DNA of 64,000 nt, from NCBI GenBank assembly GCA_027490725.1, contig JAIXXN010000037.1, positions 1-64,000 on the forward strand, in the 5' to 3' direction. A program made the position numbers and the translations under genes. Positions 1 through 64,000 of this stretch are shown piece by piece. The stretch's first letter is position 1; every line of letters begins with the position of its first letter. The notes under the pieces were generated by a model. It was not told the origin of the DNA. It was given only the letters and a program-made list of their open reading frames with translations, and did no database searches. Source of the DNA: Oxalobacteraceae bacterium. GTDB lineage: Bacteria; Pseudomonadota; Gammaproteobacteria; Burkholderiales; Burkholderiaceae_D.

Positions 1-1
1 A

Positions 2-76
2 ACTCCTGATAAAGTTACCGTAGCTGCGCCACGTCAGACGACCGTCGTGCTCTCACAGCCGTCGCAGGCTGGATAA
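2..76 (+). CDS. Possible C-terminal end of a gene cut by the left window edge
   Basis: Reading from base 2, an open frame of 24 codons runs to TAA at 74-76. The peptide ends in VTVAAPRQTTVVLSQPSQAG. A short Val-Thr-Val-Ala-Ala stretch followed by Thr-Val-Val-Leu is typical of the last beta-strand of GH13-type enzymes such as pullulanases, but the fragment is too short to assign. A chance open frame of this length is also possible. Bases 77-196 show no gene. Confidence 0.3.
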   Translation, partial: TPDKVTVAAPRQTTVVLSQPSQAG

Positions 77-196
77 GAAGGTCAGATGGATGATGGATTG
101 AGTGGTAGTCGCTACGGTAGATGTGAGATTGGCTAAACCTTTGAATTATAACCAAATCTCGCCTGCTTGGCAATGCATGACCGGACCTTTACACGC

Positions 197-231
197 AAAA
201 AAAAGCCGGCACGCGGGGAGCGGCCGGCTTT
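197..231 (-). terminator. Rho-independent terminator of the HbpS-like gene
   Basis: On the minus strand AAAGCCGGC (231-223) pairs with GCCGGCTTT (210-202) across a 12-base loop and runs into a T tract ending at 197. It lies 19 bases past the stop codon of the HbpS-like gene and is the clearest terminator at this end of the window. Confidence 0.85.
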
Positions 232-249
232 AGACAATAAGCTTGTCAA

Positions 250-660
250 TTAGTTCAGAGCAGCGATACCGGCTTTGGCAATCTGCGCATCTTCTACCGA
301 TTTCACGCCCGATACGCCGACCGCACCGATGATGTGGCCATCAACGATGATCGGCACGCCACCTTCCAGCATGCCGTCGGTCTGTGGCGCTGGTGCGCTC
401 AGGAAGGACACGCGGCCGTTATTAATCATGTCTTCGTAGATCTTCGATTCACGGCGACCCAGTGCCGAGACACGTGCCTTGGCCGGCGCGATATGGGCCG
501 ACAGCGGCGCAGCGCCATCCTGACGCTGCAACCACAGCAGGTGACCACCATCGTCAACGATGGCGATGACCACTGGCCAGTTATTGGCGACCGCTTCGGC
601 TTCGGCAGCAGCAGCGATTTTCTTGACGTCGGCGAGCGACAGGTAGGGTTTGGTTTGCAT
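250..660 (-). CDS. HbpS/GlcG-like (DUF336) protein
   Basis: This 136-residue protein matches the GlcG/HbpS (DUF336, PF03928) family of small single-domain proteins, some of which bind haem or cobalamin and others of which sit beside oxidative catabolic genes. Typical features are the N-terminal helix (LADVKKIAAAAEAEA), the IVDDGGHLL strand and the Gly-rich GGVPIIVDGHIIGAVGVSG core. I chose the ATG at 660 because AAGGA lies six bases upstream; an in-frame upstream start would add 17 residues unlike the family. It follows the patatin gene by 57 bases and ends in a terminator, so it may be the last gene of the leftward unit. There is no signal peptide. Its substrate cannot be told from sequence. 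Confidence 0.85.
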   Translation of the reverse strand: MQTKPYLSLADVKKIAAAAEAEAVANNWPVVIAIVDDGGHLLWLQRQDGAAPLSAHIAPAKARVSALGRRESKIYEDMINNGRVSFLSAPAPQTDGMLEGGVPIIVDGHIIGAVGVSGVKSVEDAQIAKAGIAALN

Positions 661-717
661 GAGAGGTCCTTTTAGATAAGACGGGATAAGACGGGTATCT
701 GAGCGCAGCACTTTTGG

Positions 718-1638
718 TCAGGGACGGCGCTTCGCTTCCAGTTTCTGTTTAAGCTGTGCCATCACCAGTGAGGCGGCCTGCTCGCCAGCCAGAATCGCCT
801 GATTGCGACCGGCAAAATCATTGCCCGCCATCTTGCCCAGACTCGGCACAATCACGATATCGGCATCCCTGAGTTCATACTGGTTGATACGCTGGCCCAT
901 GATACTGAAGGTCTGCATGATGACATCGAGCGAACTGACGGTGGCCTGCACATCAGCCTGGGTTGAAATATTCACGGCGATCACGAAGTCGGCGCCCATG
1001 TCGCGCGCAAAGCGCACCGGCACCGGCGCCACCAGACCGCCATCGACATAAGTCTTGCCATTGATGGCCACCGGCTGGAATACGCCGGGCACAGCCGACG
1101 AGGCCCGTACCGCCATGCCGGTATTACCGCGCTGGAACAGGATCGGCTGGCCGTCTTTCAGGTCGGCGGCCACGGCACCGAAGGGGATTTTCAGTTTTTC
1201 GATGGGCTGGTTGTTCACCGCCTTGTTGACGTAGGCCTGCAGGGCTTCGCCCTTCAGTACGCCGGTACTCTTGCGGAACAGCGGCAGCGCCCAGTCGGAA
1301 ATCGACGCCTCATCCATCTCCAGCGCGATCTTCTGCAACTGGTAGCCACTATTCCCGGCCGCGTACAGCGCCCCCACCACACTACCGGCACTGGTGCCGA
1401 CCACGATATCGGCATGAATGCCCTGCGCCTCGAGTGCCTTGATCACGCCGATATGGGCGAAACCGCGCGCAGCGCCACCACCGAGCGCCAGTCCGATCCT
1501 GACCTTCTTCGGCGGCAGCGGCTCCGGCACGGCAGCCTGCAGCACCGGGGTTTCGGCAACTGGCGTGGTTTTACAAGCCACCAGAACGGTGGCAGCAAGG
1601 GTGGCAACGGTGATCAGAGCGAGGCGGCGTGCAAACAT
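718..1638 (-). CDS. Patatin-like phospholipase lipoprotein (RssA/NTE type)
   Basis: A 306-residue patatin-family serine hydrolase. It shows the oxyanion-hole motif GGGAARGFAHIGV at about residues 53-65, the nucleophile elbow GTSAGS near residue 81, and the DGG of the Ser-Asp dyad near residue 199. The N-terminus is a lipoprotein signal with lipobox LVAC (Cys22), so the mature enzyme should be anchored to a membrane facing the periplasm. Most bacterial RssA-like proteins are cytoplasmic, so the lipobox is a distinguishing feature. It lies between the GH109 gene and the HbpS-like gene on the same strand, but the 134-base gap upstream leaves co-transcription uncertain. The family acts on acyl esters of phospholipids or other lipids; the natural substrate is unknown. 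Confidence 0.88.
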   Translation of the reverse strand: MFARRLALITVATLAATVLVACKTTPVAETPVLQAAVPEPLPPKKVRIGLALGGGAARGFAHIGVIKALEAQGIHADIVVGTSAGSVVGALYAAGNSGYQLQKIALEMDEASISDWALPLFRKSTGVLKGEALQAYVNKAVNNQPIEKLKIPFGAVAADLKDGQPILFQRGNTGMAVRASSAVPGVFQPVAINGKTYVDGGLVAPVPVRFARDMGADFVIAVNISTQADVQATVSSLDVIMQTFSIMGQRINQYELRDADIVIVPSLGKMAGNDFAGRNQAILAGEQAASLVMAQLKQKLEAKRRP

Positions 1639-1772
1639 GGACAGTCTATCGATTGATTTAAGCGCCCAGATTGTACACCGCCCACTCTATTCAATCAGTG
1701 GCGCTGATGAATACCGCATATTTGCAGAAGCCATTCAGCGCACGGATTGCTAACGCGACGTCAGAGCACTGA

Positions 1773-3146
1773 CTAGTAACGCTCGTTGAACGCAAAGATA
1801 GGCTTGCGCGCCTGCCACTGGCCGGCGGTAAAGTCCGGGAAGTCCAGCGTCTGGTAGTTCTGCGCAATCGACTGCTCCGATAGCGGCGTGATAGCACTCC
1901 ACGTCACCGCATCGTAGATATCGATCGGCATTGGCGCCTCGGCCTTCAGCGCTTCCACAAACGCGTGGATCACGAAGAAGTCCATGCCACCATGCCCTGC
2001 CCCTTCCGCCGTCCTGGCGTACTTCTTCCACAGCGGATGCTCATAACGATCCTGCCACTGCTGGAAGTCATCCCACTGATGCGGCTTGCTCTTGCCTTCG
2101 ACATGGATCGCGTGGTTCACATCCATCCACAGACCATCGGTTCCCTGCACACGGAAGCCCAGCGAATATGGGCGCGGCAGCGAGGTATCGTGCTGCAGCA
2201 GAATGGTTTCGCCATTCGCGCAGGACAGCGTGGTGGTCACCACGTCGCCCAGCTTGAACTCGGTCCGCGCGTTCGGATGATTCTTACCACCCTGCTTGAC
2301 CACATACTCGTGCAGACCACGCGCTTTGCTGGCAAAGCTGTTGATGCGCGTGAAGCGGTTGCCGCGATTGATGTTGGTGTACATCGCACACGGGCCGATA
2401 CCATGACTAGGATACAGCTCGCCATTGCGCTGCACCGAGTGGGCGGTGCGCCAGCGCGCCTCCGACCAGCCCTTGGCACCAAACTCCGCGCCACCGCCAT
2501 AAGGCTGGGAAGGATCGCCGCTATTGAACTTCACGGCACGCAGGTCATGCTGGTAACCACCCTGCAGGTGCACCAGCTCACCGAACACACCGGCCCGCAC
2601 CATCTGCAGTACCGCCATCACATCGCGGCGGTAGCAGACATTCTCGAGCAGCATATACGGCGTGCCAGTAGCCAGCTGGGTATTCAGCACATCCCAGTGA
2701 TCCTGCAGGCTGATGCCGGCCACCACCTCGCAGCCGACCGGAACTTTGGCCTGCATCGCGGCGATCGCCATCGGCGCATGCCACTCCCACGGCGTCGCGA
2801 TGATCACGCCATCAAGCTTTCCCGCGTCGAGCATGCGCTTGTAGGCCTGCGGATCACGCTCCTCACCAAAAGTCTGCGGGCGTGGTTTGCCGAACTTCTC
2901 CACCTGCCTGAGTGCTTTACCCAGCATGATGGGATCGATGTCGCACAGCGCCACCATCTCCACATCATCGCGCCGCAGCAATTCCTGCAGCAGCACCTGG
3001 CCACGCATGCCGGTACCGATCAACCCCAGACGCAGTTTCTGCCGCGTTGCCGCATGGCCGGCCGGGAGCAGCAGGCTCCCGGCCAGTGCTGCGCCGGCCA
3101 TCAGAAAACCGCGTCGACCAAATTGCTTGCTCAATTGATTCGTCAT
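1773..3146 (-). CDS. GH109 alpha-N-acetylgalactosaminidase, Tat-exported
   Basis: A 457-residue member of the Gfo/Idh/MocA fold closely resembling glycoside hydrolase family 109, whose founders remove alpha-linked GalNAc (blood group A antigen) by an NAD-dependent redox mechanism. It has a Tat signal (GRRGFLMAG, residues 10-18), a Rossmann motif GLIGTGMRG (about 41-49), the GH109-type YPSHGIGP segment with a conserved histidine near residue 248, and a C-terminal HGGMDFFVIHAF stretch. Tat export fits an enzyme that must carry a folded cofactor across the membrane. ATG at 3146 is used; an in-frame GTG sits directly before it and no clear ribosome site separates them. It lies 38 bases after the TonB receptor on the same strand, indicating an operon. 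Linkage specificity is inferred from family and context. Confidence 0.88.
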   Translation of the reverse strand: MTNQLSKQFGRRGFLMAGAALAGSLLLPAGHAATRQKLRLGLIGTGMRGQVLLQELLRRDDVEMVALCDIDPIMLGKALRQVEKFGKPRPQTFGEERDPQAYKRMLDAGKLDGVIIATPWEWHAPMAIAAMQAKVPVGCEVVAGISLQDHWDVLNTQLATGTPYMLLENVCYRRDVMAVLQMVRAGVFGELVHLQGGYQHDLRAVKFNSGDPSQPYGGGAEFGAKGWSEARWRTAHSVQRNGELYPSHGIGPCAMYTNINRGNRFTRINSFASKARGLHEYVVKQGGKNHPNARTEFKLGDVVTTTLSCANGETILLQHDTSLPRPYSLGFRVQGTDGLWMDVNHAIHVEGKSKPHQWDDFQQWQDRYEHPLWKKYARTAEGAGHGGMDFFVIHAFVEALKAEAPMPIDIYDAVTWSAITPLSEQSIAQNYQTLDFPDFTAGQWQARKPIFAFNERY

Positions 3147-3184
3147 CACTGATTACTCTAATTAGGTTAAGCCATTGTAACGGA

Positions 3185-6154
3185 TCAGAAGAACTTGTAA
3201 TTCGCCGAAAACGCGTACTGGCGACCGAACAGATTCTGGCTGTGGTTATACCCTTCCCAGCCATTCGGATCATAGCTAGGCTGCTTGTTCAGCAGATTCT
3301 TGATATTCAGTCCCACTTCCAGATTTTTCATCGGCTTCCAGTTCAGCCCCAGATTGACAGTGACGTAGGCCGGTGCGCCGTCACACAGATCCTGTGGCAT
3401 CGCCACGCCGGCAGCGCTGCAGGTACCCGGTGCATTCTCGGTATCCCACGAACCGTAGGCCCACTTGGTTTTGCCCGTATAGTTGACGAACATGCTGGTG
3501 ACGAAATCGCGGTAGGCCCAGTCAGCGTTGAAGGTGGCGCGGATCCGTGGCGAGTCGTAGTAGCCGACATTGTTACCACTGAAGCCGCTACCGTCTTCAC
3601 TGTTATAGGTTTCACGGCGACGCAAGGTGGTCGACACCCCGGTATTGAGTTTGCCGTAGGCACCCAGACTGAAATTGGTACGCGCGTCCAGATCGATACC
3701 GTCGATCAGGGTACGGCCACGGTTCGAATACGAGTTAATCAGGCCGCCGATATTGCCCACCGTGTAGCCGGGAATGCTGCCCGCGCAAGCTGCAGCATTG
3801 GCCGCGTTGTTGCACATCGTGGCGACCGCCGCCATCGTGGCGCGATCTGCATCGCTGATCGGGTTGCGGATCGCAGCGCTGCTACCTGCCAGCGTCGGAC
3901 CAAACTTGTCCACCAGCTGGGTGAACAGTTCGTTGAAGTCCTGACGGACGATTTCATTGCGACGATAGGCGAACCAGTAATCGACCGACACGCTGACATC
4001 CTTGACCGGTTGCAGCACCAGACCGGCGGTCGAGATCTTGGCTTTCTCAGGGCGCAGATCCGGATTCGGTGGCGTCAGGCCACCCACCGTGGTCGAGCAA
4101 TTGGAATTCAGCAGGGTTTTCCCCATTTCCGTTTCGGTCGGCGTGACAGACTTCATCAGCAGTCGCGCGATGGCATTGGTCTGGTCGCAGCGCACGGTAT
4201 CGCGGATGCCACCTACCTGCGCAAACACACCGCCGCTACCCGATTCGACCAGATTCGGTGCACGGAATCCCTCCGAGTAGGTGCCCCGTACCATTATTTC
4301 GGGGCGGGCACGCCATTGCACGCCCAGCTTCGGTGCCAGATTGGCCGCGAAGTTCGGGTATTTGTCGAGACGGGCGGCGGCATTGACTTCCAGCGTCTCC
4401 GTCAGTGGCACCACCACTTCGCCAAACACCGCTGCGACATTGCGCTGGCCATCGAACCACGAACCACCCTGCTGGGTAATCAGGCCATTCGCGGCATCGG
4501 CATTCCCAGGGGTGTAGAAGCTTTCCCGCATCAGGCTGGCACCCAGTGCGGCACGCACCTCACGTTCGCCGATTTTGGCGACGGTACCTTCGACTTTGCC
4601 ATCCCACGTCAGCAACTTGGTCCAGGACTGGATATCGAAAGTCGGATACGCCGCGCGCAGCAATGCCGCATTCGCGTCACTGATCTCGCCGAATTTGTAA
4701 GCAGGATTGTCGGCGATATAGGTGCGCCCCGTAACCGGATCGGTCGTGAACGGACCAAAGGCCTTGGCAAAGCCTTGGGTGTTGATGTTGACCGTCTGAT
4801 ACAGCGTCGAATGACTGGCGGCGATGCTGAGTGCCGTTTCGAACTCCCAGCCATTCCCAAGGCTGCCGCGCAGACCGGCCAGCGCGCGATAGCTGTTATC
4901 GAGATTGGTCTGGCCGAAGTGGCCAACCGCATCCTGCATCAGGTAGTTCAAGCCTGCCGCACCGCCCATCTTGGCAGCCATATCGGCATCCAGCTTGCCT
5001 TTCAGGTAGACGTTGTTCGGTCCCAGATACGGCGTCACGAAGGTATTCAGCTTAGTACCCGTATTCCGCGAGAACCAGTTGCTGGTACTGCCGCTATTAA
5101 AGCTGCGCGGACCATTTTCACCGCGCAGTTTGATGTGGGTGTAAGCGGCTTCGGCAAACCCTTCCAGATCGCCACCCAGTTTCATGCGTCCGTTCAGATA
5201 ACCGGTCGCGCGATCCGAACTCGGACCAGTATCGAGCGCATACGGCAGGTTGTTCCACACGCAGCGACTGCCCGATGCTTCATTGATACTGGTGCTGCAA
5301 GCACTCACAGCACGCTGGGTACGCGCGTTGTTTTTAGCTTTATCGAAGACAAACAGGGTACCGGGATTGACGACACCCGGTTCACTGCCCACGCCCACCC
5401 GGAAGCCCGATACGAAGCCCGGATTGTTCTCATAGAAGGCGGCCGGGCGTTTCAGATAAGTGTCGGCGGAAGAAATACGGTCACGCTGATACACATTGAG
5501 CGAACCATACACATTGTAGCCATCGCTATTCAGGTCACCCAGACCATAGATCACGCTGCCCTGGCGTTCGCCATAAGATTTTACGGCCGACGAAAAATCG
5601 GCATTAGTACGCACTTCCAGACCCTGATAATTTTTCTTGGTGATGACGTTGATCACCCCAGCGACGGCATCCGAACCATACACTGCCGACGCACCGTCGG
5701 TCAGAATCTCCATCCGCTCGATGGCGGCAGCGGGAATCGCATCGATATTCACGAACATGGTCTGGAACCCGGCCGGCGCGCCGTAGAACGACAGACGGCG
5801 ACCATTCAGCAGTACCAGCGTACCCTGCGCGCCCAGCCCGCGCAGATTGGCCTGCGACGCGCCATCCGAACCGGTGAACATAGAGCGGAAGTCCTGCTGC
5901 GCCGGACGTGCCGCCGGCAGATTATCCAGCACCTGCAGCAGCGTGCGGGCACCCATGTTTTCAATCTGCTTGGCGCTCACCACCTGAACCGGCGAAGCCG
6001 TTTCGGCATTGATACGTTTCAGACTGGACCCGGTAACCTCGACACGGACTACCTTGTCATCCTTCTTCTGCTGCTCTTCCTGTTCGTCTGCCGCCAGTGC
6101 TGCGGACGCCAGACCTACCGCCATCATTGCGGCTACCAGTTTTTTTAAATGCAT
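3185..6154 (-). CDS. TonB-dependent outer-membrane receptor, probably for GalNAc-containing glycans
   Basis: A 989-residue TonB-dependent receptor. A Sec signal peptide (about residues 1-21, ending ALA) precedes an acidic/polar stretch and an EVTGSSLKR motif. The plug domain (about 45-165) includes LRGLGAQGTLVLLNGRR, ERMEILTDGASAVYGSDA and GVINVITKK. A long beta-barrel follows, ending in an aromatic residue (NYKFF) as required for barrel insertion. AAGGGAGA lies six bases before the ATG. It sits between two enzymes that act on alpha-GalNAc and faces the cytoplasmic GalNAc genes, so by analogy with other sugar-utilisation loci it probably imports oligosaccharides or glycopeptides. No SusD-like partner is present, which is normal for proteobacteria. 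The ligand is an inference. Confidence 0.9.
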   Translation of the reverse strand: MHLKKLVAAMMAVGLASAALAADEQEEQQKKDDKVVRVEVTGSSLKRINAETASPVQVVSAKQIENMGARTLLQVLDNLPAARPAQQDFRSMFTGSDGASQANLRGLGAQGTLVLLNGRRLSFYGAPAGFQTMFVNIDAIPAAAIERMEILTDGASAVYGSDAVAGVINVITKKNYQGLEVRTNADFSSAVKSYGERQGSVIYGLGDLNSDGYNVYGSLNVYQRDRISSADTYLKRPAAFYENNPGFVSGFRVGVGSEPGVVNPGTLFVFDKAKNNARTQRAVSACSTSINEASGSRCVWNNLPYALDTGPSSDRATGYLNGRMKLGGDLEGFAEAAYTHIKLRGENGPRSFNSGSTSNWFSRNTGTKLNTFVTPYLGPNNVYLKGKLDADMAAKMGGAAGLNYLMQDAVGHFGQTNLDNSYRALAGLRGSLGNGWEFETALSIAASHSTLYQTVNINTQGFAKAFGPFTTDPVTGRTYIADNPAYKFGEISDANAALLRAAYPTFDIQSWTKLLTWDGKVEGTVAKIGEREVRAALGASLMRESFYTPGNADAANGLITQQGGSWFDGQRNVAAVFGEVVVPLTETLEVNAAARLDKYPNFAANLAPKLGVQWRARPEIMVRGTYSEGFRAPNLVESGSGGVFAQVGGIRDTVRCDQTNAIARLLMKSVTPTETEMGKTLLNSNCSTTVGGLTPPNPDLRPEKAKISTAGLVLQPVKDVSVSVDYWFAYRRNEIVRQDFNELFTQLVDKFGPTLAGSSAAIRNPISDADRATMAAVATMCNNAANAAACAGSIPGYTVGNIGGLINSYSNRGRTLIDGIDLDARTNFSLGAYGKLNTGVSTTLRRRETYNSEDGSGFSGNNVGYYDSPRIRATFNADWAYRDFVTSMFVNYTGKTKWAYGSWDTENAPGTCSAAGVAMPQDLCDGAPAYVTVNLGLNWKPMKNLEVGLNIKNLLNKQPSYDPNGWEGYNHSQNLFGRQYAFSANYKFF

Positions 6155-6216
6155 GGCTATCTCCCTTGTTTGCGTGGTGAATTTGCGTGCTGCTGATGCG
6201 TTTGTGTGACTTACGA

Positions 6217-6246
6217 TGTCTAGTCAGATGTTTCGTAAGGTTGCAA
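6217..6246 (-). promoter_or_regulatory. Possible promoter of the TonB receptor gene
   Basis: In the 145-base gap between the GH31 and receptor genes, minus-strand TTGCAA (6246-6241) and TAGACA (6222-6217) are 18 bases apart. A single TTTCG box lies in the spacer (around 6231-6235), which would allow AgaR control, but one box is weak evidence. The receptor could equally be read from the GH31 promoter. Confidence 0.35.
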
Positions 6247-6299
6247 CGATCCCTCCCCGGTCCGAAGAGGGGTTCCTACTTGTGAAAAAATGGTGGGAA

Positions 6300-9200
6300 T
6301 CAGCGTGGGCGGACGGTGCTACCCTCGGTGCCGATCAGGACCGCATTGGCCCAGTTAGCGCATACCTGCGCAGGCTGGCTACCCTGCGCACCGAGCGTGC
6401 GCAAGCTAAGCTGGCTCAGGCCACGCACGTCGATCTCGGGTTTGACCACTGCCGGCGCACTAATCAGGCCACTGTCGTACAGCAGGCGTTCGCCAGTCCA
6501 GATCTGGAACTGCAAGCCTCCGGCGGCGCGGCAGCTATCATCCACGCCCAGGTCGGCGCGCAACAGATTCCAGTTGCCGTTCAATTGCAGATCCACGCGA
6601 CTGCTAGCGCCGACGCCAAGTCCCTTGCGGAACCACAGGCCATTCATGCGCATTTCCTTGCCGCGCAATGGCTGATCGCGCCTGATACTCTTAGGCAGAT
6701 TCAGATCGGACAGGTATTGCTGGATTTCCGGGCCTTCCTTAGGCTGATAGGCCATCACATGGAAGGTCGACAGCGTAATCGGTGCGACTTCGCTGGCAAG
6801 CGCCGCATTGAACGCCCGGGCGACCGGTTGCGCCGCTGCCGTCACCATCGGATCGCTGGCCGCTGCACCATCGCCTTCGGGATTGTGGGTACTCAGCACC
6901 CGGAAGCGCAGCAGACGGCCTGCCGTCGCAGGGAAGCTGATGCTTTGCGTGCCCTGCGCCAGTTTCAACTGGCCGTGCTTGACTGGCGCGCCCCAGTCGC
7001 CGTTGTTATCACCCAGATAGACTTCGTAATCACGGATCTGGCCATGCTGCCAGTGCTGGTCGTTACGTCCTGCCAGCTCGATACCGTCAACCAGTCGACG
7101 TTCGGTAAATCCGATCACCCATTCGTGCGGGCCACCCTGCACCACCGGACTGCGAGTGGTGCGGAACCAGGTAGACGGCTTGTCGTCGAAGGCATTTTCC
7201 AGTGGATTTGCGGCTTCCTCGGACGGACGATTCAGCACCATCATGGCATCGGACGGAATCGCACGACCCAGCACCGGTGCAGCGGGGAAGACATCATCGG
7301 CCTGCGCCAGTGCCTGAGGCGCCGCGCTCTGCACGGCGATCTGCAGTGGCTGACGGATGTCCTGCTTCGCCAGCTTCACGTGCAAGGTGCCCAGACGGTC
7401 GGCGGCATCGAAGTACCAGCCCTGGGGCGCAGCATCGAAGGCGGCACGGTCATTCAAGGCGGGCAGCAAGGTGCCAGCGGTGGTGACTCCGATGCGCACA
7501 CTGGCCGGACGCTGACGGTTCAGCACCCGCAAGCCATAAGCACGCTGGGTCAGCTGGCCTTGATAACTACCCAGCACCGGCGCCACCTCGACTGTGTAGC
7601 CATCGGCACCGGTCTGCATACGGATGGTCTGCTGGCTATACGCGCCCTCCTGATAGCGACGGCTATTGCCATCATCTTCGTACAAGGTATATTCCGACGC
7701 GCCATGCGGATACAGGTCCAGCGTCAGCACGTCTTTCGGCTTCTCGCCGTCGTACAGCATTTCTGGATACATCGGCAGGATCGCCCCGGCCCGCACCAGC
7801 ACCGGCAGCTTATCGAGGGTGACCGCCATATCGATTTCACGACCACCCTGCGCCGCCGTCACCTGGCGGCCATCCCAGTAATCAAACCACTGACCTTGCG
7901 GCAGGTGGATGGCACGTCGCCAGCCGCCACTGACCGCCTGACTGCGGTACACAGGCGCCACCAGCAGATCGCGGCCCAGCATGAACTGGTACTTGTGCGC
8001 TTCAGTATTGGCAGCCGGATCATCCGGATAGTCCCACATCAGGCCACGCACCAGCGGCGCACCACTTTGCTCCGCTTCACGCATCAGTGTGTACATATAG
8101 GGCGTCAGGCGCATTTTCAGCTTCAGGTAGCGACGGTTGATGCCGACATAAGGCTCGGCAAACCACCACGGATGCTTACGCTCGGCCGCAGCCCAGCCGG
8201 ACATACCCATCAGCACCGGCGTGAAACTCTTCCACTGCAGATCGCGGGTGTAGGTCTCCGGACTACCGCCAAAAATCGCATCGACGTCACCGGTGGCATA
8301 CGCCTGACCGGACAGGCCGGAGCCGATCAGCGTCGGCACATGCCAGCGGATGTAGTCCCAGCTGGCGCTCTGGTCACCGGTCCAGGTGACAGCATAGCGC
8401 TGGGTACCGGCCCAGCCCATCACGGTCCAGATGAAAGGACGGCCATCGGAATTATTCAGAATGCCGTCATAGGCCGACTTATTTGCATCGAGCGAGAACT
8501 GATAGCCTTTGCCGGTCCACGCCACATCCAGCTTCTGCACACGGCTGCCGGCGGTACCGACTTCCCAGGCCATTTTTTCGACGCCATTTTCCGTCCACAG
8601 TCCGGTACGGAAGCCGTATTTGGCCAGCCCCTGCACGGTTTCCGGCAATGCCGAATAGCCGCAGCCATAACCATCGTTAGGCAGTATCCAGCCGCCCGGC
8701 ATATCGTGTTCGCGATACTTGCGTGCCACAGTTTCGATCACGTCTGGGGTCTTGCCGGTCGGCCCGTCACTCCAGCCTTGCGGTACCGTGCCGGGCTTCT
8801 TCACGTTATCGCCATCGTTGTAGCAATCGGCATCGCCATATTCCAGCGCCCAGCGTGGCAGCATGCGCGCCCGGCCAGTCCATTCGGTGTAACGCGCCAG
8901 CACGTCGCGCACATTTTTACCGACAAAGTAATAGGCATCGAAACGTGCTTCATCGTGGGCCAGCGCGATCTGCTCGTTCTGGCGCAGGTCGTAACTGCCG
9001 TCGGACCAGGTGTTGCGCAGCACGCCCCAGCCGCGCGAACTCATGAGGAAAGGCGCCGGACTGGGACGATCGCCCTCTTCCCAGCCACCGGAGTAGGATA
9101 CCTGTAATTGCCGGCCCTTGAATTCGTAGCGACCGTTCTGCTGACCACCGCCGAAGAAGCGCTCGGACTTATCGCTCGACAGCGTCTGCACGCTCTGTTT

Positions 9201-9683
9201 CTCGCCCAGTTCCAGTGGCTGGACTTCGCGCCACAGCGGCTGCGTCTCACCGCTGCGGAACAGCGTGAAACGCAGCGGTTTGCGGTCGATGCGCAAACTC
9301 AGCGCTGCAGTGCGGATCAGAATATGATCGGCCTGTTCGCTCACGCTGTGCTCGACCTGTGCGGCAGCTTGCGCGACGACGATGGGCGCGGCCTGATCCC
9401 CGGCACCGGTCAGGCCGGTCTTTTTCGGGCCAGCCCAGATGTGCAGCACGTCGGCACGTGGCAGACTGATGGCGATGACGGCGCCCGTATCGGTCAGCAA
9501 GCGCCATTCTGTGGCGCCGGCATCAGGCTTGCCCGCGGCGCTGGGCTCGGCCTGCAGCGAACGCAGGTTACCGATGGACGCCGCCAGCAGCGGTGTGCTG
9601 GCAGTCATGGTGAGCAGCAGCGCAGCGAGACTGATGGCACGCAAGGTCAGGCGCGGTGCAGAAGAAAATGGCATCTGTTTCAT
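6300..9683 (-). CDS. Secreted GH31 glycosidase with F5/8C and NPCBM domains, probable alpha-N-acetylgalactosaminidase
   Basis: A 1127-residue secreted enzyme. A Sec signal (about residues 1-35) is followed by the GH31 N-terminal beta domain, the catalytic barrel (about 265-640), a coagulation factor 5/8 type C domain (about 805-932, with the characteristic AFDDKPSTWFRT) and a C-terminal NPCBM carbohydrate-binding domain (about 968-1120). Candidate catalytic residues are Asp386 in KLDVAW (nucleophile) and Asp437 in WTGDQSASW (acid/base). The run GSGLSGQAYATGDVDAIFGG resembles the GH31 branch known to contain alpha-N-acetylgalactosaminidases acting on mucin-type O-glycans rather than alpha-glucosidases. 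The binding modules suggest a large glycoprotein target. It is divergent from agaS across a shared operator region. Alpha-galactosidase is the main alternative. Confidence 0.85.
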   Translation of the reverse strand: MKQMPFSSAPRLTLRAISLAALLLTMTASTPLLAASIGNLRSLQAEPSAAGKPDAGATEWRLLTDTGAVIAISLPRADVLHIWAGPKKTGLTGAGDQAAPIVVAQAAAQVEHSVSEQADHILIRTAALSLRIDRKPLRFTLFRSGETQPLWREVQPLELGEKQSVQTLSSDKSERFFGGGQQNGRYEFKGRQLQVSYSGGWEEGDRPSPAPFLMSSRGWGVLRNTWSDGSYDLRQNEQIALAHDEARFDAYYFVGKNVRDVLARYTEWTGRARMLPRWALEYGDADCYNDGDNVKKPGTVPQGWSDGPTGKTPDVIETVARKYREHDMPGGWILPNDGYGCGYSALPETVQGLAKYGFRTGLWTENGVEKMAWEVGTAGSRVQKLDVAWTGKGYQFSLDANKSAYDGILNNSDGRPFIWTVMGWAGTQRYAVTWTGDQSASWDYIRWHVPTLIGSGLSGQAYATGDVDAIFGGSPETYTRDLQWKSFTPVLMGMSGWAAAERKHPWWFAEPYVGINRRYLKLKMRLTPYMYTLMREAEQSGAPLVRGLMWDYPDDPAANTEAHKYQFMLGRDLLVAPVYRSQAVSGGWRRAIHLPQGQWFDYWDGRQVTAAQGGREIDMAVTLDKLPVLVRAGAILPMYPEMLYDGEKPKDVLTLDLYPHGASEYTLYEDDGNSRRYQEGAYSQQTIRMQTGADGYTVEVAPVLGSYQGQLTQRAYGLRVLNRQRPASVRIGVTTAGTLLPALNDRAAFDAAPQGWYFDAADRLGTLHVKLAKQDIRQPLQIAVQSAAPQALAQADDVFPAAPVLGRAIPSDAMMVLNRPSEEAANPLENAFDDKPSTWFRTTRSPVVQGGPHEWVIGFTERRLVDGIELAGRNDQHWQHGQIRDYEVYLGDNNGDWGAPVKHGQLKLAQGTQSISFPATAGRLLRFRVLSTHNPEGDGAAASDPMVTAAAQPVARAFNAALASEVAPITLSTFHVMAYQPKEGPEIQQYLSDLNLPKSIRRDQPLRGKEMRMNGLWFRKGLGVGASSRVDLQLNGNWNLLRADLGVDDSCRAAGGLQFQIWTGERLLYDSGLISAPAVVKPEIDVRGLSQLSLRTLGAQGSQPAQVCANWANAVLIGTEGSTVRPR

Positions 9684-9721
9684 ATGTTCCAGGTGTAAGA
9701 GTACGGTATTGCGATGTGTCT

Positions 9722-9750
9722 ACTCTAGGAATAAAAATAAAACCGGTCAA
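9722..9750 (-). promoter_or_regulatory. Sigma70-type promoter for the GH31 gene
   Basis: On the minus strand TTGACC (9750-9745) and TAGAGT (9727-9722) are separated by 17 bases, 39 bases before the GH31 start codon. The spacing is ideal and the spacer is T-rich. The nearest CTTTCG box starts 38 bases further upstream. Confidence 0.6.
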
Positions 9751-9788
9751 TCAAAAGAAAAGAAAAATTTTCAATTTATGGTCAATAT

Positions 9789-9955
9789 CTTTCGATTACC
9801 ACCAACCAAGACCCCAACACTTTCGTTTATGTAGCAAAATGACCACAGTAATAGAAAGTAAAGACACGTATAAACTTTCGTTTATCTTTCGACTTTGACA
9901 AATCGAAAATTAAACTTTATTCTTTCGATTATCCAACCAGAGAATTCTTTCGATG
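9789..9955. promoter_or_regulatory. Cluster of CTTTCG boxes, probable AgaR operators
   Basis: Forward copies of CTTTCG followed by A/T-rich bases start at 9789 (CTTTCGATTA), 9820 (CTTTCGTTTAT), 9875 (CTTTCGTTTAT), 9886 (CTTTCGACTT), 9922 (CTTTCGATTA) and 9947 (CTTTCGATG, running into the agaS start codon). A reverse copy covers 9901-9910. The pair at 9875 and 9886 is spaced 11 bases, one helical turn. The boxes match the TTTCRTTT core reported for the E. coli AgaR operator and surround the agaS promoter, so repression by the AgaR encoded in this locus is the natural reading. Binding itself is inferred. Confidence 0.75.
9895..9923 (+). promoter_or_regulatory. Strong sigma70 promoter of the agaS operon
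   Basis: A perfect TTGACA (9895-9900) lies 17 bases before TATTCT (9918-9923), 29 bases ahead of the agaS start. One CTTTCG box ends on the -35 element and another overlaps the -10 element, an arrangement expected for steric repression. Confidence 0.75.
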
Positions 9956-11089
9956 ACTAAGCTATTTCAACGTACCCCCGAAGCATGGCGCGACCTCGGC
10001 GGCCTCGATACCGCCGAAGAAATTGCCCAGCAACCTGCGCTCTGGCGTGCCCTCGCCGCTCAACTCGATCAACAGCGCGGCGCACTGGCCGATTTTCTGG
10101 GCGATGTACTCAGCACCCCCGAAGCGCGCATCATTCTGACCGGTGCCGGTAGCTCGGCCTACGCCGGTGAAATCATCGCCGACGAAATCAATGCAGCCTG
10201 GCCATGTCAGGTGCGGGCGATTGCCACCACCAGCCTGCTAACTCACCCGGCGCTCTATCTGCGCCGTGAACGCCCGACGCTGGTGGTATCGTTTGCCCGC
10301 AGTGGCAACAGCCCGGAAAGTACCGCGGCGGTCCAGCTGGTCCGTGATCTGGTGCCCCACGCGCGCTTCCTGAACATCACCTGCAATGCCGATGGTGCGC
10401 TGGCCCGTCAGGGTCACAACGATCCGTCCACTTACAACCTGCTGATGCCGGCTGCCAGCTGCGACCGCGCCTTTGCAATGACCAGCAGTTTTAGCTGCAT
10501 GCTGCTGGCCGCACTGGCGGTGCTCGATCCGGACTTCCAGACGCCGCAACTGGAAACCCTGGCACAACTGGGCGAGCGTGCCCTGACTGCCTGGTCGGCA
10601 CCGGTGGCCGAACTGGCCGCACAACGTGTCAGCCGCGTGGTGTATCTGGGGAGTGGCCCGCTGGAATCGCTGGCCAAGGAAGCCGCCCTGAAAATCCTCG
10701 AACTGACAGCCGGTGAGGTACTCGCCGTGGCCAACAGTGCGCTGGGCTTCCGGCATGGCCCGAAAGCGATGCTAAATAGCGCAACGCTGGTGCTGATGTT
10801 CCGCAGCGCCGACCCGCTGGCGCGCCATTACGAACAAGACCTGCTGAACGAATTGCAACGCGATCAGGTGGCAGCACGCTGCCTGACCATCGGCACCGGT
10901 GGCGACATCGGCATCGACGCTCCGACCTGGGCTGACGCGTGGCTGGCGCCGCTGTGGCTACTCATGGCGCAGCAATACGCACTGCATCAGTCGGCGCTGC
11001 TGCAACTGCGCCCCGATAATCCCTTCGCTGGCGGCACCGTCAACCGCGTGGTTCAAGGCGTCACCATCTACCGTCATGACGCGTTCTAA
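9953..11089 (+). CDS. agaS: AgaS, galactosamine-6-phosphate deaminase/isomerase (SIS domain)
   Basis: A 378-residue protein with two SIS sugar-isomerase domains, matching AgaS rather than the NagB fold. AgaS converts galactosamine-6-phosphate to tagatose-6-phosphate and ammonia in the cytoplasm. Phosphosugar-binding motifs are visible at TGAGSSAYAG (residues 63-72) and SFARSGNSPES (113-123); the C-terminal half has GSGPLESLAKEAALKILELTAGE and GFRHGPKAML. The length equals that of E. coli AgaS (about 384). It is the first gene of the rightward operon, directly downstream of the CTTTCG-box promoter, and overlaps the next gene by 14 bases. A glucosamine-6-phosphate isomerase role is the alternative; the neighbouring agaZ and GH109 argue for the galacto series. 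Confidence 0.9.
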   Translation: MTKLFQRTPEAWRDLGGLDTAEEIAQQPALWRALAAQLDQQRGALADFLGDVLSTPEARIILTGAGSSAYAGEIIADEINAAWPCQVRAIATTSLLTHPALYLRRERPTLVVSFARSGNSPESTAAVQLVRDLVPHARFLNITCNADGALARQGHNDPSTYNLLMPAASCDRAFAMTSSFSCMLLAALAVLDPDFQTPQLETLAQLGERALTAWSAPVAELAAQRVSRVVYLGSGPLESLAKEAALKILELTAGEVLAVANSALGFRHGPKAMLNSATLVLMFRSADPLARHYEQDLLNELQRDQVAARCLTIGTGGDIGIDAPTWADAWLAPLWLLMAQQYALHQSALLQLRPDNPFAGGTVNRVVQGVTIYRHDAF

Positions 11090-12017
11090 AGTACGCGGCT
11101 ACCACGGCATCGATATCGGCGGTACCAAGATCGAACTGGTAGCGTTTCACGATGACGAACATGGTCTGCGCGAGGTGTACCGCGAGCGCATCGCCACTCC
11201 GGGCACGGATTTCGCCGAGTTTGTGCAAGCCATGCAGCAACTGGTGGAACGCGCCGACGCACAACTGGCGATGCGTGCTGCCGTCGGCATCGGCCTGCCC
11301 GGCATTGTCGACAAGCTCAGTGGCCGTCAGCTTAGCTCCAACGTACCGGCACTGAACGGCCGGGTTGTCGCCAGCGCATTGCAGGATGCCCTGCAACGTC
11401 CGCTCGTGATCGGCAACGATTGCCAGTGCTTCGCCCTGTCGGAGGCCGATGGTGGCGCCGCCCACGCGCTGTCCAGCATGTTTGGCGCGATTCTCGGCAC
11501 GGGCGCCGGCGGTGGTTACTGCGTCAATGGCCGGCTGCTGCGTGGCGCCAACGGCATCGCCGGTGAATGGGGCCACTGGCCACTACCGGCAGCCATGCTG
11601 CAGCAATACCAGTTGCCGCTACTGCCTTGTGCCTGCGGTCGCAGCGGCTGTCTGGAACGCTATGTATCCGGCCCCGGCATGAGCCAGTTACACCGCCATC
11701 TGGGTGGTGAGGGTGGCGTACCGCTGGCCATCGTCGCGCAGGCGGCCGCCGGTTCGCTGCTGGCACAGCAGACCATGGCCCTGCACCTCGACCTGCTGGC
11801 GCATGCACTGGCCACGCTGGTCATCACACTCGACCCGCACGCCATCGTACTCGGTGGCGGACTATCGCAGATGCCCCACCTGTACCAGCAATTGCCGGCC
11901 GCCATACGGCGCCACCTGTTTAACGGCGTATGCGTACCGCCCATCCTGCCGCCCGCCTACGGTGATGCCGGTGGCGCACGCGGCGCAGCCCTGCTGGCAC
12001 GCCAGCTTTATCCCTGA
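11076..12017 (+). CDS. agaK: ROK-family sugar kinase, probable GalNAc kinase
   Basis: A 313-residue ROK kinase. It has the ATP-binding motif GIDIGGTKIEL (residues 11-21), the catalytic aspartate in GNDCQCF (Asp115), GTGAGGGYCVNG (141-152) and the ROK zinc site CACGRSGCLE (Cys185, Cys187, Cys192). The start is the ATG at 11076, inside the end of agaS, giving a 14-base overlap that suggests translational coupling; the open frame extends further upstream but that part is out-of-frame agaS sequence. The operon supports phosphorylation of cytoplasmic GalNAc to GalNAc-6-phosphate, which fits import by a non-PTS permease. N-acetylglucosamine kinase activity cannot be excluded from sequence alone. 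Confidence 0.85.
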   Translation: MTRSKVRGYHGIDIGGTKIELVAFHDDEHGLREVYRERIATPGTDFAEFVQAMQQLVERADAQLAMRAAVGIGLPGIVDKLSGRQLSSNVPALNGRVVASALQDALQRPLVIGNDCQCFALSEADGGAAHALSSMFGAILGTGAGGGYCVNGRLLRGANGIAGEWGHWPLPAAMLQQYQLPLLPCACGRSGCLERYVSGPGMSQLHRHLGGEGGVPLAIVAQAAAGSLLAQQTMALHLDLLAHALATLVITLDPHAIVLGGGLSQMPHLYQQLPAAIRRHLFNGVCVPPILPPAYGDAGGARGAALLARQLYP

Positions 12018-12034
12018 TCACTCACTCACGCACC

Positions 12035-13336
12035 ATGACCGCACCACTTTCTCCAGTCCAGCAAATCATTGCCGCACATCGCCGTGGCGAGCCGGCCGGT
12101 ATTTACAGCGTCTGCTGCAGCCATCCGTCGGTGCTGCGCGCCGCCATGCAGGTGGCGCTGCAGCAGGACACCATCCTGCTGGTGGAAGCCACCTCCAACC
12201 AGGTCGACCAGTTTGGCGGCTACACCGGTATGACGCCGCCCGAGTTCCGCGACTACGTGCAGCAACTCGCACTACAACAGCAGCTTCCGCTGGGACGACT
12301 GGTACTGGGCGGCGACCATCTGGGCCCGAACGCATGGCAGCACCTGGATGCTGCCACCGCCATGGAGCATGCGGCCAATCTGATCGCCGCCTACGCCGCA
12401 GCCGGCTTCCACAAGATCCACCTCGATTGCAGTATGCGCTGCGCCGATGATCCGGCGATACTCAGCGACGAGCTGATTGCCGCCCGCTCCGCCAGATTGT
12501 GCGCCGTTGCGGAAGCGGCAGCGACGGCAGCCGGTATGCCCTTGCCGGTCTACGTCATCGGTACCGAAGTGCCGATCCCGGGCGGCGAAGCGAATCTGGC
12601 GCAAGCCGGTGCCGTCACCGCGCCCGCTGCGGCTGCGCGTACGCTGGACGTGCACCGTCAGGCTTTCTATACCAGCGAGCTGCATGGCGCGTGGCGCCGT
12701 GTGATCGCCATGGTGGTGCAACCGGGCGTGGACTTCGATCACAGCCAGATCCAGCACTACAACAGCGATGCTGCGCGCAGTCTGTCGGACTTTATTGCCG
12801 GTCAGCCGGGGCTGGTGTTCGAGGCTCACTCGACCGACTACCAGCGCGAGAGCGCCCTGCACAGCATGGTGCGCGAGCATTTCGCAATTCTCAAAGTCGG
12901 CCCTGCTGCCACCTTCGCCCTGCGCGCGGCCCTGCAGGCACTGTGCGCCATCGAAGACGAATTACTGCCAGCCGATCAGCGTTCGCAACTGATGCAGGTG
13001 CTCGATGACGCCATGCTGGCGCGGCCTGCCCAGTGGCTCAAGCATTATCCGGGCAGCGCCAGCCAACAGCGGCTGCTGCGCCGCTACGGCTTGAGCGACC
13101 GTTGCCGCTACTACTGGGGCGAAGCCAGCGTGCAAGCGGCGGTGGCGCAGTTGCAGGCGAATCTGGACAAGCTCAGCCTGCCACTGGCGCTGCTCGGCCA
13201 GTTCCTGCCGCAGCAATATGAAGCGGTACGCGATGGCCAGCTGGCAGCGCGCTTCGACGCGCTGCTGGAGCACCACATCGGACTGGCACTGGCGCCGTAT
13301 GCACGTGCCTGTAACCACAACCGCGCAATCTGTTAA
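12035..13336 (+). CDS. agaZ: AgaZ/KbaZ/GatZ family protein of tagatose metabolism
   Basis: A 433-residue member of the GatZ/KbaZ family. In E. coli these proteins are non-catalytic partners of the class II tagatose-1,6-bisphosphate aldolases GatY/KbaY. Family landmarks include PAGIYSVCCSHPSVL (about 20-34), LLVEATSNQVDQFGGYTGM (about 49-67), LGGDHLGPN (about 91-99) and IGTEVPIPGGE. The length is that of the family. It starts 18 bases after the kinase gene. No agaY/kbaY partner or recognisable tagatose-6-phosphate kinase is encoded in the operon, so either those are elsewhere or this protein does more than stabilise an aldolase. Confidence 0.85.
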   Translation: MTAPLSPVQQIIAAHRRGEPAGIYSVCCSHPSVLRAAMQVALQQDTILLVEATSNQVDQFGGYTGMTPPEFRDYVQQLALQQQLPLGRLVLGGDHLGPNAWQHLDAATAMEHAANLIAAYAAAGFHKIHLDCSMRCADDPAILSDELIAARSARLCAVAEAAATAAGMPLPVYVIGTEVPIPGGEANLAQAGAVTAPAAAARTLDVHRQAFYTSELHGAWRRVIAMVVQPGVDFDHSQIQHYNSDAARSLSDFIAGQPGLVFEAHSTDYQRESALHSMVREHFAILKVGPAATFALRAALQALCAIEDELLPADQRSQLMQVLDDAMLARPAQWLKHYPGSASQQRLLRRYGLSDRCRYYWGEASVQAAVAQLQANLDKLSLPLALLGQFLPQQYEAVRDGQLAARFDALLEHHIGLALAPYARACNHNRAIC

Positions 13337-13372
13337 GCTCGACGTTTTTTTTGCCCACCGGACGCTCCCATC

Positions 13373-14140
13373 ATGCGACATACCAGCCAACGCCGCGCCG
13401 CCATTCTGCAAGCACTTACCGAGCAGGGCTCGGTACAAGTGACGCAACTGGTGCAGCAACTGGGCGTTTCTGCGGTCACCATCCGTAGCGATCTCAGTGC
13501 GCTCGAATCCCAGGGTCTGGCGCGCCGCAGCCATGGCGGTGCGCGGCTGAGCCGTACGCCGCCACCGGAACAGACCATTCCGCAAAAAGATGCGCTCAAC
13601 CACGCGCAGAAAGAACGCATCGGCGCCTGCGCGGCAGGACTGGTGCAGCCCGGCGATAACATCATCATCGATTCCGGCACCACCACCATTTCGCTGGCGC
13701 GCCATCTGCACGATGCAGACAAGGTCACAGTGCTGACCAATGGCCTGAACATCGCGTGGGAACTGGCGCAAGCGCCCGGCGTCGATCTGATTCTGACCGG
13801 CGGCCTGCTGCGCAAGCAGTCGCTATCGGTACAGGGCAGTCAGGCCGAAGCCTGTCTGCAGGCCTACAGCTTCGATAAACTATTCCTCGGTGTGGATGGC
13901 TTCGACCTGCAGTTCGGCGTCACCACCCACCACGAGGCCGAAGCGAGCCTGAATCACAAGATGGTGGAGCGGGCCAAGAAAATCATCGTCCTGACGGACG
14001 CCTCCAAATTCGGCCGGGTCAGTCTGCACCGCATCGTGCAGCTGGACCGGGTTGACACTGTAATCACCGACGCCAGCATCAGCGACGAATATCGCGATGG
14101 TTTGCTGGCCGCCGGTATCGAACTTCTGATTGCGGACTAA
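13373..14140 (+). CDS. agaR: AgaR, DeoR-family transcriptional repressor
   Basis: A 255-residue DeoR-family regulator. The N-terminal winged helix (about residues 5-58) has the family pattern RRAAILQAL, VTQLVQQLGVSAVTIRSDL and LARRSHGGA. The effector domain follows, with IDSGTTTISLARHL, VLTNGLNIAWEL, LGVDGFD and DASKFGR, which bind phosphosugars in the family. It lies inside the operon it probably controls, 36 bases after agaZ and 4 bases before the preferred agaA start. The CTTTCG boxes ahead of agaS match the AgaR operator core, so the effector is likely GalNAc-6-phosphate or galactosamine-6-phosphate (inferred). Confidence 0.88.
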   Translation: MRHTSQRRAAILQALTEQGSVQVTQLVQQLGVSAVTIRSDLSALESQGLARRSHGGARLSRTPPPEQTIPQKDALNHAQKERIGACAAGLVQPGDNIIIDSGTTTISLARHLHDADKVTVLTNGLNIAWELAQAPGVDLILTGGLLRKQSLSVQGSQAEACLQAYSFDKLFLGVDGFDLQFGVTTHHEAEASLNHKMVERAKKIIVLTDASKFGRVSLHRIVQLDRVDTVITDASISDEYRDGLLAAGIELLIAD

Positions 14141-14144
14141 GCAC

Positions 14145-15260
14145 GTGTATTCCGGTAAAGTAAGCGGTAAAATTCTCACCCCTCAAGGCTGGCTGCATGG
14201 CAGCATCTGTTTCGACCAGCGCATCACAGCACTGGAAGCCGACCAGAGCGCTGCTGCAGCCAGCGGCCTGACCATTGTTCCCGGCTTCATCGATCTGCAC
14301 GTGCACGGTGGCGCCGGTGTCGACATCATGCAAGGTGGCGACGCCGGTGTCAGCGTGGCACGCGCCCATGCCCGCCACGGCACCACGGCCATGCTGGGCA
14401 CCACCATGACCGCCACCGATAATTCGATCCGGCGTGCCCTGAACGGTCTGGCAGCGTCGATCGCGCAACGCCCTGCCGGCGCAGCGCGCATGCTGGGCGT
14501 GCACCTGGAAGGCCCGTTCCTGAGCATCCACCGGCTCGGCGCCCAGCCGGCCGATTCGGTCGTCGACGGCAGCCTCGAACTGGTACAGAGCTATCACGCG
14601 ATCGCGCCAATTCGCGCCATGACGCTGGCCACCGAAGTGGCACAGCACCTGCAACTGATCCCGCAATTGCGCGAACTTGGCATCCGCGTGCAGCTCGGCC
14701 ATAGCAACGGTAGTTATGAGGACGGCGTCGCCGCCCTGCAGGCCGGCGCAGCCGGTTTCACCCACCTGTTCAATGGCATGACGGCCTTGCAGCATCGCCA
14801 GCCCGGCATCGTCGGCGCAGCCATGGCGCATGCCGAATATGCCGAAATCATCCCGGACCTGCAGCACGTCCACGAGGGCGCGATCCGCGCGGCATTGCGC
14901 GCTATTCCGCGCCTGTATGGCGTGACCGATGCGACCGCCGCCACCGGCATGCCCGACGGCGAATATGGTCTGGGCAGCCAGCGTGTCTACAAATGCATGG
15001 GCTGCGTGCGGCTGGCGACCGGCTCGCTGGCCGGTTCGGTACTCACTATGGATCAGGCGCTGCGTAATTTCGTCGGCCTCGGACTGGAGCTGGCCGATGC
15101 CTCGCACCGTCTTTCGCTCTACCCGGCCGACTATCTCGGCGAACACCAGCGGGGCCGCCTGCAGACTGGCGCGTGGGCTGATCTGGTAGTACTCGACGCC
15201 GAACTCCAGCCGGTTGCAGTCTATGTCGAAGGTGAAGCGATCGCCCTCGATACGCCCTGA
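14145..15260 (+). CDS. agaA: N-acetylgalactosamine-6-phosphate deacetylase (NagA/AgaA family)
   Basis: A 371-residue amidohydrolase-superfamily deacetylase. Metal and active-site motifs: DLHVHGGAGVD (His52 and His54), LEGPF (Glu122), QLGHSNG (His186), THLFNGM (His207) and TDATAATGMPDG with the likely catalytic Asp262. I prefer the GTG at 14145, preceded by CGGA at the right distance and giving an N-terminus (MYSGKVSGKIL) like that of E. coli NagA; an in-frame TTG at 14130 would overlap agaR. It removes the acetyl group from the kinase product, giving galactosamine-6-phosphate for AgaS. Whether it also accepts GlcNAc-6-phosphate is open. Confidence 0.87.
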   Translation: MYSGKVSGKILTPQGWLHGSICFDQRITALEADQSAAAASGLTIVPGFIDLHVHGGAGVDIMQGGDAGVSVARAHARHGTTAMLGTTMTATDNSIRRALNGLAASIAQRPAGAARMLGVHLEGPFLSIHRLGAQPADSVVDGSLELVQSYHAIAPIRAMTLATEVAQHLQLIPQLRELGIRVQLGHSNGSYEDGVAALQAGAAGFTHLFNGMTALQHRQPGIVGAAMAHAEYAEIIPDLQHVHEGAIRAALRAIPRLYGVTDATAATGMPDGEYGLGSQRVYKCMGCVRLATGSLAGSVLTMDQALRNFVGLGLELADASHRLSLYPADYLGEHQRGRLQTGAWADLVVLDAELQPVAVYVEGEAIALDTP

Positions 15261-15317
15261 CACTGAATCCGCGTCTCACTCGTACCGTACTCACCAACCA
15301 CTACCACCGGAGTCCCG

Positions 15318-17186
15318 ATGTCCGTCACCGAGCCAGCAGCACAATCGCCCGCCGAAATGAATCCCGACTCCGCTGCAGACGCCAGGGCCACTGGTCGCGC
15401 CATGCGCTATCTGCTGTTCATCGCCGGAATGGGCGGCCTGCTGTACGGGATCGACGTCGGCATCATTGCCGGTGCCCTGCCCTATCTGGAAGCGACCGCC
15501 TCGGTCGCGTGGCACCTGAGTGCCCAGCAACTGAGCTTTATTGTGGCGGCAGTACTCCTCGGTTCGGTGCTGTCATCGCTGTTCGCCGGTGCACTGGCCG
15601 ATCTGATCGGACGGCGCTGGGCGATGGTGCTGGCCGGTGTGCTGTTCACCCTGAGTATTCCCCTGATCGCGCTGGCTGACGGCTATCTGCCGCTGCTGCT
15701 AGGGCGTCTGCTGCAGGGTATCAGCGGTGGTCTGATCGGCGTGGTGGTGCCGCTGTATCTGGCCGAATGCCTGCATGCGCGCCAGCGTGGGCGCGGTGCC
15801 GCGCTATTCCAACTCTTGCTGACCATCGGCCTGGTGGCGGCCGCGCTGATCGGCCTGTATCAGGCGCATAGCGTGGAAGCGGCCAGCACGGCCGCCCAGC
15901 TACTGGCCCCGGCCGCCCGCGCCGAGGCCCTGTTCAGCGCCCGCGATCAGGCCTGGCGCAGCATCTTCTGGGTCTGCCTGACGCCGGGCATTATCTTCAC
16001 CGTCGGCAGCCTGCTGCTGGCTGAATCGCCGCGCTGGCTGGCGCGCAAGGGCCGTCTGGCGCAGGCCCGTCAGGCACTGCTACGCACCCGTCCAGCGGCC
16101 GAAGCGGAAGCGGAATTGCGCGACATCGAACAGGCGCTGGCGCCGCAAGCCAGTCACCCCGGCCAGACCAGCCAGTACCAGGAACCGCTGCTAAGCCGTC
16201 GCTACGTCCTGCCGTTCCTGCTGGCCTGTCTGGTGCTGGCACTGACTCAGGCCACCGGCATCAACTCCATCCTCGCCTATGTGGTGACGATACTCAATCA
16301 GGCCGGTCTGCCCGGTGCCACGGCCAATATGGCCGATGTGGCGCTGAAGGTACTGAATGCCGTGATGACCATCGTCGCGGTGGTGCTGGTCGACCGTAAG
16401 GGCCGCAAATTCCTGCTCATGCTGGGCACCGGTGGCATTGTCGTCGCACTGCTCTCGGCCGGTCTGCTGTTCCGCAGCGCAGAAGCCGATCAGCGCGACG
16501 TGCGCAGCGTGCTGCAGGCGCGTGTGCAGGGCGACAGCCTGTCGATCCAGCTCGATCGCGCCACCTTGCAAGCGCTGGGCGCCGCTAGCGCAGAATCGGC
16601 CAATGCGCCGCAGGGTGCAGCGCAGCAGCTCGCGCTGGCCTATTCCTACGGCCCGTTCAGCAACGTGAAAAGTCTGCGTAGCGACGACCCGGCCCTGCCG
16701 GTGCTGGAGTTGAGCCGTGCCGACACCGTACAGGCCGATAGCGTGATTGGCGCCTTCTTCCGCCACCTGCATCTGAATCCGTTTGCCGATCCGGCACTGG
16801 CTGCCACGGCGCCGCTACACATCGACAGCGCGCGCCTGTCGGCGCTGCCATCGAGCCAGCATGGCTGGCAGGTGGCGCTGGCCATGTGTCTGTTTGTGGC
16901 CAGCTTTGCCGTCGGTCCCGGCGTCTGTGTCTGGCTGGCGCTGTCCGAGCTGATGCCAAACCGCATCCGCTCCAACGGCATGAGCATCGCACTGCTGATC
17001 AACCAGTTCGTATCGACCTCGATCGCGGCAGTATTCCTGCCGACGGTAGGCCAGTACGGCTATGCCACGCTGTTCTTCTATGGCGCGGGCTGCTCGCTGC
17101 TGTACTTCCTCACCGCCGCCCTGCTGCTGCCGGAAACCCGCGGTAAAACGCTGGAAGAAATCGAAGCGTATTTCGCCCGCAAGTAG
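15318..17186 (+). CDS. MFS sugar-porter permease with two periplasmic insertions, probable GalNAc importer
   Basis: A 622-residue sugar-porter family (XylE/AraE/GLUT type) permease. Signatures are GLLYGIDVGIIAGALPYL (40-57), GRLLQGISGGLIGVVVPLYL (129-148), QATGINSILAY (311-321), VDRKGRK (358-364) and PETRGKTLEEIE (605-616). Typical members have about 460-490 residues; the excess lies in the TM5-TM6 loop (about 181-212) and above all between TM9 and TM10 (about 386-514), both predicted periplasmic. The start has CCGGAG upstream. It is the last gene of the aga operon, 57 bases after agaA, and pairs logically with an intracellular kinase, so it should import free GalNAc or a small GalNAc-containing glycan. 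The substrate is inferred from position. Confidence 0.88.
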   Translation: MSVTEPAAQSPAEMNPDSAADARATGRAMRYLLFIAGMGGLLYGIDVGIIAGALPYLEATASVAWHLSAQQLSFIVAAVLLGSVLSSLFAGALADLIGRRWAMVLAGVLFTLSIPLIALADGYLPLLLGRLLQGISGGLIGVVVPLYLAECLHARQRGRGAALFQLLLTIGLVAAALIGLYQAHSVEAASTAAQLLAPAARAEALFSARDQAWRSIFWVCLTPGIIFTVGSLLLAESPRWLARKGRLAQARQALLRTRPAAEAEAELRDIEQALAPQASHPGQTSQYQEPLLSRRYVLPFLLACLVLALTQATGINSILAYVVTILNQAGLPGATANMADVALKVLNAVMTIVAVVLVDRKGRKFLLMLGTGGIVVALLSAGLLFRSAEADQRDVRSVLQARVQGDSLSIQLDRATLQALGAASAESANAPQGAAQQLALAYSYGPFSNVKSLRSDDPALPVLELSRADTVQADSVIGAFFRHLHLNPFADPALAATAPLHIDSARLSALPSSQHGWQVALAMCLFVASFAVGPGVCVWLALSELMPNRIRSNGMSIALLINQFVSTSIAAVFLPTVGQYGYATLFFYGAGCSLLYFLTAALLLPETRGKTLEEIEAYFARK

Positions 17187-17195
17187 CGCTACTAC

Positions 17196-17858
17196 TTACA
17201 GAAAGCGCTCGGGGATATCGTCGTAAAACGGGTACTGCGGGAAGTACGGTTTGGCTTCTTCCAGTACCCGCTGCACCGACGCACGCGCCAGCAGACGTTC
17301 GAAGTAGCCACTCAGGGCGTCATACTCTTCCGGGAACGGCAGCACGGTGGCGGCGTAGAACAGGGCCGGCGCCGCAGCACAATCGGCCAGCGAAAACTCT
17401 GCCCCGCTAATCCACTCGCGCGTGGCCATGCGCTGTTCGATCATCTTGTAGGCGGTCTTGAGTTTGGTGCGTTCACTGGTCAGATCACACTGGATATCAT
17501 TCAGGCGCGCCAGCACGATGGCCTGCATCGGCTCCTGCACGTAATGGTCGAAAAAGCGGTCCCATAGCCGCACCTCGAGTGCCACTTCCGGATCGTCCGG
17601 CAGCAGATCCTGCCCGCCCGGATAGTGCTGGTCCAGATATTCGATGATGATGCTGGTTTCCGGCACATCGCGCCCGCGCGCATCATCGCGCAGCACGGGG
17701 AAGCGGCACAGCGGCCAGATCGCTGCCAGTTCGGCGCGGTCGGCAGGTTCGCCCAGATTGATGATGCGGCGCTCGAAGGCCGTATTATTTTCATACAGCG
17801 CAATCAGAACCTTGTGGCAGAATGAAGCCAGCGGGTGATAGTAAAGCGTCAGGGACAT
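17196..17858 (-). CDS. Glutathione S-transferase family protein
   Basis: A 220-residue cytoplasmic GST. The N-terminal thioredoxin-like domain (about 1-82) has LTLYYHPLASFCHKVLIAL with candidate active-site Ser/Cys12-13, the cis-proline region FPVLRD and ETSIIIEYLD; the all-helical domain carries ISGAEFSLADCAAAPALFY. GGAG precedes the ATG. It converges on the permease gene with a 9-base gap holding a small AGTAGCGCTACT palindrome, and is probably monocistronic. Nothing ties it to GalNAc metabolism; the class and substrate cannot be assigned. Confidence 0.85.
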   Translation of the reverse strand: MSLTLYYHPLASFCHKVLIALYENNTAFERRIINLGEPADRAELAAIWPLCRFPVLRDDARGRDVPETSIIIEYLDQHYPGGQDLLPDDPEVALEVRLWDRFFDHYVQEPMQAIVLARLNDIQCDLTSERTKLKTAYKMIEQRMATREWISGAEFSLADCAAAPALFYAATVLPFPEEYDALSGYFERLLARASVQRVLEEAKPYFPQYPFYDDIPERFL

Positions 17859-18040
17859 GGGTAGCTCCGTGGATCAGGCACCATGCAACGGTACCAAAGT
17901 ATGCAGCAGATGATACTTCAGACTGGGCGCTGGTGGCATCTGATAAATCCGGCAATACTGCGCCTGGTCCAACGCCGGGCTATTCCAACAAAGCGCCGGC
18001 GGGCCAAAGTCCGACCACTTTCTCCCTTCAAGGAAGCACT

Positions 18041-18847
18041 ATGAAATTAGCCGCTCTCACCCTTGCCTGCCTGTGCGCCATCAGCACCAGCAGCCACGCC
18101 GATCCGCTCAACGCCGACCGTAGCGCCGCAGCGTCGGGGGATACACCGCGCGACTACACGCTGGTGGGTGCAGGGCTGGCCTATGTTCCCGAATATACGG
18201 GCAGTGACAAGAGCCGGGTGCTGCCTTTACCTGTTTTCGAGCGTAGCTTCAGCAACGGTGCCTTTATCAGCACCCTGCGCGGCATCGGCATCGCGCACAC
18301 GCTGGCCGACGTGAATCTCAGTGCGGCGCTCAGCTATGGTGGCACGCGCCCCGACCATCAGCGCAATATCTTCTCGGGATCGGATCAACTGCGCGGCATG
18401 GGCGACATCGCAGGTGCCGTGCAGGCAGTACTGAATGCCAGCTACCGCTTCGACGCCGTCGGGGTCAGTCTCGGCACCACCCAGAATCTGAACCGGCGCG
18501 ATCACGGCGCCACCTACACGCTTGGCAGCAGCCTGCAACTGCACGCCAGTCCGACCGACCAGATCAGCCTCGGCCTGTCGGCCGACTACGGCGACCGCAA
18601 ATACGTGCAAACCTATTTCGGCGTGACGCCGGAACAGAGCCGGCGTTCCGGCTACCGCAGCTACAGCGCTAAAGCCGGTTTCACCAATCTCGGCGCAACG
18701 CTGACCTGGAACCATGTAATCGACGCACACTGGTCGGTGCTTGGCGTGGCGGGCGTGAAACAGCTGACTGGCGACGCGGCCGATAGTCCGCTGACTAAGC
18801 GCAGCACCTCGCCGATGTTGCTGACTAGCCTGATCTACAAGTTCTAA
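18041..18847 (+). CDS. MipA/OmpV family outer-membrane protein
   Basis: A 268-residue protein with a signal peptide (about residues 1-21, ending SSHA) and MipA/OmpV family features: GLAYVPEYTGSDKSRVLPLP near the N-terminus, many alternating hydrophobic strands and a terminal Phe after Tyr-Lys. E. coli MipA is an outer-membrane scaffold interacting with MltA. ATG at 18041 is chosen because AAGGA lies six bases upstream and a signal peptide follows; in-frame upstream sequence is not protein-like. It is transcribed away from the GST gene across a 182-base gap. Function beyond the family is unknown. Confidence 0.85.
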   Translation: MKLAALTLACLCAISTSSHADPLNADRSAAASGDTPRDYTLVGAGLAYVPEYTGSDKSRVLPLPVFERSFSNGAFISTLRGIGIAHTLADVNLSAALSYGGTRPDHQRNIFSGSDQLRGMGDIAGAVQAVLNASYRFDAVGVSLGTTQNLNRRDHGATYTLGSSLQLHASPTDQISLGLSADYGDRKYVQTYFGVTPEQSRRSGYRSYSAKAGFTNLGATLTWNHVIDAHWSVLGVAGVKQLTGDAADSPLTKRSTSPMLLTSLIYKF

Positions 18848-18903
18848 ACACGATGCCATAATGTTATGATTGGCAGCTTCACCACTTGCTGCGGCTGCCC
18901 ATC

Positions 18904-19785
18904 ATGCAAACCTTTAGCACCATCCCGCCATCTTCCCTACTGCTGTTCGGCGCCATCGGCGCCGTGTGGGGGCGTCCTGTCAAACTCACACCAGACCGCA
19001 GCGTAGCGCGCTGGGTGGCGCTTGCCATCATCGCACTGCTGATTGCCACACTCGACGGCATTGTGCAGGCCTCTGCCTGGCCAGCACTGATCGCGCTGGG
19101 ACTGGCAACATGGGCGTATCGCCATGCCGAGCAAGCATGGCAGCGCGGGCTAGCCGGCCTGTGTACCGTGTTGCTGGCACTGGCGCTGGCCCTGCACAAA
19201 CTGCCCGGCTTTCACAATCCCTTGCTGCTGAAAGCAGTGATGGTGTCGCCCGATGGCCTGCCATTTACGCAGTACGCCAATTTCGACAAGGCCAGCGTGG
19301 GACTGGTGCTACTGGCACTGGTGTGCCAGCGTATTGGTACGCTGGCAGAGTTGCGGGCGGCCATACGCAGTGCGGCGCCGGTGGCACTGCTCACGGTAAG
19401 CGCCGTGATGGCGGTGGCACTCGCCAGTGGCATCGTGCGTACCGACCTGAAATGGCCAGACTACGCACTGAAGTTCGTGGTGGTGAATCTGTTGTTTACG
19501 GTGATTGCCGAGGAAGCGTTTTTCCGCGGCCTGCTGCAGGGGCAGTTAGTAGTGTGGTTCAAGCGCTGGCGCTACGGTAGCCTGCTGGCGGTAGCCTGCT
19601 CGGCGCTACTGTTCGGCGCCGCGCATCTGGCCGGTGGCGCAGCCTACGCGGGTCTGGCAGCACTGGCAGGACTAGGCTATGCCTACGCCTACCATGCTAG
19701 CGGCCGCATCGAAGCGGCCATCGCCACCCACCTGCTGGTGAATACCGTGCACTTCATCGGTTTCACCTATCCGGCGCTGGCCTAG
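18904..19785 (+). CDS. CPBP-family intramembrane metalloprotease
   Basis: A 293-residue multi-pass membrane protein of the CPBP (CAAX protease/bacteriocin processing, Abi) family. The three motifs are in order: EEAFFRG (EExxxR, near residue 205), FGAAHLAGG (FxxxH) and THLLVNTVHF (HxxxN). About eight hydrophobic segments precede or surround them. ATG at 18904 is used; TTG at 18886 would add six residues and neither has a strong ribosome site. It converges on phoR with 9 bases between stop codons. Family members include prenyl-protein proteases and self-immunity proteins; the substrate is unknown. Confidence 0.82.
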   Translation: MQTFSTIPPSSLLLFGAIGAVWGRPVKLTPDRSVARWVALAIIALLIATLDGIVQASAWPALIALGLATWAYRHAEQAWQRGLAGLCTVLLALALALHKLPGFHNPLLLKAVMVSPDGLPFTQYANFDKASVGLVLLALVCQRIGTLAELRAAIRSAAPVALLTVSAVMAVALASGIVRTDLKWPDYALKFVVVNLLFTVIAEEAFFRGLLQGQLVVWFKRWRYGSLLAVACSALLFGAAHLAGGAAYAGLAALAGLGYAYAYHASGRIEAAIATHLLVNTVHFIGFTYPALA

Positions 19786-19794
19786 TGCTACAGC

Positions 19795-21108
19795 TTAGTG
19801 CAGTTGCAGTTCGATCTGCGGCAGCACCAGTGCGCTCTTCGGCATGCAGACAATAAAGCTGCTGCCCTTGCCTGCTTCGGATTTGATCTTCAGCGTGCTG
19901 CTATGACGCAGCAGCACGTGCTTGACAATCGCCAGTCCCAGACCGGTGCCCTGGGTTTCCCGCGAGCGGCTCTTATCGACCCGGTAGAAACGCTCGGTCA
20001 GACGCGAAATATGTTCGGGGCTGATGCCGATGCCGGTATCGTCGACCGTGAATTTAGCGCCGCCATCGCTCACTTTCCAGGACAGGTGGATCTGGCCACC
20101 GGCCGGTGTGTAGCGCACCGCATTCGAGGCCAGATTGCCGAAGGCGCTGTGCAATTCCTCGTAACTGCCCATCACGTCCGGCCCCTCGACCGACATGGTT
20201 ACCACGTGCCGCCCTGCCGACAATGCATCGGCATCGCGCTGCACCTGATCGACCAACCGCTTGATATCCACTGCCTCGGCGCGCAGCGGATAATCGACCG
20301 ATTCCAGCCGCGAGAGCGTCAGCATATCTTCGATCAGATGCTGCATGCGGTGCCCCTGCTCTGTCATCAGTTTCAGGTGCGCGCTGCGGGTGGCGGCATC
20401 GAGTCCTTCCGAAGCGGCGATTTCGAGGAAGCCGACGATCACCGTCAGCGGGGTACGCAATTCGTGAGATGCATTGGCGATGAAGTCACGCCGCATTTCC
20501 TCGATGCGTTCGGTCTCGGTCGCATCGTGGGTCACCAGAATCTGGCGCCGGTTCTCGAACGGGATAATCTGCAGAATCAGTTTGCGGTCGCGGAAGCTGA
20601 TGGTCAGCGGCTGCTCGTAGCGCCCGAGTATGATGTAATCCATGAAATCCGGGTTGCGCACCAGATTCGTCACGCGCATGCCCTTGTCACGCTCGTGGGT
20701 CAGGCCCAGATGTTTTTCCGCTGCCGGATTGCACCACTCGAGGAATAGCACATCATCCATGATCACCACGCCGTCCGGCAGCAAGTGCATGGCCTGACGG
20801 AAGCGTGCCAGCCACTCGGTCAGCTCGGCCTGATTTTTTTCATCATCGCGGCGCATTTTGTACAGCCGCGAAAAAATACTGGTCCAGGCGCCCCAGCCAT
20901 CGGGTAGCTTGGCGCTTTGCGGATCCTCCAGCCAGTTACTGAGCTGGAATAGATAGGATAGCTGGGTGAATACCATCACCATCATTGCAGCGAGCGCCAG
21001 CACCAGCCCTTCGACCCAGCCAAACAGCCAGCCGAGTATTGCGCAAACGCCCAGAATAATCGTGGTACGCAATACCGCTGGCACCCAGAACAGCAGTTTG
21101 GGATTCAT
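19795..21108 (-). CDS. phoR: PhoR, phosphate-regulon sensor histidine kinase
   Basis: A 437-residue inner-membrane sensor kinase. Two N-terminal membrane segments (about 10-55), a charged linker and a PAS domain (about 100-195) precede the HisKA helix with phospho-acceptor His215 in ANASHELRTP. The ATPase domain has N-box GNLASNAVRYTPAGG, DTGIGIS, YRVDKSRSRETQGTGLGLAI. There is no large periplasmic domain, as in other PhoR proteins, which sense phosphate through PstSCAB and PhoU. It lies 14 bases after phoB and is the last gene of the seven-gene phosphate cluster on this strand. Confidence 0.95.
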   Translation of the reverse strand: MNPKLLFWVPAVLRTTIILGVCAILGWLFGWVEGLVLALAAMMVMVFTQLSYLFQLSNWLEDPQSAKLPDGWGAWTSIFSRLYKMRRDDEKNQAELTEWLARFRQAMHLLPDGVVIMDDVLFLEWCNPAAEKHLGLTHERDKGMRVTNLVRNPDFMDYIILGRYEQPLTISFRDRKLILQIIPFENRRQILVTHDATETERIEEMRRDFIANASHELRTPLTVIVGFLEIAASEGLDAATRSAHLKLMTEQGHRMQHLIEDMLTLSRLESVDYPLRAEAVDIKRLVDQVQRDADALSAGRHVVTMSVEGPDVMGSYEELHSAFGNLASNAVRYTPAGGQIHLSWKVSDGGAKFTVDDTGIGISPEHISRLTERFYRVDKSRSRETQGTGLGLAIVKHVLLRHSSTLKIKSEAGKGSSFIVCMPKSALVLPQIELQLH

Positions 21109-21122
21109 CCGTTTTCAGCTTT

Positions 21123-21812
21123 CTATTTTTCCGACAGCATGTAGCCGACACTACGCACCGTTCTGATCAGGTGTTCGGCTTCTTTCAAGGCTTTGCGCAA
21201 GCGTAGCACGTGCACGTCCACCGTGCGCTCCTCGATCACCACATGGTCGCCCCACACTTTATCGAGCAACTGGCTGCGCGAAAACACCCGCTCTGGGTGC
21301 GCCAGCAGGAACTTCAGCAGCTTGTACTCGGCATGGCCGATATCGATTTTCTGCTGATCCATTGTCACCGTGCAGCTGACCGGATCCAGCTCCACATTGG
21401 CAGCGCGCATGGTGGCCTGAGCGTGCTCCGGCAATTTGCGGCGCAACAGCGCTTTGGCGCGTGCCAGCAATTCACGCGGCGAGAACGGCTTGGTGATGTA
21501 ATCATCGGCGCCATTATTCAGACCAGCCAGTTTGTCCTCTTCCATGCTCTTGGCGGTCAGCATGATGACGGGGATTTCATTGAAGTGGCGGTCACCGCGG
21601 ATACGCGTCAGCAGACGCAGTCCGGTCTGATCAGGCAGCATCCAGTCCAGCAAAATCAGCTGCGGGGTACGGGTCTGCAGAAAATCCCACGCTTCGCCGC
21701 AGCTTTGCACTGCCACACAATTCCAGCCCGCCTCCCGAAGGGAAAACGTCACCAGCTCAACAATCGCTGGTTCATCTTCAACAATCAGGACGGTAGTTTT
21801 ATCAGATGCCAT
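21123..21812 (-). CDS. phoB: PhoB, phosphate-regulon response regulator
   Basis: A 229-residue OmpR-type response regulator. The receiver domain has the acidic pair Glu12-Asp13, the phosphorylated Asp56 in LILLDWMLPDQTG and Lys in TKPFSPREL. The C-terminal winged helix ends with ERTVDVHVLRLRKAL and RTVRSVGYML. Length and motifs match PhoB. It is 6 bases after phoU and 14 before phoR. Targets visible in this window are the Pho boxes ahead of pstS and ppk. PhoB binds TGTCA direct repeats spaced 11 bases and contacts sigma70. Confidence 0.96.
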   Translation of the reverse strand: MASDKTTVLIVEDEPAIVELVTFSLREAGWNCVAVQSCGEAWDFLQTRTPQLILLDWMLPDQTGLRLLTRIRGDRHFNEIPVIMLTAKSMEEDKLAGLNNGADDYITKPFSPRELLARAKALLRRKLPEHAQATMRAANVELDPVSCTVTMDQQKIDIGHAEYKLLKFLLAHPERVFSRSQLLDKVWGDHVVIEERTVDVHVLRLRKALKEAEHLIRTVRSVGYMLSEK

Positions 21813-21818
21813 AATCTC

Positions 21819-22532
21819 TTATTCAGCTTGCTCGGGGGCCTCATCCACGCTCAGCGCAGGACGGCTGTGCCGGATATCCTTGCCATCCACCACGTAGATA
21901 ACATACTCGGCGATGTTCTTGGCGTGATCGCCGATGCGTTCGATCGCCTTGGCCACCCACAACGTGTCGAGTGCTGCCGAAATGGTGCGCGGATCTTCCA
22001 TCATGAAGGTGATCAGATTCCGCATAATCGAACGGAACTCGTGATCGATCAGGGCATCCTGGGCGATCAGTTGCAGTGCACGCTTGCCATCGTTGCGGGC
22101 GAATGCGTCCAGCGCATCGTGCAGCATATCGCTGGCGTTGGTAGCGATGCCGCGCACCATTTCGTAGTGGTTCACGGTCACCGCGCCACGACCGTGCAGG
22201 GCCTTGGCGATGCGGGCGATCTTGGTGGCTTCGTCGCCGATGCGTTCCAGATCGGTAATCACCTTGATGGTGGCCATGATGGTGCGCAGGTCGTTGGCGG
22301 CCGGCTGGCGGCGCACGATCAGGTGGCTGCAGGCGTCGTCCAGCGATACTTCCAGCTGGTTGACGGCGTCGTCTTCGCGCATCACGCGGTCGGCCCGTTC
22401 CGGGTTACCGATACGGAAGCAGGTCATGGCGTCGAGGAACTGGGTCTCGACGATGCCGCCCATCAGCAACACTTTGGAGCGAATGGATTCTAATTCGTTG
22501 TCGTACTGTTTGGATGAATGCTCACCGATCAT
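21819..22532 (-). CDS. phoU: PhoU, phosphate signalling regulator
   Basis: A 237-residue PhoU protein made of two similar three-helix bundles. Landmarks are EHSSKQYDNELESIRSKV at the N-terminus, MRVMREDDAVNQLE-like metal-site residues in the first repeat, and AIERIGDHAKNIAEYVIY in the second. PhoU links the Pst transporter to PhoR and prevents PhoR kinase action when phosphate is plentiful. It lies between pstB and phoB on the same strand with short gaps (37 and 6 bases). Confidence 0.95.
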   Translation of the reverse strand: MIGEHSSKQYDNELESIRSKVLLMGGIVETQFLDAMTCFRIGNPERADRVMREDDAVNQLEVSLDDACSHLIVRRQPAANDLRTIMATIKVITDLERIGDEATKIARIAKALHGRGAVTVNHYEMVRGIATNASDMLHDALDAFARNDGKRALQLIAQDALIDHEFRSIMRNLITFMMEDPRTISAALDTLWVAKAIERIGDHAKNIAEYVIYVVDGKDIRHSRPALSVDEAPEQAE

Positions 22533-22569
22533 GCTGCTCTCCGTAATCGTCTGGGTATTGTAAGGTTGA

Positions 22570-23382
22570 TCAGCCGAAACGGCCGGTAATGTAATCCTGC
22601 GTCTCTTTGCGCGCCGGATTCATGAAGATCTGGTCAGTCTCGCCGAATTCCACCAGCTCGCCCAGATACATATACGCCGTGTAGTCCGAGCAACGTGCGG
22701 CCTGCTGCATGTTGTGGGTCACGATGGCGATGGTGTAATCCTGCTTCAGCTCGCTAATCAGTTCTTCCACTTTCGAGGTCGAAATCGGGTCCAGCGCCGA
22801 AGTCGGTTCGTCCAGCAGCAGCACATCCGGCTTCACGGCCACGCCGCGGGCGATGCATAGACGCTGCTGCTGACCGCCGGACAGCGACAGGCCACTCTTG
22901 CTCAGCTTGTCCTTGACTTCATTCCACAGCGCAGCCTTCTTCAGGGCCCATTCCACGCGCTCGTCCATCTCGCCTTTCGACAGATCTTCATACAGACGCA
23001 CGCCGAAGGCGATGTTGTCGTAGATCGACATCGGGAACGGGGTTGGCTTCTGGAATACCATGCCCACCTTGGCGCGCAGCATATTCACGTCCTGCCCTGC
23101 TTCCAGAATATTCCGGCCACGGTACAGAATCGAACCTTCGGCGCGCTGGCCAGGATACAGGTCATACATGCGGTTCAGGGTACGCAGCAGGGTCGACTTG
23201 CCGCAACCGGACGGGCCGATGAAGGCCGTCACCTGCTTCTCATGGATATCCAGATGCACGTTGTGCAGGCTCTGGGTTTTACCGTAGAAAAAATTCAGCC
23301 CCGAAATCTCGATAATCTTTGGTTTGCCGCCTTGGGCAACATTATTCGCTACCACGTTTTCTGCGCTCATTTGGGTATTCAT
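22570..23382 (-). CDS. pstB: PstB, phosphate ABC transporter ATPase
   Basis: A 270-residue ABC ATPase with Walker [10 protein letters not shown], the Q loop, the ABC signature [16 protein letters not shown], Walker [12 protein letters not shown] and the H-loop His in [14 protein letters not shown]. The C-terminal [15 protein letters not shown] and QDYITGRFG are diagnostic of PstB. It energises high-affinity phosphate import with PstA and PstC. The N-terminal 20 residues vary in the family, and the start could be a few codons later. It is 20 bases after pstA. Confidence 0.96.
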
Positions 23383-23402
23383 ATGGGTTTCGCTCTATCT
23401 GA

Positions 23403-24260
23403 TTAATTCGGTTGTTTCTGGCTAAATACGGTACGCGACAGAATGTTCAGGGCCAGCACGCTGAAGGTCACCAGCAGGGCTCCGCCCCAGGCCAGTTCGC
23501 GCCAGTTATCGTAAGGGCTCATCGCATAGCCGTAGATCACCACTGGCAAGTTGGCCATCGGCGCATTCATGTCGGCGCTGAAGAACTGGTTATTCAGGGC
23601 AGTGAACAGCAGCGGTGCCGTTTCACCAGAAATCCGCGCCACGGCCAGCAGGACGCCGGTGATCACGCCCGCTTTGACGGCACGCAGACGCACCAGCATC
23701 GCCACTTTCCAGCGTGGCGCACCGAGAGCAAACGCCGCTTCCAGCAGACTGTTCGGCACTAGACGCAGCATATTGTCGGTGGTGCGCACCACCACCGGCA
23801 CGGCGATCAGGGCCAGTGCGATAGAACCGGCATAACCGGAATAATGGCGTGCCGTGGCCACATACATGGCCCACACAAACATACCGATCACGATCGACGG
23901 TGCCGACAACATGATGTCAGTGACGAAGCGGGTGATGCTGGCGACCTTGTTTTCTTCGCCGTATTCAGCCAGATAGATACCGGCCAGTATCCCGATCGGG
24001 GTGCTGATCAGGGTCGACAGGCCGACGATCATCGCCGAGCCGACAATGGCGTTCATCAGACCACCGCCTTCGCTACCGGGAGCCGGCGTGGTCTGGGTGA
24101 ACATATTCACGCTGAGTGCGCCGAAACCTTTGACGGCCAGGGTCGCCAGAATCCACGCCAGTACCAACAGGCCGACCGACATGGCGGCCACCGACAGGGC
24201 AATGCCGATGCGGTGGGTGCGCAAGCGTTTGCGGTAGACCGGGTTCATCACTTGATTCAT
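23403..24260 (-). CDS. pstA: PstA, phosphate ABC transporter permease
   Basis: A 285-residue inner-membrane permease with six predicted transmembrane segments. The cytoplasmic EAA-type loop ([19 protein letters not shown]) docks to PstB. Other landmarks are [11 protein letters not shown] and [12 protein letters not shown], typical of PstA. The start codon overlaps the pstC stop by 4 bases, so translation is probably coupled; an alternative ATG lies 12 bases inside. It forms the channel with PstC. Confidence 0.95.
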
Positions 24261-25303
24261 TTGACGCCTTCCTTGCGAGACATGCCAGCCAGCATCAGCT
24301 TGGCGGCGGACAGAACGATAAAGGTGATTACGAACAGAATCAGCGCCAGCGCAAACAGCGACGAGGTGTGCAGTGGCGTATCCGATTCGGCGAATTCATT
24401 GGCCAGCGTGGAGGCAATCGAGTTACCGGCAGCAAACAGCGACCACGACAGCTTGTTGGCGTTACCGATCACAAACGTCACCGCCATGGTTTCGCCGAGT
24501 GCGCGACCGAGACCGAGCATCACACCACCGACCACACCAGTCTTGGTGTATGGCAGCACGATCTTGCGCACCACTTCCCAGCGCGTGCAACCAAGCCCGT
24601 AGGCCGATTCTTTCAGCACCGCAGGGACGATTTCGAACACATCGCGCATCACCGAGGAAATGAAAGGAATAATCATCACGGCCAGAATCAGCGCGGCAGT
24701 CAGGATACCGATACCCATGGTCGGACCACTGAAGAACTGACCGATGATGGGCAACGGGCCCAGTACGCTTTTCAGCAGCGGCTGGACATAGTCACCGAAC
24801 AGCGGGGCAAACACGAACAGACCCCACATGCCGTAAATAATCGACGGGATACCGGCCAGCAGTTCGACGGCGGTGCCGAGCGGACGGCGCAGCGACGCCG
24901 GGCAGATTTCAGTGAGGAACAACGCAATCCCGAAGCTGACCGGGAAGGCGATCAGCAAGGCGATCCCGGAGGTGGCCAAAGTGCCGACGATGGCAATCGC
25001 CGCGCCGTACTGGTCGTTGACGGGATCCCACTCGACTGTGGTGATAAAGCGTGGACCGAATTCCTTGAAGGCTGGCCAGGCGCCCACCATCAGGGAAATG
25101 ATAATCCCCAACAGCACGGCCAACACCGACAGCGCGAACAGCATGGTGGTTTTATGGAAAATAAAATCCTGGATGCGCTGATTGCGCATGGTGCGGTGCA
25201 TGGCCTGCTGGACTACCAGCTCGGCGTCCGCCTGTGCCTTACCAGCGTCCTGCGGGACTGGTGCACTGTGATTCAAGGGCGTGGAAGTAATGTCAGCACT
25301 CAT
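24257..25303 (-). CDS. pstC: PstC, phosphate ABC transporter permease
   Basis: A 348-residue permease, six predicted transmembrane segments, with an extended hydrophilic N-terminus (about 55 residues). The coupling loop [20 protein letters not shown] and the segment [16 protein letters not shown] identify PstC. It is separated from pstS by 94 bases that hold two hairpins, and overlaps pstA by 4 bases. Confidence 0.95.
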
Positions 25304-25326
25304 TTTTTGATCTCGTCGATGGTAGC

Positions 25327-25389
25327 TAGCCTGCGGTGCCCGGGTCGGGCAGCGCAGGCTAACCCCCTCGCCACCGGAGTGACGAAGGG
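25327..25389 (-). other. Paired stem-loops in the pstS-pstC intercistronic gap
   Basis: TAGCCTGCG (25327-25335) pairs with CGCAGGCTA (25353-25361), and inside it TGCCCG (25337-25342) pairs with CGGGCA (25346-25351) across a three-base loop, a nearly continuous 15-pair stem. A second, weaker hairpin with a bulge spans 25365-25389. There is no T tract. The position, just after pstS and before the permease genes, is that of an mRNA-stabilising element letting the binding protein be made in excess. Confidence 0.65.
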
Positions 25390-25397
25390 TGTCCTGA

Positions 25398-26444
25398 TTA
25401 GTAGATTGCTTTACCAGCAGTGTCTTTCAGGTTGGCTTTCCAGGCATCCTGAACTTGTTTGACGACGGCTGCAGGCAGCGGTACGTAGTCCAGTTCGACA
25501 GCAGCAGGGCCGCCGTTTTTGAAGGCCCAGTCGAAGAACTTGATGACTTCCTTGCCTTTGGCGGCGTCAGCCTGTGCTTTATGCATCAGAATGAAGGACA
25601 CGCCGGTGATCGGCCACGAGTTTTTACCAGCCTGGTCGGTCAGTACCACGCCAAAGCCCGGGGTCTTGGTCCACTCGGCATTGGCAGCAGCAGCTTTGAA
25701 GAAATCATCGTCAGGCTGCAGGTAGTTGCCATCCTTGTTTTTCAGCTGGGTGTGCGACATTTTGTTTTTCTTGGCGAAAGCCCACTCGACGTAGCCAATC
25801 GAACCTTTGATACGCTGGACGTTCGCAGCCACACCTTCGTTACCTTTGCCACCCACGCCAACCACCCACTTCACGGCCGTACCAGCGCCGATCTGGGTTT
25901 TGAAGCCTGGGCTCACTTTCGACAGATAGTCGGTGAACAGGAAGGAGGTACCCGAACCGTCAGCGCGGTGTACCACGGTGATTTCGCCTGCTGGGATTTT
26001 CACGCCCGGGTTCAGCGCGGCGATTTCCGGCGCGTTCCAGTTGGTGATTTTGCCCAGGTAGATGTCGGCCACAACCGGACCGGTCAGCTTCATCTGGCCA
26101 GGGGTCACGCCATCCAGATTCACCACGGTGACCACGCCACCCATGATGGCCGGGAACTGCATCAGGCCTTCGGCATCCAGGTCTTCTGCTTTCAGCGGCA
26201 TGTCCGAAGCGCCGAAATCGACGGTTTTGGCTTTGATCTGCTTGATGCCGGCGCCCGAGCCGACCGATTGATAGTTCAGACCGTTACCGGTGCTGGCTTT
26301 GTAAGCTTCCGCCCATTTCGCATAGATAGGGTAAGGGAAGGTTGCGCCGGCGCCGGTCATATCGGCGGCGTGTGCTACGGACGAGAAGGCCATTACTGCA
26401 GCCGCGCCCACTACCAGAGAAGAAAACAGTTGTTTCAGTCGCAT
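25398..26444 (-). CDS. pstS: PstS, periplasmic phosphate-binding protein
   Basis: A 348-residue phosphate-binding protein. Signal peptide about 1-26 ending AHA, then [20 protein letters not shown] with the conserved ligand-binding Thr, [20 protein letters not shown], and [18 protein letters not shown] containing the Arg, Asp, Ser and Thr of the phosphate site. It delivers phosphate to PstCA. AAGGA lies ahead of the ATG, and a Pho-box promoter lies 38 bases upstream. Confidence 0.97.
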
Positions 26445-26481
26445 ATCAAGTCCTTGGTTATGACGGGTTAGGATGCTGGGC

Positions 26482-26514
26482 AGTCTAACCAGCCTTTGTG
26501 ACAGCTTTATGACA
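26482..26514 (-). promoter_or_regulatory. Pho box and -10 element of pstS
   Basis: Minus strand: two TGTCA repeats 11 bases apart make the box TGTCATAAAGCTGTCACA (26514-26497), almost the textbook PhoB site. TAGACT (26487-26482) follows after 9 bases, exactly where the -10 element of a PhoB-activated promoter should be, since the Pho box replaces the -35 element. Confidence 0.88.
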
Positions 26515-26610
26515 TCATCAAAGAATTCTGAATTTTTCCCGAAGCACGCGTTCAGACACTATTTCCCCTATGAGGAATGGGCAAAACCATGCAGTCAAGC
26601 AACGCTATTT

Positions 26611-26647
26611 TGTCACATTCCGCGCTTTATGACAGGCATTTATGACA
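26611..26647. promoter_or_regulatory. Additional TGTCA half-sites between pstS and ppk
   Basis: The 302-base gap between pstS and ppk (26445-26746) contains, besides the two complete Pho boxes, a forward TGTCA at 26611-26615 and reverse copies at 26630-26634 and 26643-26647 (13 bases apart, so not a canonical box). They could extend PhoB binding. No gene is seen in the gap. Confidence 0.45.
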
Positions 26648-26652
26648 GGCCC

Positions 26653-26685
26653 TGTCACGTACTTGTCATAATTGATCTCTACACT
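26653..26685 (+). promoter_or_regulatory. Pho box and -10 element of ppk
   Basis: Forward TGTCA repeats at 26653 and 26664 are 11 bases apart (TGTCACGTACTTGTCATA), and TACACT (26680-26685) follows after 9 bases. ppk starts 61 bases further on. The arrangement mirrors the pstS promoter and predicts joint induction on phosphate starvation. Confidence 0.78.
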
Positions 26686-26746
26686 GATGCATCATTCGCA
26701 GCCTAAACGCGTTAGAATGTAATTATTGCAAAGTGAATAAAAAGAC

Positions 26747-28843
26747 ATGAAGCCAGACCTGCCAGCCGACCTGCAAAAAAACTCCGCGTTTCTGGACCGG
26801 GAACTGTCGCAACTAATGTTCAACCGGCGCGTTCTGGCGCAGGCGGAAGACAAAACCATCCCGCTGCTGGAGCGCTTACGCTATTTATGTATCGCCAGCA
26901 GCAATCTGGACGAATTCTTTGAAGTGCGGGTGGCCAGCCTGCTGGCCGCTGGCACCATTGATGGCGCCCTGTCCGACCATCCGGCACTGGTCGCAACACT
27001 GGCCCGCATCAGCGATGAGTGCCATGCGCTGGTAACCCATCAGTATGAAATCCTGAATCAGGAAGTGCTGCCGCAACTGGCCCGCGCTGGCGTGCATCTG
27101 GTACGCCACAACGAGCGCAACGACGCCCAGCGCGCCTGGGTCAAGGAGTATTTCGACAACGAAGTGCGGCCGCTGCTGACGCCGATCGGACTCGATCCGG
27201 CCCACCCCTTCCCGCAAGTGGTCAACAAGAGTCTGAATTTCATCGTCTCCATGTCTGGCAAAGATGCATTCGGTCGCGGCACCGCGATTGCCATCGTCAA
27301 AGCGCCGCGGGTACTGCCACGCGTGATTCGTTTGCCCGACCACCTGTCGGAAAATGGCGGCGTATCGTTCTGCCTGCTTTCTTCCATCATCCATGCCCAT
27401 ATTTCCGATCTGTTCGCCGGCCGCGAAGTACTGGCCTATTCGCAATTCCGGGTTACCCGGGACAGCGATCTGTGGGTCGACGAGGATGAAGTAAAAAATC
27501 TGCGTCAGGCGCTCAAGGGCGAATTGCAGGGACGCCAGTTCGGCACCTCGGTGCGCCTCGAAGTCGCCATGAACTGCCCACCCGAGCTGTCACAGTTTCT
27601 GCTGAATCAGTTCGGTCTCGACCAGAGTCGTTTGTATGCCGTGAATGGACCGGTAAATCTGGTACGCCTGGCAGAGATCGTTGATCACGTGAATAAGCCA
27701 GCGCTACGTTTCCTGCCCTTCTTCCCCGGCAACGCGCGCAAGTCTGCCAATCTCGATATCTTTGCCGAACTGCGCCAGCACGATATTCTGCTGCACCACC
27801 CGTTCCAGACCTTCCAGACTGTCATCGATTTTATCCGCAGCGCCGCGCTTGATCCTGCCGTGGTCGCCATCAAGCAGACCATTTACCGCACCGGCATGAA
27901 TTCGGATCTGATGGAATCGCTGATTCTGGCTGCCCGGCAAGGCAAGGAAGTCACCGTCATCGTCGAGCTTAAGGCGCGCTTCGACGAGGAAGCCAATATC
28001 AACTGGGCCGACAAGCTGGAACAGGCCGGTGCGCAAGTGGTGTACGGCGTGGTAGGTCTGAAGACGCACGCCAAAGTGGCACTGGTGATCCGTCGCGAAG
28101 ACCAGAAGCTACGCTACTATGCCCACCTCGGCACTGGCAATTACCATGCCAGCACCACCAAGTTCTATACCGATTTCGGGCTGCTGACCAGCCACGACGG
28201 CATTGCCCGCGAAGTCAACGAAGTCTTCATCCACCTCACTAGCCTGACCAAACCGCACCGGCTGGCGCATTTGTGGTTGGCGCCGTTCGCTTTGCAGAAC
28301 GAGATCATCAAGGCCATCCGCAACGAAGCGCGTATCGCACGCGCTGGGCGTCCGGCGCGAATTATTGTGAAGATCAATGCGCTGGTTGACGAATCGGTGA
28401 TCCGCGCTCTGTATGCCGCCTCCAAGGATGGCGTGAAGATCGACCTGATCGTGCGCGGTGCCTGCACCCTCAAGCCGGGCGTGCTGGGTCTGTCGGAAAA
28501 CATCCGGGTTCGCTCCATCATCGGCCGCTTCCTCGAACACAGCCGGATTTATTATTTCCGCAACGATCTAGCGCACGACATCATGCTGGCCAGTGCGGAC
28601 TGGATGAGCCGCAACCTGTTCCGTCGTATCGAAGTCGCCTTCCCCGTGCTGGACAAAGCGCTGAAACGGCGGGTGCTGGCGGAGGGCCTGAATCCTTACC
28701 TGAAGGACAATACGAACGCCTGGGAACTGGAACCGGATGGCCTGTATCAGCGCCGCAAAGCGCGCGCCAAACAGGCCAGCTTCAGTGCCCAGCAACATCT
28801 GATGGAGACGCTGGGCATGCCGAATGCCCAACTGGGAGAGTGA
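26747..28843 (+). CDS. ppk: Ppk1, polyphosphate kinase
   Basis: A 698-residue polyphosphate kinase of the PPK1 family, which reversibly makes polyphosphate from ATP. The N-terminal domain begins FLDRELSQLMFNRRVL; the catalytic phospholipase-D-like halves have THAKVALVIRRE and HLGTGNYHASTTKFYTDFG, where His460 is the expected phospho-acceptor. The second HKD-like half includes GRFLEHSRIYYF and ADWMSRNLFRRIEVAFPV. Length is normal. The ATG has only a weak AAAAG site. It is divergent from pstS behind its own Pho box and is followed one base later by sixA. Confidence 0.96.
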   Translation: MKPDLPADLQKNSAFLDRELSQLMFNRRVLAQAEDKTIPLLERLRYLCIASSNLDEFFEVRVASLLAAGTIDGALSDHPALVATLARISDECHALVTHQYEILNQEVLPQLARAGVHLVRHNERNDAQRAWVKEYFDNEVRPLLTPIGLDPAHPFPQVVNKSLNFIVSMSGKDAFGRGTAIAIVKAPRVLPRVIRLPDHLSENGGVSFCLLSSIIHAHISDLFAGREVLAYSQFRVTRDSDLWVDEDEVKNLRQALKGELQGRQFGTSVRLEVAMNCPPELSQFLLNQFGLDQSRLYAVNGPVNLVRLAEIVDHVNKPALRFLPFFPGNARKSANLDIFAELRQHDILLHHPFQTFQTVIDFIRSAALDPAVVAIKQTIYRTGMNSDLMESLILAARQGKEVTVIVELKARFDEEANINWADKLEQAGAQVVYGVVGLKTHAKVALVIRREDQKLRYYAHLGTGNYHASTTKFYTDFGLLTSHDGIAREVNEVFIHLTSLTKPHRLAHLWLAPFALQNEIIKAIRNEARIARAGRPARIIVKINALVDESVIRALYAASKDGVKIDLIVRGACTLKPGVLGLSENIRVRSIIGRFLEHSRIYYFRNDLAHDIMLASADWMSRNLFRRIEVAFPVLDKALKRRVLAEGLNPYLKDNTNAWELEPDGLYQRRKARAKQASFSAQQHLMETLGMPNAQLGE

Positions 28844-28844
28844 T

Positions 28845-29312
28845 ATGGACCTGATCCTGTGGCGCCACGCGGAAGCGGAAGATCCCGGCCCGAACCAGTC
28901 TGATCTGGAACGCGCCCTGACGGGCAAAGGCCAGAAGCAAGCGCGCCGCATGGGTCAGTGGCTGGATGCGCAACTGCCGGACAGTTGCAAAGTCCTGGTC
29001 AGCCCCGCCATCCGCACCCTGCAGACGGCCGAAGCGCTGGGGCGGCGTTACCGCATCCACAACGATCTGGCCCCCGGGGCCGATCCGGCCGACATCCTGA
29101 AAGCCGCCAACTGGCCCGCCAACAAGGATACCGTGCTGATTGTTGGCCACCAGCCCACGCTGGGTCAGGTCGCAGCGCTACTGATGACGGGCGAGGCACT
29201 GGACTGGGACATGCGCAAAGCCAGCGCCTGGTGGTTCTGCCAGCGCGACGCTGGCCGAGCCGAGAGCATCTACCTGAAAGCCGTCATGTCGGCCGATCTG
29301 GTCATCAAATAG
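28845..29312 (+). CDS. sixA: SixA-like phosphohistidine phosphatase
   Basis: A 155-residue histidine-phosphatase superfamily protein. The catalytic RHG-type motif is LWRHAEAED (His8 in RHAE), with LVSPAIRTLQTAEAL, and the second conserved His in VGHQPTLGQVA. SixA removes phosphate from histidine of HPt or PTS proteins. The ATG at 28845 follows the ppk stop by one base with GGGAG just upstream, so it is co-translated with ppk; an in-frame ATG 21 bases upstream lies within ppk and is less likely. Confidence 0.88.
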   Translation: MDLILWRHAEAEDPGPNQSDLERALTGKGQKQARRMGQWLDAQLPDSCKVLVSPAIRTLQTAEALGRRYRIHNDLAPGADPADILKAANWPANKDTVLIVGHQPTLGQVAALLMTGEALDWDMRKASAWWFCQRDAGRAESIYLKAVMSADLVIK

Positions 29313-29370
29313 CGGCCGGCCATAGGGCGCCCGTATCCGGAAAATCGTTAATGAAATTGTGCAGCAGGGC

Positions 29371-29398
29371 TTGTAAAACGGCAATTCACTGCTAGAGT
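29371..29398 (+). promoter_or_regulatory. Promoter of the 38-codon membrane-peptide gene
   Basis: TTGTAA (29371-29376) and TAGAGT (29393-29398) are 16 bases apart, 30 bases before the start codon of the small gene. Confidence 0.55.
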
Positions 29399-29428
29399 GA
29401 AAGCGTATCAACCGGAAGGAGGACCAGC

Positions 29429-29545
29429 ATGTTCACCTTACTCACCATGGGCATATTCGGCGGAATGATTGCGCTCGTCATCTACGAGCTCATCGCCGAA
29501 ATGCGCGGCGCCAAGCACAAACTGACAGACCGCTATCACGAATAG
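29429..29545 (+). CDS. Small single-span membrane protein, 38 residues
   Basis: ATG at 29429 opens a 38-codon frame ending at TAG 29543-29545. A near-perfect ribosome site AAGGAGG (29416-29422) lies at the right distance. The peptide has a hydrophobic segment (about residues 2-22, FTLLTMGIFGGMIALVIYEL) followed by a charged tail rich in Lys, His and Asp, the layout of a small inner-membrane protein. It has its own promoter and a strong terminator, so it forms a complete transcription unit between sixA and the repeat cluster. I do not recognise a family. Confidence 0.7.
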   Translation: MFTLLTMGIFGGMIALVIYELIAEMRGAKHKLTDRYHE

Positions 29546-29568
29546 CCGAGCCGGGCACCAGCCCGTCA

Positions 29569-29607
29569 GGCGCCGCCAGCCCCGCGCTGCCGGCGCCATG
29601 TTTTTTT
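29569..29607 (+). terminator. Rho-independent terminator after the small membrane-protein gene
   Basis: GGCGCCG (29569-29575) pairs with CGGCGCC (29591-29597), with an inner CAGC/GCTG stem, and seven Ts follow at 29601-29607. It lies 23 bases after the stop codon of the small gene. Confidence 0.85.
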
Positions 29608-29617
29608 AAAACGTAAC

Positions 29618-29645
29618 CCGGGGTCAGATCCGACATCCGGACACG
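29618..29645 (-). repeat. Inverted copy of the 28-bp intergenic repeat
   Basis: This 28-base stretch, starting CCGGGGTCAGATCCGA, is the exact reverse complement of the core found at 29732-29759 and 29803-29830. Together with those copies it makes a REP-like arrangement. The 309-base gap between the small gene and the PotF-like gene (29546-29854) holds nothing else but this repeat cluster and the terminators. Confidence 0.9.
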
Positions 29646-29689
29646 AACTCATCTATTGCCACGCTTACCGCACACCTTGCCGGCTCTTT

Positions 29690-29759
29690 TTGTTCAGGGG
29701 CTATGCTGGATATGCAAGATACAGCCGAGGCCGTGTCCGGATGTCGGATCTGACCCCGG
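29690..29759 (+). repeat. Tandem repeat unit 1, 70 bp
   Basis: The unit starts TTGTTCAGGGGCTAT and ends with the 28-base core CGTGTCCGGATGTCGG...CCCCGG. It abuts unit 2, from which it differs only in its first half by scattered substitutions and one missing base. Confidence 0.9.
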
Positions 29760-29830
29760 TTGTTACAAGGGCTATCTTGAAAATACAAGATACCGCCGAG
29801 GCCGTGTCCGGATGTCGGATCTGACCCCGG
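29760..29830 (+). repeat. Tandem repeat unit 2, 71 bp
   Basis: This unit directly follows unit 1. The last 35 or so bases (GCCGAGGCCGTGTCC onward) are identical, while the first half diverges slightly. Sharp conservation of the core with drift outside suggests either selection on the core or recent copying. Confidence 0.9.
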
Positions 29831-29846
29831 TTTTTGGCCTCGGCGG
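29793..29846 (-). terminator. Hairpin downstream of the PotF-like gene formed with repeat DNA
   Basis: CCGCCGAGGCC (29793-29803) and GGCCTCGGCGG (29836-29846) form an 11-pair perfect stem around the second repeat core. On the minus strand it starts 8 bases past the stop codon of the PotF-like gene. The sequence after it is AT-rich but not a clean T tract, so termination is probable, not certain. Confidence 0.5.
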
Positions 29847-29854
29847 TTTGCTGA

Positions 29855-30967
29855 TTACATGCCGGTTTTGAACTTGGTGTAGAGGCGGGTGATGCTGCGG
29901 CGAATGTCGGCCGGTACGGCTTCCGGGGCGGCCATGCGCTGTTTGTCGGCGTCGCTCAGGAATACGGTGCGGTTGCTGGCGATGTCTTTGCGCACCGATT
30001 TCAGGCTGGCGGTGTTCGGGTTGGCATAGAACACTTTGTTGGTCAGGCTGGCGTGCACTTCCGGACGCATGATGTAGTTGATCCACAGGTGCGCGTTGTT
30101 CGGATGCGGGGCGTCCGCCGGAATGGCCATGGTGTCGAACACCAGTGCGGCCGAGGTCTTCGGTACCAGCACTTCGATCACGTTGCCATTTTTGGCGTCG
30201 ATGGCGCGCTGACGGGCAATGTTGATGTCGCCTGACCAGCCCAGCGCGACGCAGACGGCGCCGTTGGCCATGTCATTGATGTAGCCCGAGGAGCTGAACA
30301 GGGTAACGTAGGGACGGATGCTCTGCAGCAGTTTGCCCGCTTCCGTGTAGTCGGCGGCGTTCTTGGAATAGGCTGGCTTGCCCAGATAGATCAGCGCCGC
30401 CGGCAGTACTTCGGATGGCGAGTCGAGGAAGGACACGCCGCACGATTTCAGCTTGGCCGCGTACTTCGGATTGAAAATCAGTTCCCAGGCATTGTCGGGC
30501 ATCGGCATGCCACCCAGCGCGGCCTTAACTTTGTTAACGTTGATGCCGACGGTGGTGTAACCCCACAGCCAGTCCACCAGATAGTCGTTGTTCGGGTCGA
30601 TGCTGGCCAGCTTGGCCTGGATGGCCGGATCCATGTTTTTCAGATTCGGCAATTTGCTCTTGTCGAGCTTGCGCAGCAGTTTGGCATCGATCTGCAAGCG
30701 CGCCCACTGCGCCGTCGGCACCACAATGTCGTAGCCCGATTTGCCAGCGGTGAGCTTGGAATTCAGAATCTCGTTATTGTCAAACAGGTCATAGCGCACC
30801 TTGATACCGGTCTCTTTTTCAAAGTTCTTCACGGTATCGTCGGCAATATAGTCCGACCAGTTGTAGATATTGAGGACTTTTTCCTCTTGTGCCTGTGCCG
30901 TACCGGCCACCACACTGGCGACTACGCCAGCCGCCAACAGCAAGCTACCAACCAACTTCCCTGCCAT
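29855..30967 (-). CDS. PotF-like periplasmic polyamine-binding protein
   Basis: A 370-residue substrate-binding protein of the spermidine/putrescine type (PotD/PotF). Signal peptide about 1-26 (ending AQA), then VLNIYNWSDYIADDTVKNFEKETG, typical of PotF, YDIVVPTAQWARLQI, LVDWLWGYTTVGINV and ALGWSGDINIARQRA. The ATG at 30967 is chosen for GGAGGTGTT just upstream; a start nine codons earlier lacks this. No PotG/H/I permease or ATPase genes adjoin it, so it either serves a transporter encoded elsewhere or acts in sensing. It is probably monocistronic. Confidence 0.87.
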   Translation of the reverse strand: MAGKLVGSLLLAAGVVASVVAGTAQAQEEKVLNIYNWSDYIADDTVKNFEKETGIKVRYDLFDNNEILNSKLTAGKSGYDIVVPTAQWARLQIDAKLLRKLDKSKLPNLKNMDPAIQAKLASIDPNNDYLVDWLWGYTTVGINVNKVKAALGGMPMPDNAWELIFNPKYAAKLKSCGVSFLDSPSEVLPAALIYLGKPAYSKNAADYTEAGKLLQSIRPYVTLFSSSGYINDMANGAVCVALGWSGDINIARQRAIDAKNGNVIEVLVPKTSAALVFDTMAIPADAPHPNNAHLWINYIMRPEVHASLTNKVFYANPNTASLKSVRKDIASNRTVFLSDADKQRMAAPEAVPADIRRSITRLYTKFKTGM

Positions 30968-31057
30968 AACACCTCCAGAATAGGAATCAATCACTAGCCG
31001 GAATGATCAGGCAAAGGCCGCAGGGATGCAAGGAATTCTGTAGAAAAATGCGCCTAA

Positions 31058-32452
31058 TCAGCCCAGCATATCGAACAGGGTGCCGGAACTGCCGGTGCTG
31101 CCATTCACGGCCGAGCCGGCCCCGGTCTGAGCCTGGGCCGTATATAACGCCGCCAGCGCGGTGGCCTGCGCCGTCAGTGCCTTGCTCAGCGTGGCGCGTT
31201 TCGCGGTGATGCTGGTGATTTCTTTGCTGACCAGCGCGGTTTCCTTGTTCAGGGCACTACTCTCGCCCGTCAGACTGGCGGCCTTGGCACCCATCAGATC
31301 GGCGAGCCCGCGACCGTCATTGGTAAACAGCTTGCTGACGGCAGAGGCATCGTCTTTCAGCGCTGCGGCCAGTTTTTTATCATCGAGCACCAGATTACCG
31401 CTGCTATCCTGACTGATGCCACTCGCTGCCAGCGCCGACTGGGAAATGCCGCCACTGGTTTTCAGGAGCATATTCAGTTGTCCAGAAGCCTGATTCAGCG
31501 CCGTATCGCCCTTCAGCTCGCCTTTTTGCAAGGCTTGCAGTTTCTTGTTCAGCTCGTTGTACGCAGAGACGAAGGATTTCAGATTGCTGCTGATCTGGCT
31601 GGCGTCCTGCGTCACCTTCAGCTCGGTTTTCCCGGTCCCACTCAGCTTCAACGTCAGGCCGGGGATCGCCTTGTCCAACGTGTTGCTGGCACTGCTGATT
31701 TCCTGATCGCCTAGGGTCAGCATAGCGTTGCTGGCCGCCACGCCCTGTTTCAATTGCTGTTTGCCATCCGGGTCAAAGCTAAGCAGACTCTTCAGCGCGG
31801 CATCGCCACTGACGCTGATGCGCATGCTGTTGGCGGCCCCGCTAGCGCCCGTCATAGCCAGAGAAAACTTGCCATCGTCGCCCTTGAGCACTTTCACATC
31901 CACCCCGGCGGCCTTAAACGCGGCGGCAATCCCGTCCAGCGTGTTGTTGCTGCTATCGATGGTGATGGTTTTGCTGGCGCTCGTGCCATTCAGACGAAAG
32001 CCCTGCTCGCCTGCCGTGCCGAAATCGACTTTGACGGTGGCGATGGTACTCCCCCCTGCTCCGCTACCGAGCTTGCTATCAGAGCTGGCAAACGCCTCGC
32101 TAGTTAGAAACTGCCCTTGCGCCAGCTGGCGCACATTCAGCGCGTAGCTGCCGGCCTTGGCGCTGCCGTTGGCACTCACGCTGAGCACGGACTTGTCCGA
32201 CGCGGTGGCACTCGTGCTGAGCCCGCCGCCACGAAGACTGGAGGCCAGTGTCTGGAACGCCGACAAGGCACTTTTCAACTGCCCCAATCCGGACAGCTTG
32301 GTCTGGTCAGCCTTGAGCGCGGTATTGAGCTTGGTGGCCACGCCATTTTGCGCAGACATGGTCTTCTGGACGCGGTTATACACGTCGGTTGACAGGGTCG
32401 CACTGGTATTGGTGCCAGCAGCGCTGCTGGAAGAGAGAGGAGAGGTGGCCAT
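31058..32452 (-). CDS. fliD: FliD-like flagellar filament cap protein, divergent
   Basis: A 464-residue FliD (HAP2) homologue. The N-terminal region has the helical KLSGLGQLKSALSAFQTLASSL and the D2/D3-like SYALNVRQLAQGQFLTSEAF; the C-terminal FliD domain includes FVSAYNELNKKLQALQKGEL, SGISQDSSGNLVLDDKKLAA and DDASAVSKLFTNDGRGLADL. It lacks the usual N-terminal GSGLD motif and has a Ser/Ala/Gly-rich tail. FliD normally caps the filament and helps flagellin fold. No other flagellar gene is nearby; the preceding gene encodes a PilZ protein. It could be a filament cap in a genome with scattered flagellar genes or a specialised paralogue. Confidence 0.83.
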   Translation of the reverse strand: MATSPLSSSSAAGTNTSATLSTDVYNRVQKTMSAQNGVATKLNTALKADQTKLSGLGQLKSALSAFQTLASSLRGGGLSTSATASDKSVLSVSANGSAKAGSYALNVRQLAQGQFLTSEAFASSDSKLGSGAGGSTIATVKVDFGTAGEQGFRLNGTSASKTITIDSSNNTLDGIAAAFKAAGVDVKVLKGDDGKFSLAMTGASGAANSMRISVSGDAALKSLLSFDPDGKQQLKQGVAASNAMLTLGDQEISSASNTLDKAIPGLTLKLSGTGKTELKVTQDASQISSNLKSFVSAYNELNKKLQALQKGELKGDTALNQASGQLNMLLKTSGGISQSALAASGISQDSSGNLVLDDKKLAAALKDDASAVSKLFTNDGRGLADLMGAKAASLTGESSALNKETALVSKEITSITAKRATLSKALTAQATALAALYTAQAQTGAGSAVNGSTGSSGTLFDMLG

Positions 32453-32512
32453 AGAGGGATTCCGTCAGAATTACTTACATAGTATGCAACATGATGGAAT
32501 TTTTAAACCTTC

Positions 32513-32540
32513 AAGCAGAGCCGCGAAAAGCGCTCTGCTT
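32513..32540 (-). terminator. Hairpin between the PilZ and fliD genes
   Basis: AAGCAGAGC (32513-32521) and GCTCTGCTT (32532-32540) form a perfect 9-pair stem with a 10-base loop. On the minus strand a T-rich but interrupted stretch follows (GAAGGTTTAAAAATT). It may end the PilZ transcript or attenuate read-through into fliD. Confidence 0.5.
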
Positions 32541-32601
32541 GCCGTACCGGCCTTGGCGCGGGGGTTCGGACGCCCGAGCAGCCCCCGTCTCCGCGCAGCG
32601 C

Positions 32602-32922
32602 TTAGCGCATATATTTGGCAATCGCTGCCGTCACCGCCGCATCCGGTTCCACAAACAGGAAACCAATCTTGAACTGGTCGCCACTGAAGATGCAATGACT
32701 CACTTTGCAACGGCAGGTCAGCACTTGCGGCTTACCGTCGATAAAGATCTCGTACATCATCTGCCCCATCTGCCCGGGATTAAGCTTGTGGTCAAAATTC
32801 AATGACAAGCCCTGTGCAAAAATATCAATGGTACGCCCCTGATACGCTGGCATCCCATCCATTGCCACCATGACTTTGGCACGTAAAATCTTACGCACCG
32901 GCGCTCGTTGATCTACTGTCAA
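32602..32922 (-). CDS. PilZ-domain protein
   Basis: A 106-residue single-domain protein with PilZ features: an N-terminal basic segment (RAPVRKILRAKVMV), the strand IDIFAQGLSLNF corresponding to the D/N-x-S-x-x-G region, and LTCRCKVSHCIF followed by FKIGFLFVE. The classical RxxxR motif is only partly present (RKILR), so cyclic-di-GMP binding is likely but not assured. The start is a TTG at 32922, preceded by AAGGA at the correct distance; no upstream ATG is in frame. It lies ahead of fliD on the same strand. A link to motility or surface structures is inferred. Confidence 0.75.
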   Translation of the reverse strand: MTVDQRAPVRKILRAKVMVAMDGMPAYQGRTIDIFAQGLSLNFDHKLNPGQMGQMMYEIFIDGKPQVLTCRCKVSHCIFSGDQFKIGFLFVEPDAAVTAAIAKYMR

Positions 32923-33002
32923 TTTCCCATCCTTTGTACTATTTTTGCTAAACCGATGGCAAACGCACCTTTGTCCATGACATTTGCCCTACGACCAACA
33001 GT

Positions 33003-34379
33003 CTACTGGATTTCACGCAACTTGGTGAAGGCATCATCGATACGGTCCACCGCCAGTATCGTCATGCCCTCGATGGGATGTTTGGGGGCGTTGGAACTGG
33101 GGATCATGGCCAGCGAGAAGCCCAGCTTGGCGGCCTCGCGCAAGCGCTCCTGACCACGCGGTGCCGGACGGATTTCCCCTGCCAGCCCCACTTCGCCAAA
33201 CACCACGAAGCCGCGTGGCAAGGGTTTATTGCGCATCGATGAGTTAATCGCCAGCAGCACCGCCAGATCGGCCGCCGGTTCGGTAATTTTCACCCCGCCC
33301 ACCGCATTGATAAACACGTCCTGATCGAAAGCGGCAATGCCGGCGTGGCGGTGCAGCACGGCCAGCAGCATGGCCAGCCGGTTCTGCTCCAGCCCGACCG
33401 AAAGGCGCCGCGCATTCGGCTGATGGCTGGCATCGACCAGCGCCTGAATTTCTACCAGCAGTGGCCGGGTACCTTCCTGGGTCACCATCACGCACGAGCC
33501 CGGCACCTGATTATCGTGCTGCGACAGGAATAGCGCCGAGGGATTGGAAACCCCCTTCAGCCCTTTTTCCGTCATGGCAAACACCCCCAGCTCATTGACG
33601 GCGCCGAAACGGTTCTTGATCGCCCGCACCAGCCGGAAGCTGGAATGACTATCGCCCTCGAAATACAGCACCGTGTCGACGATGTGCTCGAGCACCCGCG
33701 GGCCAGCCAGTGCCCCCTCTTTGGTCACATGGCCCACCAGAATGATGGTGATGCCGGTCTGCTTGGCCATACGGGTCAGCTGGGCGGCGCATTCGCGCAC
33801 CTGCGCCACCGAGCCCGGTGCCGAACTGAGCGCATCCGAATACACGGTCTGGATCGAGTCGATCACCGCCACTTCGGGCTTCAGATCGGCCAGCGTGCCG
33901 AGGATTTTTTCCAGCTGGATTTCCGCCTGCAGCTTCAGATCGCGCGCATCAATGGCCAGCCGCTTGGCGCGCAAGGCGATCTGCGCGCCGGACTCTTCGC
34001 CACTCACATACAGCACCCGCTTCAGGTGCGAGACATTGGCCAGCGCCTGCAGCAGCAGCGTCGATTTGCCGATGCCGGGGTCGCCGCCGATCAGCACCAC
34101 CCCGCCCGCCACCAGCCCGCCACCGAGCACCCGGTCGAACTCCTCGATGCCGGTACCAAAACGCGGCACATCGATGGCATCGATATCGGCTAGTGACAGC
34201 ACGGGCGCGGTCTGCGCCAGCGACAAGTGCTGAGGCTGCGAATAGCGGTTGTTGCCAGCTGTTTCAGGCACCGTCTCGACCATGCTATTCCATTGCTGGC
34301 AGGCGCTGCACTGCCCGGTCCATTTGCTGGCAATGGCGCCGCATTCGCTGCAGGTGAACTGGGTCTTTACCTTGGCCAT
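33003..34379 (-). CDS. radA: RadA (Sms), DNA recombination ATPase
   Basis: A 458-residue RadA protein, a RecA-like ATPase that promotes branch migration in recombination. The N-terminal zinc finger has Cys10, Cys13, Cys24 and Cys27; Walker A is GGDPGIGKST (98-107); Walker B is near PEVAVIDSIQTVY; the RadA-specific KNRFG motif lies near residue 259; the C-terminal domain is Lon-like (GGVKITEPAADLAVLLAINSS). It lies 9 bases after alr on the same strand, a common betaproteobacterial pairing. Confidence 0.97.
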   Translation of the reverse strand: MAKVKTQFTCSECGAIASKWTGQCSACQQWNSMVETVPETAGNNRYSQPQHLSLAQTAPVLSLADIDAIDVPRFGTGIEEFDRVLGGGLVAGGVVLIGGDPGIGKSTLLLQALANVSHLKRVLYVSGEESGAQIALRAKRLAIDARDLKLQAEIQLEKILGTLADLKPEVAVIDSIQTVYSDALSSAPGSVAQVRECAAQLTRMAKQTGITIILVGHVTKEGALAGPRVLEHIVDTVLYFEGDSHSSFRLVRAIKNRFGAVNELGVFAMTEKGLKGVSNPSALFLSQHDNQVPGSCVMVTQEGTRPLLVEIQALVDASHQPNARRLSVGLEQNRLAMLLAVLHRHAGIAAFDQDVFINAVGGVKITEPAADLAVLLAINSSMRNKPLPRGFVVFGEVGLAGEIRPAPRGQERLREAAKLGFSLAMIPSSNAPKHPIEGMTILAVDRIDDAFTKLREIQ

Positions 34380-34388
34380 CGTGAACCT

Positions 34389-35483
34389 TTAACCTTCCAC
34401 CACCGGCACACGCGGTGCCAGTGCGCACATCAATTCATAGCCGATGGTAGCGGCCGCCGTCGCCACCTCGTCGATCGGCATGCCGCGTCCCCACAGGGTC
34501 ACTTTGCTGCCGATCCCCGCCTGCGGCAAGCCAGTCAGATCCACCGTCAGCATATCCATCGAGACACGCCCCACCAGCCGGGTGCGCACACCATCGACCA
34601 GCACCGGGGTCCCCAGCGGCGCGTGGCGCGGATAGCCATCTGCATACCCGCAGGCCACTACACCGATGCGCATCGCGCCCTCGGCCTGGAAGCGACTGCC
34701 GTAACCAACCAGTTCGCCGTCGGCAATATCCTGCACGCCGATAATCTCGCTGCTCAGCGTCATCGCCGGCTGCAGACCGAATTCCTCGGCGCTAGCGCCG
34801 CCCGGGGTGGCGCCGTACAGCATGATACCGGGACGGATCCAGTCATTGCGCAAGGTTTTCTGGTGCAGCAGCACGCCTGCCGAGTTGGACAGGCTGCGCT
34901 GGCCGGGCAACCCGGCCGTGCCCGCTTCAAAGCGACGTACCTGTTCGGCAATCGGCAGCAGCGGGTGAGCGCTGTCGTCGGCATTGGCGAAGTGGGTCAT
35001 CATGGTGATGCTGGCCACGCAGGGCATGGCGCTCAGCCGCGCATGGGCGGCGGCAAACGCGGCGGGCATGAAGCCCAGCCGGTTCATGCCGCTATTCATT
35101 TTCAGATGCAGGTCAAATCGCACGCCGCGCGCCGCCAGCTGTTCCTGCGCCGCTTCCAGCCATGCCAGTTGCTCGTTGCAATGCACGGCAGCCTGCAGAT
35201 TGTGCTCGGCCATGGTGGCAATGTCCTGCGCGTCGAAGAAGCCTTCCAGCAGCAGAATCGGTTTGGTCCAGCCCAGTTCGCGCAAGCGCACCGCGTAATC
35301 GACTTCCACCAGCGCCAGCCCGTCAGCGTCGGCAAAGCCGCGCATGGCGCGCTCCAGCCCGTGGCCGTAGCCATTCGCCTTGAGTACGCCCCAGGCGCGC
35401 GCCCCCGGCGACTGCGCTTTGGCCAGCGCCAAATTATGTTTCAGGGAATCAACGTGAATAGTAGCGAGTATCGGCCTAGGCAT
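34389..35483 (-). CDS. alr: Alr, alanine racemase
   Basis: A 364-residue PLP-dependent alanine racemase that makes D-alanine for peptidoglycan. The PLP lysine is Lys35 in [10 protein letters not shown]; the C-terminal beta domain carries [12 protein letters not shown] and [14 protein letters not shown] at 35483 gives the normal family N-terminus ([14 protein letters not shown]); the open frame continues 41 codons upstream but that sequence is unlike the family. It is followed by radA and is divergent from lplT. Confidence 0.95.
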
Positions 35484-35611
35484 GGTCACAGAACGCAGAA
35501 TCGGAGAAGCCCGTATTTTACCGTGTGCAGCCACCTGCGCACGGTGCAATTCTTGGGGATACGAACAAAGCATGGTATAAAGCAAGCCAGATAAGTTTTC
35601 AGGCATCCGGT

Positions 35612-36874
35612 ATGAAGCGTGGTTTCTACACCATCATGGCAGCGCAGTTCTTCTCCTCCCTGGCGGATAATGCGTTGCTGTTCGTTGCGATAGACTTGCT
35701 TGTCACCATGAAGTCGCCAGCGTGGATCACCCCGCTGCTCAAACTCTCGTTTACGCTGTTTTATGTGCTGTTGGCGGCATTTGTCGGCGCATTCGCCGAT
35801 TCTATGCCCAAGGGCAAGGTCATGTTCATCTCCAATCTGATCAAGGTTGGCGGCTGTCTACTGATCTTTGCCGATGTCCACCCCCTGCTGGCCTATGCGC
35901 TGGTAGGCTTTGGCGCCGCCGTCTACTCGCCTGCCAAATACGGCATCCTCACTGAATTACTTCCCGCAGAGAAACTCGTCGCCGCCAATGGCTGGGTTGA
36001 AGGCCTGACCGTGCTGTCGATTATTTTCGGCACCGTACTCGGCGGCAAACTGGTCGGCACGCAAGTCTCCGGTTTCCTGCTGGGCTTTGATCTGCCACTG
36101 ATCGATACCGGCATCGACACCGCGCCCGAAGCGGCGCTGTGCGTGGTGGTCTTCATTTACGGTCTGGCGGCCCTGTTCAATACGCGCATTCCCGACACCG
36201 GTTGTGTGTACGGCCATCAGGAGCGCAATCCAATCCGCCTGATCAGCGATTTCGCCAACTGCTTCACCCTGCTGTGGAAAGACAAACTGGGCCAGATCTC
36301 GCTGGCAGTCACCACCCTGTTCTGGGGTGCCGCCCAAACCCTGCAATTTATCGTGCTGGAATGGGCCAGTCGCACCCTGCACCTGAGCTACGAACAGTCG
36401 ACCAGTCTGGTGGGCGTGGTAGCGATCGGTGTGGCGCTGGGCGCGGTGCTGTCGGCACGCTTTATCGTGCTGCGCAAATCGCTGGCGGTGATCCCGATGG
36501 GCATCGCCATGGGGGTGATCGTGATGAGCATGACGCTGGTGACCTCGGTAACGGTTGCGTATCCGCTGCTGATTCTGGTCGGTCTGCTAGGCGGCTTCTT
36601 CCTGGTGCCGATGAATGCCCTGCTGCAACACCGTGGACACGTGCTGATGAGCGCAGGTCACTCGATTGCAGTGCAGAATTTCAATGAAAACCTGTCGATC
36701 CTGACCATGCTGGCGGTGTATTCGCTAATGCTGCGCGCCCACCTGAATCTGGATGTCATCATCGTGATGTTTGGTCTGTTCCTTGCCGGAACCATGCTGA
36801 TCATCATGCGCAAACATCAGGCCAATCAGCGCGAGTTCGACTCGGTGGCCCTGATCGGCGAAGCCAAGCACTGA
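35612..36874 (+). CDS. lplT: LplT, lysophospholipid transporter
   Basis: A 420-residue MFS membrane protein of the LplT family, which flips lysophospholipids inward across the inner membrane for re-acylation. The N-terminus [20 protein letters not shown] is highly characteristic, as are [34 protein letters not shown] and the C-terminal [17 protein letters not shown]. Twelve hydrophobic segments are expected. ATG at 35612 fits; the frame is open upstream without protein-like content. The divergence from alr-radA is a common betaproteobacterial arrangement. No acyltransferase gene (aas) is adjacent. Confidence 0.93.
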
Positions 36875-36918
36875 GGCTGAGGCTGAGTACGCAGCGCCAA
36901 GCGCTGCCGGCGCGCCGC

Positions 36919-37926
36919 TTAGACCGGCAAAGCGCCACTCTGGCGCCGTTGCTGAGCCAGCGCCGGCCACTGATCTGGCACGATAAAACCGCGCCGCTGC
37001 TCCACCATCGAGGTGCCTTGCTGCCGCAGATGCGCCACCAGCACCGGCGTCGCCGATTGTGCCTGATGATCATCCAGCGCCTGCAATAATTCCATCTTGT
37101 CGAGCACACTGGCCTGGCCAGCATCTGCCAGCGGCAGTTGCACGGGCGCCAGCCACGACAGCCGCGGCAGCATGACGAAACACTCGCCCTGCAGCGCCTC
37201 GGCTTGCGCGCGGGTAATCCAGTAGCCATGGCAATGCCCGGATGAAATGCCGGGCATTTGCGCGGCCGCCGTGGGCGGGTAGAACAACCAGCCTTTGACC
37301 AGCGCCTGTGCCGAAGTCACCGGCAGCGGCAACAGCGCCTGTGCGGCTGGATGGCTAGCCAGTGCCAGCTGCTGGGTGAAGATCTTGCGTAATTTGGCAC
37401 CCAGCGTGTCGGCCAGATTCGGCCCGATCAGGCCACTGAAATCGCCGGCCATGGCAGGGTCGAGCAGATAAAACTTGGTGGCAAATTCGATATGCTGCAA
37501 GGCGCTGCCCTGCGCATCCCTGAGCAGAAAATCAAACTCGCCCACGGTGTCATTGCGGGCGGGGCGCACCTGCAAGCCGTGGGCATGCAGGCGTCCGTGG
37601 GCAGCGAAATAGTAGGCCATCAGCTGTTCGGCATACAGTCCCAGGCGGGTGTGATGGCGATGGCCGAGTGCCTGCAACAGCGGCTCCGGCTGTGCATCCA
37701 GTGCATTCAGCCAGCCGGCCAGTTCCGGCGTCAGCGGCCCCAGCGTGGCAATCCGCCCCTGCCATTCTGTGGCCGCAGGGTCGAGTAGATCGGGAGCGTC
37801 AAGCAACCATGCCAGCGCCCGCACATGGGGCTGTAATAGATGGCCCCAGCGCCGTGCAAACCCGGCCTGATAGGCATCCGGACCAGCAGCGTCCGCGTCG
37901 GTGGCGGCGCCAGACAGGCTAGTCAC
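36919..37926 (-). CDS. DUF1853 family protein
   Basis: A 335-residue protein matching DUF1853 (PF08907), a family of unknown function with nuclease-like acidic/basic residues: GEFDFLL and HIEFATKFYLLD (about residues 130-165) recall the ExD...ExK pattern of the PD-(D/E)XK fold. This resemblance is suggestive only. The start is taken as GTG at 37926, overlapping the end of the uracil-DNA glycosylase gene by 8 bases, so translation is probably coupled; an open frame continues another 37 codons upstream. It ends the tsaB-rimI-udg operon. Confidence 0.8.
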   Translation of the reverse strand: MTSLSGAATDADAAGPDAYQAGFARRWGHLLQPHVRALAWLLDAPDLLDPAATEWQGRIATLGPLTPELAGWLNALDAQPEPLLQALGHRHHTRLGLYAEQLMAYYFAAHGRLHAHGLQVRPARNDTVGEFDFLLRDAQGSALQHIEFATKFYLLDPAMAGDFSGLIGPNLADTLGAKLRKIFTQQLALASHPAAQALLPLPVTSAQALVKGWLFYPPTAAAQMPGISSGHCHGYWITRAQAEALQGECFVMLPRLSWLAPVQLPLADAGQASVLDKMELLQALDDHQAQSATPVLVAHLRQQGTSMVEQRRGFIVPDQWPALAQQRRQSGALPV

Positions 37927-38833
37927 GTACCGACCTTGCCAGACACAGATCAGCCCAGGCCTTGGCCTTGTCTTCGGGACGTTGTAGCAGGTCTTGCGGG
38001 TGATAGGTGGCGACCACCGGCAACGCGGCAGCGCCATACGACAGCACCGCGCCCCGGGCGGCAGCGCCGAGCATCAGTCCACGGGCGGCATGCTGGCCAA
38101 AGGTCAGTGCCAGCGTGGCACCAGTCAGGGCCAGTTCGCGCTCCAGATAGGGACGGCAGGCCAGCAACTCCTCGCCGGTCGGCGCGCGATCCTGCCCCTG
38201 CTGATTAGTCGGACGACATTTAACCAGCGGCGTGACATACACGTCTGCCTCGACATCGAGGTCGATGGCCTTGAGCATATTGGCCAGTAACTGGCCAGCG
38301 TCGCCGGCCACCACTTGCCGCTCCTGCTCATCCTGATGCGATGCTGCGGCTACCAGCGCAATCGTGCGCGCCGTCGGGCTGCCGCGACCTGCAAGCGGGT
38401 GACGCCGGCTTTCGCACAAAGTACAGCGGGTGCACTGGCTGATCGCCTTACGTAAAGCTGGCCAGTCCAGCGCGGCAATCTCTTGTTCGGAGATTGGCGC
38501 TGCCGGAGCCGGTGCCGGCACGTCGTCAAACCAGGCGGTGTCGGAGTCGGCAGCACCGCCGGCATCGCCCTCGGCAACGCCCTCGGCAACGCCCTCGGAC
38601 CGGCTATCTGCTTCGGCCGGCGCTGCAGGTGCTGGCACCGCAGCAACCGTTACCACCGGCGCCTCCGCTGCCACCGTCTCATCGCGCGGCTCGGACGCCA
38701 CCATCGGCGCATCCGGCGCCCCGGCCTGCACTTCGCCTGTCGCTGGCCCAGCCGGACGCTGACGCAATTGCCACTGCACGCCCACGCCCATCTCGTCGAG
38801 GAAAATCGCCGACCGGCTATTCGTCACGTTCAT
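37919..38833 (-). CDS. Uracil-DNA glycosylase family 4-like protein with altered motif 1
   Basis: A 304-residue protein. An Ala/Pro/Glu-rich linker (about 28-115), including a 12-base tandem repeat coding GVAEGVAEG, precedes a uracil-DNA glycosylase family 4/5 domain. The four iron-sulphur cysteines are visible (Cys134, Cys137, Cys206, Cys226) and the C-terminal motif HPQ (278-280) is kept. The usual motif 1 GE(A/G)PG is replaced by AAASH (162-166), although the following GDAGQLLANML matches the family. The protein may have lost or changed activity. It overlaps rimI by 4 bases and DUF1853 by 8. Confidence 0.82.
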   Translation of the reverse strand: MNVTNSRSAIFLDEMGVGVQWQLRQRPAGPATGEVQAGAPDAPMVASEPRDETVAAEAPVVTVAAVPAPAAPAEADSRSEGVAEGVAEGDAGGAADSDTAWFDDVPAPAPAAPISEQEIAALDWPALRKAISQCTRCTLCESRRHPLAGRGSPTARTIALVAAASHQDEQERQVVAGDAGQLLANMLKAIDLDVEADVYVTPLVKCRPTNQQGQDRAPTGEELLACRPYLERELALTGATLALTFGQHAARGLMLGAAARGAVLSYGAAALPVVATYHPQDLLQRPEDKAKAWADLCLARSVRD

Positions 38834-39300
38834 AGGGCAAAGCGCATCACAAGTGCGTCCTCACGTTGCTGATTGGCGGCCGGATAATAGCCCTTGCGCC
38901 GCCCGATATGCTTGAAACCATAGCGCTCGTATATTTCCAGCGCCCGCGTATTCGATGGCCGTACTTCCAGCAGCATCGATTCCATGCCCAGTCCGCGCGC
39001 ACACGCTACCGACTGATTCAGCAACAAGCGCCCCAGCCCCTGCCCTTGCCGGCTGGCCGCAACGGCGACGTTCAGCAAATGCGCTTCATCGACCACCGCC
39101 ATCACCAGAAAATACCCCAGCAGCTCGCCATCGGGCGCGCGCAACACCCACGCCTGATAGCCACTGCGCAGCGAGTCTTCAAAATTCGCCAGACTCCACG
39201 GATGCGGATACACGCTCGCTTCGAGCGCCGCCACCTCCAGCAGATCGGCTGGCTGCATCGGCTGATACTGCAAGCGCGCCAGATCCCAGCGCGCTGTCAC
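38830..39300 (-). CDS. rimI: RimI-like protein N-terminal acetyltransferase
   Basis: A 156-residue GNAT-fold acetyltransferase. The acetyl-CoA loop is SRQGQGLGRLLL (near 84-95), followed by LEVRPSNTRALEIYERYGF, the RimI hallmark, and a C-terminal GRRKGYYP. RimI acetylates ribosomal protein S18 and other targets. Its start overlaps the tsaB stop by 4 bases and its stop overlaps the udg start, fitting a tightly coupled operon. tsaB-rimI adjacency is widespread in bacteria. Confidence 0.93.
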   Translation of the reverse strand: MTARWDLARLQYQPMQPADLLEVAALEASVYPHPWSLANFEDSLRSGYQAWVLRAPDGELLGYFLVMAVVDEAHLLNVAVAASRQGQGLGRLLLNQSVACARGLGMESMLLEVRPSNTRALEIYERYGFKHIGRRKGYYPAANQQREDALVMRFAL

Positions 39301-40058
39301 GCCTTGCCCTCGGCTGCTGCTGAAGATGCTGCTGCTGCTGCGGCAGCATCAGCAGCCTCGCCGGCTTTCACGACCGCCATCGCAGCCCGTTCGGCCTGCG
39401 TGTAGGCGATCTTGTTGCGCAGGTAGAGCGGCTGGGCATCGACCGCCGCGAGCGTATTCCCGGCTGCCAGCGCCAGCGCCGCCAGCTGGGCAATCTGTCG
39501 TGCATGCGGCATGACGGCCGCATCACCGCTGGCGCATAGCGTGCCAGCGTAAGCATCGGCATAGGCCGACAGGCCATTACCGCAAGCGAGCGGACTACCT
39601 TGCGGCTGCACGGCACCCGGCGCCGATAGCACGGGGGGCTGCACGGTAACAGGGGCCGCATCCTGGTCGAAGCGGTACTGCGCCCAGTACACCTCGCCCA
39701 TACGGGCATCGAGTACCGTCAGCACTTCACTGGCAGCATGCTGCTGGTGGCAGGCCAGTGCCATGGCATCGAGTGTTACCACTGGCACCACCGGCAGACT
39801 GGCGCCGAACGCCAGCCCTTGCGCGACGCCGCAGGCGGTGCGCACACCCGTGAACGAGCCGGGTCCGGAGCCGTAGGCGATCGCATCACAGTCGCTCAGG
39901 GCGATGCCGGCTTCGGCTAGCAGCTCCTGGATCATCGGCAACACCGATTGCGAGTGGGTACGGACGCCGGACGAGTCGCGGCTAATCACCGAGCTATCCC
40001 GCAGCAGTGCGCAGGAGGCCAGTTCGGACGAGGTTTCAATGGCAAGAATAATAGGCAT
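39297..40058 (-). CDS. tsaB: TsaB, tRNA threonylcarbamoyladenosine synthesis protein
   Basis: A 253-residue ASKHA-fold protein that partners TsaD and TsaE in making the t6A modification of tRNA. Landmarks: ILAIETSSELASCALL at the start, HSQSVLPMIQELL, and YGSGPGSFTGVRTACGVAQGLA. The C-terminus ends in an Ala-rich tail of about 20 residues encoded by GCT/GCA-like triplet runs (around 39313-39357), which looks like repeat expansion and is probably disordered. It is the first gene of the minus-strand operon. Confidence 0.94.
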   Translation of the reverse strand: MPIILAIETSSELASCALLRDSSVISRDSSGVRTHSQSVLPMIQELLAEAGIALSDCDAIAYGSGPGSFTGVRTACGVAQGLAFGASLPVVPVVTLDAMALACHQQHAASEVLTVLDARMGEVYWAQYRFDQDAAPVTVQPPVLSAPGAVQPQGSPLACGNGLSAYADAYAGTLCASGDAAVMPHARQIAQLAALALAAGNTLAAVDAQPLYLRNKIAYTQAERAAMAVVKAGEAADAAAAAAASSAAAEGKA

Positions 40059-40154
40059 CCCCTATTTTAACCTGCCGGACAGGCCGGCGCGACCCCGCTC
40101 AGGCATGTAAAATACGTCCCTTAGGCGGCTTACCGCCACAGCCAGACCCTGATC

Positions 40155-40583
40155 ATGCCTGTACTTACCCTGAATGCCGACAACCACACCCAGCTTGCCC
40201 ACGCGATTGGCGACCAGCGCTGGGTGGTGGCCTGCCTGTGCGCCGCGTGGTGCGGCACCTGTGGCAGCTACCGCGCCACCTTCGAGGAGCTGGCCGGGCG
40301 CCATCCGGACAAGCAGTTTGTCTGGATCGATATCGAAGACCACGCCGATCTGCTCGGCGATCTGGATGTTGAAAACTTCCCTACCCTGCTGATCCAGCGC
40401 GAGGAAACGGTGGCGTTTTTCGGCACCATCCTGCCCGATGCCAGCGTGGCGCAGCGTCTGATCGTCGCGCAGGCTGCGCTCGATGCGGCGGAACTGGTGG
40501 CGCAGGCCAGCAGCAGCGCAGAACGGCGCGACTGGCAGCAGAACTGCAATCTGCGCAGCATGCTGCGCAACGCTGCCGATTAG
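40155..40583 (+). CDS. Thioredoxin-like protein
   Basis: A 142-residue thioredoxin-fold protein with an active-site WCGTC (CxxC near residues 36-39), FVWIDIEDHADLLGDLDVENFPTLLI including the cis-proline, and no signal peptide, so it should be cytoplasmic. The GT dipeptide between the cysteines differs from the GP of classical thioredoxin, which usually makes the protein less reducing. It is divergent from tsaB across 96 bases. The partner is unknown. Confidence 0.83.
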   Translation: MPVLTLNADNHTQLAHAIGDQRWVVACLCAAWCGTCGSYRATFEELAGRHPDKQFVWIDIEDHADLLGDLDVENFPTLLIQREETVAFFGTILPDASVAQRLIVAQAALDAAELVAQASSSAERRDWQQNCNLRSMLRNAAD

Positions 40584-40620
40584 TAGAAAATAGTACAAGG
40601 CAGTGATGAATCGTGCCGCT

Positions 40621-40660
40621 TAGTGCAAATAAGTGCAAATAAGTGCGAATAATTGCGAAT
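40621..40660 (+). repeat. Four 10-bp tandem repeats, consensus AAGTGCRAAT
   Basis: Units are TAGTGCAAAT, AAGTGCAAAT, AAGTGCGAAT and AATTGCGAAT in strict 10-base register. Weaker TAGT/CAGT-type units in the same register extend back to 40581. They fill the 92-base gap between the thioredoxin-like gene and the stop of the IorB-like gene. Confidence 0.85.
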
Positions 40661-40675
40661 GCGTGTAGCGCCGTT

Positions 40676-43000
40676 TTACAGGCGCAGCGGCAGACTACGC
40701 AGACGCTTACCGGTCAGTTTGAACACGGCATTCGCCACCGCCGGTGCAATCGGCGGGGTGGCCGGTTCGCCCATCCCTTCCGGATGTTCGGCGCTCGGCA
40801 GAATGACTGTCTCCACCACTGGCGCCTGATCCATGCGCAGCACCGCATAATCATGGAAGTTACTCTGTTCGACCGCACCATCTTTCAAGGTGATGGCCCC
40901 GTACAGCGCCGCGGATAGCCCGAACAGTACCGCCGACTCGGCCTGCTGGGCAATGATGTTGGGATTGACGGCGATGCCGCAATCGATCGCGCACACCACC
41001 CGGTGCACCCGGATCTGCCCCGCTTCCACCGACACTTCCGCCACCTGCGCAACGATGCTGCCAAACGACTGGTGCAGCGCCACGCCATGCGCGCGGCCCG
41101 CTGGCGCCACGCCGGCGCGGGCTACCGCAGCATCGAGCACGGCCAGATGGCGCGGGTGCTGGCGCAGCAAACCGCGCCGGTAAGCCACGCCATCCTTGCC
41201 GGCCGCCTGCGCCAGCTCGTCGATAAAACTCTCTTTGAAAAAGGCATTGTGCGAATGCCCCACCGAGCGCCAGTAACCGAGCGGCACCACACTGTCGACA
41301 ATCACATGGCTGATGCGCTGATGGGGGAATTCGTACTGCATATCGAACTCGCCTTCCGCCGTAGTCTTATCCGGCCCGGCCGGCGGCAGGCCCAGATTAC
41401 GCTGGAAGAACTGGTGCGACACCGAACCGCTAGCCGACTTGCTGGCATAGCCCAGCACATTGCCGGCTTGATCCAGCGTGGCGCTGAAGCGCGCAATCGC
41501 TGCCGGTCGATACAGATCATGGCGCAGATCGTCCTCGCGGCTCCAGATCATCTGCACCGGCACACCACCGGCCTGCTTCGCCACCGCCACTACCTGCGAC
41601 ACCATGTCGACTTCCAGCCGGCGCCCGAAGCCGCCACCGAGCATGGTCACCACCAGTTCTACTTGCTCCGGCGCGACACCGGCCGCTTTGGCAGCCGCCT
41701 CCACGGCGAAGCCCGGCGACTGGGTCGGCGCCCACAGCATGACTTTGCCATCCTTGACCTGCGCCGTGCAGTTGATTGGCTCCATGGCCGCATGGGCGAG
41801 GAAGGGTGCACGGTATTCGGCGCTAATGCTTTTCAGCGCACCGCCAGCTTTGCCGGCCACCACGTCCATATCGCCGCGCTGGTGATACACATAGCCATCC
41901 TCGCTATCGAGACGGGCGGCCAGGTCAGCCACCACCGCGGCGCTCTGCAGCGCAGCGCCAGCACCGGCCTGCCACTGCACCGGCAGCACCAGTGCCGCCT
42001 GCTTGGCCTGCCAGTAACTGCGCGCCAGCACGGCCACTCCGGCGCCAGCACCGGTGCGCGCCGGCAGCGCTGCGGAAAAATCCACCACCTGCAGCACGCC
42101 GGGCAGCTTCAGCACCGCCACCGCATCCACGCTGGCTAGCGTCGCACCCAGCGTGGGCGCCATGCACACGGCGGCATACACCATGCCGGGCGGACGGACA
42201 TCGATGCCGAAGACGGCACTGCCATTGACCTTGCCCGGAGAGTCACGGCGTGGCAGGGCACGTCCGATCAGTTTGAAGTCGCGCGGGGCTTTCAGTACCA
42301 CGGCAGCGGGTTTGGCATTGACGGCAGCAGCGGCCAGCGCAGCATACGCCAGACGACGCCCATCGGCATGGATGACAAAGCCGTTTTCCGTACGACAGTC
42401 AGTCAGCGCTGCCTGCCACTGTTGCGCGGCGGCCGCCAGCAGCATGGCGCGCGCCGTAGCACCCGCCTCGCGCATTGGTAGCCAGGCGTCTTTGACACTG
42501 GAAGACCCGCCCGTAATAATCAGACCCAGTTCGCGCGCCACCTTGCCCACCATCCAGCTGGCGACGGCTTTCAGCTTGCCGTCATCATCGGGATGGAAGG
42601 GCAAACCATCTTTAAGCATGGCGATATTGCCGAAAATTTTATCGATCGGTGCCTGCACCAGCTGCACTGCAGACAGGGGCACATCGAGTTCTTCGGCCAC
42701 CAGCATCGGCAGCGCCGTGTGAATACCCTGCCCCATTTCACTGCGCGGCATCGCCAGCGTCACCGTGCCATCCGGCGCCAGCGCGATCCAACCATTCAAC
42801 GCGAGCGCGCCGCCAGTGGTCGGCAAGGGGTGACTACCATACAGGCGCTGGCGCGGCGGCATCACCCCCCAGCCGACCACCAGTGCGCCCAGCGCGGCGA
42901 CACCACCGAAAATGAAACGGCGGCGCGAACCCTGTTTCACACCAGGCTTGCCTGCCCGGGTAGTCGCCTGACTGGCTGGCTGCTGCTGATCTTCCTGCAT
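40676..43000 (-). CDS. IorB-like molybdopterin-binding oxidoreductase subunit, Tat-exported
   Basis: A 774-residue large subunit of the xanthine dehydrogenase family, closest to isoquinoline 1-oxidoreductase beta (IorB) and aldehyde oxidases. The N-terminus has a Tat motif SRRRFIFGG and a hydrophobic stretch (about 25-45). Cofactor motifs include RSEMGQGIHTALPMLVAEEL, MLGGGFGRRLEVDM and the C-terminal GMGEPATPP whose Glu is the usual catalytic base. The partner with 2Fe-2S clusters (IorA) and the cytochrome normally encoded beside it are absent here. Substrates in the family are N-heterocycles and aldehydes; the actual one is unknown. Confidence 0.88.
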   Translation of the reverse strand: MQEDQQQPASQATTRAGKPGVKQGSRRRFIFGGVAALGALVVGWGVMPPRQRLYGSHPLPTTGGALALNGWIALAPDGTVTLAMPRSEMGQGIHTALPMLVAEELDVPLSAVQLVQAPIDKIFGNIAMLKDGLPFHPDDDGKLKAVASWMVGKVARELGLIITGGSSSVKDAWLPMREAGATARAMLLAAAAQQWQAALTDCRTENGFVIHADGRRLAYAALAAAAVNAKPAAVVLKAPRDFKLIGRALPRRDSPGKVNGSAVFGIDVRPPGMVYAAVCMAPTLGATLASVDAVAVLKLPGVLQVVDFSAALPARTGAGAGVAVLARSYWQAKQAALVLPVQWQAGAGAALQSAAVVADLAARLDSEDGYVYHQRGDMDVVAGKAGGALKSISAEYRAPFLAHAAMEPINCTAQVKDGKVMLWAPTQSPGFAVEAAAKAAGVAPEQVELVVTMLGGGFGRRLEVDMVSQVVAVAKQAGGVPVQMIWSREDDLRHDLYRPAAIARFSATLDQAGNVLGYASKSASGSVSHQFFQRNLGLPPAGPDKTTAEGEFDMQYEFPHQRISHVIVDSVVPLGYWRSVGHSHNAFFKESFIDELAQAAGKDGVAYRRGLLRQHPRHLAVLDAAVARAGVAPAGRAHGVALHQSFGSIVAQVAEVSVEAGQIRVHRVVCAIDCGIAVNPNIIAQQAESAVLFGLSAALYGAITLKDGAVEQSNFHDYAVLRMDQAPVVETVILPSAEHPEGMGEPATPPIAPAVANAVFKLTGKRLRSLPLRL

Positions 43001-43018
43001 AACACTGTCTCCGGTCTA

Positions 43019-46000
43019 TTATTTTTTCCAGAGTGTCAGCATAACATCGGCGGCCAGCGGCTTACTGTAAAGATAGCCCTGCGCCAGATGGCAGCCATGC
43101 CGCACCAGGAATTCGGCCTGCTGTTCGGTCTCCACGCCTTCCGCAATGACGGACAGGTTCATACTCTTGCCCAGCTGAATAATCGCAATCGCGATCGCCT
43201 CGTCATTGACGTCGGTGGAAATATCCTTAATGAAGGAGCGGTCGATCTTCAGTGTCTGTACCGGTAACTGCTTCAGATAGGCCAGCGACGAATAGCCGGT
43301 ACCGAAATCGTCAATCGCCAGTCCGACACCGATCGCGTGCAGGTCATTGATGAACACCATCGCATCGTCGGTATTCATAATCACCGACTCCGTCACTTCC
43401 AGCTGCAGACGAGCCGGATCGAGCCCGGTATCGCGCAAGGTGTCCGCGACCATATTCACGATACTGCCACGCTCGAACTGCTTGACCGACAGGTTGACGG
43501 CGATCTTCGGCACCACCAGCCCGGCCTCTTGCCAGCGCACCATCTGGCGGCAGGCTTCCTGCAATACCCACTTGCCCAGCTGGTTGATAAAGCCGGTGTC
43601 TTCGGCCAGCGGAATGAAGCGGATCGGCGGCACCAGCCCCAGTTCCGGATGATTCCAGCGCACCAGTGCTTCCACGCCGATCAGCGCACCGGTGACGATG
43701 TCCACCTGCGGCTGGTAATTCAGGAATACTTCGTCCTTCTCGATCGAGCGGCGCAGGAAAGTTTCCAGGCGCAGCCGCTCGACCCCTTCGCCCGACATCG
43801 ACGGGGTATAGAAACTGTAGCCATTACGGCCGCGCGCCTTGGCCTGATACATGGCCACGTCGGCATTGCGGATCAGCATATTCAGATCGGTGGCATCGTC
43901 CGGGAACAGGCTGATACCCACGCTGCAGGTGACGAACAGTTCGTGCCCCGCCACCATGAAGGGCTGTTCGAACATCTGCACCAGCTTCTCGGCCACCAGA
44001 CTGGCGCCGAACTGGTTATCGATATCTTCAAGCAGCACGATGAATTCATCGCCACCCAGACGGGCCAGCGTATCGCCCTCGCGCAGGCGCGCCTGCAGCG
44101 CTTTCGACACCTGCTTGAGTAACTCGTCGCCGATGTGGTGACCCAGCGTGTCGTTGACGTTCTTGAAGCGGTCAAGGTCAATAAACAGCAGCGCCAGTTG
44201 CTCGTGATTGCGGGTCGCGTGTTGCAAGGCATGCTGCAGACGGTCATGGAATAGCAGCCGGTTCGGCAGCGCCGTCAGCGGATCGTGGTGCGCCAGATGA
44301 TCGAGCTTGTCCTGCGATTCCCTGGCCTTGGTAATATCACTGAACACACCCACATAATGGGTGGTCAGCCCGTCGCTATCACGTACCGCATTCACGGTCA
44401 GCGATTCCAGATACAGTTCGCCATTCTTGCGAAGGTTCCAGATTTCGCCGCGCCAGTAGCCATGCTCGACCTGCGCGCGCCACATCGCGCTATAGAATTC
44501 CTCGTCATGCCGCCCCGAGCGGGTCAGCGTCAGATCCTTGCCCAGCGCTTCCGCTTCGCTGTAACCGGTAATCTGGGTGAAGGCAGGATTGATGGTGACG
44601 ATGGTGCCATGAGTATCAAGCACTACCACGCCGTCGGCAATATGCTCGATTACGGTGGCCGACAGGCGCAGTTTTCCCTCAGCCTCTTTGCGCTCGCTGA
44701 TGTCTGCAAACACCCAGATACTGCCATCATTGGCGTGCTGCTTATCCAGTGCGCAGCCGCTGACCAGACACCACAGCATGCTGCCATCGCGGCGCCGGTA
44801 ACTGCGTTCCTCGCTGAAGTACTCGCCTTGCGACAAGGCGCGGTACTGACGCAGGCCGCTCGCCTCGAAGTCAAAACTATCGGGGAATAGCTGCTCGGTG
44901 GACGTCCCGACCAGCACTCCGGGTGCGTAGTCGAACAGCTGTTCGCAACGCCGGTTCACCGAGACTATGCGGCGATTGCGCACAAACATCACGCCAAACA
45001 TCACGTTATCAAGAATCGCGCTCTGCTCGGCCAGCAGCGCAGCGATGCGCATTTCATTATGCTTGCGCTGGCTGATGTCGGCAATAATCCCGTCCACCCA
45101 CGGATCGTCCTCACCTTCACGAGTCTGTGGCTGGCCGTTTTCCGACACCCAGCGCTCCACGCCGTGCGCGTCGACGATGCGGTATTCCACTTCATAGGGC
45201 TGGTGCGCGCGGATCGCCTCGGAGACGCTGTGACGATGATGGCGCCGGTCTTCCGGCACGATCAGATTGGTCCAGTCATGACTGGTGCCGCGCATGAATT
45301 GCGCGGCCGGATAGCCGGAGATTTCTTCGATGGTTTCCGAGACAAAGTCGATCACACCATCCGGGCGGCAGCGGAATACGGCGCCGGGTACTTGCGTGAC
45401 GATGGTGCGGAAGCGCTCTTCGCGCTGGCCGATATCTTCGAACAGGCGGCGGATCGCCACCCGCATCTGGTCGAGCTGACTGGCCAGCAGACCCAGTTCG
45501 TCACTGCCACTCAGATCGAGCCGGGTTTCGAAGTCGCCATGCGAGAGGCGATTCGAGAAGCGCATCAGCTTGCGCAGCGGCTTCATCAGACGGGTATTCA
45601 GGAACAGCACGATCAGCAGCAGCGACACTAGCAACTGGCCGCCCAGCACCTGGATGTAGGCAGTGCGTTTCTCCGCCAGCTCCTGCTGGCTACGCGCGTC
45701 GTCCATTTCCACCGTGATAGAACCGATGCGCTCACCGCGCACATTGATTTCCCGCTCGGCGCGCAGGATATGGCCGGTCAGCTTGCGCTGCGACTGCACC
45801 TGCATAAATTGGATATCGGCCTGTCCGACTACCTGCACCCGCAGCACTGCCGGGTCGCGCATCACCGATTCGACCAGCGAATGGGCCGATTCGGTATTCA
45901 TATTCCACAGCGATTCCTGCATGCCCAGCGCCAGAATATCGGCATTGCGCTGCAAGGACTCCTGCAGCGCCACGCGGGCGGCCTGCTGTTCGCGCACGCC

Positions 46001-46135
46001 CACCAGCAGGTAACTGCCGACAATCGCAGGCACCACCAGACCACCGAGCACCACGAGCAGCAACGCGCCATAAATGGAGCGTCCGTAGAGAGCGCCAAGC
46101 CGGCTGCGCAAGCCGCGATACACTCGGTTAAGCAT
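43019..46135 (-). CDS. PAS-GGDEF-EAL cyclic-di-GMP signalling protein
   Basis: A 1038-residue inner-membrane protein. Two transmembrane segments (about 22-46 and 160-180) flank a periplasmic sensor region; a HAMP domain (about 180-235) and three PAS domains (to about 610) follow. The diguanylate cyclase domain has an intact RLGGDEF and the phosphodiesterase domain an intact EALVRW, NLSVKQF, DDFGTGYSSL and EGVET. Both halves therefore look catalytically competent, and which dominates cannot be told. It lies 18 bases ahead of the IorB-like gene on the same strand, possibly co-transcribed. Confidence 0.94.
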   Translation of the reverse strand: MLNRVYRGLRSRLGALYGRSIYGALLLVVLGGLVVPAIVGSYLLVGVREQQAARVALQESLQRNADILALGMQESLWNMNTESAHSLVESVMRDPAVLRVQVVGQADIQFMQVQSQRKLTGHILRAEREINVRGERIGSITVEMDDARSQQELAEKRTAYIQVLGGQLLVSLLLIVLFLNTRLMKPLRKLMRFSNRLSHGDFETRLDLSGSDELGLLASQLDQMRVAIRRLFEDIGQREERFRTIVTQVPGAVFRCRPDGVIDFVSETIEEISGYPAAQFMRGTSHDWTNLIVPEDRRHHRHSVSEAIRAHQPYEVEYRIVDAHGVERWVSENGQPQTREGEDDPWVDGIIADISQRKHNEMRIAALLAEQSAILDNVMFGVMFVRNRRIVSVNRRCEQLFDYAPGVLVGTSTEQLFPDSFDFEASGLRQYRALSQGEYFSEERSYRRRDGSMLWCLVSGCALDKQHANDGSIWVFADISERKEAEGKLRLSATVIEHIADGVVVLDTHGTIVTINPAFTQITGYSEAEALGKDLTLTRSGRHDEEFYSAMWRAQVEHGYWRGEIWNLRKNGELYLESLTVNAVRDSDGLTTHYVGVFSDITKARESQDKLDHLAHHDPLTALPNRLLFHDRLQHALQHATRNHEQLALLFIDLDRFKNVNDTLGHHIGDELLKQVSKALQARLREGDTLARLGGDEFIVLLEDIDNQFGASLVAEKLVQMFEQPFMVAGHELFVTCSVGISLFPDDATDLNMLIRNADVAMYQAKARGRNGYSFYTPSMSGEGVERLRLETFLRRSIEKDEVFLNYQPQVDIVTGALIGVEALVRWNHPELGLVPPIRFIPLAEDTGFINQLGKWVLQEACRQMVRWQEAGLVVPKIAVNLSVKQFERGSIVNMVADTLRDTGLDPARLQLEVTESVIMNTDDAMVFINDLHAIGVGLAIDDFGTGYSSLAYLKQLPVQTLKIDRSFIKDISTDVNDEAIAIAIIQLGKSMNLSVIAEGVETEQQAEFLVRHGCHLAQGYLYSKPLAADVMLTLWKK

Positions 46136-46308
46136 GCGTGGACTGCAATAAAAGTTTAGGTGACATCATCTCGGAGACGTGGCTTCATGGCGAAAAAATA
46201 ACATTACTAGACAGAATTATGCACGTAAAAGCCTCCGAAAGTGATGCGGCAAGCAAAAAACTCTAGCCCGCGCTATGATCGCCACTCACTTTTACCGAGA
46301 GCCCAGCC

Positions 46309-46818
46309 ATGACCACCTTCTCTATGTACACCGCATCGATTCCTGTCTTCAAACAGATCCTCAATGCACAATTAACTTTGCTGGAACGCGCAGAAACCCA
46401 CATTACCGAGAAGAAAATTGATCCACAGGCGCTGTTGCAATACCGTCTGTTCCCGGACATGCTCAATTTCACCCGCCAGATCCAGATCGCCTGCGACTTC
46501 GCCAAAGGCGCTGCCGCCCGCCTCGGTGGCCTGGATGTGCCGTCCTACGATGACAATGAAACCAGCTTCGCCGAGCTGAAAGCCCGCGTCCATAAAACGC
46601 TGGCGTTTATCGACAGCGTACCGCGCAGCGCCATCGAAGGCAGCGAAGGCCGCGCCATCACCACCGGCAGCGGCGAAAAGACCAAGCACTTCATGGGCGT
46701 CACCTATCTGTTCCACTACGCCCTGCCACACTTCTACTTCCATGCCACCACCGCGTATGACATACTGCGTCATAACGGTATCGAAATCGGTAAGAAAGAT
46801 TTTATCGGCAGCTATTAA
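46309..46818 (+). CDS. DUF1993 family protein
   Basis: A 169-residue helical protein of the DUF1993 family (PF09351), distantly related to the DinB/YfiT four-helix bundle. Landmarks are SMYTASIPVFKQILNAQLTLLERAE, RLFPDMLNFTRQIQIACDFAKGAAARL and the C-terminal FHYALPHFYFHATTAYDILRHNG. Function is not established for the family. It is divergent from the GGDEF-EAL gene across 173 bases and is probably monocistronic. Confidence 0.85.
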   Translation: MTTFSMYTASIPVFKQILNAQLTLLERAETHITEKKIDPQALLQYRLFPDMLNFTRQIQIACDFAKGAAARLGGLDVPSYDDNETSFAELKARVHKTLAFIDSVPRSAIEGSEGRAITTGSGEKTKHFMGVTYLFHYALPHFYFHATTAYDILRHNGIEIGKKDFIGSY

Positions 46819-46838
46819 TCAGCCACCGCAGTCAGCCG

Positions 46839-46870
46839 CCGCAGTGCATCACTTGCTTGATGGACTGCGG
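46839..46870. terminator. Hairpin between convergent DUF1993 and DUF1289 genes
   Basis: CCGCAGT (46839-46845) pairs with ACTGCGG (46864-46870), with an inner CATCA/TGATG stem. It lies in the 61-base gap between two convergent genes and could serve both, although neither side has a good T tract. Confidence 0.5.
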
Positions 46871-46879
46871 TGTTCAGTA

Positions 46880-47068
46880 TTATGTGTTGCGGCGCGGATA
46901 GCCCTGCGCCAGAATGCGCTGCCACACCACTTCTTTGGCCTCGGCGCTCATCGACACCCAGTGCGCCACTTCCACCACGCTGCGACCGCAGCCACGACAG
47001 ATTTCATCGAAGGTCGTGGAGCAGACTGCCACGCACGGGGTATCGGGCCGTAGCGGCAGATCACTCAT
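46880..47068 (-). CDS. DUF1289 family protein
   Basis: A 62-residue Cys-rich protein of the DUF1289 family (PF06945). The pattern CVAVCSTTFDEICRGCGRS gives four cysteines that probably bind iron or zinc, followed by the conserved VVEVAHW. Its start overlaps the end of the DUF1415 gene by 8 bases, so the two are co-translated. No function is established. Confidence 0.87.
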   Translation of the reverse strand: MSDLPLRPDTPCVAVCSTTFDEICRGCGRSVVEVAHWVSMSAEAKEVVWQRILAQGYPRRNT

Positions 47069-47624
47069 CTTTGCTCTGCATCAGCTTGTCCCAGCCATCA
47101 TGGCCTAATGCGCGCAGCGTGGCGATGTTTTTTTCGAAAATCTCGGACGCTTCCGGGAACGCCTCCACGGCACGGTCGATACTCTCTTCGCGAATCAGGT
47201 GCAAAGTCGGATACGGCGAGCGATTGGTGTAGTTCTCGATATCGTTGCGGTCGGTATCGGCAAACTGATAATCCGGGTGAAAACTAGCGACCTGCAATTC
47301 ACCATCGAGCTGCAAGTCTTCCAGCGTGGCATCGGCCACATCCAGAAACTCGTTGAAATCCTCGAAATCGGTCAGCACCTGCGGGTGGATCAGCAAGGTG
47401 GTATCGATTTTTTCCGGCGAGGCTTCGGCCAGCGTTTCCAGCTCGGCAATCAACTGCTCCAGCAATTGCTCGGGGGTGCTGGCATCCGATACCACGTAAC
47501 GGATCTGCTTCTTCACCTGCACCGCCTTGGCAAACGGGCACAGGTTCAGACCGATCACAGCCTTGTCGACCCAATGGGCGGTGCTAGCGATGATGGCATC
47601 ATGGTCGGGGGCGGGACTACTCAT
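47061..47624 (-). CDS. DUF1415 family protein
   Basis: A 187-residue protein of the DUF1415 family (PF07209). The N-terminal WVDKAVIGLNLCPFAKAV, the central TTLLIHPQVLTDFEDFNEFLDVAD and the C-terminal NYTNRSPYPTLHLIREESIDRAV are diagnostic. It is cytoplasmic and of unknown function. It precedes and overlaps the DUF1289 gene, and is divergent from mltD. Confidence 0.88.
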   Translation of the reverse strand: MSSPAPDHDAIIASTAHWVDKAVIGLNLCPFAKAVQVKKQIRYVVSDASTPEQLLEQLIAELETLAEASPEKIDTTLLIHPQVLTDFEDFNEFLDVADATLEDLQLDGELQVASFHPDYQFADTDRNDIENYTNRSPYPTLHLIREESIDRAVEAFPEASEIFEKNIATLRALGHDGWDKLMQSKDE

Positions 47625-47757
47625 AGGGTTCTTCCTTGTGGACTGCGCAAAAGCAGGATTGTACGCACTCCCGAGCAGAAAGCCACCATGCGGGATTCTG
47701 CCGCCATTCAGCAGCTATCTTACCGCCATCTGAATGGAAATATTCTACAAAAGCCCC

Positions 47758-47808
47758 TGTCATACGCCTGACATAGTTCTTGACGTAGGCTCAGGGTGTT
47801 CGTACACT
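47758..47808 (+). promoter_or_regulatory. mltD promoter with an upstream inverted repeat
   Basis: TTGACG (47780-47785) and TACACT (47803-47808) are 17 bases apart, a good sigma70 match. Just upstream TGTCA (47758-47762) and TGACA (47769-47773) form an inverted repeat with six bases between, a possible operator. mltD starts 53 bases after the -10 element. Confidence 0.6.
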
Positions 47809-47861
47809 CGGAGTTTATTCATAGTCCGTTCGATGTTTCTTGTCGACAATAATGGGATACT

Positions 47862-49256
47862 ATGCAAGCACGCTTTACTTATTCCGCGGCTCTGGCCACC
47901 CTGCTAGCCCTGCCAGCCCTGCTGGCGCCGGCGCTCAGCCAGGCCCACGACGAACTTAACGGCCCGGCGCCGATCAGTTCCGCCGCCACACCCCCGAATC
48001 CCCCCCGCCTTCCCGCTTCCGACCTCGCTCCCCAGAAAATTATCAAACCGGCCAGCAAAGCTGCCGAAGATGATGCTTTCCACGAAAAAGATGTGTGGGG
48101 CCGGATCCGTAGCGGTTATGCGATTCCCGACATTAGCAATGAACTGGTGGGCAAGCATGTCAACTGGTATGCCACCCGTCCCGATTACATCGCCCGCACC
48201 ACCACGCGCGCGTCACGCTACCTGTTCCACGTTGTCACGGAACTGGAAAAGCGCGGTATGCCGACCGAACTGGCACTGCTGCCCTTCATCGAATCGGCGT
48301 TTAACCCGCAAGCCCTGTCAAGCGCGAATGCGGCCGGCATGTGGCAGTTCGTGCCGGGCACCGGCCGTGATTACAAGCTGAAGCAGGATGCCTTCAAGGA
48401 CGAACGGCGCGGCATCATCGCCTCGACGGACGCCGCGCTCAGCTATCTGCAACGCCTCTACGATATGTTCGGCGACTGGCAACTGGCGCTGGCCGCCTAT
48501 AACTGGGGCGAAGGCTCGGTGCAGAAGGCCATCAAGCGCAATCAGGCCGCCGGCAAGCCCACCGATTTCGAAAGTCTGGCCGAACTGATGCCGGCTGAGA
48601 CTCGTAACTATGTGCCAAAACTGCAGGCGGTGAAAAACATCGTCGCCAATCCGGCCCAGTACGGCCTGAACCTGCCGGCCATCGACAATGCGCCGTATTT
48701 CACGGCCGTCGACAAGACCAGCGATATCGATCTGACCATTGCCGCCCATCTGGCGGAACTGTCGGTGGATGAATTCAAGGCCTTGAACCCGCAATTCAAA
48801 CGTCCGGTGATTACCGGCGACGAACAGACCAAGATTCTGCTGCCGAAAGAAAACGCTGACAAATTCCACTTGAATCTGGCCCAGTGGGGAAAAAACCTCT
48901 CGACCTGGACCACCCACAAGATTACTAGCGCCCGCGAAAGCATCGGCACACTGGCTTCGCGCTTCCACACCACGCCGGATGTAATCCGTCAGGCCAATAA
49001 CATTCCCCAGAAGACCGCGCTGAAAGCCGGTTCGACGATTCTGGTGCCGAAACTGTCGACCAGCGCCAGCATCGATATTTCGCCGGAAATCGAGCGTACT
49101 GCCACGCTGGCCTTCGAGGCCGAGCGCGAACGCAGCAGCAAGAGTGGCAAAAGTAAAAGCGAAAAAGCCAGCAAGTCCGGCAGCGTCTCGCTGGTGAAAG
49201 CCCGTGCCAGCCACGACAGCGGCAAGCACAAGAAACGTCAGCGTAACGACGACTGA
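47862..49256 (+). CDS. mltD: MltD-like lytic murein transglycosylase
   Basis: A 464-residue SLT-fold lytic transglycosylase. Signal peptide about 1-28 (ending SQA, no lipobox, unlike E. coli MltD), then the catalytic domain with Glu144 in LLPFIESAFNPQA, AAGMWQFVPGTGRDYKL and LALAAYNWGEGSVQKAI. One clear LysM domain (about 350-396) follows, with a weaker LysM-like stretch near 290-328. The C-terminus is a long Lys/Ser-rich tail (about 420-464). It cleaves peptidoglycan glycan strands in the periplasm. Confidence 0.93.
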   Translation: MQARFTYSAALATLLALPALLAPALSQAHDELNGPAPISSAATPPNPPRLPASDLAPQKIIKPASKAAEDDAFHEKDVWGRIRSGYAIPDISNELVGKHVNWYATRPDYIARTTTRASRYLFHVVTELEKRGMPTELALLPFIESAFNPQALSSANAAGMWQFVPGTGRDYKLKQDAFKDERRGIIASTDAALSYLQRLYDMFGDWQLALAAYNWGEGSVQKAIKRNQAAGKPTDFESLAELMPAETRNYVPKLQAVKNIVANPAQYGLNLPAIDNAPYFTAVDKTSDIDLTIAAHLAELSVDEFKALNPQFKRPVITGDEQTKILLPKENADKFHLNLAQWGKNLSTWTTHKITSARESIGTLASRFHTTPDVIRQANNIPQKTALKAGSTILVPKLSTSASIDISPEIERTATLAFEAERERSSKSGKSKSEKASKSGSVSLVKARASHDSGKHKKRQRNDD

Positions 49257-49384
49257 CACCGGCACGTCGTGCAAAGTGGTGTGGCGACGTGGCAGCAGCG
49301 CGATAAATATCTGTTTAATCGCGTTTTTGCCACGTTTATCCCCCCTACCAGCCCTGAATCGCACCTTGCGGGCTGCTGAGCGGG

Positions 49385-49413
49385 TTGCAGTGACGGCGCA
49401 CTCGCCCTACAAT
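49385..49413 (+). promoter_or_regulatory. fabI promoter
   Basis: TTGCAG (49385-49390) and TACAAT (49408-49413) are 17 bases apart. The start codon is about 100 bases downstream, leaving a moderately long leader. The rest of the 260-base gap after mltD shows no gene. Confidence 0.6.
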
Positions 49414-49516
49414 CTCGGTCTTGTCCGGCCTCAGGCCTTTCAAACTCAACAACCTTACTGACGTTGCCAGCCCGCCCATCAGGTCAGCCCGGCACGCAGT
49501 TGCAATCGGAGTCATT

Positions 49517-50308
49517 ATGGCGTTCCTGCAAGGCAAAAAAATCCTCATCACTGGTTTGCTGTCGAACCGTTCCATCGCTTACGGTATCGCCAAAGCTTGC
49601 CACCGCGAAGGTGCCGAACTGGCATTCACCTACGTGGGCGAACGTTTTAAAGACCGCATCACCGAGTTCGCCGCCGAGTTCGGCAGCAATCTGGTGTATG
49701 ACTGCGACGTGTCGAGCGACGAGCAGATCGCTGCCCTGTTTGCCGATCTGGGCAAAAGCTGGAGCCAACTCGACGGTCTGGTACACGCCATCGGTTTCGC
49801 TCCACGCGAAGCCATCGCCGGCGACTTCCTGGACGGTCTGACGCGCGAAAACTTCCGCATTGCGCATGATATTTCCGCTTACAGCTTCCCGGCCATGGCC
49901 AAAGCCGCCCTGCCGCTGCTGAAAGAAGGTTCGTCGGTACTGACCCTGTCGTACCTGGGTGCCGTACGCGCCATTCCTTACTACAACACCATGGGTCTGG
50001 CCAAGGCATCGCTGGAAGCGTCGGTACGCTATCTGGCCGAAAACCTCGGCAAGATGGGCATCCGCGCCAACGGCATTTCCGCTGGCCCGATCAAGACCCT
50101 GGCTGCTTCCGGCATCAAGGACTTCGGCAAACTGCTGGGCTTCGCCTCCTCGCACGCACCGCTGCGTCGCAATGTGACGATCGAGGAAGTCGGTAATACG
50201 GCGGCCTTCATGCTGTCCGATCTGGCTTCCGGCATCACCGGCGAGATCACCTATGTCGACGGCGGCTTCTCGCACGTCATGGGCCTGAACGCCGAAGACT
50301 ACGCATAA
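49517..50308 (+). CDS. fabI: FabI, enoyl-ACP reductase (NADH)
   Basis: A 263-residue short-chain dehydrogenase-type enoyl-ACP reductase catalysing the last step of fatty acid elongation. NAD-binding [15 protein letters not shown], and catalytic Tyr146, Tyr156 and Lys163 in the FabI arrangement ([10 protein letters not shown]), followed by [24 protein letters not shown] precedes the ATG at 49517; the frame is open 32 codons upstream but not protein-like. It is the target of triclosan-type inhibitors in other bacteria. It appears monocistronic. Confidence 0.96.
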
Positions 50309-50692
50309 GCATCGCGTTGGCCCCGCCAGTCCCGGCTGGCCGGGGTCAGCGATATTATGTCGCACTGCAGGATAAGCTATGCAGCAGACCCGATCTGTTG
50401 TATAGTGTCGCCTGTGTGCTGCAATGCACGCGCTGCAACAAGATCAGCGCGCATTGGTCAGCAAGGTAGTACTAGCAGCATCGCAAGCCTTTAACGCATC
50501 AAGCTACGCTAGCATCAAGCTGATGTTGTTTATAAAGCCCTCCCGCCTTTGGTGTCGCACCTGACACCGTCCCGGCGCAAAGCTTTTGTGCCGAAATTTC
50601 ATTCTATTTTTGATTGAGTCATTTCGTTGTGGCAGGCGTTGCTATTTCGCGTACGGCTCCGCCCGTACGCCGGTTTTTTACGAAAGAACAGC
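50309..50692 (+). promoter_or_regulatory. Structured leader upstream of rhlE
   Basis: This 384-base gap has no gene. Near fabI a bulged GC-rich hairpin lies at about 50318-50348. GCATCAAGCT occurs twice around 50498-50523. Then three stem-loops approach rhlE: GGTGTC/GACACC (50551-50568), CGGCGCAAA/TTTGTGCCG with a three-base loop and one G-U pair (50573-50593), and an intrinsic terminator (50649-50679). TATAGT at 50401 and TATAAA at 50531 are possible -10 elements without good -35 partners. Confidence 0.55.
50649..50679 (+). terminator. Intrinsic terminator just before rhlE, probable attenuator
   Basis: GCGTACGG (50649-50656) pairs perfectly with CCGTACGC (50663-50670) across a six-base loop, and six Ts follow at 50674-50679. 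It ends 13 bases before the rhlE start codon, too close to serve the upstream gene 341 bases away, so it most likely regulates rhlE itself. Confidence 0.75.
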
Positions 50693-52084
50693 ATGACATT
50701 TGAAGCACTTGGTCTCAACACGTCCATTATCAAAGCCCTGACCGACGCAGGCTATACCAAGCCTACCCCGGTACAAGAGCAAGCGATTCCTGCCGCCATC
50801 GCCGGCAAGGACCTGTTGGTTTCCTCGCAAACCGGTTCCGGCAAAACGGCAGCATTCATGCTGCCTTCGCTGCACCGTCTGGCTGGCACCGATCCGGTCG
50901 CCGCTGGCAAAACGCCTAACCAGGAAATGCAAGCAGCCCGCGCCCGTGGCGAGCGTCCACGTTTCAAGGCTGCCCAGCCAAAAATGCTGGTCCTGACCCC
51001 GACCCGCGAACTGGCTCTGCAAGTTACTACCAATACCGACAAATACAGCGTCAACCTGCGTCGCCTGAAAGCCGTCTCGATTCTGGGTGGTATGCCTTAC
51101 CCTAAACAGATGCAACTGCTGGCCAAGAATCCAGAGATTCTGGTCGCTACCCCGGGCCGTCTGATCGACCACATGGAATCGGGCAAAATCGACTTCTCGC
51201 AACTGGAAATTCTGGTGCTGGACGAAGCCGACCGCATGCTGGACATGGGCTTCATTGACGACATCGAAAAAATCGTCGACGCGACGCCGTCCACCCGTCA
51301 GACCATGCTGTTCTCGGCAACGCTGGATGGCGTCGTCGGTAACATGGCGCGCCGCATCACCAAGGATCCGCAAGTGATCCAGATCCTGAGCGCCGCCAAC
51401 AAGCACGAAAACATCACCCAGCGCGTCCACTTCGTCGACGATCTGTCGCACAAGAATCGCCTGCTGGATCACCTGCTGCGCGACGAAGCGCTGGATCAGG
51501 CCGTGGTCTTCACCGCCACCAAACGTGACGCCGACACCATCGCCGACCGTCTGAACATCGCCGGTTTCTCGGCTGCCGCACTGCATGGCGACATGCACCA
51601 GGGCGCCCGTAACCGTACGCTGGACAGCCTGCGTCGCGGCCAGGTGAAGATTCTGATCGCCACCGACGTTGCCGCCCGCGGTATCGACGTGCCGACCATC
51701 ACCCACGTATTCAACTACGATCTGCCGAAATTCCCGGAAGACTACGTCCACCGCATCGGCCGTACCGGTCGTGCTGGCCGTAATGGTCTGGCCATCTCGC
51801 TGGTCAACCACGCCGAAGGCATGAACGTGAAGCGTATCGAACGTTTCACCAAGCAGCTGATTCCGGTCAACGTCATCGAAGGTTACGAGCCGAAGAAAAC
51901 CAGCTCGCCAGCACGTTCGAGCGCACGTCCGGGCGGCTGGAAGCCAGGCGACAACCGCACTGGCGCCAAGCCAGGCCAGCGTAGCTTCAGCAAACCAGGC
52001 GCAGCACCGCGCAAGGAAGGCGGCTACAAAGGTAGTAACCCACGCAGCAGCGACGGCGCCCGTCGCAGCTACGGCGATCGTTAA
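50693..52084 (+). CDS. rhlE: RhlE-type DEAD-box RNA helicase
   Basis: A 463-residue ATP-dependent RNA helicase. Q motif around residues 2-30 (FEALGLNTSIIKALTDAGY, PTPVQEQAIP), Walker A SQTGSGKT (45-52), PTRELALQ, DEAD at 177-180, SAT (208-210), and in the second RecA domain TDVAARGIDVP and HRIGRTGRAGR. A basic Gly/Ser/Pro/Arg-rich tail (about 395-463) fits RNA binding. The ATG at 50693 gives the normal N-terminus; the ribosome site is weak (GAAAGAA). RhlE proteins act in ribosome assembly and cold response. Expression is likely controlled by the terminator in its leader. Confidence 0.95.
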   Translation: MTFEALGLNTSIIKALTDAGYTKPTPVQEQAIPAAIAGKDLLVSSQTGSGKTAAFMLPSLHRLAGTDPVAAGKTPNQEMQAARARGERPRFKAAQPKMLVLTPTRELALQVTTNTDKYSVNLRRLKAVSILGGMPYPKQMQLLAKNPEILVATPGRLIDHMESGKIDFSQLEILVLDEADRMLDMGFIDDIEKIVDATPSTRQTMLFSATLDGVVGNMARRITKDPQVIQILSAANKHENITQRVHFVDDLSHKNRLLDHLLRDEALDQAVVFTATKRDADTIADRLNIAGFSAAALHGDMHQGARNRTLDSLRRGQVKILIATDVAARGIDVPTITHVFNYDLPKFPEDYVHRIGRTGRAGRNGLAISLVNHAEGMNVKRIERFTKQLIPVNVIEGYEPKKTSSPARSSARPGGWKPGDNRTGAKPGQRSFSKPGAAPRKEGGYKGSNPRSSDGARRSYGDR

Positions 52085-52096
52085 TCACGACGCCTA

Positions 52097-52123
52097 GGCA
52101 TTGCCAGCAACACTGGCAATGCC
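52097..52123 (+). other. Perfect 11-pair stem-loop after rhlE
   Basis: GGCATTGCCAG (52097-52107) pairs with CTGGCAATGCC (52113-52123) around a five-base loop, without a T tract. It sits between the rhlE stop and the true terminator and could protect the 3-prime end of the message. Confidence 0.7.
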
Positions 52124-52130
52124 TCCCTAG

Positions 52131-52163
52131 AACGCCACCGTCTCAAAGCCGGTGGCGTTTTTT
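52131..52163 (+). terminator. Rho-independent terminator of rhlE
   Basis: AACGCCACCG (52131-52140) pairs with CGGTGGCGTT (52150-52159), and the T run continues to 52163. Confidence 0.9.
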
Positions 52164-52207
52164 ATTGTGCGTCTACAATATCGGCTTCCCTGCCCCGTCT
52201 ACAAGGC

Positions 52208-52768
52208 ATGACTTCCGCGCACACCATGACAGAACAGGCCATTACCGCCACCGTGCTCAAGGAACGCTCACGTCTCGGCAACTTCATCCGGCGCCGGGTC
52301 AGCGATCCCACCGATGCCGACGACATTCTGCAGGATGTGTTCCACGAATTCGTGCAGGCCTACCGCTTGCCGGAGCCGATAGAACAGGTCAGTGCCTGGC
52401 TGTTCCGGGTGGCGCGCAACCGCATCATTGACCGCTTCCGCAAAAAAAAGGAAGTGGCGCTGGCCGATCTGGGCACGGCAGGCGAGGACGACGACGACAG
52501 TTATCACCTCGACCTGCTGCTGCCCTCGCCGGACGCAGGCCCCGAAGAAGCCTATGCGCGCACTCTGCTGCTGGAAGAACTGCAGGCGGCACTGGAAGAG
52601 TTACCGGCCGCCCAGCGCGAGGTGTTTGTCGCGCACGAACTGGATGGCATCAGTTTCAAAGCGATGGCCGAAGCCACTAACACCCCGCTCAACACCCTGC
52701 TGGCACGCAAACGCTACGCCGTGCAATACCTGCGTGCACGCCTTGCATATCTGTACGACCCCGATTAA
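52208..52768 (+). CDS. ECF-family RNA polymerase sigma factor
   Basis: A 186-residue sigma70-family factor with region 2 (LGNFIRRRVSDPTDADDILQ, DVFHEFVQAYRL, WLFRVARNRIIDRFRKKKE) and region 4 (LEELPAAQREVFVAHELDGI, FKAMAEATNTPLNTLLARKRYAVQYLR). The linker is acidic (EDDDDSY). ATG at 52208 or 52226 are both possible. The next gene, 11 bases on, encodes a small membrane protein where an anti-sigma factor would be expected. Confidence 0.88.
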   Translation: MTSAHTMTEQAITATVLKERSRLGNFIRRRVSDPTDADDILQDVFHEFVQAYRLPEPIEQVSAWLFRVARNRIIDRFRKKKEVALADLGTAGEDDDDSYHLDLLLPSPDAGPEEAYARTLLLEELQAALEELPAAQREVFVAHELDGISFKAMAEATNTPLNTLLARKRYAVQYLRARLAYLYDPD

Positions 52769-52779
52769 GGAGAAGCTCC

Positions 52780-53100
52780 ATGAAAAAGAAACTATTATTC
52801 ATCCCCCTGATTCTGGCCGCCATCGCTGCGCTGGCCGGCGTCGTGATGCTGCTCTGGAATGCCGTGATGCCCGGACTATTTGCGGGCTGCCAGAGCGTCG
52901 ACTACTGGCATGCGCTGGGTTTGCTGATACTCTGCCGCATCCTGTTTGGCGGCTTCCGTGGCCGCCACGGTCATGCCGATGGCCACTCCCATCGCGAACG
53001 CTGGGCGCGCTGGCAGGCCATGACGGCGGAAGAACGCGCCCAGTTCCACAAGGATCGCGGCAGCTTCTGCCGCCCGCGTCAGGAGCAACCCCCGCCTTGA
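52780..53100 (+). CDS. Small His-rich membrane protein downstream of the ECF sigma factor
   Basis: A 106-residue protein preceded by a strong AAGGAG site. Two hydrophobic segments (about 4-27 and 43-58) are followed by a His-rich stretch (GRHGHADGHSHRERW) and a tail with MTAEERAQFHKDRGSF. Four to five histidines in ten residues suggest metal binding. It has no recognisable anti-sigma zinc motif. Its co-transcription with the sigma factor makes it a candidate regulator or target, but this is inferred. Confidence 0.75.
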   Translation: MKKKLLFIPLILAAIAALAGVVMLLWNAVMPGLFAGCQSVDYWHALGLLILCRILFGGFRGRHGHADGHSHRERWARWQAMTAEERAQFHKDRGSFCRPRQEQPPP

Positions 53101-53188
53101 CGCAGACATGGACGCAGGCCGTGCATGCTCACCCGCGCCGTGCAAAATTGGGATTTCGTCCAAGACAATGGAAGAATTACACATTTAG

Positions 53189-53218
53189 TTGCCGTACGGC
53201 ATTTTTTAGGTCTATAAT
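53189..53218 (+). promoter_or_regulatory. Sigma70 promoter of the 70-residue protein gene
   Basis: TTGCCG (53189-53194) and a perfect TATAAT (53213-53218) are 18 bases apart, 53 bases before the start codon of the next gene. Confidence 0.75.
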
Positions 53219-53271
53219 GGCTCATGTTAATCAACGCTACCCGCTACTTTTTACAGAAAGGGAAATAGCAC

Positions 53272-53484
53272 ATGAACCCAAGGACCATGGATGCCGGTTG
53301 CCTGCGCGCCCTGCGCCGTCGCGGCCACTCGGACGCCAGCATTAGTGTGATGTCGCCGGAAGAGGCTTTCTGCGAATATTGCGCCTACCACGGCATCATG
53401 AACATGATGCCAGCCACGCTGGAAATGCTGGACAAACTGCGCAGCGAAGCACCAGCCGTCGCGGTGACCGCACCAGCTGTCTAA
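53272..53484 (+). CDS. Small protein of unknown function with a CxxC motif, 70 residues
   Basis: ATG at 53272 is preceded by AAAGGGAAA and lies behind a good promoter; the gene ends before a bidirectional terminator, so it is an independent unit. The sequence is basic at the N-terminus (CLRALRRRGH) and contains EEAFCEYCAYHGIMNMMP, with Cys at a CxxC spacing followed by His. It might bind metal or a redox partner. I do not recognise the family. Confidence 0.7.
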   Translation: MNPRTMDAGCLRALRRRGHSDASISVMSPEEAFCEYCAYHGIMNMMPATLEMLDKLRSEAPAVAVTAPAV

Positions 53485-53540
53485 TTTGCGCGGCGCGCCG
53501 CGCACCCAGCACCAGCAACAGCAGCAGTACCCGCAGCACA

Positions 53541-53600
53541 AAAAAAACCACCACCTGTCCGGGCACGCACTGCGTGTCACCGGAAAGGTGGTGGTTTTTT
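53541..53600. terminator. Bidirectional terminator between the 70-residue protein and DUF3297 genes
   Basis: AACCACCACCT (53546-53556) pairs with AGGTGGTGGTT (53586-53596); the stem is flanked by a run of As on the left (53541-53547) and Ts on the right (53595-53600), so it works on both strands. The loop contains a smaller GC-rich hairpin. Confidence 0.85.
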
Positions 53601-53617
53601 GTTATACCGACAGCGGT

Positions 53618-53866
53618 TTAACGGTAATAAGCTTCGACTTTGCCTTTCAGCTTGATCAGCATCGGACGGCCAAAACGGTCCAGACTCTTGCCGGCACCAA
53701 CCTTGATCCAGCCTTCGCTGATGCAGTATTCGTCGACGTCCAGACGCTCTTTATCGTTAAAACGGATGCCGATATCGTGTTCGAAGATGGCGGCAACATG
53801 GAATTTGCTGCGCGGGTCGATCGACAGGCGATCGGGCAGCGGAGGGAGTTGAGTAGTATCGTTCAT
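53618..53866 (-). CDS. DUF3297 family protein
   Basis: An 82-residue protein that matches DUF3297 (PF11730) over its whole length: PPLPDRLSIDPRSKFHVAAI, DIGIRFNDKERLDVDEYCISEGWI and GRPMLIKLKGKVEAYY. It is cytoplasmic and of unknown function. It lies 12 bases after the antiporter gene on the same strand and ends in the shared terminator. Confidence 0.88.
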   Translation of the reverse strand: MNDTTQLPPLPDRLSIDPRSKFHVAAIFEHDIGIRFNDKERLDVDEYCISEGWIKVGAGKSLDRFGRPMLIKLKGKVEAYYR

Positions 53867-53878
53867 CCCGGAATTATA

Positions 53879-55078
53879 TCAGTTCGTTTTAAAGATCAGC
53901 TGCGCCACGCGCTGTAATTTCGGATACACCATCGGTACCGTCAGCATGGTGCTCGCTATCGCCATCAGCAGCAAGGCGGTAAATGTTTCGCTAGTGACGA
54001 TCTGCTTGTCCAGCAGGATATTGACGAAAATGATCATGATCAGTGCCTTGGTCTGCAACAGCCAGCCAATGATAGACGCCTCGCCCGGTCCCCACTTGAG
54101 AATTTTACCGGCCAGATGAATACCGGCCAGCTTGCCCGAGACGGAGGCCAGCAACATCACCGCCGCCACCAGGAACACCGCCGTGCCACCCACGGCCCAG
54201 TTGGTGCGCAAGCCGGTGCTAAGGAAGAACACCGGCATGATCGCCATCAGCACGTTGGCACGCAGGAAATCCATACGCTGCTGGTTAAACCATTCCGCAT
54301 CCATCACGGCGCCCGCCAGGAAAGCCCCCACCATATAGTGCAGGCCGGCCCAGTCGGCCGCAAAGGCGCAGGCCGCCAGCCAGATAAACGAGACATACCA
54401 GCGGTCACGCTCCTGCAGCCACTGCATCAGACGGCGGAACAGTATGGTCGCCACGGCGAACAGCAGCAGGAAACCCAGTTGCCGCCCTACCCGCTGCCAG
54501 TCCAGCAGGATCACTGCCAGCACGCCCCAGATCGCGATATCGTCCAGACTGGCATAGCGCAGAATGCGCTGACCGATAGGTTGACGCAAAATCTCCAGCT
54601 TCTCCATCAGCAGAATCAGAATCGGTAGCGCCGTCACGGCACAGGCCATACCGACGCCCAGCACGAATTGCCAGCTTTGTGCTTTCGGGCCTATCCAGCC
54701 CGCATAACCGAGCAGCCCAAGTCCGGCGATCGCGCCGAACAGCAGCGGCACGCCGAGCGCCAGACCGGCTGTAATCGAACTCTCGCGACGGTGTTCCCAG
54801 GCCTTTTTCAGATCGAGTTCTATCCCGGCGATCATCACGAAGATCATCACCGCCCACCACGCTATCCCGTTCAGCGATTGCACCACCTGGGGATTGAACA
54901 CAAACTGGTAGTACTCGGGATAGGCGCGCCCGAGGATGCCGGGGCCGAGCAGAATGCCGGTAATAATCTGCACCACCACCAGCGGCGCGTAGTAGTCGGT
55001 ATTGCCGACACGCCAGATCAGATAGGGCAGGCTGAAAATGATCAGCATCGCGATCAGGAAAATTTCTGTGGTCGCCAT
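53879..55078 (-). CDS. CPA2-family cation:proton antiporter
   Basis: A 399-residue membrane protein with about 12 hydrophobic segments, of the monovalent cation:proton antiporter 2 (Kef/NapA-like) family. Landmarks are QIITGILLGPGILGRAYPEY, IFVMIAGIELDLKKAWEHRR and YASLDDIAIWGVLAVILLDW, the last holding the transport aspartates. It lacks the C-terminal TrkA-N nucleotide domain of KefB/C (which are about 600 residues). It exchanges Na+ or K+ for H+; the ion is unknown. It is followed by the DUF3297 gene. Confidence 0.87.
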   Translation of the reverse strand: MATTEIFLIAMLIIFSLPYLIWRVGNTDYYAPLVVVQIITGILLGPGILGRAYPEYYQFVFNPQVVQSLNGIAWWAVMIFVMIAGIELDLKKAWEHRRESSITAGLALGVPLLFGAIAGLGLLGYAGWIGPKAQSWQFVLGVGMACAVTALPILILLMEKLEILRQPIGQRILRYASLDDIAIWGVLAVILLDWQRVGRQLGFLLLFAVATILFRRLMQWLQERDRWYVSFIWLAACAFAADWAGLHYMVGAFLAGAVMDAEWFNQQRMDFLRANVLMAIMPVFFLSTGLRTNWAVGGTAVFLVAAVMLLASVSGKLAGIHLAGKILKWGPGEASIIGWLLQTKALIMIIFVNILLDKQIVTSETFTALLLMAIASTMLTVPMVYPKLQRVAQLIFKTN

Positions 55079-55243
55079 GGTGCGAATATCTCCGGAATAT
55101 TTTGTAGTTTAAGTAAATGCGCCATTGCAAGGCGCTGCAATTCTAGCCTGATTCTTCATCGATAGCAGGGTAAACAAGTGTTTTCCGGCCGGTCTTACCA
55201 CACTGTAGTTTTCCATCCTTGATTGTCTAAAACAAAAGAATGC

Positions 55244-55283
55244 TTGCATTGTGCCGAAAAACACATATACTTGCGTAATCAAG
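55244..55283 (+). promoter_or_regulatory. marR promoter with overlapping CTTG-N6-CAAG operator
   Basis: TTGCAT (55244-55249) and TATACT (55266-55271) are 16 bases apart. The palindrome CTTG (55270-55273), six bases, CAAG (55280-55283) overlaps the -10 element, suiting autorepression by the MarR protein. The rest of the 274-base gap to the antiporter gene shows no gene. Confidence 0.6.
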
Positions 55284-55352
55284 CATTACTCCAGCAATAG
55301 TAAAGCGATAGTAAAGTAAACCTCAAACTTCTAACTTTAAGCGAACATATCT

Positions 55353-55823
55353 ATGAGCGACCTGCATGCTTCCGACCTGCCCGATACCAGTCCGGCACTG
55401 GCACTGGCCCTGAATCTGGCGCGCGCCCAGGCCACCATGGTGCGCCGGCTCGATCAGGTGCTGGGTTCCTATCACGGTATCAGTTTTGGCGACTTCATGC
55501 TGCTGAACTCGCTGGCCCGCGCACCGGGCGGGCGCATGCGTCGCGTCGATCTGGCGGAACGCCAGGGTCTGACAGCCTCCGGCGTGACCCGCACCCTGCT
55601 GCCGCTGGAGAAAATCGGTCTGGTCGAACGCCAGCTTGATCCGCGCGATGCACGGGTTGCCTACGCCGCGATTACCGACAGCGGACGCGAACTGCTGCTG
55701 AACGCCAGCAACGCGGCCGACCAGTGCAGCAAAGACCTGCTGCGCAACTGCCCTGCCGAGCAGTTCGAACAACTCGGCAATGCGCTCAGCCTGATCAGCG
55801 GCTTGCCTCAGCAATCCTTCTAA
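55353..55823 (+). CDS. MarR-family transcriptional regulator
   Basis: A 156-residue winged-helix regulator. The DNA-binding part includes FMLLNSLARAPGGRMRRVDLAERQGLTASGVTRTLLPLEKIGLV and the wing VERQLDPRDARVAYAAITDSGREL. Such proteins repress efflux or stress genes and release DNA on binding small phenolic or other ligands. It leads a cluster with an MFS gene 11 bases downstream and probably represses the shared promoter. Confidence 0.9.
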   Translation: MSDLHASDLPDTSPALALALNLARAQATMVRRLDQVLGSYHGISFGDFMLLNSLARAPGGRMRRVDLAERQGLTASGVTRTLLPLEKIGLVERQLDPRDARVAYAAITDSGRELLLNASNAADQCSKDLLRNCPAEQFEQLGNALSLISGLPQQSF

Positions 55824-55834
55824 AGAGAAACACC

Positions 55835-57232
55835 ATGACGAGCAAACCGTCCTCCACGCGCAGCGCATTGCTGGGCAATCCGAATTTCAAGTGGCTGCTA
55901 CGCGGTGGCGTGATTTCCATGCTAGGCGATCAGCTGACCATGGTGGCACTACCGTGGCTGGTATTGAAGCTCACCGGTGACACCATGGCACTGGGACTGG
56001 TGATTGCTCTGATGAGTATTCCGCGCGCCGCCTTCATCCTGATCGGTGGCGCCGTGGTAGATCGCTACTCGCCCAAACGGGTGCTGATGCTGAGTAAATT
56101 TGCCAACGCCCTCCTGCTTGCGCTGCTGGCCATGCTGGTACTACGCCAGCCGGAAACACTCACCCTCTCACTACTAGGGCAACTCAAGCTGGAACTGGTG
56201 CTCACACCGCACATCACCCTGATGCTGATCTATGCGCTGGCCTTCGGCATCGGGCTGGCACAGGCGTTTGGCGTGCCGTCCGCAACCGCCATCATGCCGC
56301 AAGCTATCCCGGCCGAAGCGCTGCAGGCCGCCAACGGCATGCTGATGGGCTTACGGCAGCTCTCCATGCTGCTCGGTCCGATGCTGGCGGCCGTGCTGCT
56401 GGCCTGGTCCGCGCCGGATAGTGCCGGCAGCGCGCAACACAGCACAGCACTGATGGGGGATGCCCGCGGTCTGGCCTGCGCGTTTGCGCTCGATAGTCTG
56501 AGTTTTCTGATCTCCGCATGGACCCTGAGCCGGGTGCGCAATCTGCAGGTAGCGCCAGCCCAGCACGCGGCGGCATCGGTATGGCGCTCCATCGGTGACG
56601 GACTGCTGATGGTGTGGCGCGACGTGCCGCTGCGCCTCTGCTTTATCTACTGGGGCACCGTATCATTATTCATCGGTGGGGCAATGCAGGTCGCCCTGCC
56701 GGTACTGGCAAACCGCGTACTCGATGGCGCCAGCGCCTTCGGCATACTGCTGGCCGCGAACGGTGCCGGCACACTGCTCGGCATGGCGGGCGCCGCGCTG
56801 ATCGGAGCGCGTCTGCGTAGCACCAGTTTCGGCAGCATGATTCTGTTAATGGATGGACTGGCTGGCGTGCTGGTACTGGGGCTAGGCGCAGCAGACAATG
56901 CATGGCTGGCAGGCGCGCTGCTGCTGACGCTCGGCGTACTTAGTGGCTATGTGCAGATCAATGTTTTCACATGGATCCAGCAACGCGTCGCGCCGCAGAT
57001 GATGGGACGCGCCATGAGTATCTTCATGTTCATTTTCATGGGACTGGCGCCGGTGTCTGCGGCGGCAACGGGCTGGCTGCTGACGCTGATCAGCCTGTCG
57101 CAATTATTCGTCGGTGGTGGCATCATACTGATCACCTTTGCAGTACTGGCCTATCTGCTCACGCCGATCCGCCGCATCACCGCAAACACTAGCAACACTA
57201 ACACTAGCAACACTACAAGCACAGCGCAGTAA
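55835..57232 (+). CDS. MFS exporter (MFS_3/EntS-like)
   Basis: A 465-residue major facilitator protein with 12 predicted membrane segments. Landmarks: LLRGGVISMLGDQLTMVALPWLVLKLTGD (the MFS_3 type N-terminus), MSIPRAAFILIGGAVVDRYSPKRVLM and RVAPQMMGRAMSIFMFIFMG. ATG at 55835 is used; upstream in-frame sequence overlaps marR. The C-terminal tail carries a recent 15-base tandem duplication. Control by the upstream MarR suggests drug or metabolite efflux; the substrate is unknown. Confidence 0.87.
   Translation: MTSKPSSTRSALLGNPNFKWLLRGGVISMLGDQLTMVALPWLVLKLTGDTMALGLVIALMSIPRAAFILIGGAVVDRYSPKRVLMLSKFANALLLALLAMLVLRQPETLTLSLLGQLKLELVLTPHITLMLIYALAFGIGLAQAFGVPSATAIMPQAIPAEALQAANGMLMGLRQLSMLLGPMLAAVLLAWSAPDSAGSAQHSTALMGDARGLACAFALDSLSFLISAWTLSRVRNLQVAPAQHAAASVWRSIGDGLLMVWRDVPLRLCFIYWGTVSLFIGGAMQVALPVLANRVLDGASAFGILLAANGAGTLLGMAGAALIGARLRSTSFGSMILLMDGLAGVLVLGLGAADNAWLAGALLLTLGVLSGYVQINVFTWIQQRVAPQMMGRAMSIFMFIFMGLAPVSAAATGWLLTLISLSQLFVGGGIILITFAVLAYLLTPIRRITANTSNTNTSNTTSTAQ
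57185..57214 (+). repeat. 15-bp perfect tandem duplication in the MFS gene
   Basis: AACACTAGCAACACT occurs twice in a row (57185-57199, 57200-57214) and encodes Asn-Thr-Ser-Asn-Thr twice at the extreme C-terminus, outside the membrane part. It is in frame and is likely to vary in copy number between strains. Confidence 0.9.
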
Positions 57233-57241
57233 AGGAGCGGC

Positions 57242-58204
57242 ATGGAAACCAAGTGGCTGGAAGATTTTATTTCACTGGTCGAGACGAATAACTTCAGTCG
57301 CTCGGCAGCGCTGCGCCACGTCACGCAACCGGCGTTTTCGCGCCGCATCCAGTCGCTGGAAAACTGGCTGGGCACCGACCTGATCGACCGCACCTCCTAC
57401 CCCACCAGCCTGACCCCGGCCGGAGTGGTGTTCTACGAGCAGGCACTGGAAATGCTGGCGCAGATTAACGGCGCGCGGGACATGCTGCGTTCCAAGCGGG
57501 CCGCCGCGCAGACCAGTATCGATCTGGCGGTACCGCATACCTTGTCGCTCACCTTCATCCCGAAATGGCTGACCGCACTGGAGCAGGATTTCGCGCCCAT
57601 CAGCAGCCGCCTGATGGCGCTCAATGTGCACGATGCGGTGATGCAGCTGGTCGAAGGTGGTTGCGATCTGCTGCTGTGCTACCACCATCCGCGCCAGCCC
57701 GTACAGCTGGATCCGGGCCGCTACGACATGCTGGTACTGGGACGGGAATCGCTGCGCGCCTATGCCCGCTGCGATAAAAACAAGGTGCCGGAATTTACCC
57801 TTCCCGGCACCAAAAAAGAGCCGCTGCCCTTCCTTTCCTACACCAACAACGCCTATCTGGGACGTATGGTGGAGCTGATTCTGGGCGATGCGCGCACCCC
57901 GCTACATCTGGATCGTCAGTACGAAACCGATATGGCGGAAGGCTTGAAAATGATGGCGCTGGAGGGACGTGGCATCGCCTTTCTGCCGGAATCGGCGGTC
58001 ACCCGCGAACTCAAACAGAAGCAACTGGCGCGCGCCGATGAGGGCAATGCGCAATGGGAAATCGAGATGGAAATCCGCCTCTACCGCGAGCGTCCGTCGA
58101 GCACCCGGCGCGGTAAAGTGATCGTCGAACAGCTGTGGGATTTCCTCGAACAGCAGCAACAGAAAATCGCCCGCAAACGTCGCGTGGCGGTCTCCGAACG
58201 ATAG
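57242..58204 (+). CDS. LysR-family regulator (HypT/YjiE-like)
   Basis: A 320-residue LysR-type regulator. The N-terminal helix-turn-helix is METKWLEDFISLVETNNFSRSAALRHVTQPAFSRRIQSLE; the WLEDF start and the CDLLLCYHHP and YDMLVLGRE segments resemble the HypT/YjiE group, known in E. coli for hypochlorite defence. AAAGGAG lies upstream and the gene is 9 bases after the MFS gene, so it is probably the third gene of that operon. A perfect inverted repeat 22 bases past its stop, before gdhA, may be a binding site. The effector is unknown. Confidence 0.88.
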   Translation: METKWLEDFISLVETNNFSRSAALRHVTQPAFSRRIQSLENWLGTDLIDRTSYPTSLTPAGVVFYEQALEMLAQINGARDMLRSKRAAAQTSIDLAVPHTLSLTFIPKWLTALEQDFAPISSRLMALNVHDAVMQLVEGGCDLLLCYHHPRQPVQLDPGRYDMLVLGRESLRAYARCDKNKVPEFTLPGTKKEPLPFLSYTNNAYLGRMVELILGDARTPLHLDRQYETDMAEGLKMMALEGRGIAFLPESAVTRELKQKQLARADEGNAQWEIEMEIRLYRERPSSTRRGKVIVEQLWDFLEQQQQKIARKRRVAVSER

Positions 58205-58226
58205 TGCTAAAAATACCGGAATTTCA

Positions 58227-58251
58227 TAACTATGCATTTTTTGCATAGTTA
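58227..58251. promoter_or_regulatory. Perfect inverted repeat between lysR and gdhA
   Basis: TAACTATGCA (58227-58236) and TGCATAGTTA (58242-58251) form a perfect 10-base inverted repeat with a five-T spacer. It lies 107 bases before gdhA, in a 154-base gap with no gene. It could be the operator for the LysR protein, an element of the gdhA promoter, or a hairpin ending the lysR transcript; it lacks a downstream T tract. Confidence 0.65.
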
Positions 58252-58358
58252 GATGCGCATACAGCATTGGCCGCCCCGCAGCCTCAGGTTCTATGATTCG
58301 CCCCACTTGAAGCGCGCCACGAGCGCGATTCAGCCACGAATCTATCGGAGACCTGAGC

Positions 58359-59651
58359 ATGACTAACGTACCAGCACACGCACTGCCTTCCTACCTGAAT
58401 CCAGAAGATCTGGGGCCATGGGGCGTCTACCTGCAACAGATCGATCGCGTCACGCCGCACCTCGGCAACCTGTCGCGCTGGGTCGAAACCCTGAAACGCC
58501 CGAAGCGTATTCTGACCGTTGACGTTCCGATCGAACGCGACGACGGCAGCATCGCCCACTACGAAGGCTATCGCGTACAGCACAATATGTCGCGCGGTCC
58601 GGGCAAAGGCGGCGTGCGTTTCCATCAGGATGTCACGCTCTCCGAAGTCATGGCGTTGTCGGCGTGGATGACGGTCAAGAACGCTGCCGTGAACGTGCCA
58701 TACGGCGGCGCGAAAGGCGGTATCCGGGTTGACCCGAAAACCCTGTCGCGTGGTGAACTGCAGCGTCTGACCCGCCGCTACACCAGCGAAATCGCCCTGA
58801 TCATCGGACCAAACAAGGATATTCCGGCACCGGACGTCAACACCAATGAACAGGTGATGGCATGGATGATGGACTCCTACGCCATGATCGAAGGGAATCT
58901 GTCGACCGGCGTCGTCACCGGCAAGCCTATCTCGCTGGGTGGCTCGCTGGGCCGCCGCGAAGCTACCGGCCGCGGTGTGTTCGTGGTCGGTCGCGAAGCC
59001 GCCGCCAAGCGCGGTGTCGCCATCGAAGGTGCCCGCGTTGCTGTGCAGGGTTTCGGGAATGTGGGCGGTGTAGCCGCGAGCATGTTCGCTGAAGCCGGCT
59101 CGAAAATCATCGCCGTGCAGGATCACACCGGCACCGTCGTGCATCAGGGTGGTCTGGACATTCCACGTCTGCACCAGCACGTCGCCGAATGCGGTAGCGT
59201 CAGCGGCTTCCCCGGCGCTGAAGCCTTCCTCGATCGCGACGCCTTCTGGGGCATCGAGTCCGACATTCTGATCCCGGCCGCGCTGGAACAGCAAATCACT
59301 GCTGCCAATGCACCGAAGATCCGCACCAAGATTATTCTGGAAGGCGCCAACGGCCCGACCACTCCGGAAGCCGACGACATCCTGACCGATAAAGATGTGC
59401 TGATCGTGCCGGACGTTCTGGCCAATGCCGGTGGCGTGACCGTTTCCTACTTCGAATGGGTACAGGACTTCTCCAGCTTCTTCTGGAGCGAAGACGAGAT
59501 CAATGCCCGTCTGACCCGCATCATGCAGGAAGCCTTCAATGCAGTGTGGGCTGTCGCACAGGAGAAGAAAGTCACCCTGCGCACCGCCACCTTCATTCTG
59601 GCTTGCACCCGCGTGCTGCAGGCGCGCGAAGTACGCGGCCTGTATCCATGA
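58359..59651 (+). CDS. gdhA: GdhA, glutamate dehydrogenase
   Basis: A 430-residue hexameric-type glutamate dehydrogenase converting glutamate to 2-oxoglutarate and ammonia reversibly. The active-site lysines lie in GPGKGGVRF (Lys83), TVKNA (Lys107) and PYGGAKGG (Lys119); the nucleotide fold has [19 protein letters not shown]. The Rossmann GFGNVG with a following acidic residue pattern hints at NAD use, but coenzyme choice is uncertain. It sits behind the inverted repeat and is closed by a strong terminator. Confidence 0.95.
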
Positions 59652-59673
59652 TTTACTGATCCCCAGCAGTTTG

Positions 59674-59709
59674 CGCCTGCACCGGCTTCGGCCCGTGCAG
59701 GCGTTTTTT
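59674..59709 (+). terminator. Rho-independent terminator of gdhA
   Basis: CGCCTGCAC (59674-59682) pairs with GTGCAGGCG (59695-59703), and six Ts follow to 59709. Confidence 0.92.
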
Positions 59710-59741
59710 ACATGTAGTGCAGACCGAATTCAAGGGAAACC

Positions 59742-60974
59742 ATGAGCACCATCGAACAGAAAGCGCTGGCCTACCACCGTCAGGGCAATGCAGGAAAAAT
59801 CGCGATTGAAGTGACCAAGAGTGTCGCGACTCAGGAAGATCTGGCGCTGGCTTATTCGCCCGGCGTCGCTGCGCCGTGCCTGGAAATCCAGCGCGAACCG
59901 GCACGCGCTTACGAGTACACCGCCAAAGGCAATCTGGTAGGCGTGATCACCAACGGTAGTGCAGTGCTAGGCCTCGGCAATATCGGCGCGCTGGCCGGCA
60001 AGCCGGTCATGGAAGGCAAAGTCGTGCTGTTCAAGAAGTTTGCCGGCATCGACGCTTTCGATATCGAGATCGACGAAACCGATCCGGATAAGCTGGTGGA
60101 GATCATCGCCGCTCTGCACCCTACTTTCGGCGGCATCAATCTGGAAGACATCAAAGCACCGGAATGCTTCTACATCGAACGCAAACTGCGTGAGCGTCTG
60201 TCGATCCCGGTGTTCCATGACGACCAGCACGGTACCGCGATTGTGGTGGGCGCCGGCATGCTGAATGCCATCGAACTCAGTGGCCGCAGCATCGCCACGG
60301 TCAAGATTGTCTGCTCCGGTGCTGGCGCGGCCGCCATGGCCTGCCTCGATCTGCTACTCGATCTGGGCGCACAGCGCGAAAACATCTTCGTTTGCGACAG
60401 CAAGGGCGTGCTGACGACCCGCCGCCAGCTGGACGGAGAAAAAGCCGCCTGGGCGCAGGATACCGATGCCACCTCGCTATCGCAGGTAATCGTCGGTGCC
60501 GACGTATTCCTCGGCGTATCCGGCCCGGGCGTACTGTCACCACGCGATGTGGAACAGATGAAGGCACAGCCTATCGTGTTCACGCTGGCCAATCCGGAGC
60601 CGGAACTGCGTCCGGAACTGGTGCGCGAAGCGGCGCCGGACGCCATCATTGCCACCGGCCGTTCCGACTATCCGAACCAGATCAATAACGCGCTGTGCTT
60701 CCCTTACCTGTTCCGCGCGGCGCTCGATAGCGGTGCTTCCACCATCAATCTGGAGATGAAACGCGCCTGCGTCATCGCACTGGCCGAGATGGCGCGTAGC
60801 GATGCCCGCTTCGGCAAGGATTATGTGGTACCGGGCCTGCTCGATCCGCGCCTGCTCTCCGGCGTCACGCCGAAGATCGCCAGCGCCGCCTTCCGTAGCG
60901 GCGTGGCACGCAAACAGCTCGATGAACAGGTGTATGCCGAAGACTTGAAAGATCTGGCCGAAACCCTGCTCTGA
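59742..60974 (+). CDS. Malic enzyme, short form without phosphotransacetylase domain
   Basis: A 410-residue malic enzyme that oxidatively decarboxylates malate to pyruvate. Landmarks are [39 protein letters not shown] with the catalytic Lys region, [19 protein letters not shown] and the nucleotide site [16 protein letters not shown]. coli MaeB carries an extra C-terminal phosphotransacetylase-like domain (about 760 residues in all), absent here, so acetyl-CoA regulation through that domain would be missing. It begins 32 bases after the gdhA terminator and is a separate unit. Coenzyme preference cannot be fixed from sequence. Confidence 0.93.
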
Positions 60975-60981
60975 AAGCAAA

Positions 60982-60999
60982 GGGCTAGCTGCCTAGCCT
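60982..60999. terminator. Small hairpin between convergent malic-enzyme and lipoprotein genes
   Basis: GGCTAG (60983-60988) pairs with CTAGCC (60993-60998) across four bases in the 28-base gap between convergent stop codons. There is no T tract, so its role is tentative. Confidence 0.4.
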
Positions 61000-61002
61000 G
61001 CG

Positions 61003-62373
61003 TTACTGGCGGGTGATACGGAACGCTTCCAGATGATATTCGTCGCCTACCAGCAGTAAGGTATGGTCGGCGAAAATCAGCTGGCGCAGCACCGGAAAAT
61101 TACCCATCGTCAGATTGCCGCCATACAGACGCATGCGCTGGATGGTGGACTTCTGTGCTGACAGCGCGGCCGTGCCGATAGCGTAGTCGGCCAGTACGAT
61201 GACATCGCCTTGCGGATCACCGCTGCTATAGGTACCGACACCCACATCGGCCAGCAGCAATTTGCCTTGCAACAGGCGGGCATCGATGGTGGGGGCGCGC
61301 CCTGACGCCGCCCATTGCGTCGATAGAATTTCCAGTCCCAGCTCGGTACGGCCGGTCGGCAGCACGGCCACGCCGGATTTATCCAGCGCGACACCGAGCA
61401 CCCCGCCCGGACTGATGAAGCTAGCCTTGCCATTCCAGATGGCGCCCATTTTTCCCTTGCTATCGAGTGCCACCGGCTGCGGTTCCGCGCCACTGGTGCC
61501 AAGCGAATGTACCAGCGGCGCACCCAGCCCGCGTGGCCACATGGCCAGCATGGCGGTCGAGCCATCCAACCAGGTGGTCAGCACCGTGCCGTCCGAAGTA
61601 GCCACCCTCGGGCGCACGGCAGACGAGGCAATCTGGAAAGGTGGCGTCAGTTGACGGCCAGCGAAGTCGTACTTGCACAGTTTGAGCAGATACTGGGTTT
61701 TGTCATTGATCGGCAGCAGCGAGAAGGTGGTCGCCAGCCAGAAACCATTGCCATCCACGGCAGCGGCATTTTCCGCTGCTGCCAGTTCGGTAGTGGAACT
61801 GGCAGCGACCGTGGGATAGAGATCCAGCGCAGCGCCGATCTGCCGGGCCTGTGCATCGAATTGCAGCATGCGCGTGCCAGGGCCGGCCTGCAGCATCACA
61901 AAACCATCCGTCGACGGCAGCAGCAGCCAATCGCCCACATAACCGTCCGCCAGTTTAAAACCGTAGTCGACGCTGGAAATCAATGCGCCATTCTTATCGA
62001 GCACACTCAGACGGGTGCGCGGATGGACAATCTTCTTGTTCAGGGTGATCTCTGCATCGGAGGCCGACAGCACGATCACATGCTCGCCCACCACCAGTGC
62101 TTCGCCCAGCCCCTTCAGGGCTGCGCCACCGGCCAGCGTCACTAGCGCCGGACTGCCCGCCGTGATCGCGGTGGTGCTGGCGGGCGTGGTCAGGCTAGTG
62201 CTATCGCCGCCGGAACTGGTCTGGGAATTCGAGGCAGAGGATGCAGCGGAACCGCCACCGCAACCGCCCAGCAGCGCTGTCAGTAACAGCGACAGGAGCG
62301 GATAGACGAGCAGCGAGGCCGGACTTTGCGCGCGCAAACCGGCCCGCTGGCGGGGCAATGCAGGGAAACTCAT
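61003..62373 (-). CDS. Predicted lipoprotein of unknown function, possible beta-propeller
   Basis: A 456-residue protein with a lipoprotein signal ending in LLGGC (Cys38) followed by a Gly/Ser/Thr-rich linker (about 38-75). The rest is rich in short hydrophobic strands with repeating GTVLTTWLDG, GKMGAIWNGKASFIS and NLTMGNFPVLRQLIF patterns, like a WD/Kelch-type beta-propeller, but I could not assign a family. It probably faces the periplasm or cell surface. It converges on the malic-enzyme gene and is 136 bases after the amidohydrolase gene on the same strand. Confidence 0.78.
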   Translation of the reverse strand: MSFPALPRQRAGLRAQSPASLLVYPLLSLLLTALLGGCGGGSAASSASNSQTSSGGDSTSLTTPASTTAITAGSPALVTLAGGAALKGLGEALVVGEHVIVLSASDAEITLNKKIVHPRTRLSVLDKNGALISSVDYGFKLADGYVGDWLLLPSTDGFVMLQAGPGTRMLQFDAQARQIGAALDLYPTVAASSTTELAAAENAAAVDGNGFWLATTFSLLPINDKTQYLLKLCKYDFAGRQLTPPFQIASSAVRPRVATSDGTVLTTWLDGSTAMLAMWPRGLGAPLVHSLGTSGAEPQPVALDSKGKMGAIWNGKASFISPGGVLGVALDKSGVAVLPTGRTELGLEILSTQWAASGRAPTIDARLLQGKLLLADVGVGTYSSGDPQGDVIVLADYAIGTAALSAQKSTIQRMRLYGGNLTMGNFPVLRQLIFADHTLLLVGDEYHLEAFRITRQ

Positions 62374-62509
62374 ACTGGCTCACAGTGCGCTATCTGAAAG
62401 CAAAAAGTATATAGAAAAGCAGCTTGCACCCTATACCGTCTGCGCCACAACAGCATGGCCCTGCGAGCCAGAGCGATGACCGGACAGGCCGCCGCTCACC
62501 AGCAATGCC

Positions 62510-63817
62510 TTAACGGCGGATCACTGCCCCACCCTTCATGACGAAGCTGATTTTGGTCAGCTCGTTCACGCTCTCGGTCGGATCGCCTTTCACGGCGACG
62601 ATGTCGGCAAATTTGCCGGCACTGAGCGAGCCGACGCTATCTTTCCAGCCCATCAGATCGGCCGCATTGATAGTCGCCGACTGGATCGCCTGCATCGGCG
62701 TCATCCCATACTTCACCATATAGGCAAACTGCTTGCCATTGTCACCGTGCGGGTAGACGCCGGAATCCGAACCGAATGCCATTTTTGCACCGCCGGCAAA
62801 GGCCTTACGGAAGTTATCGCGCTGCAGCTGACCGATTACTTTTTCCTTGGCGATCGACTCTGGCAGCATGCCAGCCTTCTCGCCTTCCTGCAGAATGTAG
62901 TCGTCGTTGTAGATGTCCATCACCAGATAGACGCCCTTCTCGCGCGCCAGACGGATGCCCTCTTCGTCAATCAGGCTGGCGTGTTCGATCGAATCGACGC
63001 CGGCAATAATCGCATCGCGAATGCTGCTGGTACCGTGCGCGTGCGCCGCTACCTTGCGTCCCAGTTTATGCGATTCGCTAACGATGGCCTGCATCTCTTC
63101 CAGCGTGTACTGCTGCGCGCCCGGCTCGTCGCCTTTCGACAGCACGCCACCAGAAGCGCAGATTTTGATGACATCGGCGCCAAATTTGACCATCTCGCGC
63201 ACACGGGCGCGCGCTTCCCACGGGCCGTCAGCCACACCACGACCGACAAACTTCATATCCGGTGGCAGCATATTTTCATCGCAATGGCCGCCCTGAATCC
63301 CGATCGCATACGCAGAGGTGCGCATGCGCGGGCCGATAAAGTCGCCATCATTGATCGCATCACGCAGCGCCACATCGCCAAAGCCACCGGCGCCGACATT
63401 TCGCACCGACGTGAAGCCGGCATCCAGTGTCAGGCGGGCAGCCCGCACGCCATACAGCGCGGCGCGCGTGTCCGAGACACCCAGCGCATTGTAACCACCC
63501 AGCTTGGCATCATTGGTCAGGTGGGTGTGCATATCAATCAGCCCCGGCAACACAGTCTGGCCGGACAGGTCAATCACCTGCGCACCGGCTGGCACTTTGG
63601 TGCTGGCACTCGGGCCCACGGCACTGATGCGCTCACCGTTAATCACGATAACCTGATCCTTCAGTACCGTACCCGCCACCACGTCGACTAGTCGACCGGC
63701 GCGGATCACCACAACTTTGCCACTATCGGCAGCAGCGGCAGCGGCGGCGGTGCTGGCCACACTGCTAGCCACGGCGCTCAGTACTGCGGCAGAGATCAGG
63801 AGATGCTTGAAATTCAT
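62510..63817 (-). CDS. Secreted amidohydrolase (imidazolonepropionase-like/Xaa-Pro dipeptidase type)
   Basis: A 435-residue amidohydrolase-superfamily enzyme with a signal peptide (about 1-28). Metal motifs are LPGLIDMHTHL (HxH), VIKICASGGVLSKGDEPG with a likely carbamylated Lys, VAAHAHGTSSIRDAI (HxH), SIEHASLID and FGSDSGVYPHG with the catalytic Asp. This subgroup hydrolyses dipeptides or prolyl peptides, though several members have unknown substrates. ATG at 63817 has GAGGGCGAC upstream; an in-frame start 11 codons earlier lacks this. It is probably periplasmic. Confidence 0.9.
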   Translation of the reverse strand: MNFKHLLISAAVLSAVASSVASTAAAAAAADSGKVVVIRAGRLVDVVAGTVLKDQVIVINGERISAVGPSASTKVPAGAQVIDLSGQTVLPGLIDMHTHLTNDAKLGGYNALGVSDTRAALYGVRAARLTLDAGFTSVRNVGAGGFGDVALRDAINDGDFIGPRMRTSAYAIGIQGGHCDENMLPPDMKFVGRGVADGPWEARARVREMVKFGADVIKICASGGVLSKGDEPGAQQYTLEEMQAIVSESHKLGRKVAAHAHGTSSIRDAIIAGVDSIEHASLIDEEGIRLAREKGVYLVMDIYNDDYILQEGEKAGMLPESIAKEKVIGQLQRDNFRKAFAGGAKMAFGSDSGVYPHGDNGKQFAYMVKYGMTPMQAIQSATINAADLMGWKDSVGSLSAGKFADIVAVKGDPTESVNELTKISFVMKGGAVIRR

Positions 63818-63924
63818 GGTGTCGCCCTCTTCACTTGAAAAGAAAAGCATAGCAGAGCGGGCGCTAAAAGGCGTTCTTATTGTTTACTTCTGTGGTCGGA
63901 TCGGCGCACTCGCGCCTTCGCTAC

Positions 63925-63999
63925 TCAAGCCGGCCATGCACAAGTGCGCAAGCCGGCAAACAGATCATCACGCTCCGGCAGATGGAACAGGCGGAATTG
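63925..63999 (-). CDS. Possible C-terminal end of a gene cut by the right window edge
   Basis: On the minus strand an open frame enters from the window edge and ends at TGA (63927-63925) after 24 codons, giving FRLFHLPERDDLFAGLRTC near its end. The composition is protein-like, but the fragment is too short to identify and could be a chance frame. Between it and the amidohydrolase gene lies 107 bases, including the hairpin GGCGC/GCGCC near 63903-63916. Confidence 0.3.
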   Translation of the reverse strand, partial: QFRLFHLPERDDLFAGLRTCAWPA

Positions 64000-64000
64000 T

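Follow-up and report, generated by a model that had tools for sequence, protein, structure and literature searches.

Escherichia coli cspA has a cspA-type cold-shock leader, rne5 (Rfam RF00040) is the RNase E leader, and some ribosomal-protein leader RNAs mimic rRNA. The abstract of a published paper (PMC10989929) mentions feedback through the rne 5′ UTR. For rhlE of Caulobacter crescentus, excerpts of the published account (J Bacteriol 2017, PMC5472812) describe a 186-nt 5′ UTR with predicted stem-loops, a reporter whose expression went up in an rhlE null strain and down when the UTR was missing, and a strong rise of a translational fusion at 10°C; the transcriptional fusion showed no cold induction in the wild type. 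That the effect of RhlE runs through the UTR is not established by these excerpts (PMC5472812).

The region ahead of an rhlE gene from an Oxalobacteraceae bacterium was analysed in a window of 64,000 nucleotides (contig JAIXXN010000037.1; 'the window' denotes this whole stretch of DNA). It carries a leader of ~280 nt without an Rfam entry, a candidate for a new family of cis-regulatory RNAs of an already known kind; its function is proposed from the sequence. Conservation, single copy, a fixed place before rhlE and structure are established for the leader by sequence comparison, and most likely it lets the cell adjust the amount of the helicase. A regulatory leader ahead of rhlE had been proposed in the initial annotation, and this proposal is supported.

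Gene context and layout of the leader

The gene behind the leader encodes a DEAD-box RNA helicase that was scored against NCBIfam models with 487.8 bits for CsdA, 412.9 for RhlE2, 410.6 for SrmB and 399.5 for RhlE, all below the curated cut-offs; as no equivalog cut-off was reached among the listed models and CsdA scored best, 'rhlE' is used as a provisional group name. Nine further places in the same genome matched the helicase, six of them with at least 39% identity and three weakly. The upstream gene was identified as fabI (NCBIfam, above cut-off). Right behind fabI lies a strong G+C-rich hairpin without a U-tract (GGCCCCGCCAG...CTGGCCGGGGTC, 50319-50350), which may end the fabI mRNA or shield its 3′ end. 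The features of the leader and its gene are given below in 5′ to 3′ order, each with the evidence by which it was placed.

50401-50406, + strand: -10 box TATAGT, with a predicted transcription start at ~50413 (conserved columns; -10 scan)
50413-50424, + strand: box 0, TGTGTGCTGCAA, where the leader is predicted to begin (conserved columns)
50473-50489, + strand: box A, TAGCAGCATCGCAAGCC (conserved columns; listing of relatives)
50493-50530, + strand: hairpin Pa (alignment to model R2; covariation; chimera test)
50534-50547, + strand: box B, AAAGCCCTCCCGCC (mostly invariant or near-invariant columns in alignments A1 and A2)
50551-50568, + strand: hairpin P1, GGTGTC/GACACC (covariation; chimera test)
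50573-50593, + strand: hairpin P2, CGGCGCAAAGCTTTTGTGCCG, whose sequence hardly varies (exact 19-mer; alignment)
50593-50600, + strand: box C, GAAATTTC, which opens an A/U-rich linker (conserved columns)
50619-50628, + strand: box D, TCATTTCGTT (conserved columns)
50631-50642, + strand: box E, GGCAGGCGTTGC, consensus GGTTGGCGTTGC (conserved columns)
50649-50670, + strand: hairpin P3, GCGTACGG/CCGTACGC, the stem-loop initially annotated as a terminator (hairpin scan; chimera test)
50674-50679, + strand: U6 tract that gives P3 its likeness to a terminator (T-run count across relatives)
50682-50686, + strand: ribosome-binding site GAAAG (conserved columns)
50693-52084, + strand: rhlE, coding for a 463-aa DEAD-box RNA helicase of the RhlE/CsdA group (NCBIfam matches)

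The predicted start of the leader lies just past the conserved -10 box, and the initially annotated hairpin forms its 3′ end. The 402 nt from 50309 to 50710 fold better than shuffled versions (z = -4.28, 0 of 100). A best -10 match of at least 5 of 6 positions was present in 154 of 164 leaders versus 49 of 164 mononucleotide-shuffled controls; as only the stretch 15-130 nt before box A was scanned, the distance to the start codon is partly imposed. The -10 box lies ~290 nt upstream of the ATG in the window and ~240-360 nt upstream in the examples printed, and by sequence the locus would have a long 5′ UTR with its own upstream promoter, as expected of a UTR of the Caulobacter rhlE type. From this position of the -10 box and the start predicted with it, transcription through the P3 hairpin is likely. 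Strings like GCGCTGCAA marked box 0 in 107 of 167 leaders, and GAAAG, GAGAG or GGAAA was found at most 32 nt from the start codon in 165 of 167. Box D contains TTTCGT, the complement of the ACGAAA that overlaps the ribosome-binding site.

Rfam 15 gave no match in the window at the gathering cut-off and none in 50250-50760 at E ≤ 5, in line with the annotator's remark that no named riboswitch is known to have such a layout. Among the titles and the beginnings of abstracts found in the literature none describes the present leader, which does not establish its absence from print. A mobile origin was considered and rejected, positions 50490-50700 being without match in plasmids or phages.

Distribution and conservation

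The names Oxalobacteraceae, Duganella/Rugamonas (for the genus of the window, hereafter the genus) and Janthinobacterium (g139) were assigned from near-identical named relatives; the closest of these are Duganella and Rugamonas, and Duganella belongs to the Oxalobacteraceae. Leader DNA together with the first 68 coding bases had matches in 73 of the 74 genomes in the genus set; in many of these the match began only at query base ~204-222. A covariance search of relatives, which the initial annotation had suggested as a check, was carried out with a model spanning box B to box E (R1). Of the 392 family genomes, 365 contained this leader core (330 of the 346 good ones), with one match each at E ≤ 0.01; searches over more than 40 genomes used strict filters, so that weak matches are lost. 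The other 27 family genomes gave no match, and nine of these were still empty when searched again at E ≤ 1. Ten of 300 genomes matched in the order, all ten inside the family, and in the class sample the one match among 369 genomes was the window's own. The genome of the window contains a single R1 match; at E ≤ 1 a weak second match (E 0.2-0.9) appeared in 4 of 66 genomes.

Loci fetched via R1 (n = 91, window excluded) had the P2 string at most 330 nt before the RhlE start in 89 cases, and in the other two (L165 and L201) RhlE was present and the exact P2 string absent; the fetched loci are biased to high score or high RhlE identity, which is partly offset by 66 hand-picked genomes from 43 genera. 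Five leaders outside the training set of R1, chosen by the P2 string, were all found by the model (E ≤ 3.3e-13). Identity of the leader core was compared with that of rhlE third codon positions: it was 95.6% versus 78.3% among 30 leaders of the genus (higher in 434 of 435 pairs) and 77.2 versus 55.6% among 48 leaders of the family (1116 of 1128 pairs). By this comparison the leader core is under stronger constraint than the third codon positions of rhlE.

Single loci depart from this pattern. In Propionivibrio dicarboxylicus (L074, 1300-1431; Rhodocyclales) the leader core is present outside the NCBI family, with A-U in place of G-U and a longer loop in P2, and this leader may reflect either transfer or deeper ancestry. 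In Herbaspirillum sp. SJZ107 (L046, 1284-1443) the P1 loop has 51 nt versus 6 in the model, the leader core being otherwise intact. Several small genomes of g140, a genus of the family (~2 Mb; G377, G453, G482, G494, G503 and G513), gave no R1 match and other g140 members did; loss or divergence of the leader is possible in the non-matching genomes.

Well-conserved rhlE leaders of their own were found in the Burkholderia group (14 loci aligned) and in the Nitrosomonadales group (16 loci aligned); in both, the printed examples lie behind TATAAT-like boxes. The leader of the Burkholderia group (L077-L080, L082-L092) is a different one with long near-invariant runs, e.g. CTCCAATCCAGTTTAGAAC and CGACGACTTGGGTATGCCGATTGGCG, and R1 was without match in five loci tested. 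Leaders of the Nitrosomonadales group (L093-L097, L099-L110) have CATCGT and ACGATG/GCGATG boxes ~60 nt apart that are complementary in many of those printed, which suggests a long-range helix. With filters off, a search of 15 of the 32 loci of the two groups with R1 gave seven weak matches (best E 0.28), none of them at the leader; homology as recognised by R1 was rejected for the 15 loci searched, and the leaders of the two groups may be diverged forms of one RNA or separate ones.

Hairpins, covariation and the terminator

Pairing was analysed with a second model, R2, whose seed excluded the window. The R2 search covered 86 loci picked for a visible Pa, together with some harder ones; leaders of the Herminiimonas/Noviherbaspirillum type, among whose printed sequences Pa is not visible, were omitted from this set, as was the window, which was searched separately. 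From 49 dereplicated leaders, alignment A1 omitted L043, L046, L059 and L070, and A2 omitted L046, L059, L060, L065 and L074. R2 aligned the window copy at 50475-50603 (113.3 bits) with Pa formed and with a longer loop. This loop holds a 16-nt duplication (GCATCAAGCT twice, 50496-50521) that is absent from the relatives printed. The repeated 10-mer pointed out by the annotator is real (50496-50505 and 50512-50521), and some 10-mer repeat occurred in 88 of 1000 shuffles; as a regulatory site it is not supported, being part of this duplication. The annotator had also reported two further hairpins upstream; of the upstream hairpins in the hairpin scan two are real, at 50573-50593, which is P2, and at 50335-50350, just behind fabI.

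In alignment A4 (82 distinct sequences) 94.3% of cells were paired versus 83.5 in shuffles, double-change cells numbered 183 versus 46, and the covariation score was 0.315 versus 0.124 shuffled and at most 0.057 in slid versions; pairs in which double changes occurred, 13 in all, were only modestly more numerous than in shuffles (10.2; reached in 5 of 500). As A4 was fitted via R2 to its own structure, which inflates pairing, a species-swap chimera test that needs no alignment is the better check. For Pa, where all nine model pairs had double changes in relatives (86.8% of cells paired, 13% not), the native hairpin was better than the median species-swapped chimera in 78 of 100 cases; for P1, with double changes in four of five model pairs and 99.5% of cells paired, it was better in 72 of 90. 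On these comparisons hairpins Pa and P1 covary. The pattern of P2 occurs once in the genome of the window, and its exact 19-mer, GGCGCAAAGCTTTTGTGCC, was found in 142 of 167 leaders, which had themselves been located by a looser P2 string. Six of seven P2 pairs never vary among the 82 distinct sequences, and since P2 hardly varies, its sequence as well as its pairing is constrained.

The P3 segment could be excised in 161 of 167 leaders, and native P3 folded better than the median chimera in 102 of 115; by group, it lay below its own median chimera in 24 of 25 cases in the genus and 79 of 90 outside. Judged by this test, compensating changes maintain P3. In the window the P3 stem has eight pairs, six of them G-C, and a loop of 6 nt; a spacer of 3 nt (CGG) separates it from the T6 run, whose last T is 13 nt from the rhlE ATG (50693). 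Terminators were called where a stem with 8 or more pairs, 4 or more of them G-C, was followed by at least 6 T of 8 beginning 0-3 nt past the stem. When 50309-50692 was shuffled 1000 times with its dinucleotides kept, such a signal arose 7 times; over the whole window the same rule gave one site on the + strand and four on the - strand, and a looser scan of 49000-53000 gave eight terminator-like sites versus 4.2 (sd 2.2) expected. The hairpin with six Ts before rhlE is therefore real, as initially annotated; the word 'textbook' holds for the stem and the T6 and goes slightly too far for the 3-nt spacer.

A T-run of at least five after P3 was present in 25 of 25 distinct segments of the genus, in one of three of Janthinobacterium and in 12 of 88 elsewhere; with a looser rule of 5 T in 8 the counts were 25 of 25, 3 of 3 and 27 of 88. 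These groupings were drawn up on the assigned genus names given above. A G+C-rich hairpin with a U-tract ahead of the start codon, as in an intrinsic-terminator attenuator, is thus found in the window and the genus. P3 is widespread and the U-tract is not, and read from this distribution the terminator is a local addition to the leader.

Function of the leader and comparison with known systems

The preferred reading is that the leader acts in cis to set expression of the RhlE-type helicase, with feedback from RhlE and with cold favouring expression (probability about 0.5). The analogy with the Caulobacter rhlE 5′ UTR favours a feedback leader that works via mRNA stability and translation. Expression of rhlE would be set through mRNA stability, translation or both; RhlE and a degradosome partner would act on the leader, giving negative feedback, and the leader structure would favour expression in the cold. 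P2 and its flanking A/U-rich boxes would be the likely recognition site. As a second, lineage-specific layer, some transcripts may end before the gene at the U-tract that follows P3 in Duganella and its close relatives. A bolder version, which we consider decidedly unlikely, makes the leader a sensor of helicase activity: RhlE would recognise P2 (GGCGCAAAGCUUUUGUGCC) in its own mRNA, its ability or failure to remodel the leader would decide decay, translation and, in Duganella and relatives, read-through at P3, and the leaders of other Betaproteobacteria (Burkholderia, Nitrosomonadales) would be diverged forms that do likewise as a class-wide set.

The initial annotation had instead proposed an attenuator, in which transcription mostly stops at P3 and its U-tract, with read-through permitted by RhlE, by cold or by an antitermination factor. 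Rarity of the terminator in shuffles (7 of 1000), the T-run in all 25 genus segments, the compensating changes in P3 inside the genus (24 of 25) and the predicted start upstream of P3 all speak for it, as does the cold induction of Caulobacter cspA, reported in the excerpts as transcription attenuation at optimal temperature (PMC5472812). Since the U-tract is retained in every genus segment examined, attenuation keeps some standing within the genus; since it is mostly absent outside the genus and Janthinobacterium (T-run missing in 76 of 88 distinct segments) and the rest of the leader is family-wide, attenuation would be at most a layer at lineage level and was not upheld as the core function. 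The 3-nt gap between stem and U-tract also counts against it. The sole competing pairing examined was P4, for which box E is a possible partner of CGCTGA behind P3 in relatives: this candidate (CGCUGA in the RNA) was, by eye, suggestive in some species and gained no clear support from the test, with -7.43 for native and -7.11 for mismatched combinations. As an account of the leader, attenuation is doubtful.

A cspA-like cold or translational switch, in which ACGAAAG stays masked by box D (UUUCGU), or by a run of pyrimidines close by, until refolding exposes it, is unlikely. Many leaders have a UUUCGU that is complementary to ACGAAA, and UUUCGUU of box D was the best predicted partner of the Shine-Dalgarno (SD) sequence in 7 of 43 folded leaders, with UUUCGCU in an eighth (positions read by hand), but in most of the 43 the best partner lay elsewhere. 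The box D/SD pairing was without covariation (native -4.68 versus mismatched -4.85 kcal/mol), a weak test as both sides are near-invariant. The mean predicted unpaired fraction of the SD over the 43 leaders was 0.36 at 37°C and 0.32 at both 20 and 10°C; simple unmasking of the SD in the cold is not supported, as predicted accessibility falls slightly and does not rise. Very improbable is a separate trans-acting small RNA that ends at P3 and merely shares its place before rhlE: the -10 box upstream and the terminator-like 3′ end in the genus would suit it, but most distinct leaders outside the genus lack the U-tract, the element precedes RhlE in the loci fetched, and conservation extends into the ribosome-binding site.

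Being conserved, covarying and present in single copy before a helicase gene, the leader is a candidate for a new RNA family. If RhlE acts on its own message, the leader would show by what means a helicase can sense the unwinding it performs, and the near-invariant P2 would then be a defined RNA for studying target choice by RhlE-type helicases. A terminator in one genome may, as a caution, be a lineage-specific part of a wider regulatory RNA.

Compared with known systems, the leader resembles those of ribosomal-protein genes in being a covarying leader ahead of a gene for an RNA-binding protein. Mimicry of rRNA was rejected: unlike in rRNA-mimic leaders, the exact matches of the window leader to 16S/23S rRNA of E. 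coli K-12 were 8-10 nt long, which is common in shuffles (reached by 30-100% of mononucleotide shuffles). The E. coli sequences were used because the search of the window's own genome gave no rRNA match; the same searches were positive in 10 and in 9 of the 14 genomes used as controls. Like rne5, which gives feedback control of RNase E, it is the leader of an RNA-degradation gene and would likewise give feedback control; unlike rne5, it belongs to another gene and lineage and is without an Rfam match at E ≤ 5. With cspA-type leaders (Caulobacter cspA in the excerpts of PMC5472812) it shares a long structured leader, but the gene is different, no opening of the SD in the cold is predicted and no Rfam family matches. 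The Caulobacter rhlE UTR is shorter (186 versus ~280 nt) and comes from an alphaproteobacterium, a distant class; the excerpts describe neither a terminator nor a conserved RNA family for it (PMC5472812). In both cases an RhlE helicase gene is preceded by a long 5′ UTR, in the present case a predicted one, for which stem-loops are predicted, and by this analogy the present leader probably responds to feedback and to cold as the UTR of Caulobacter rhlE does.
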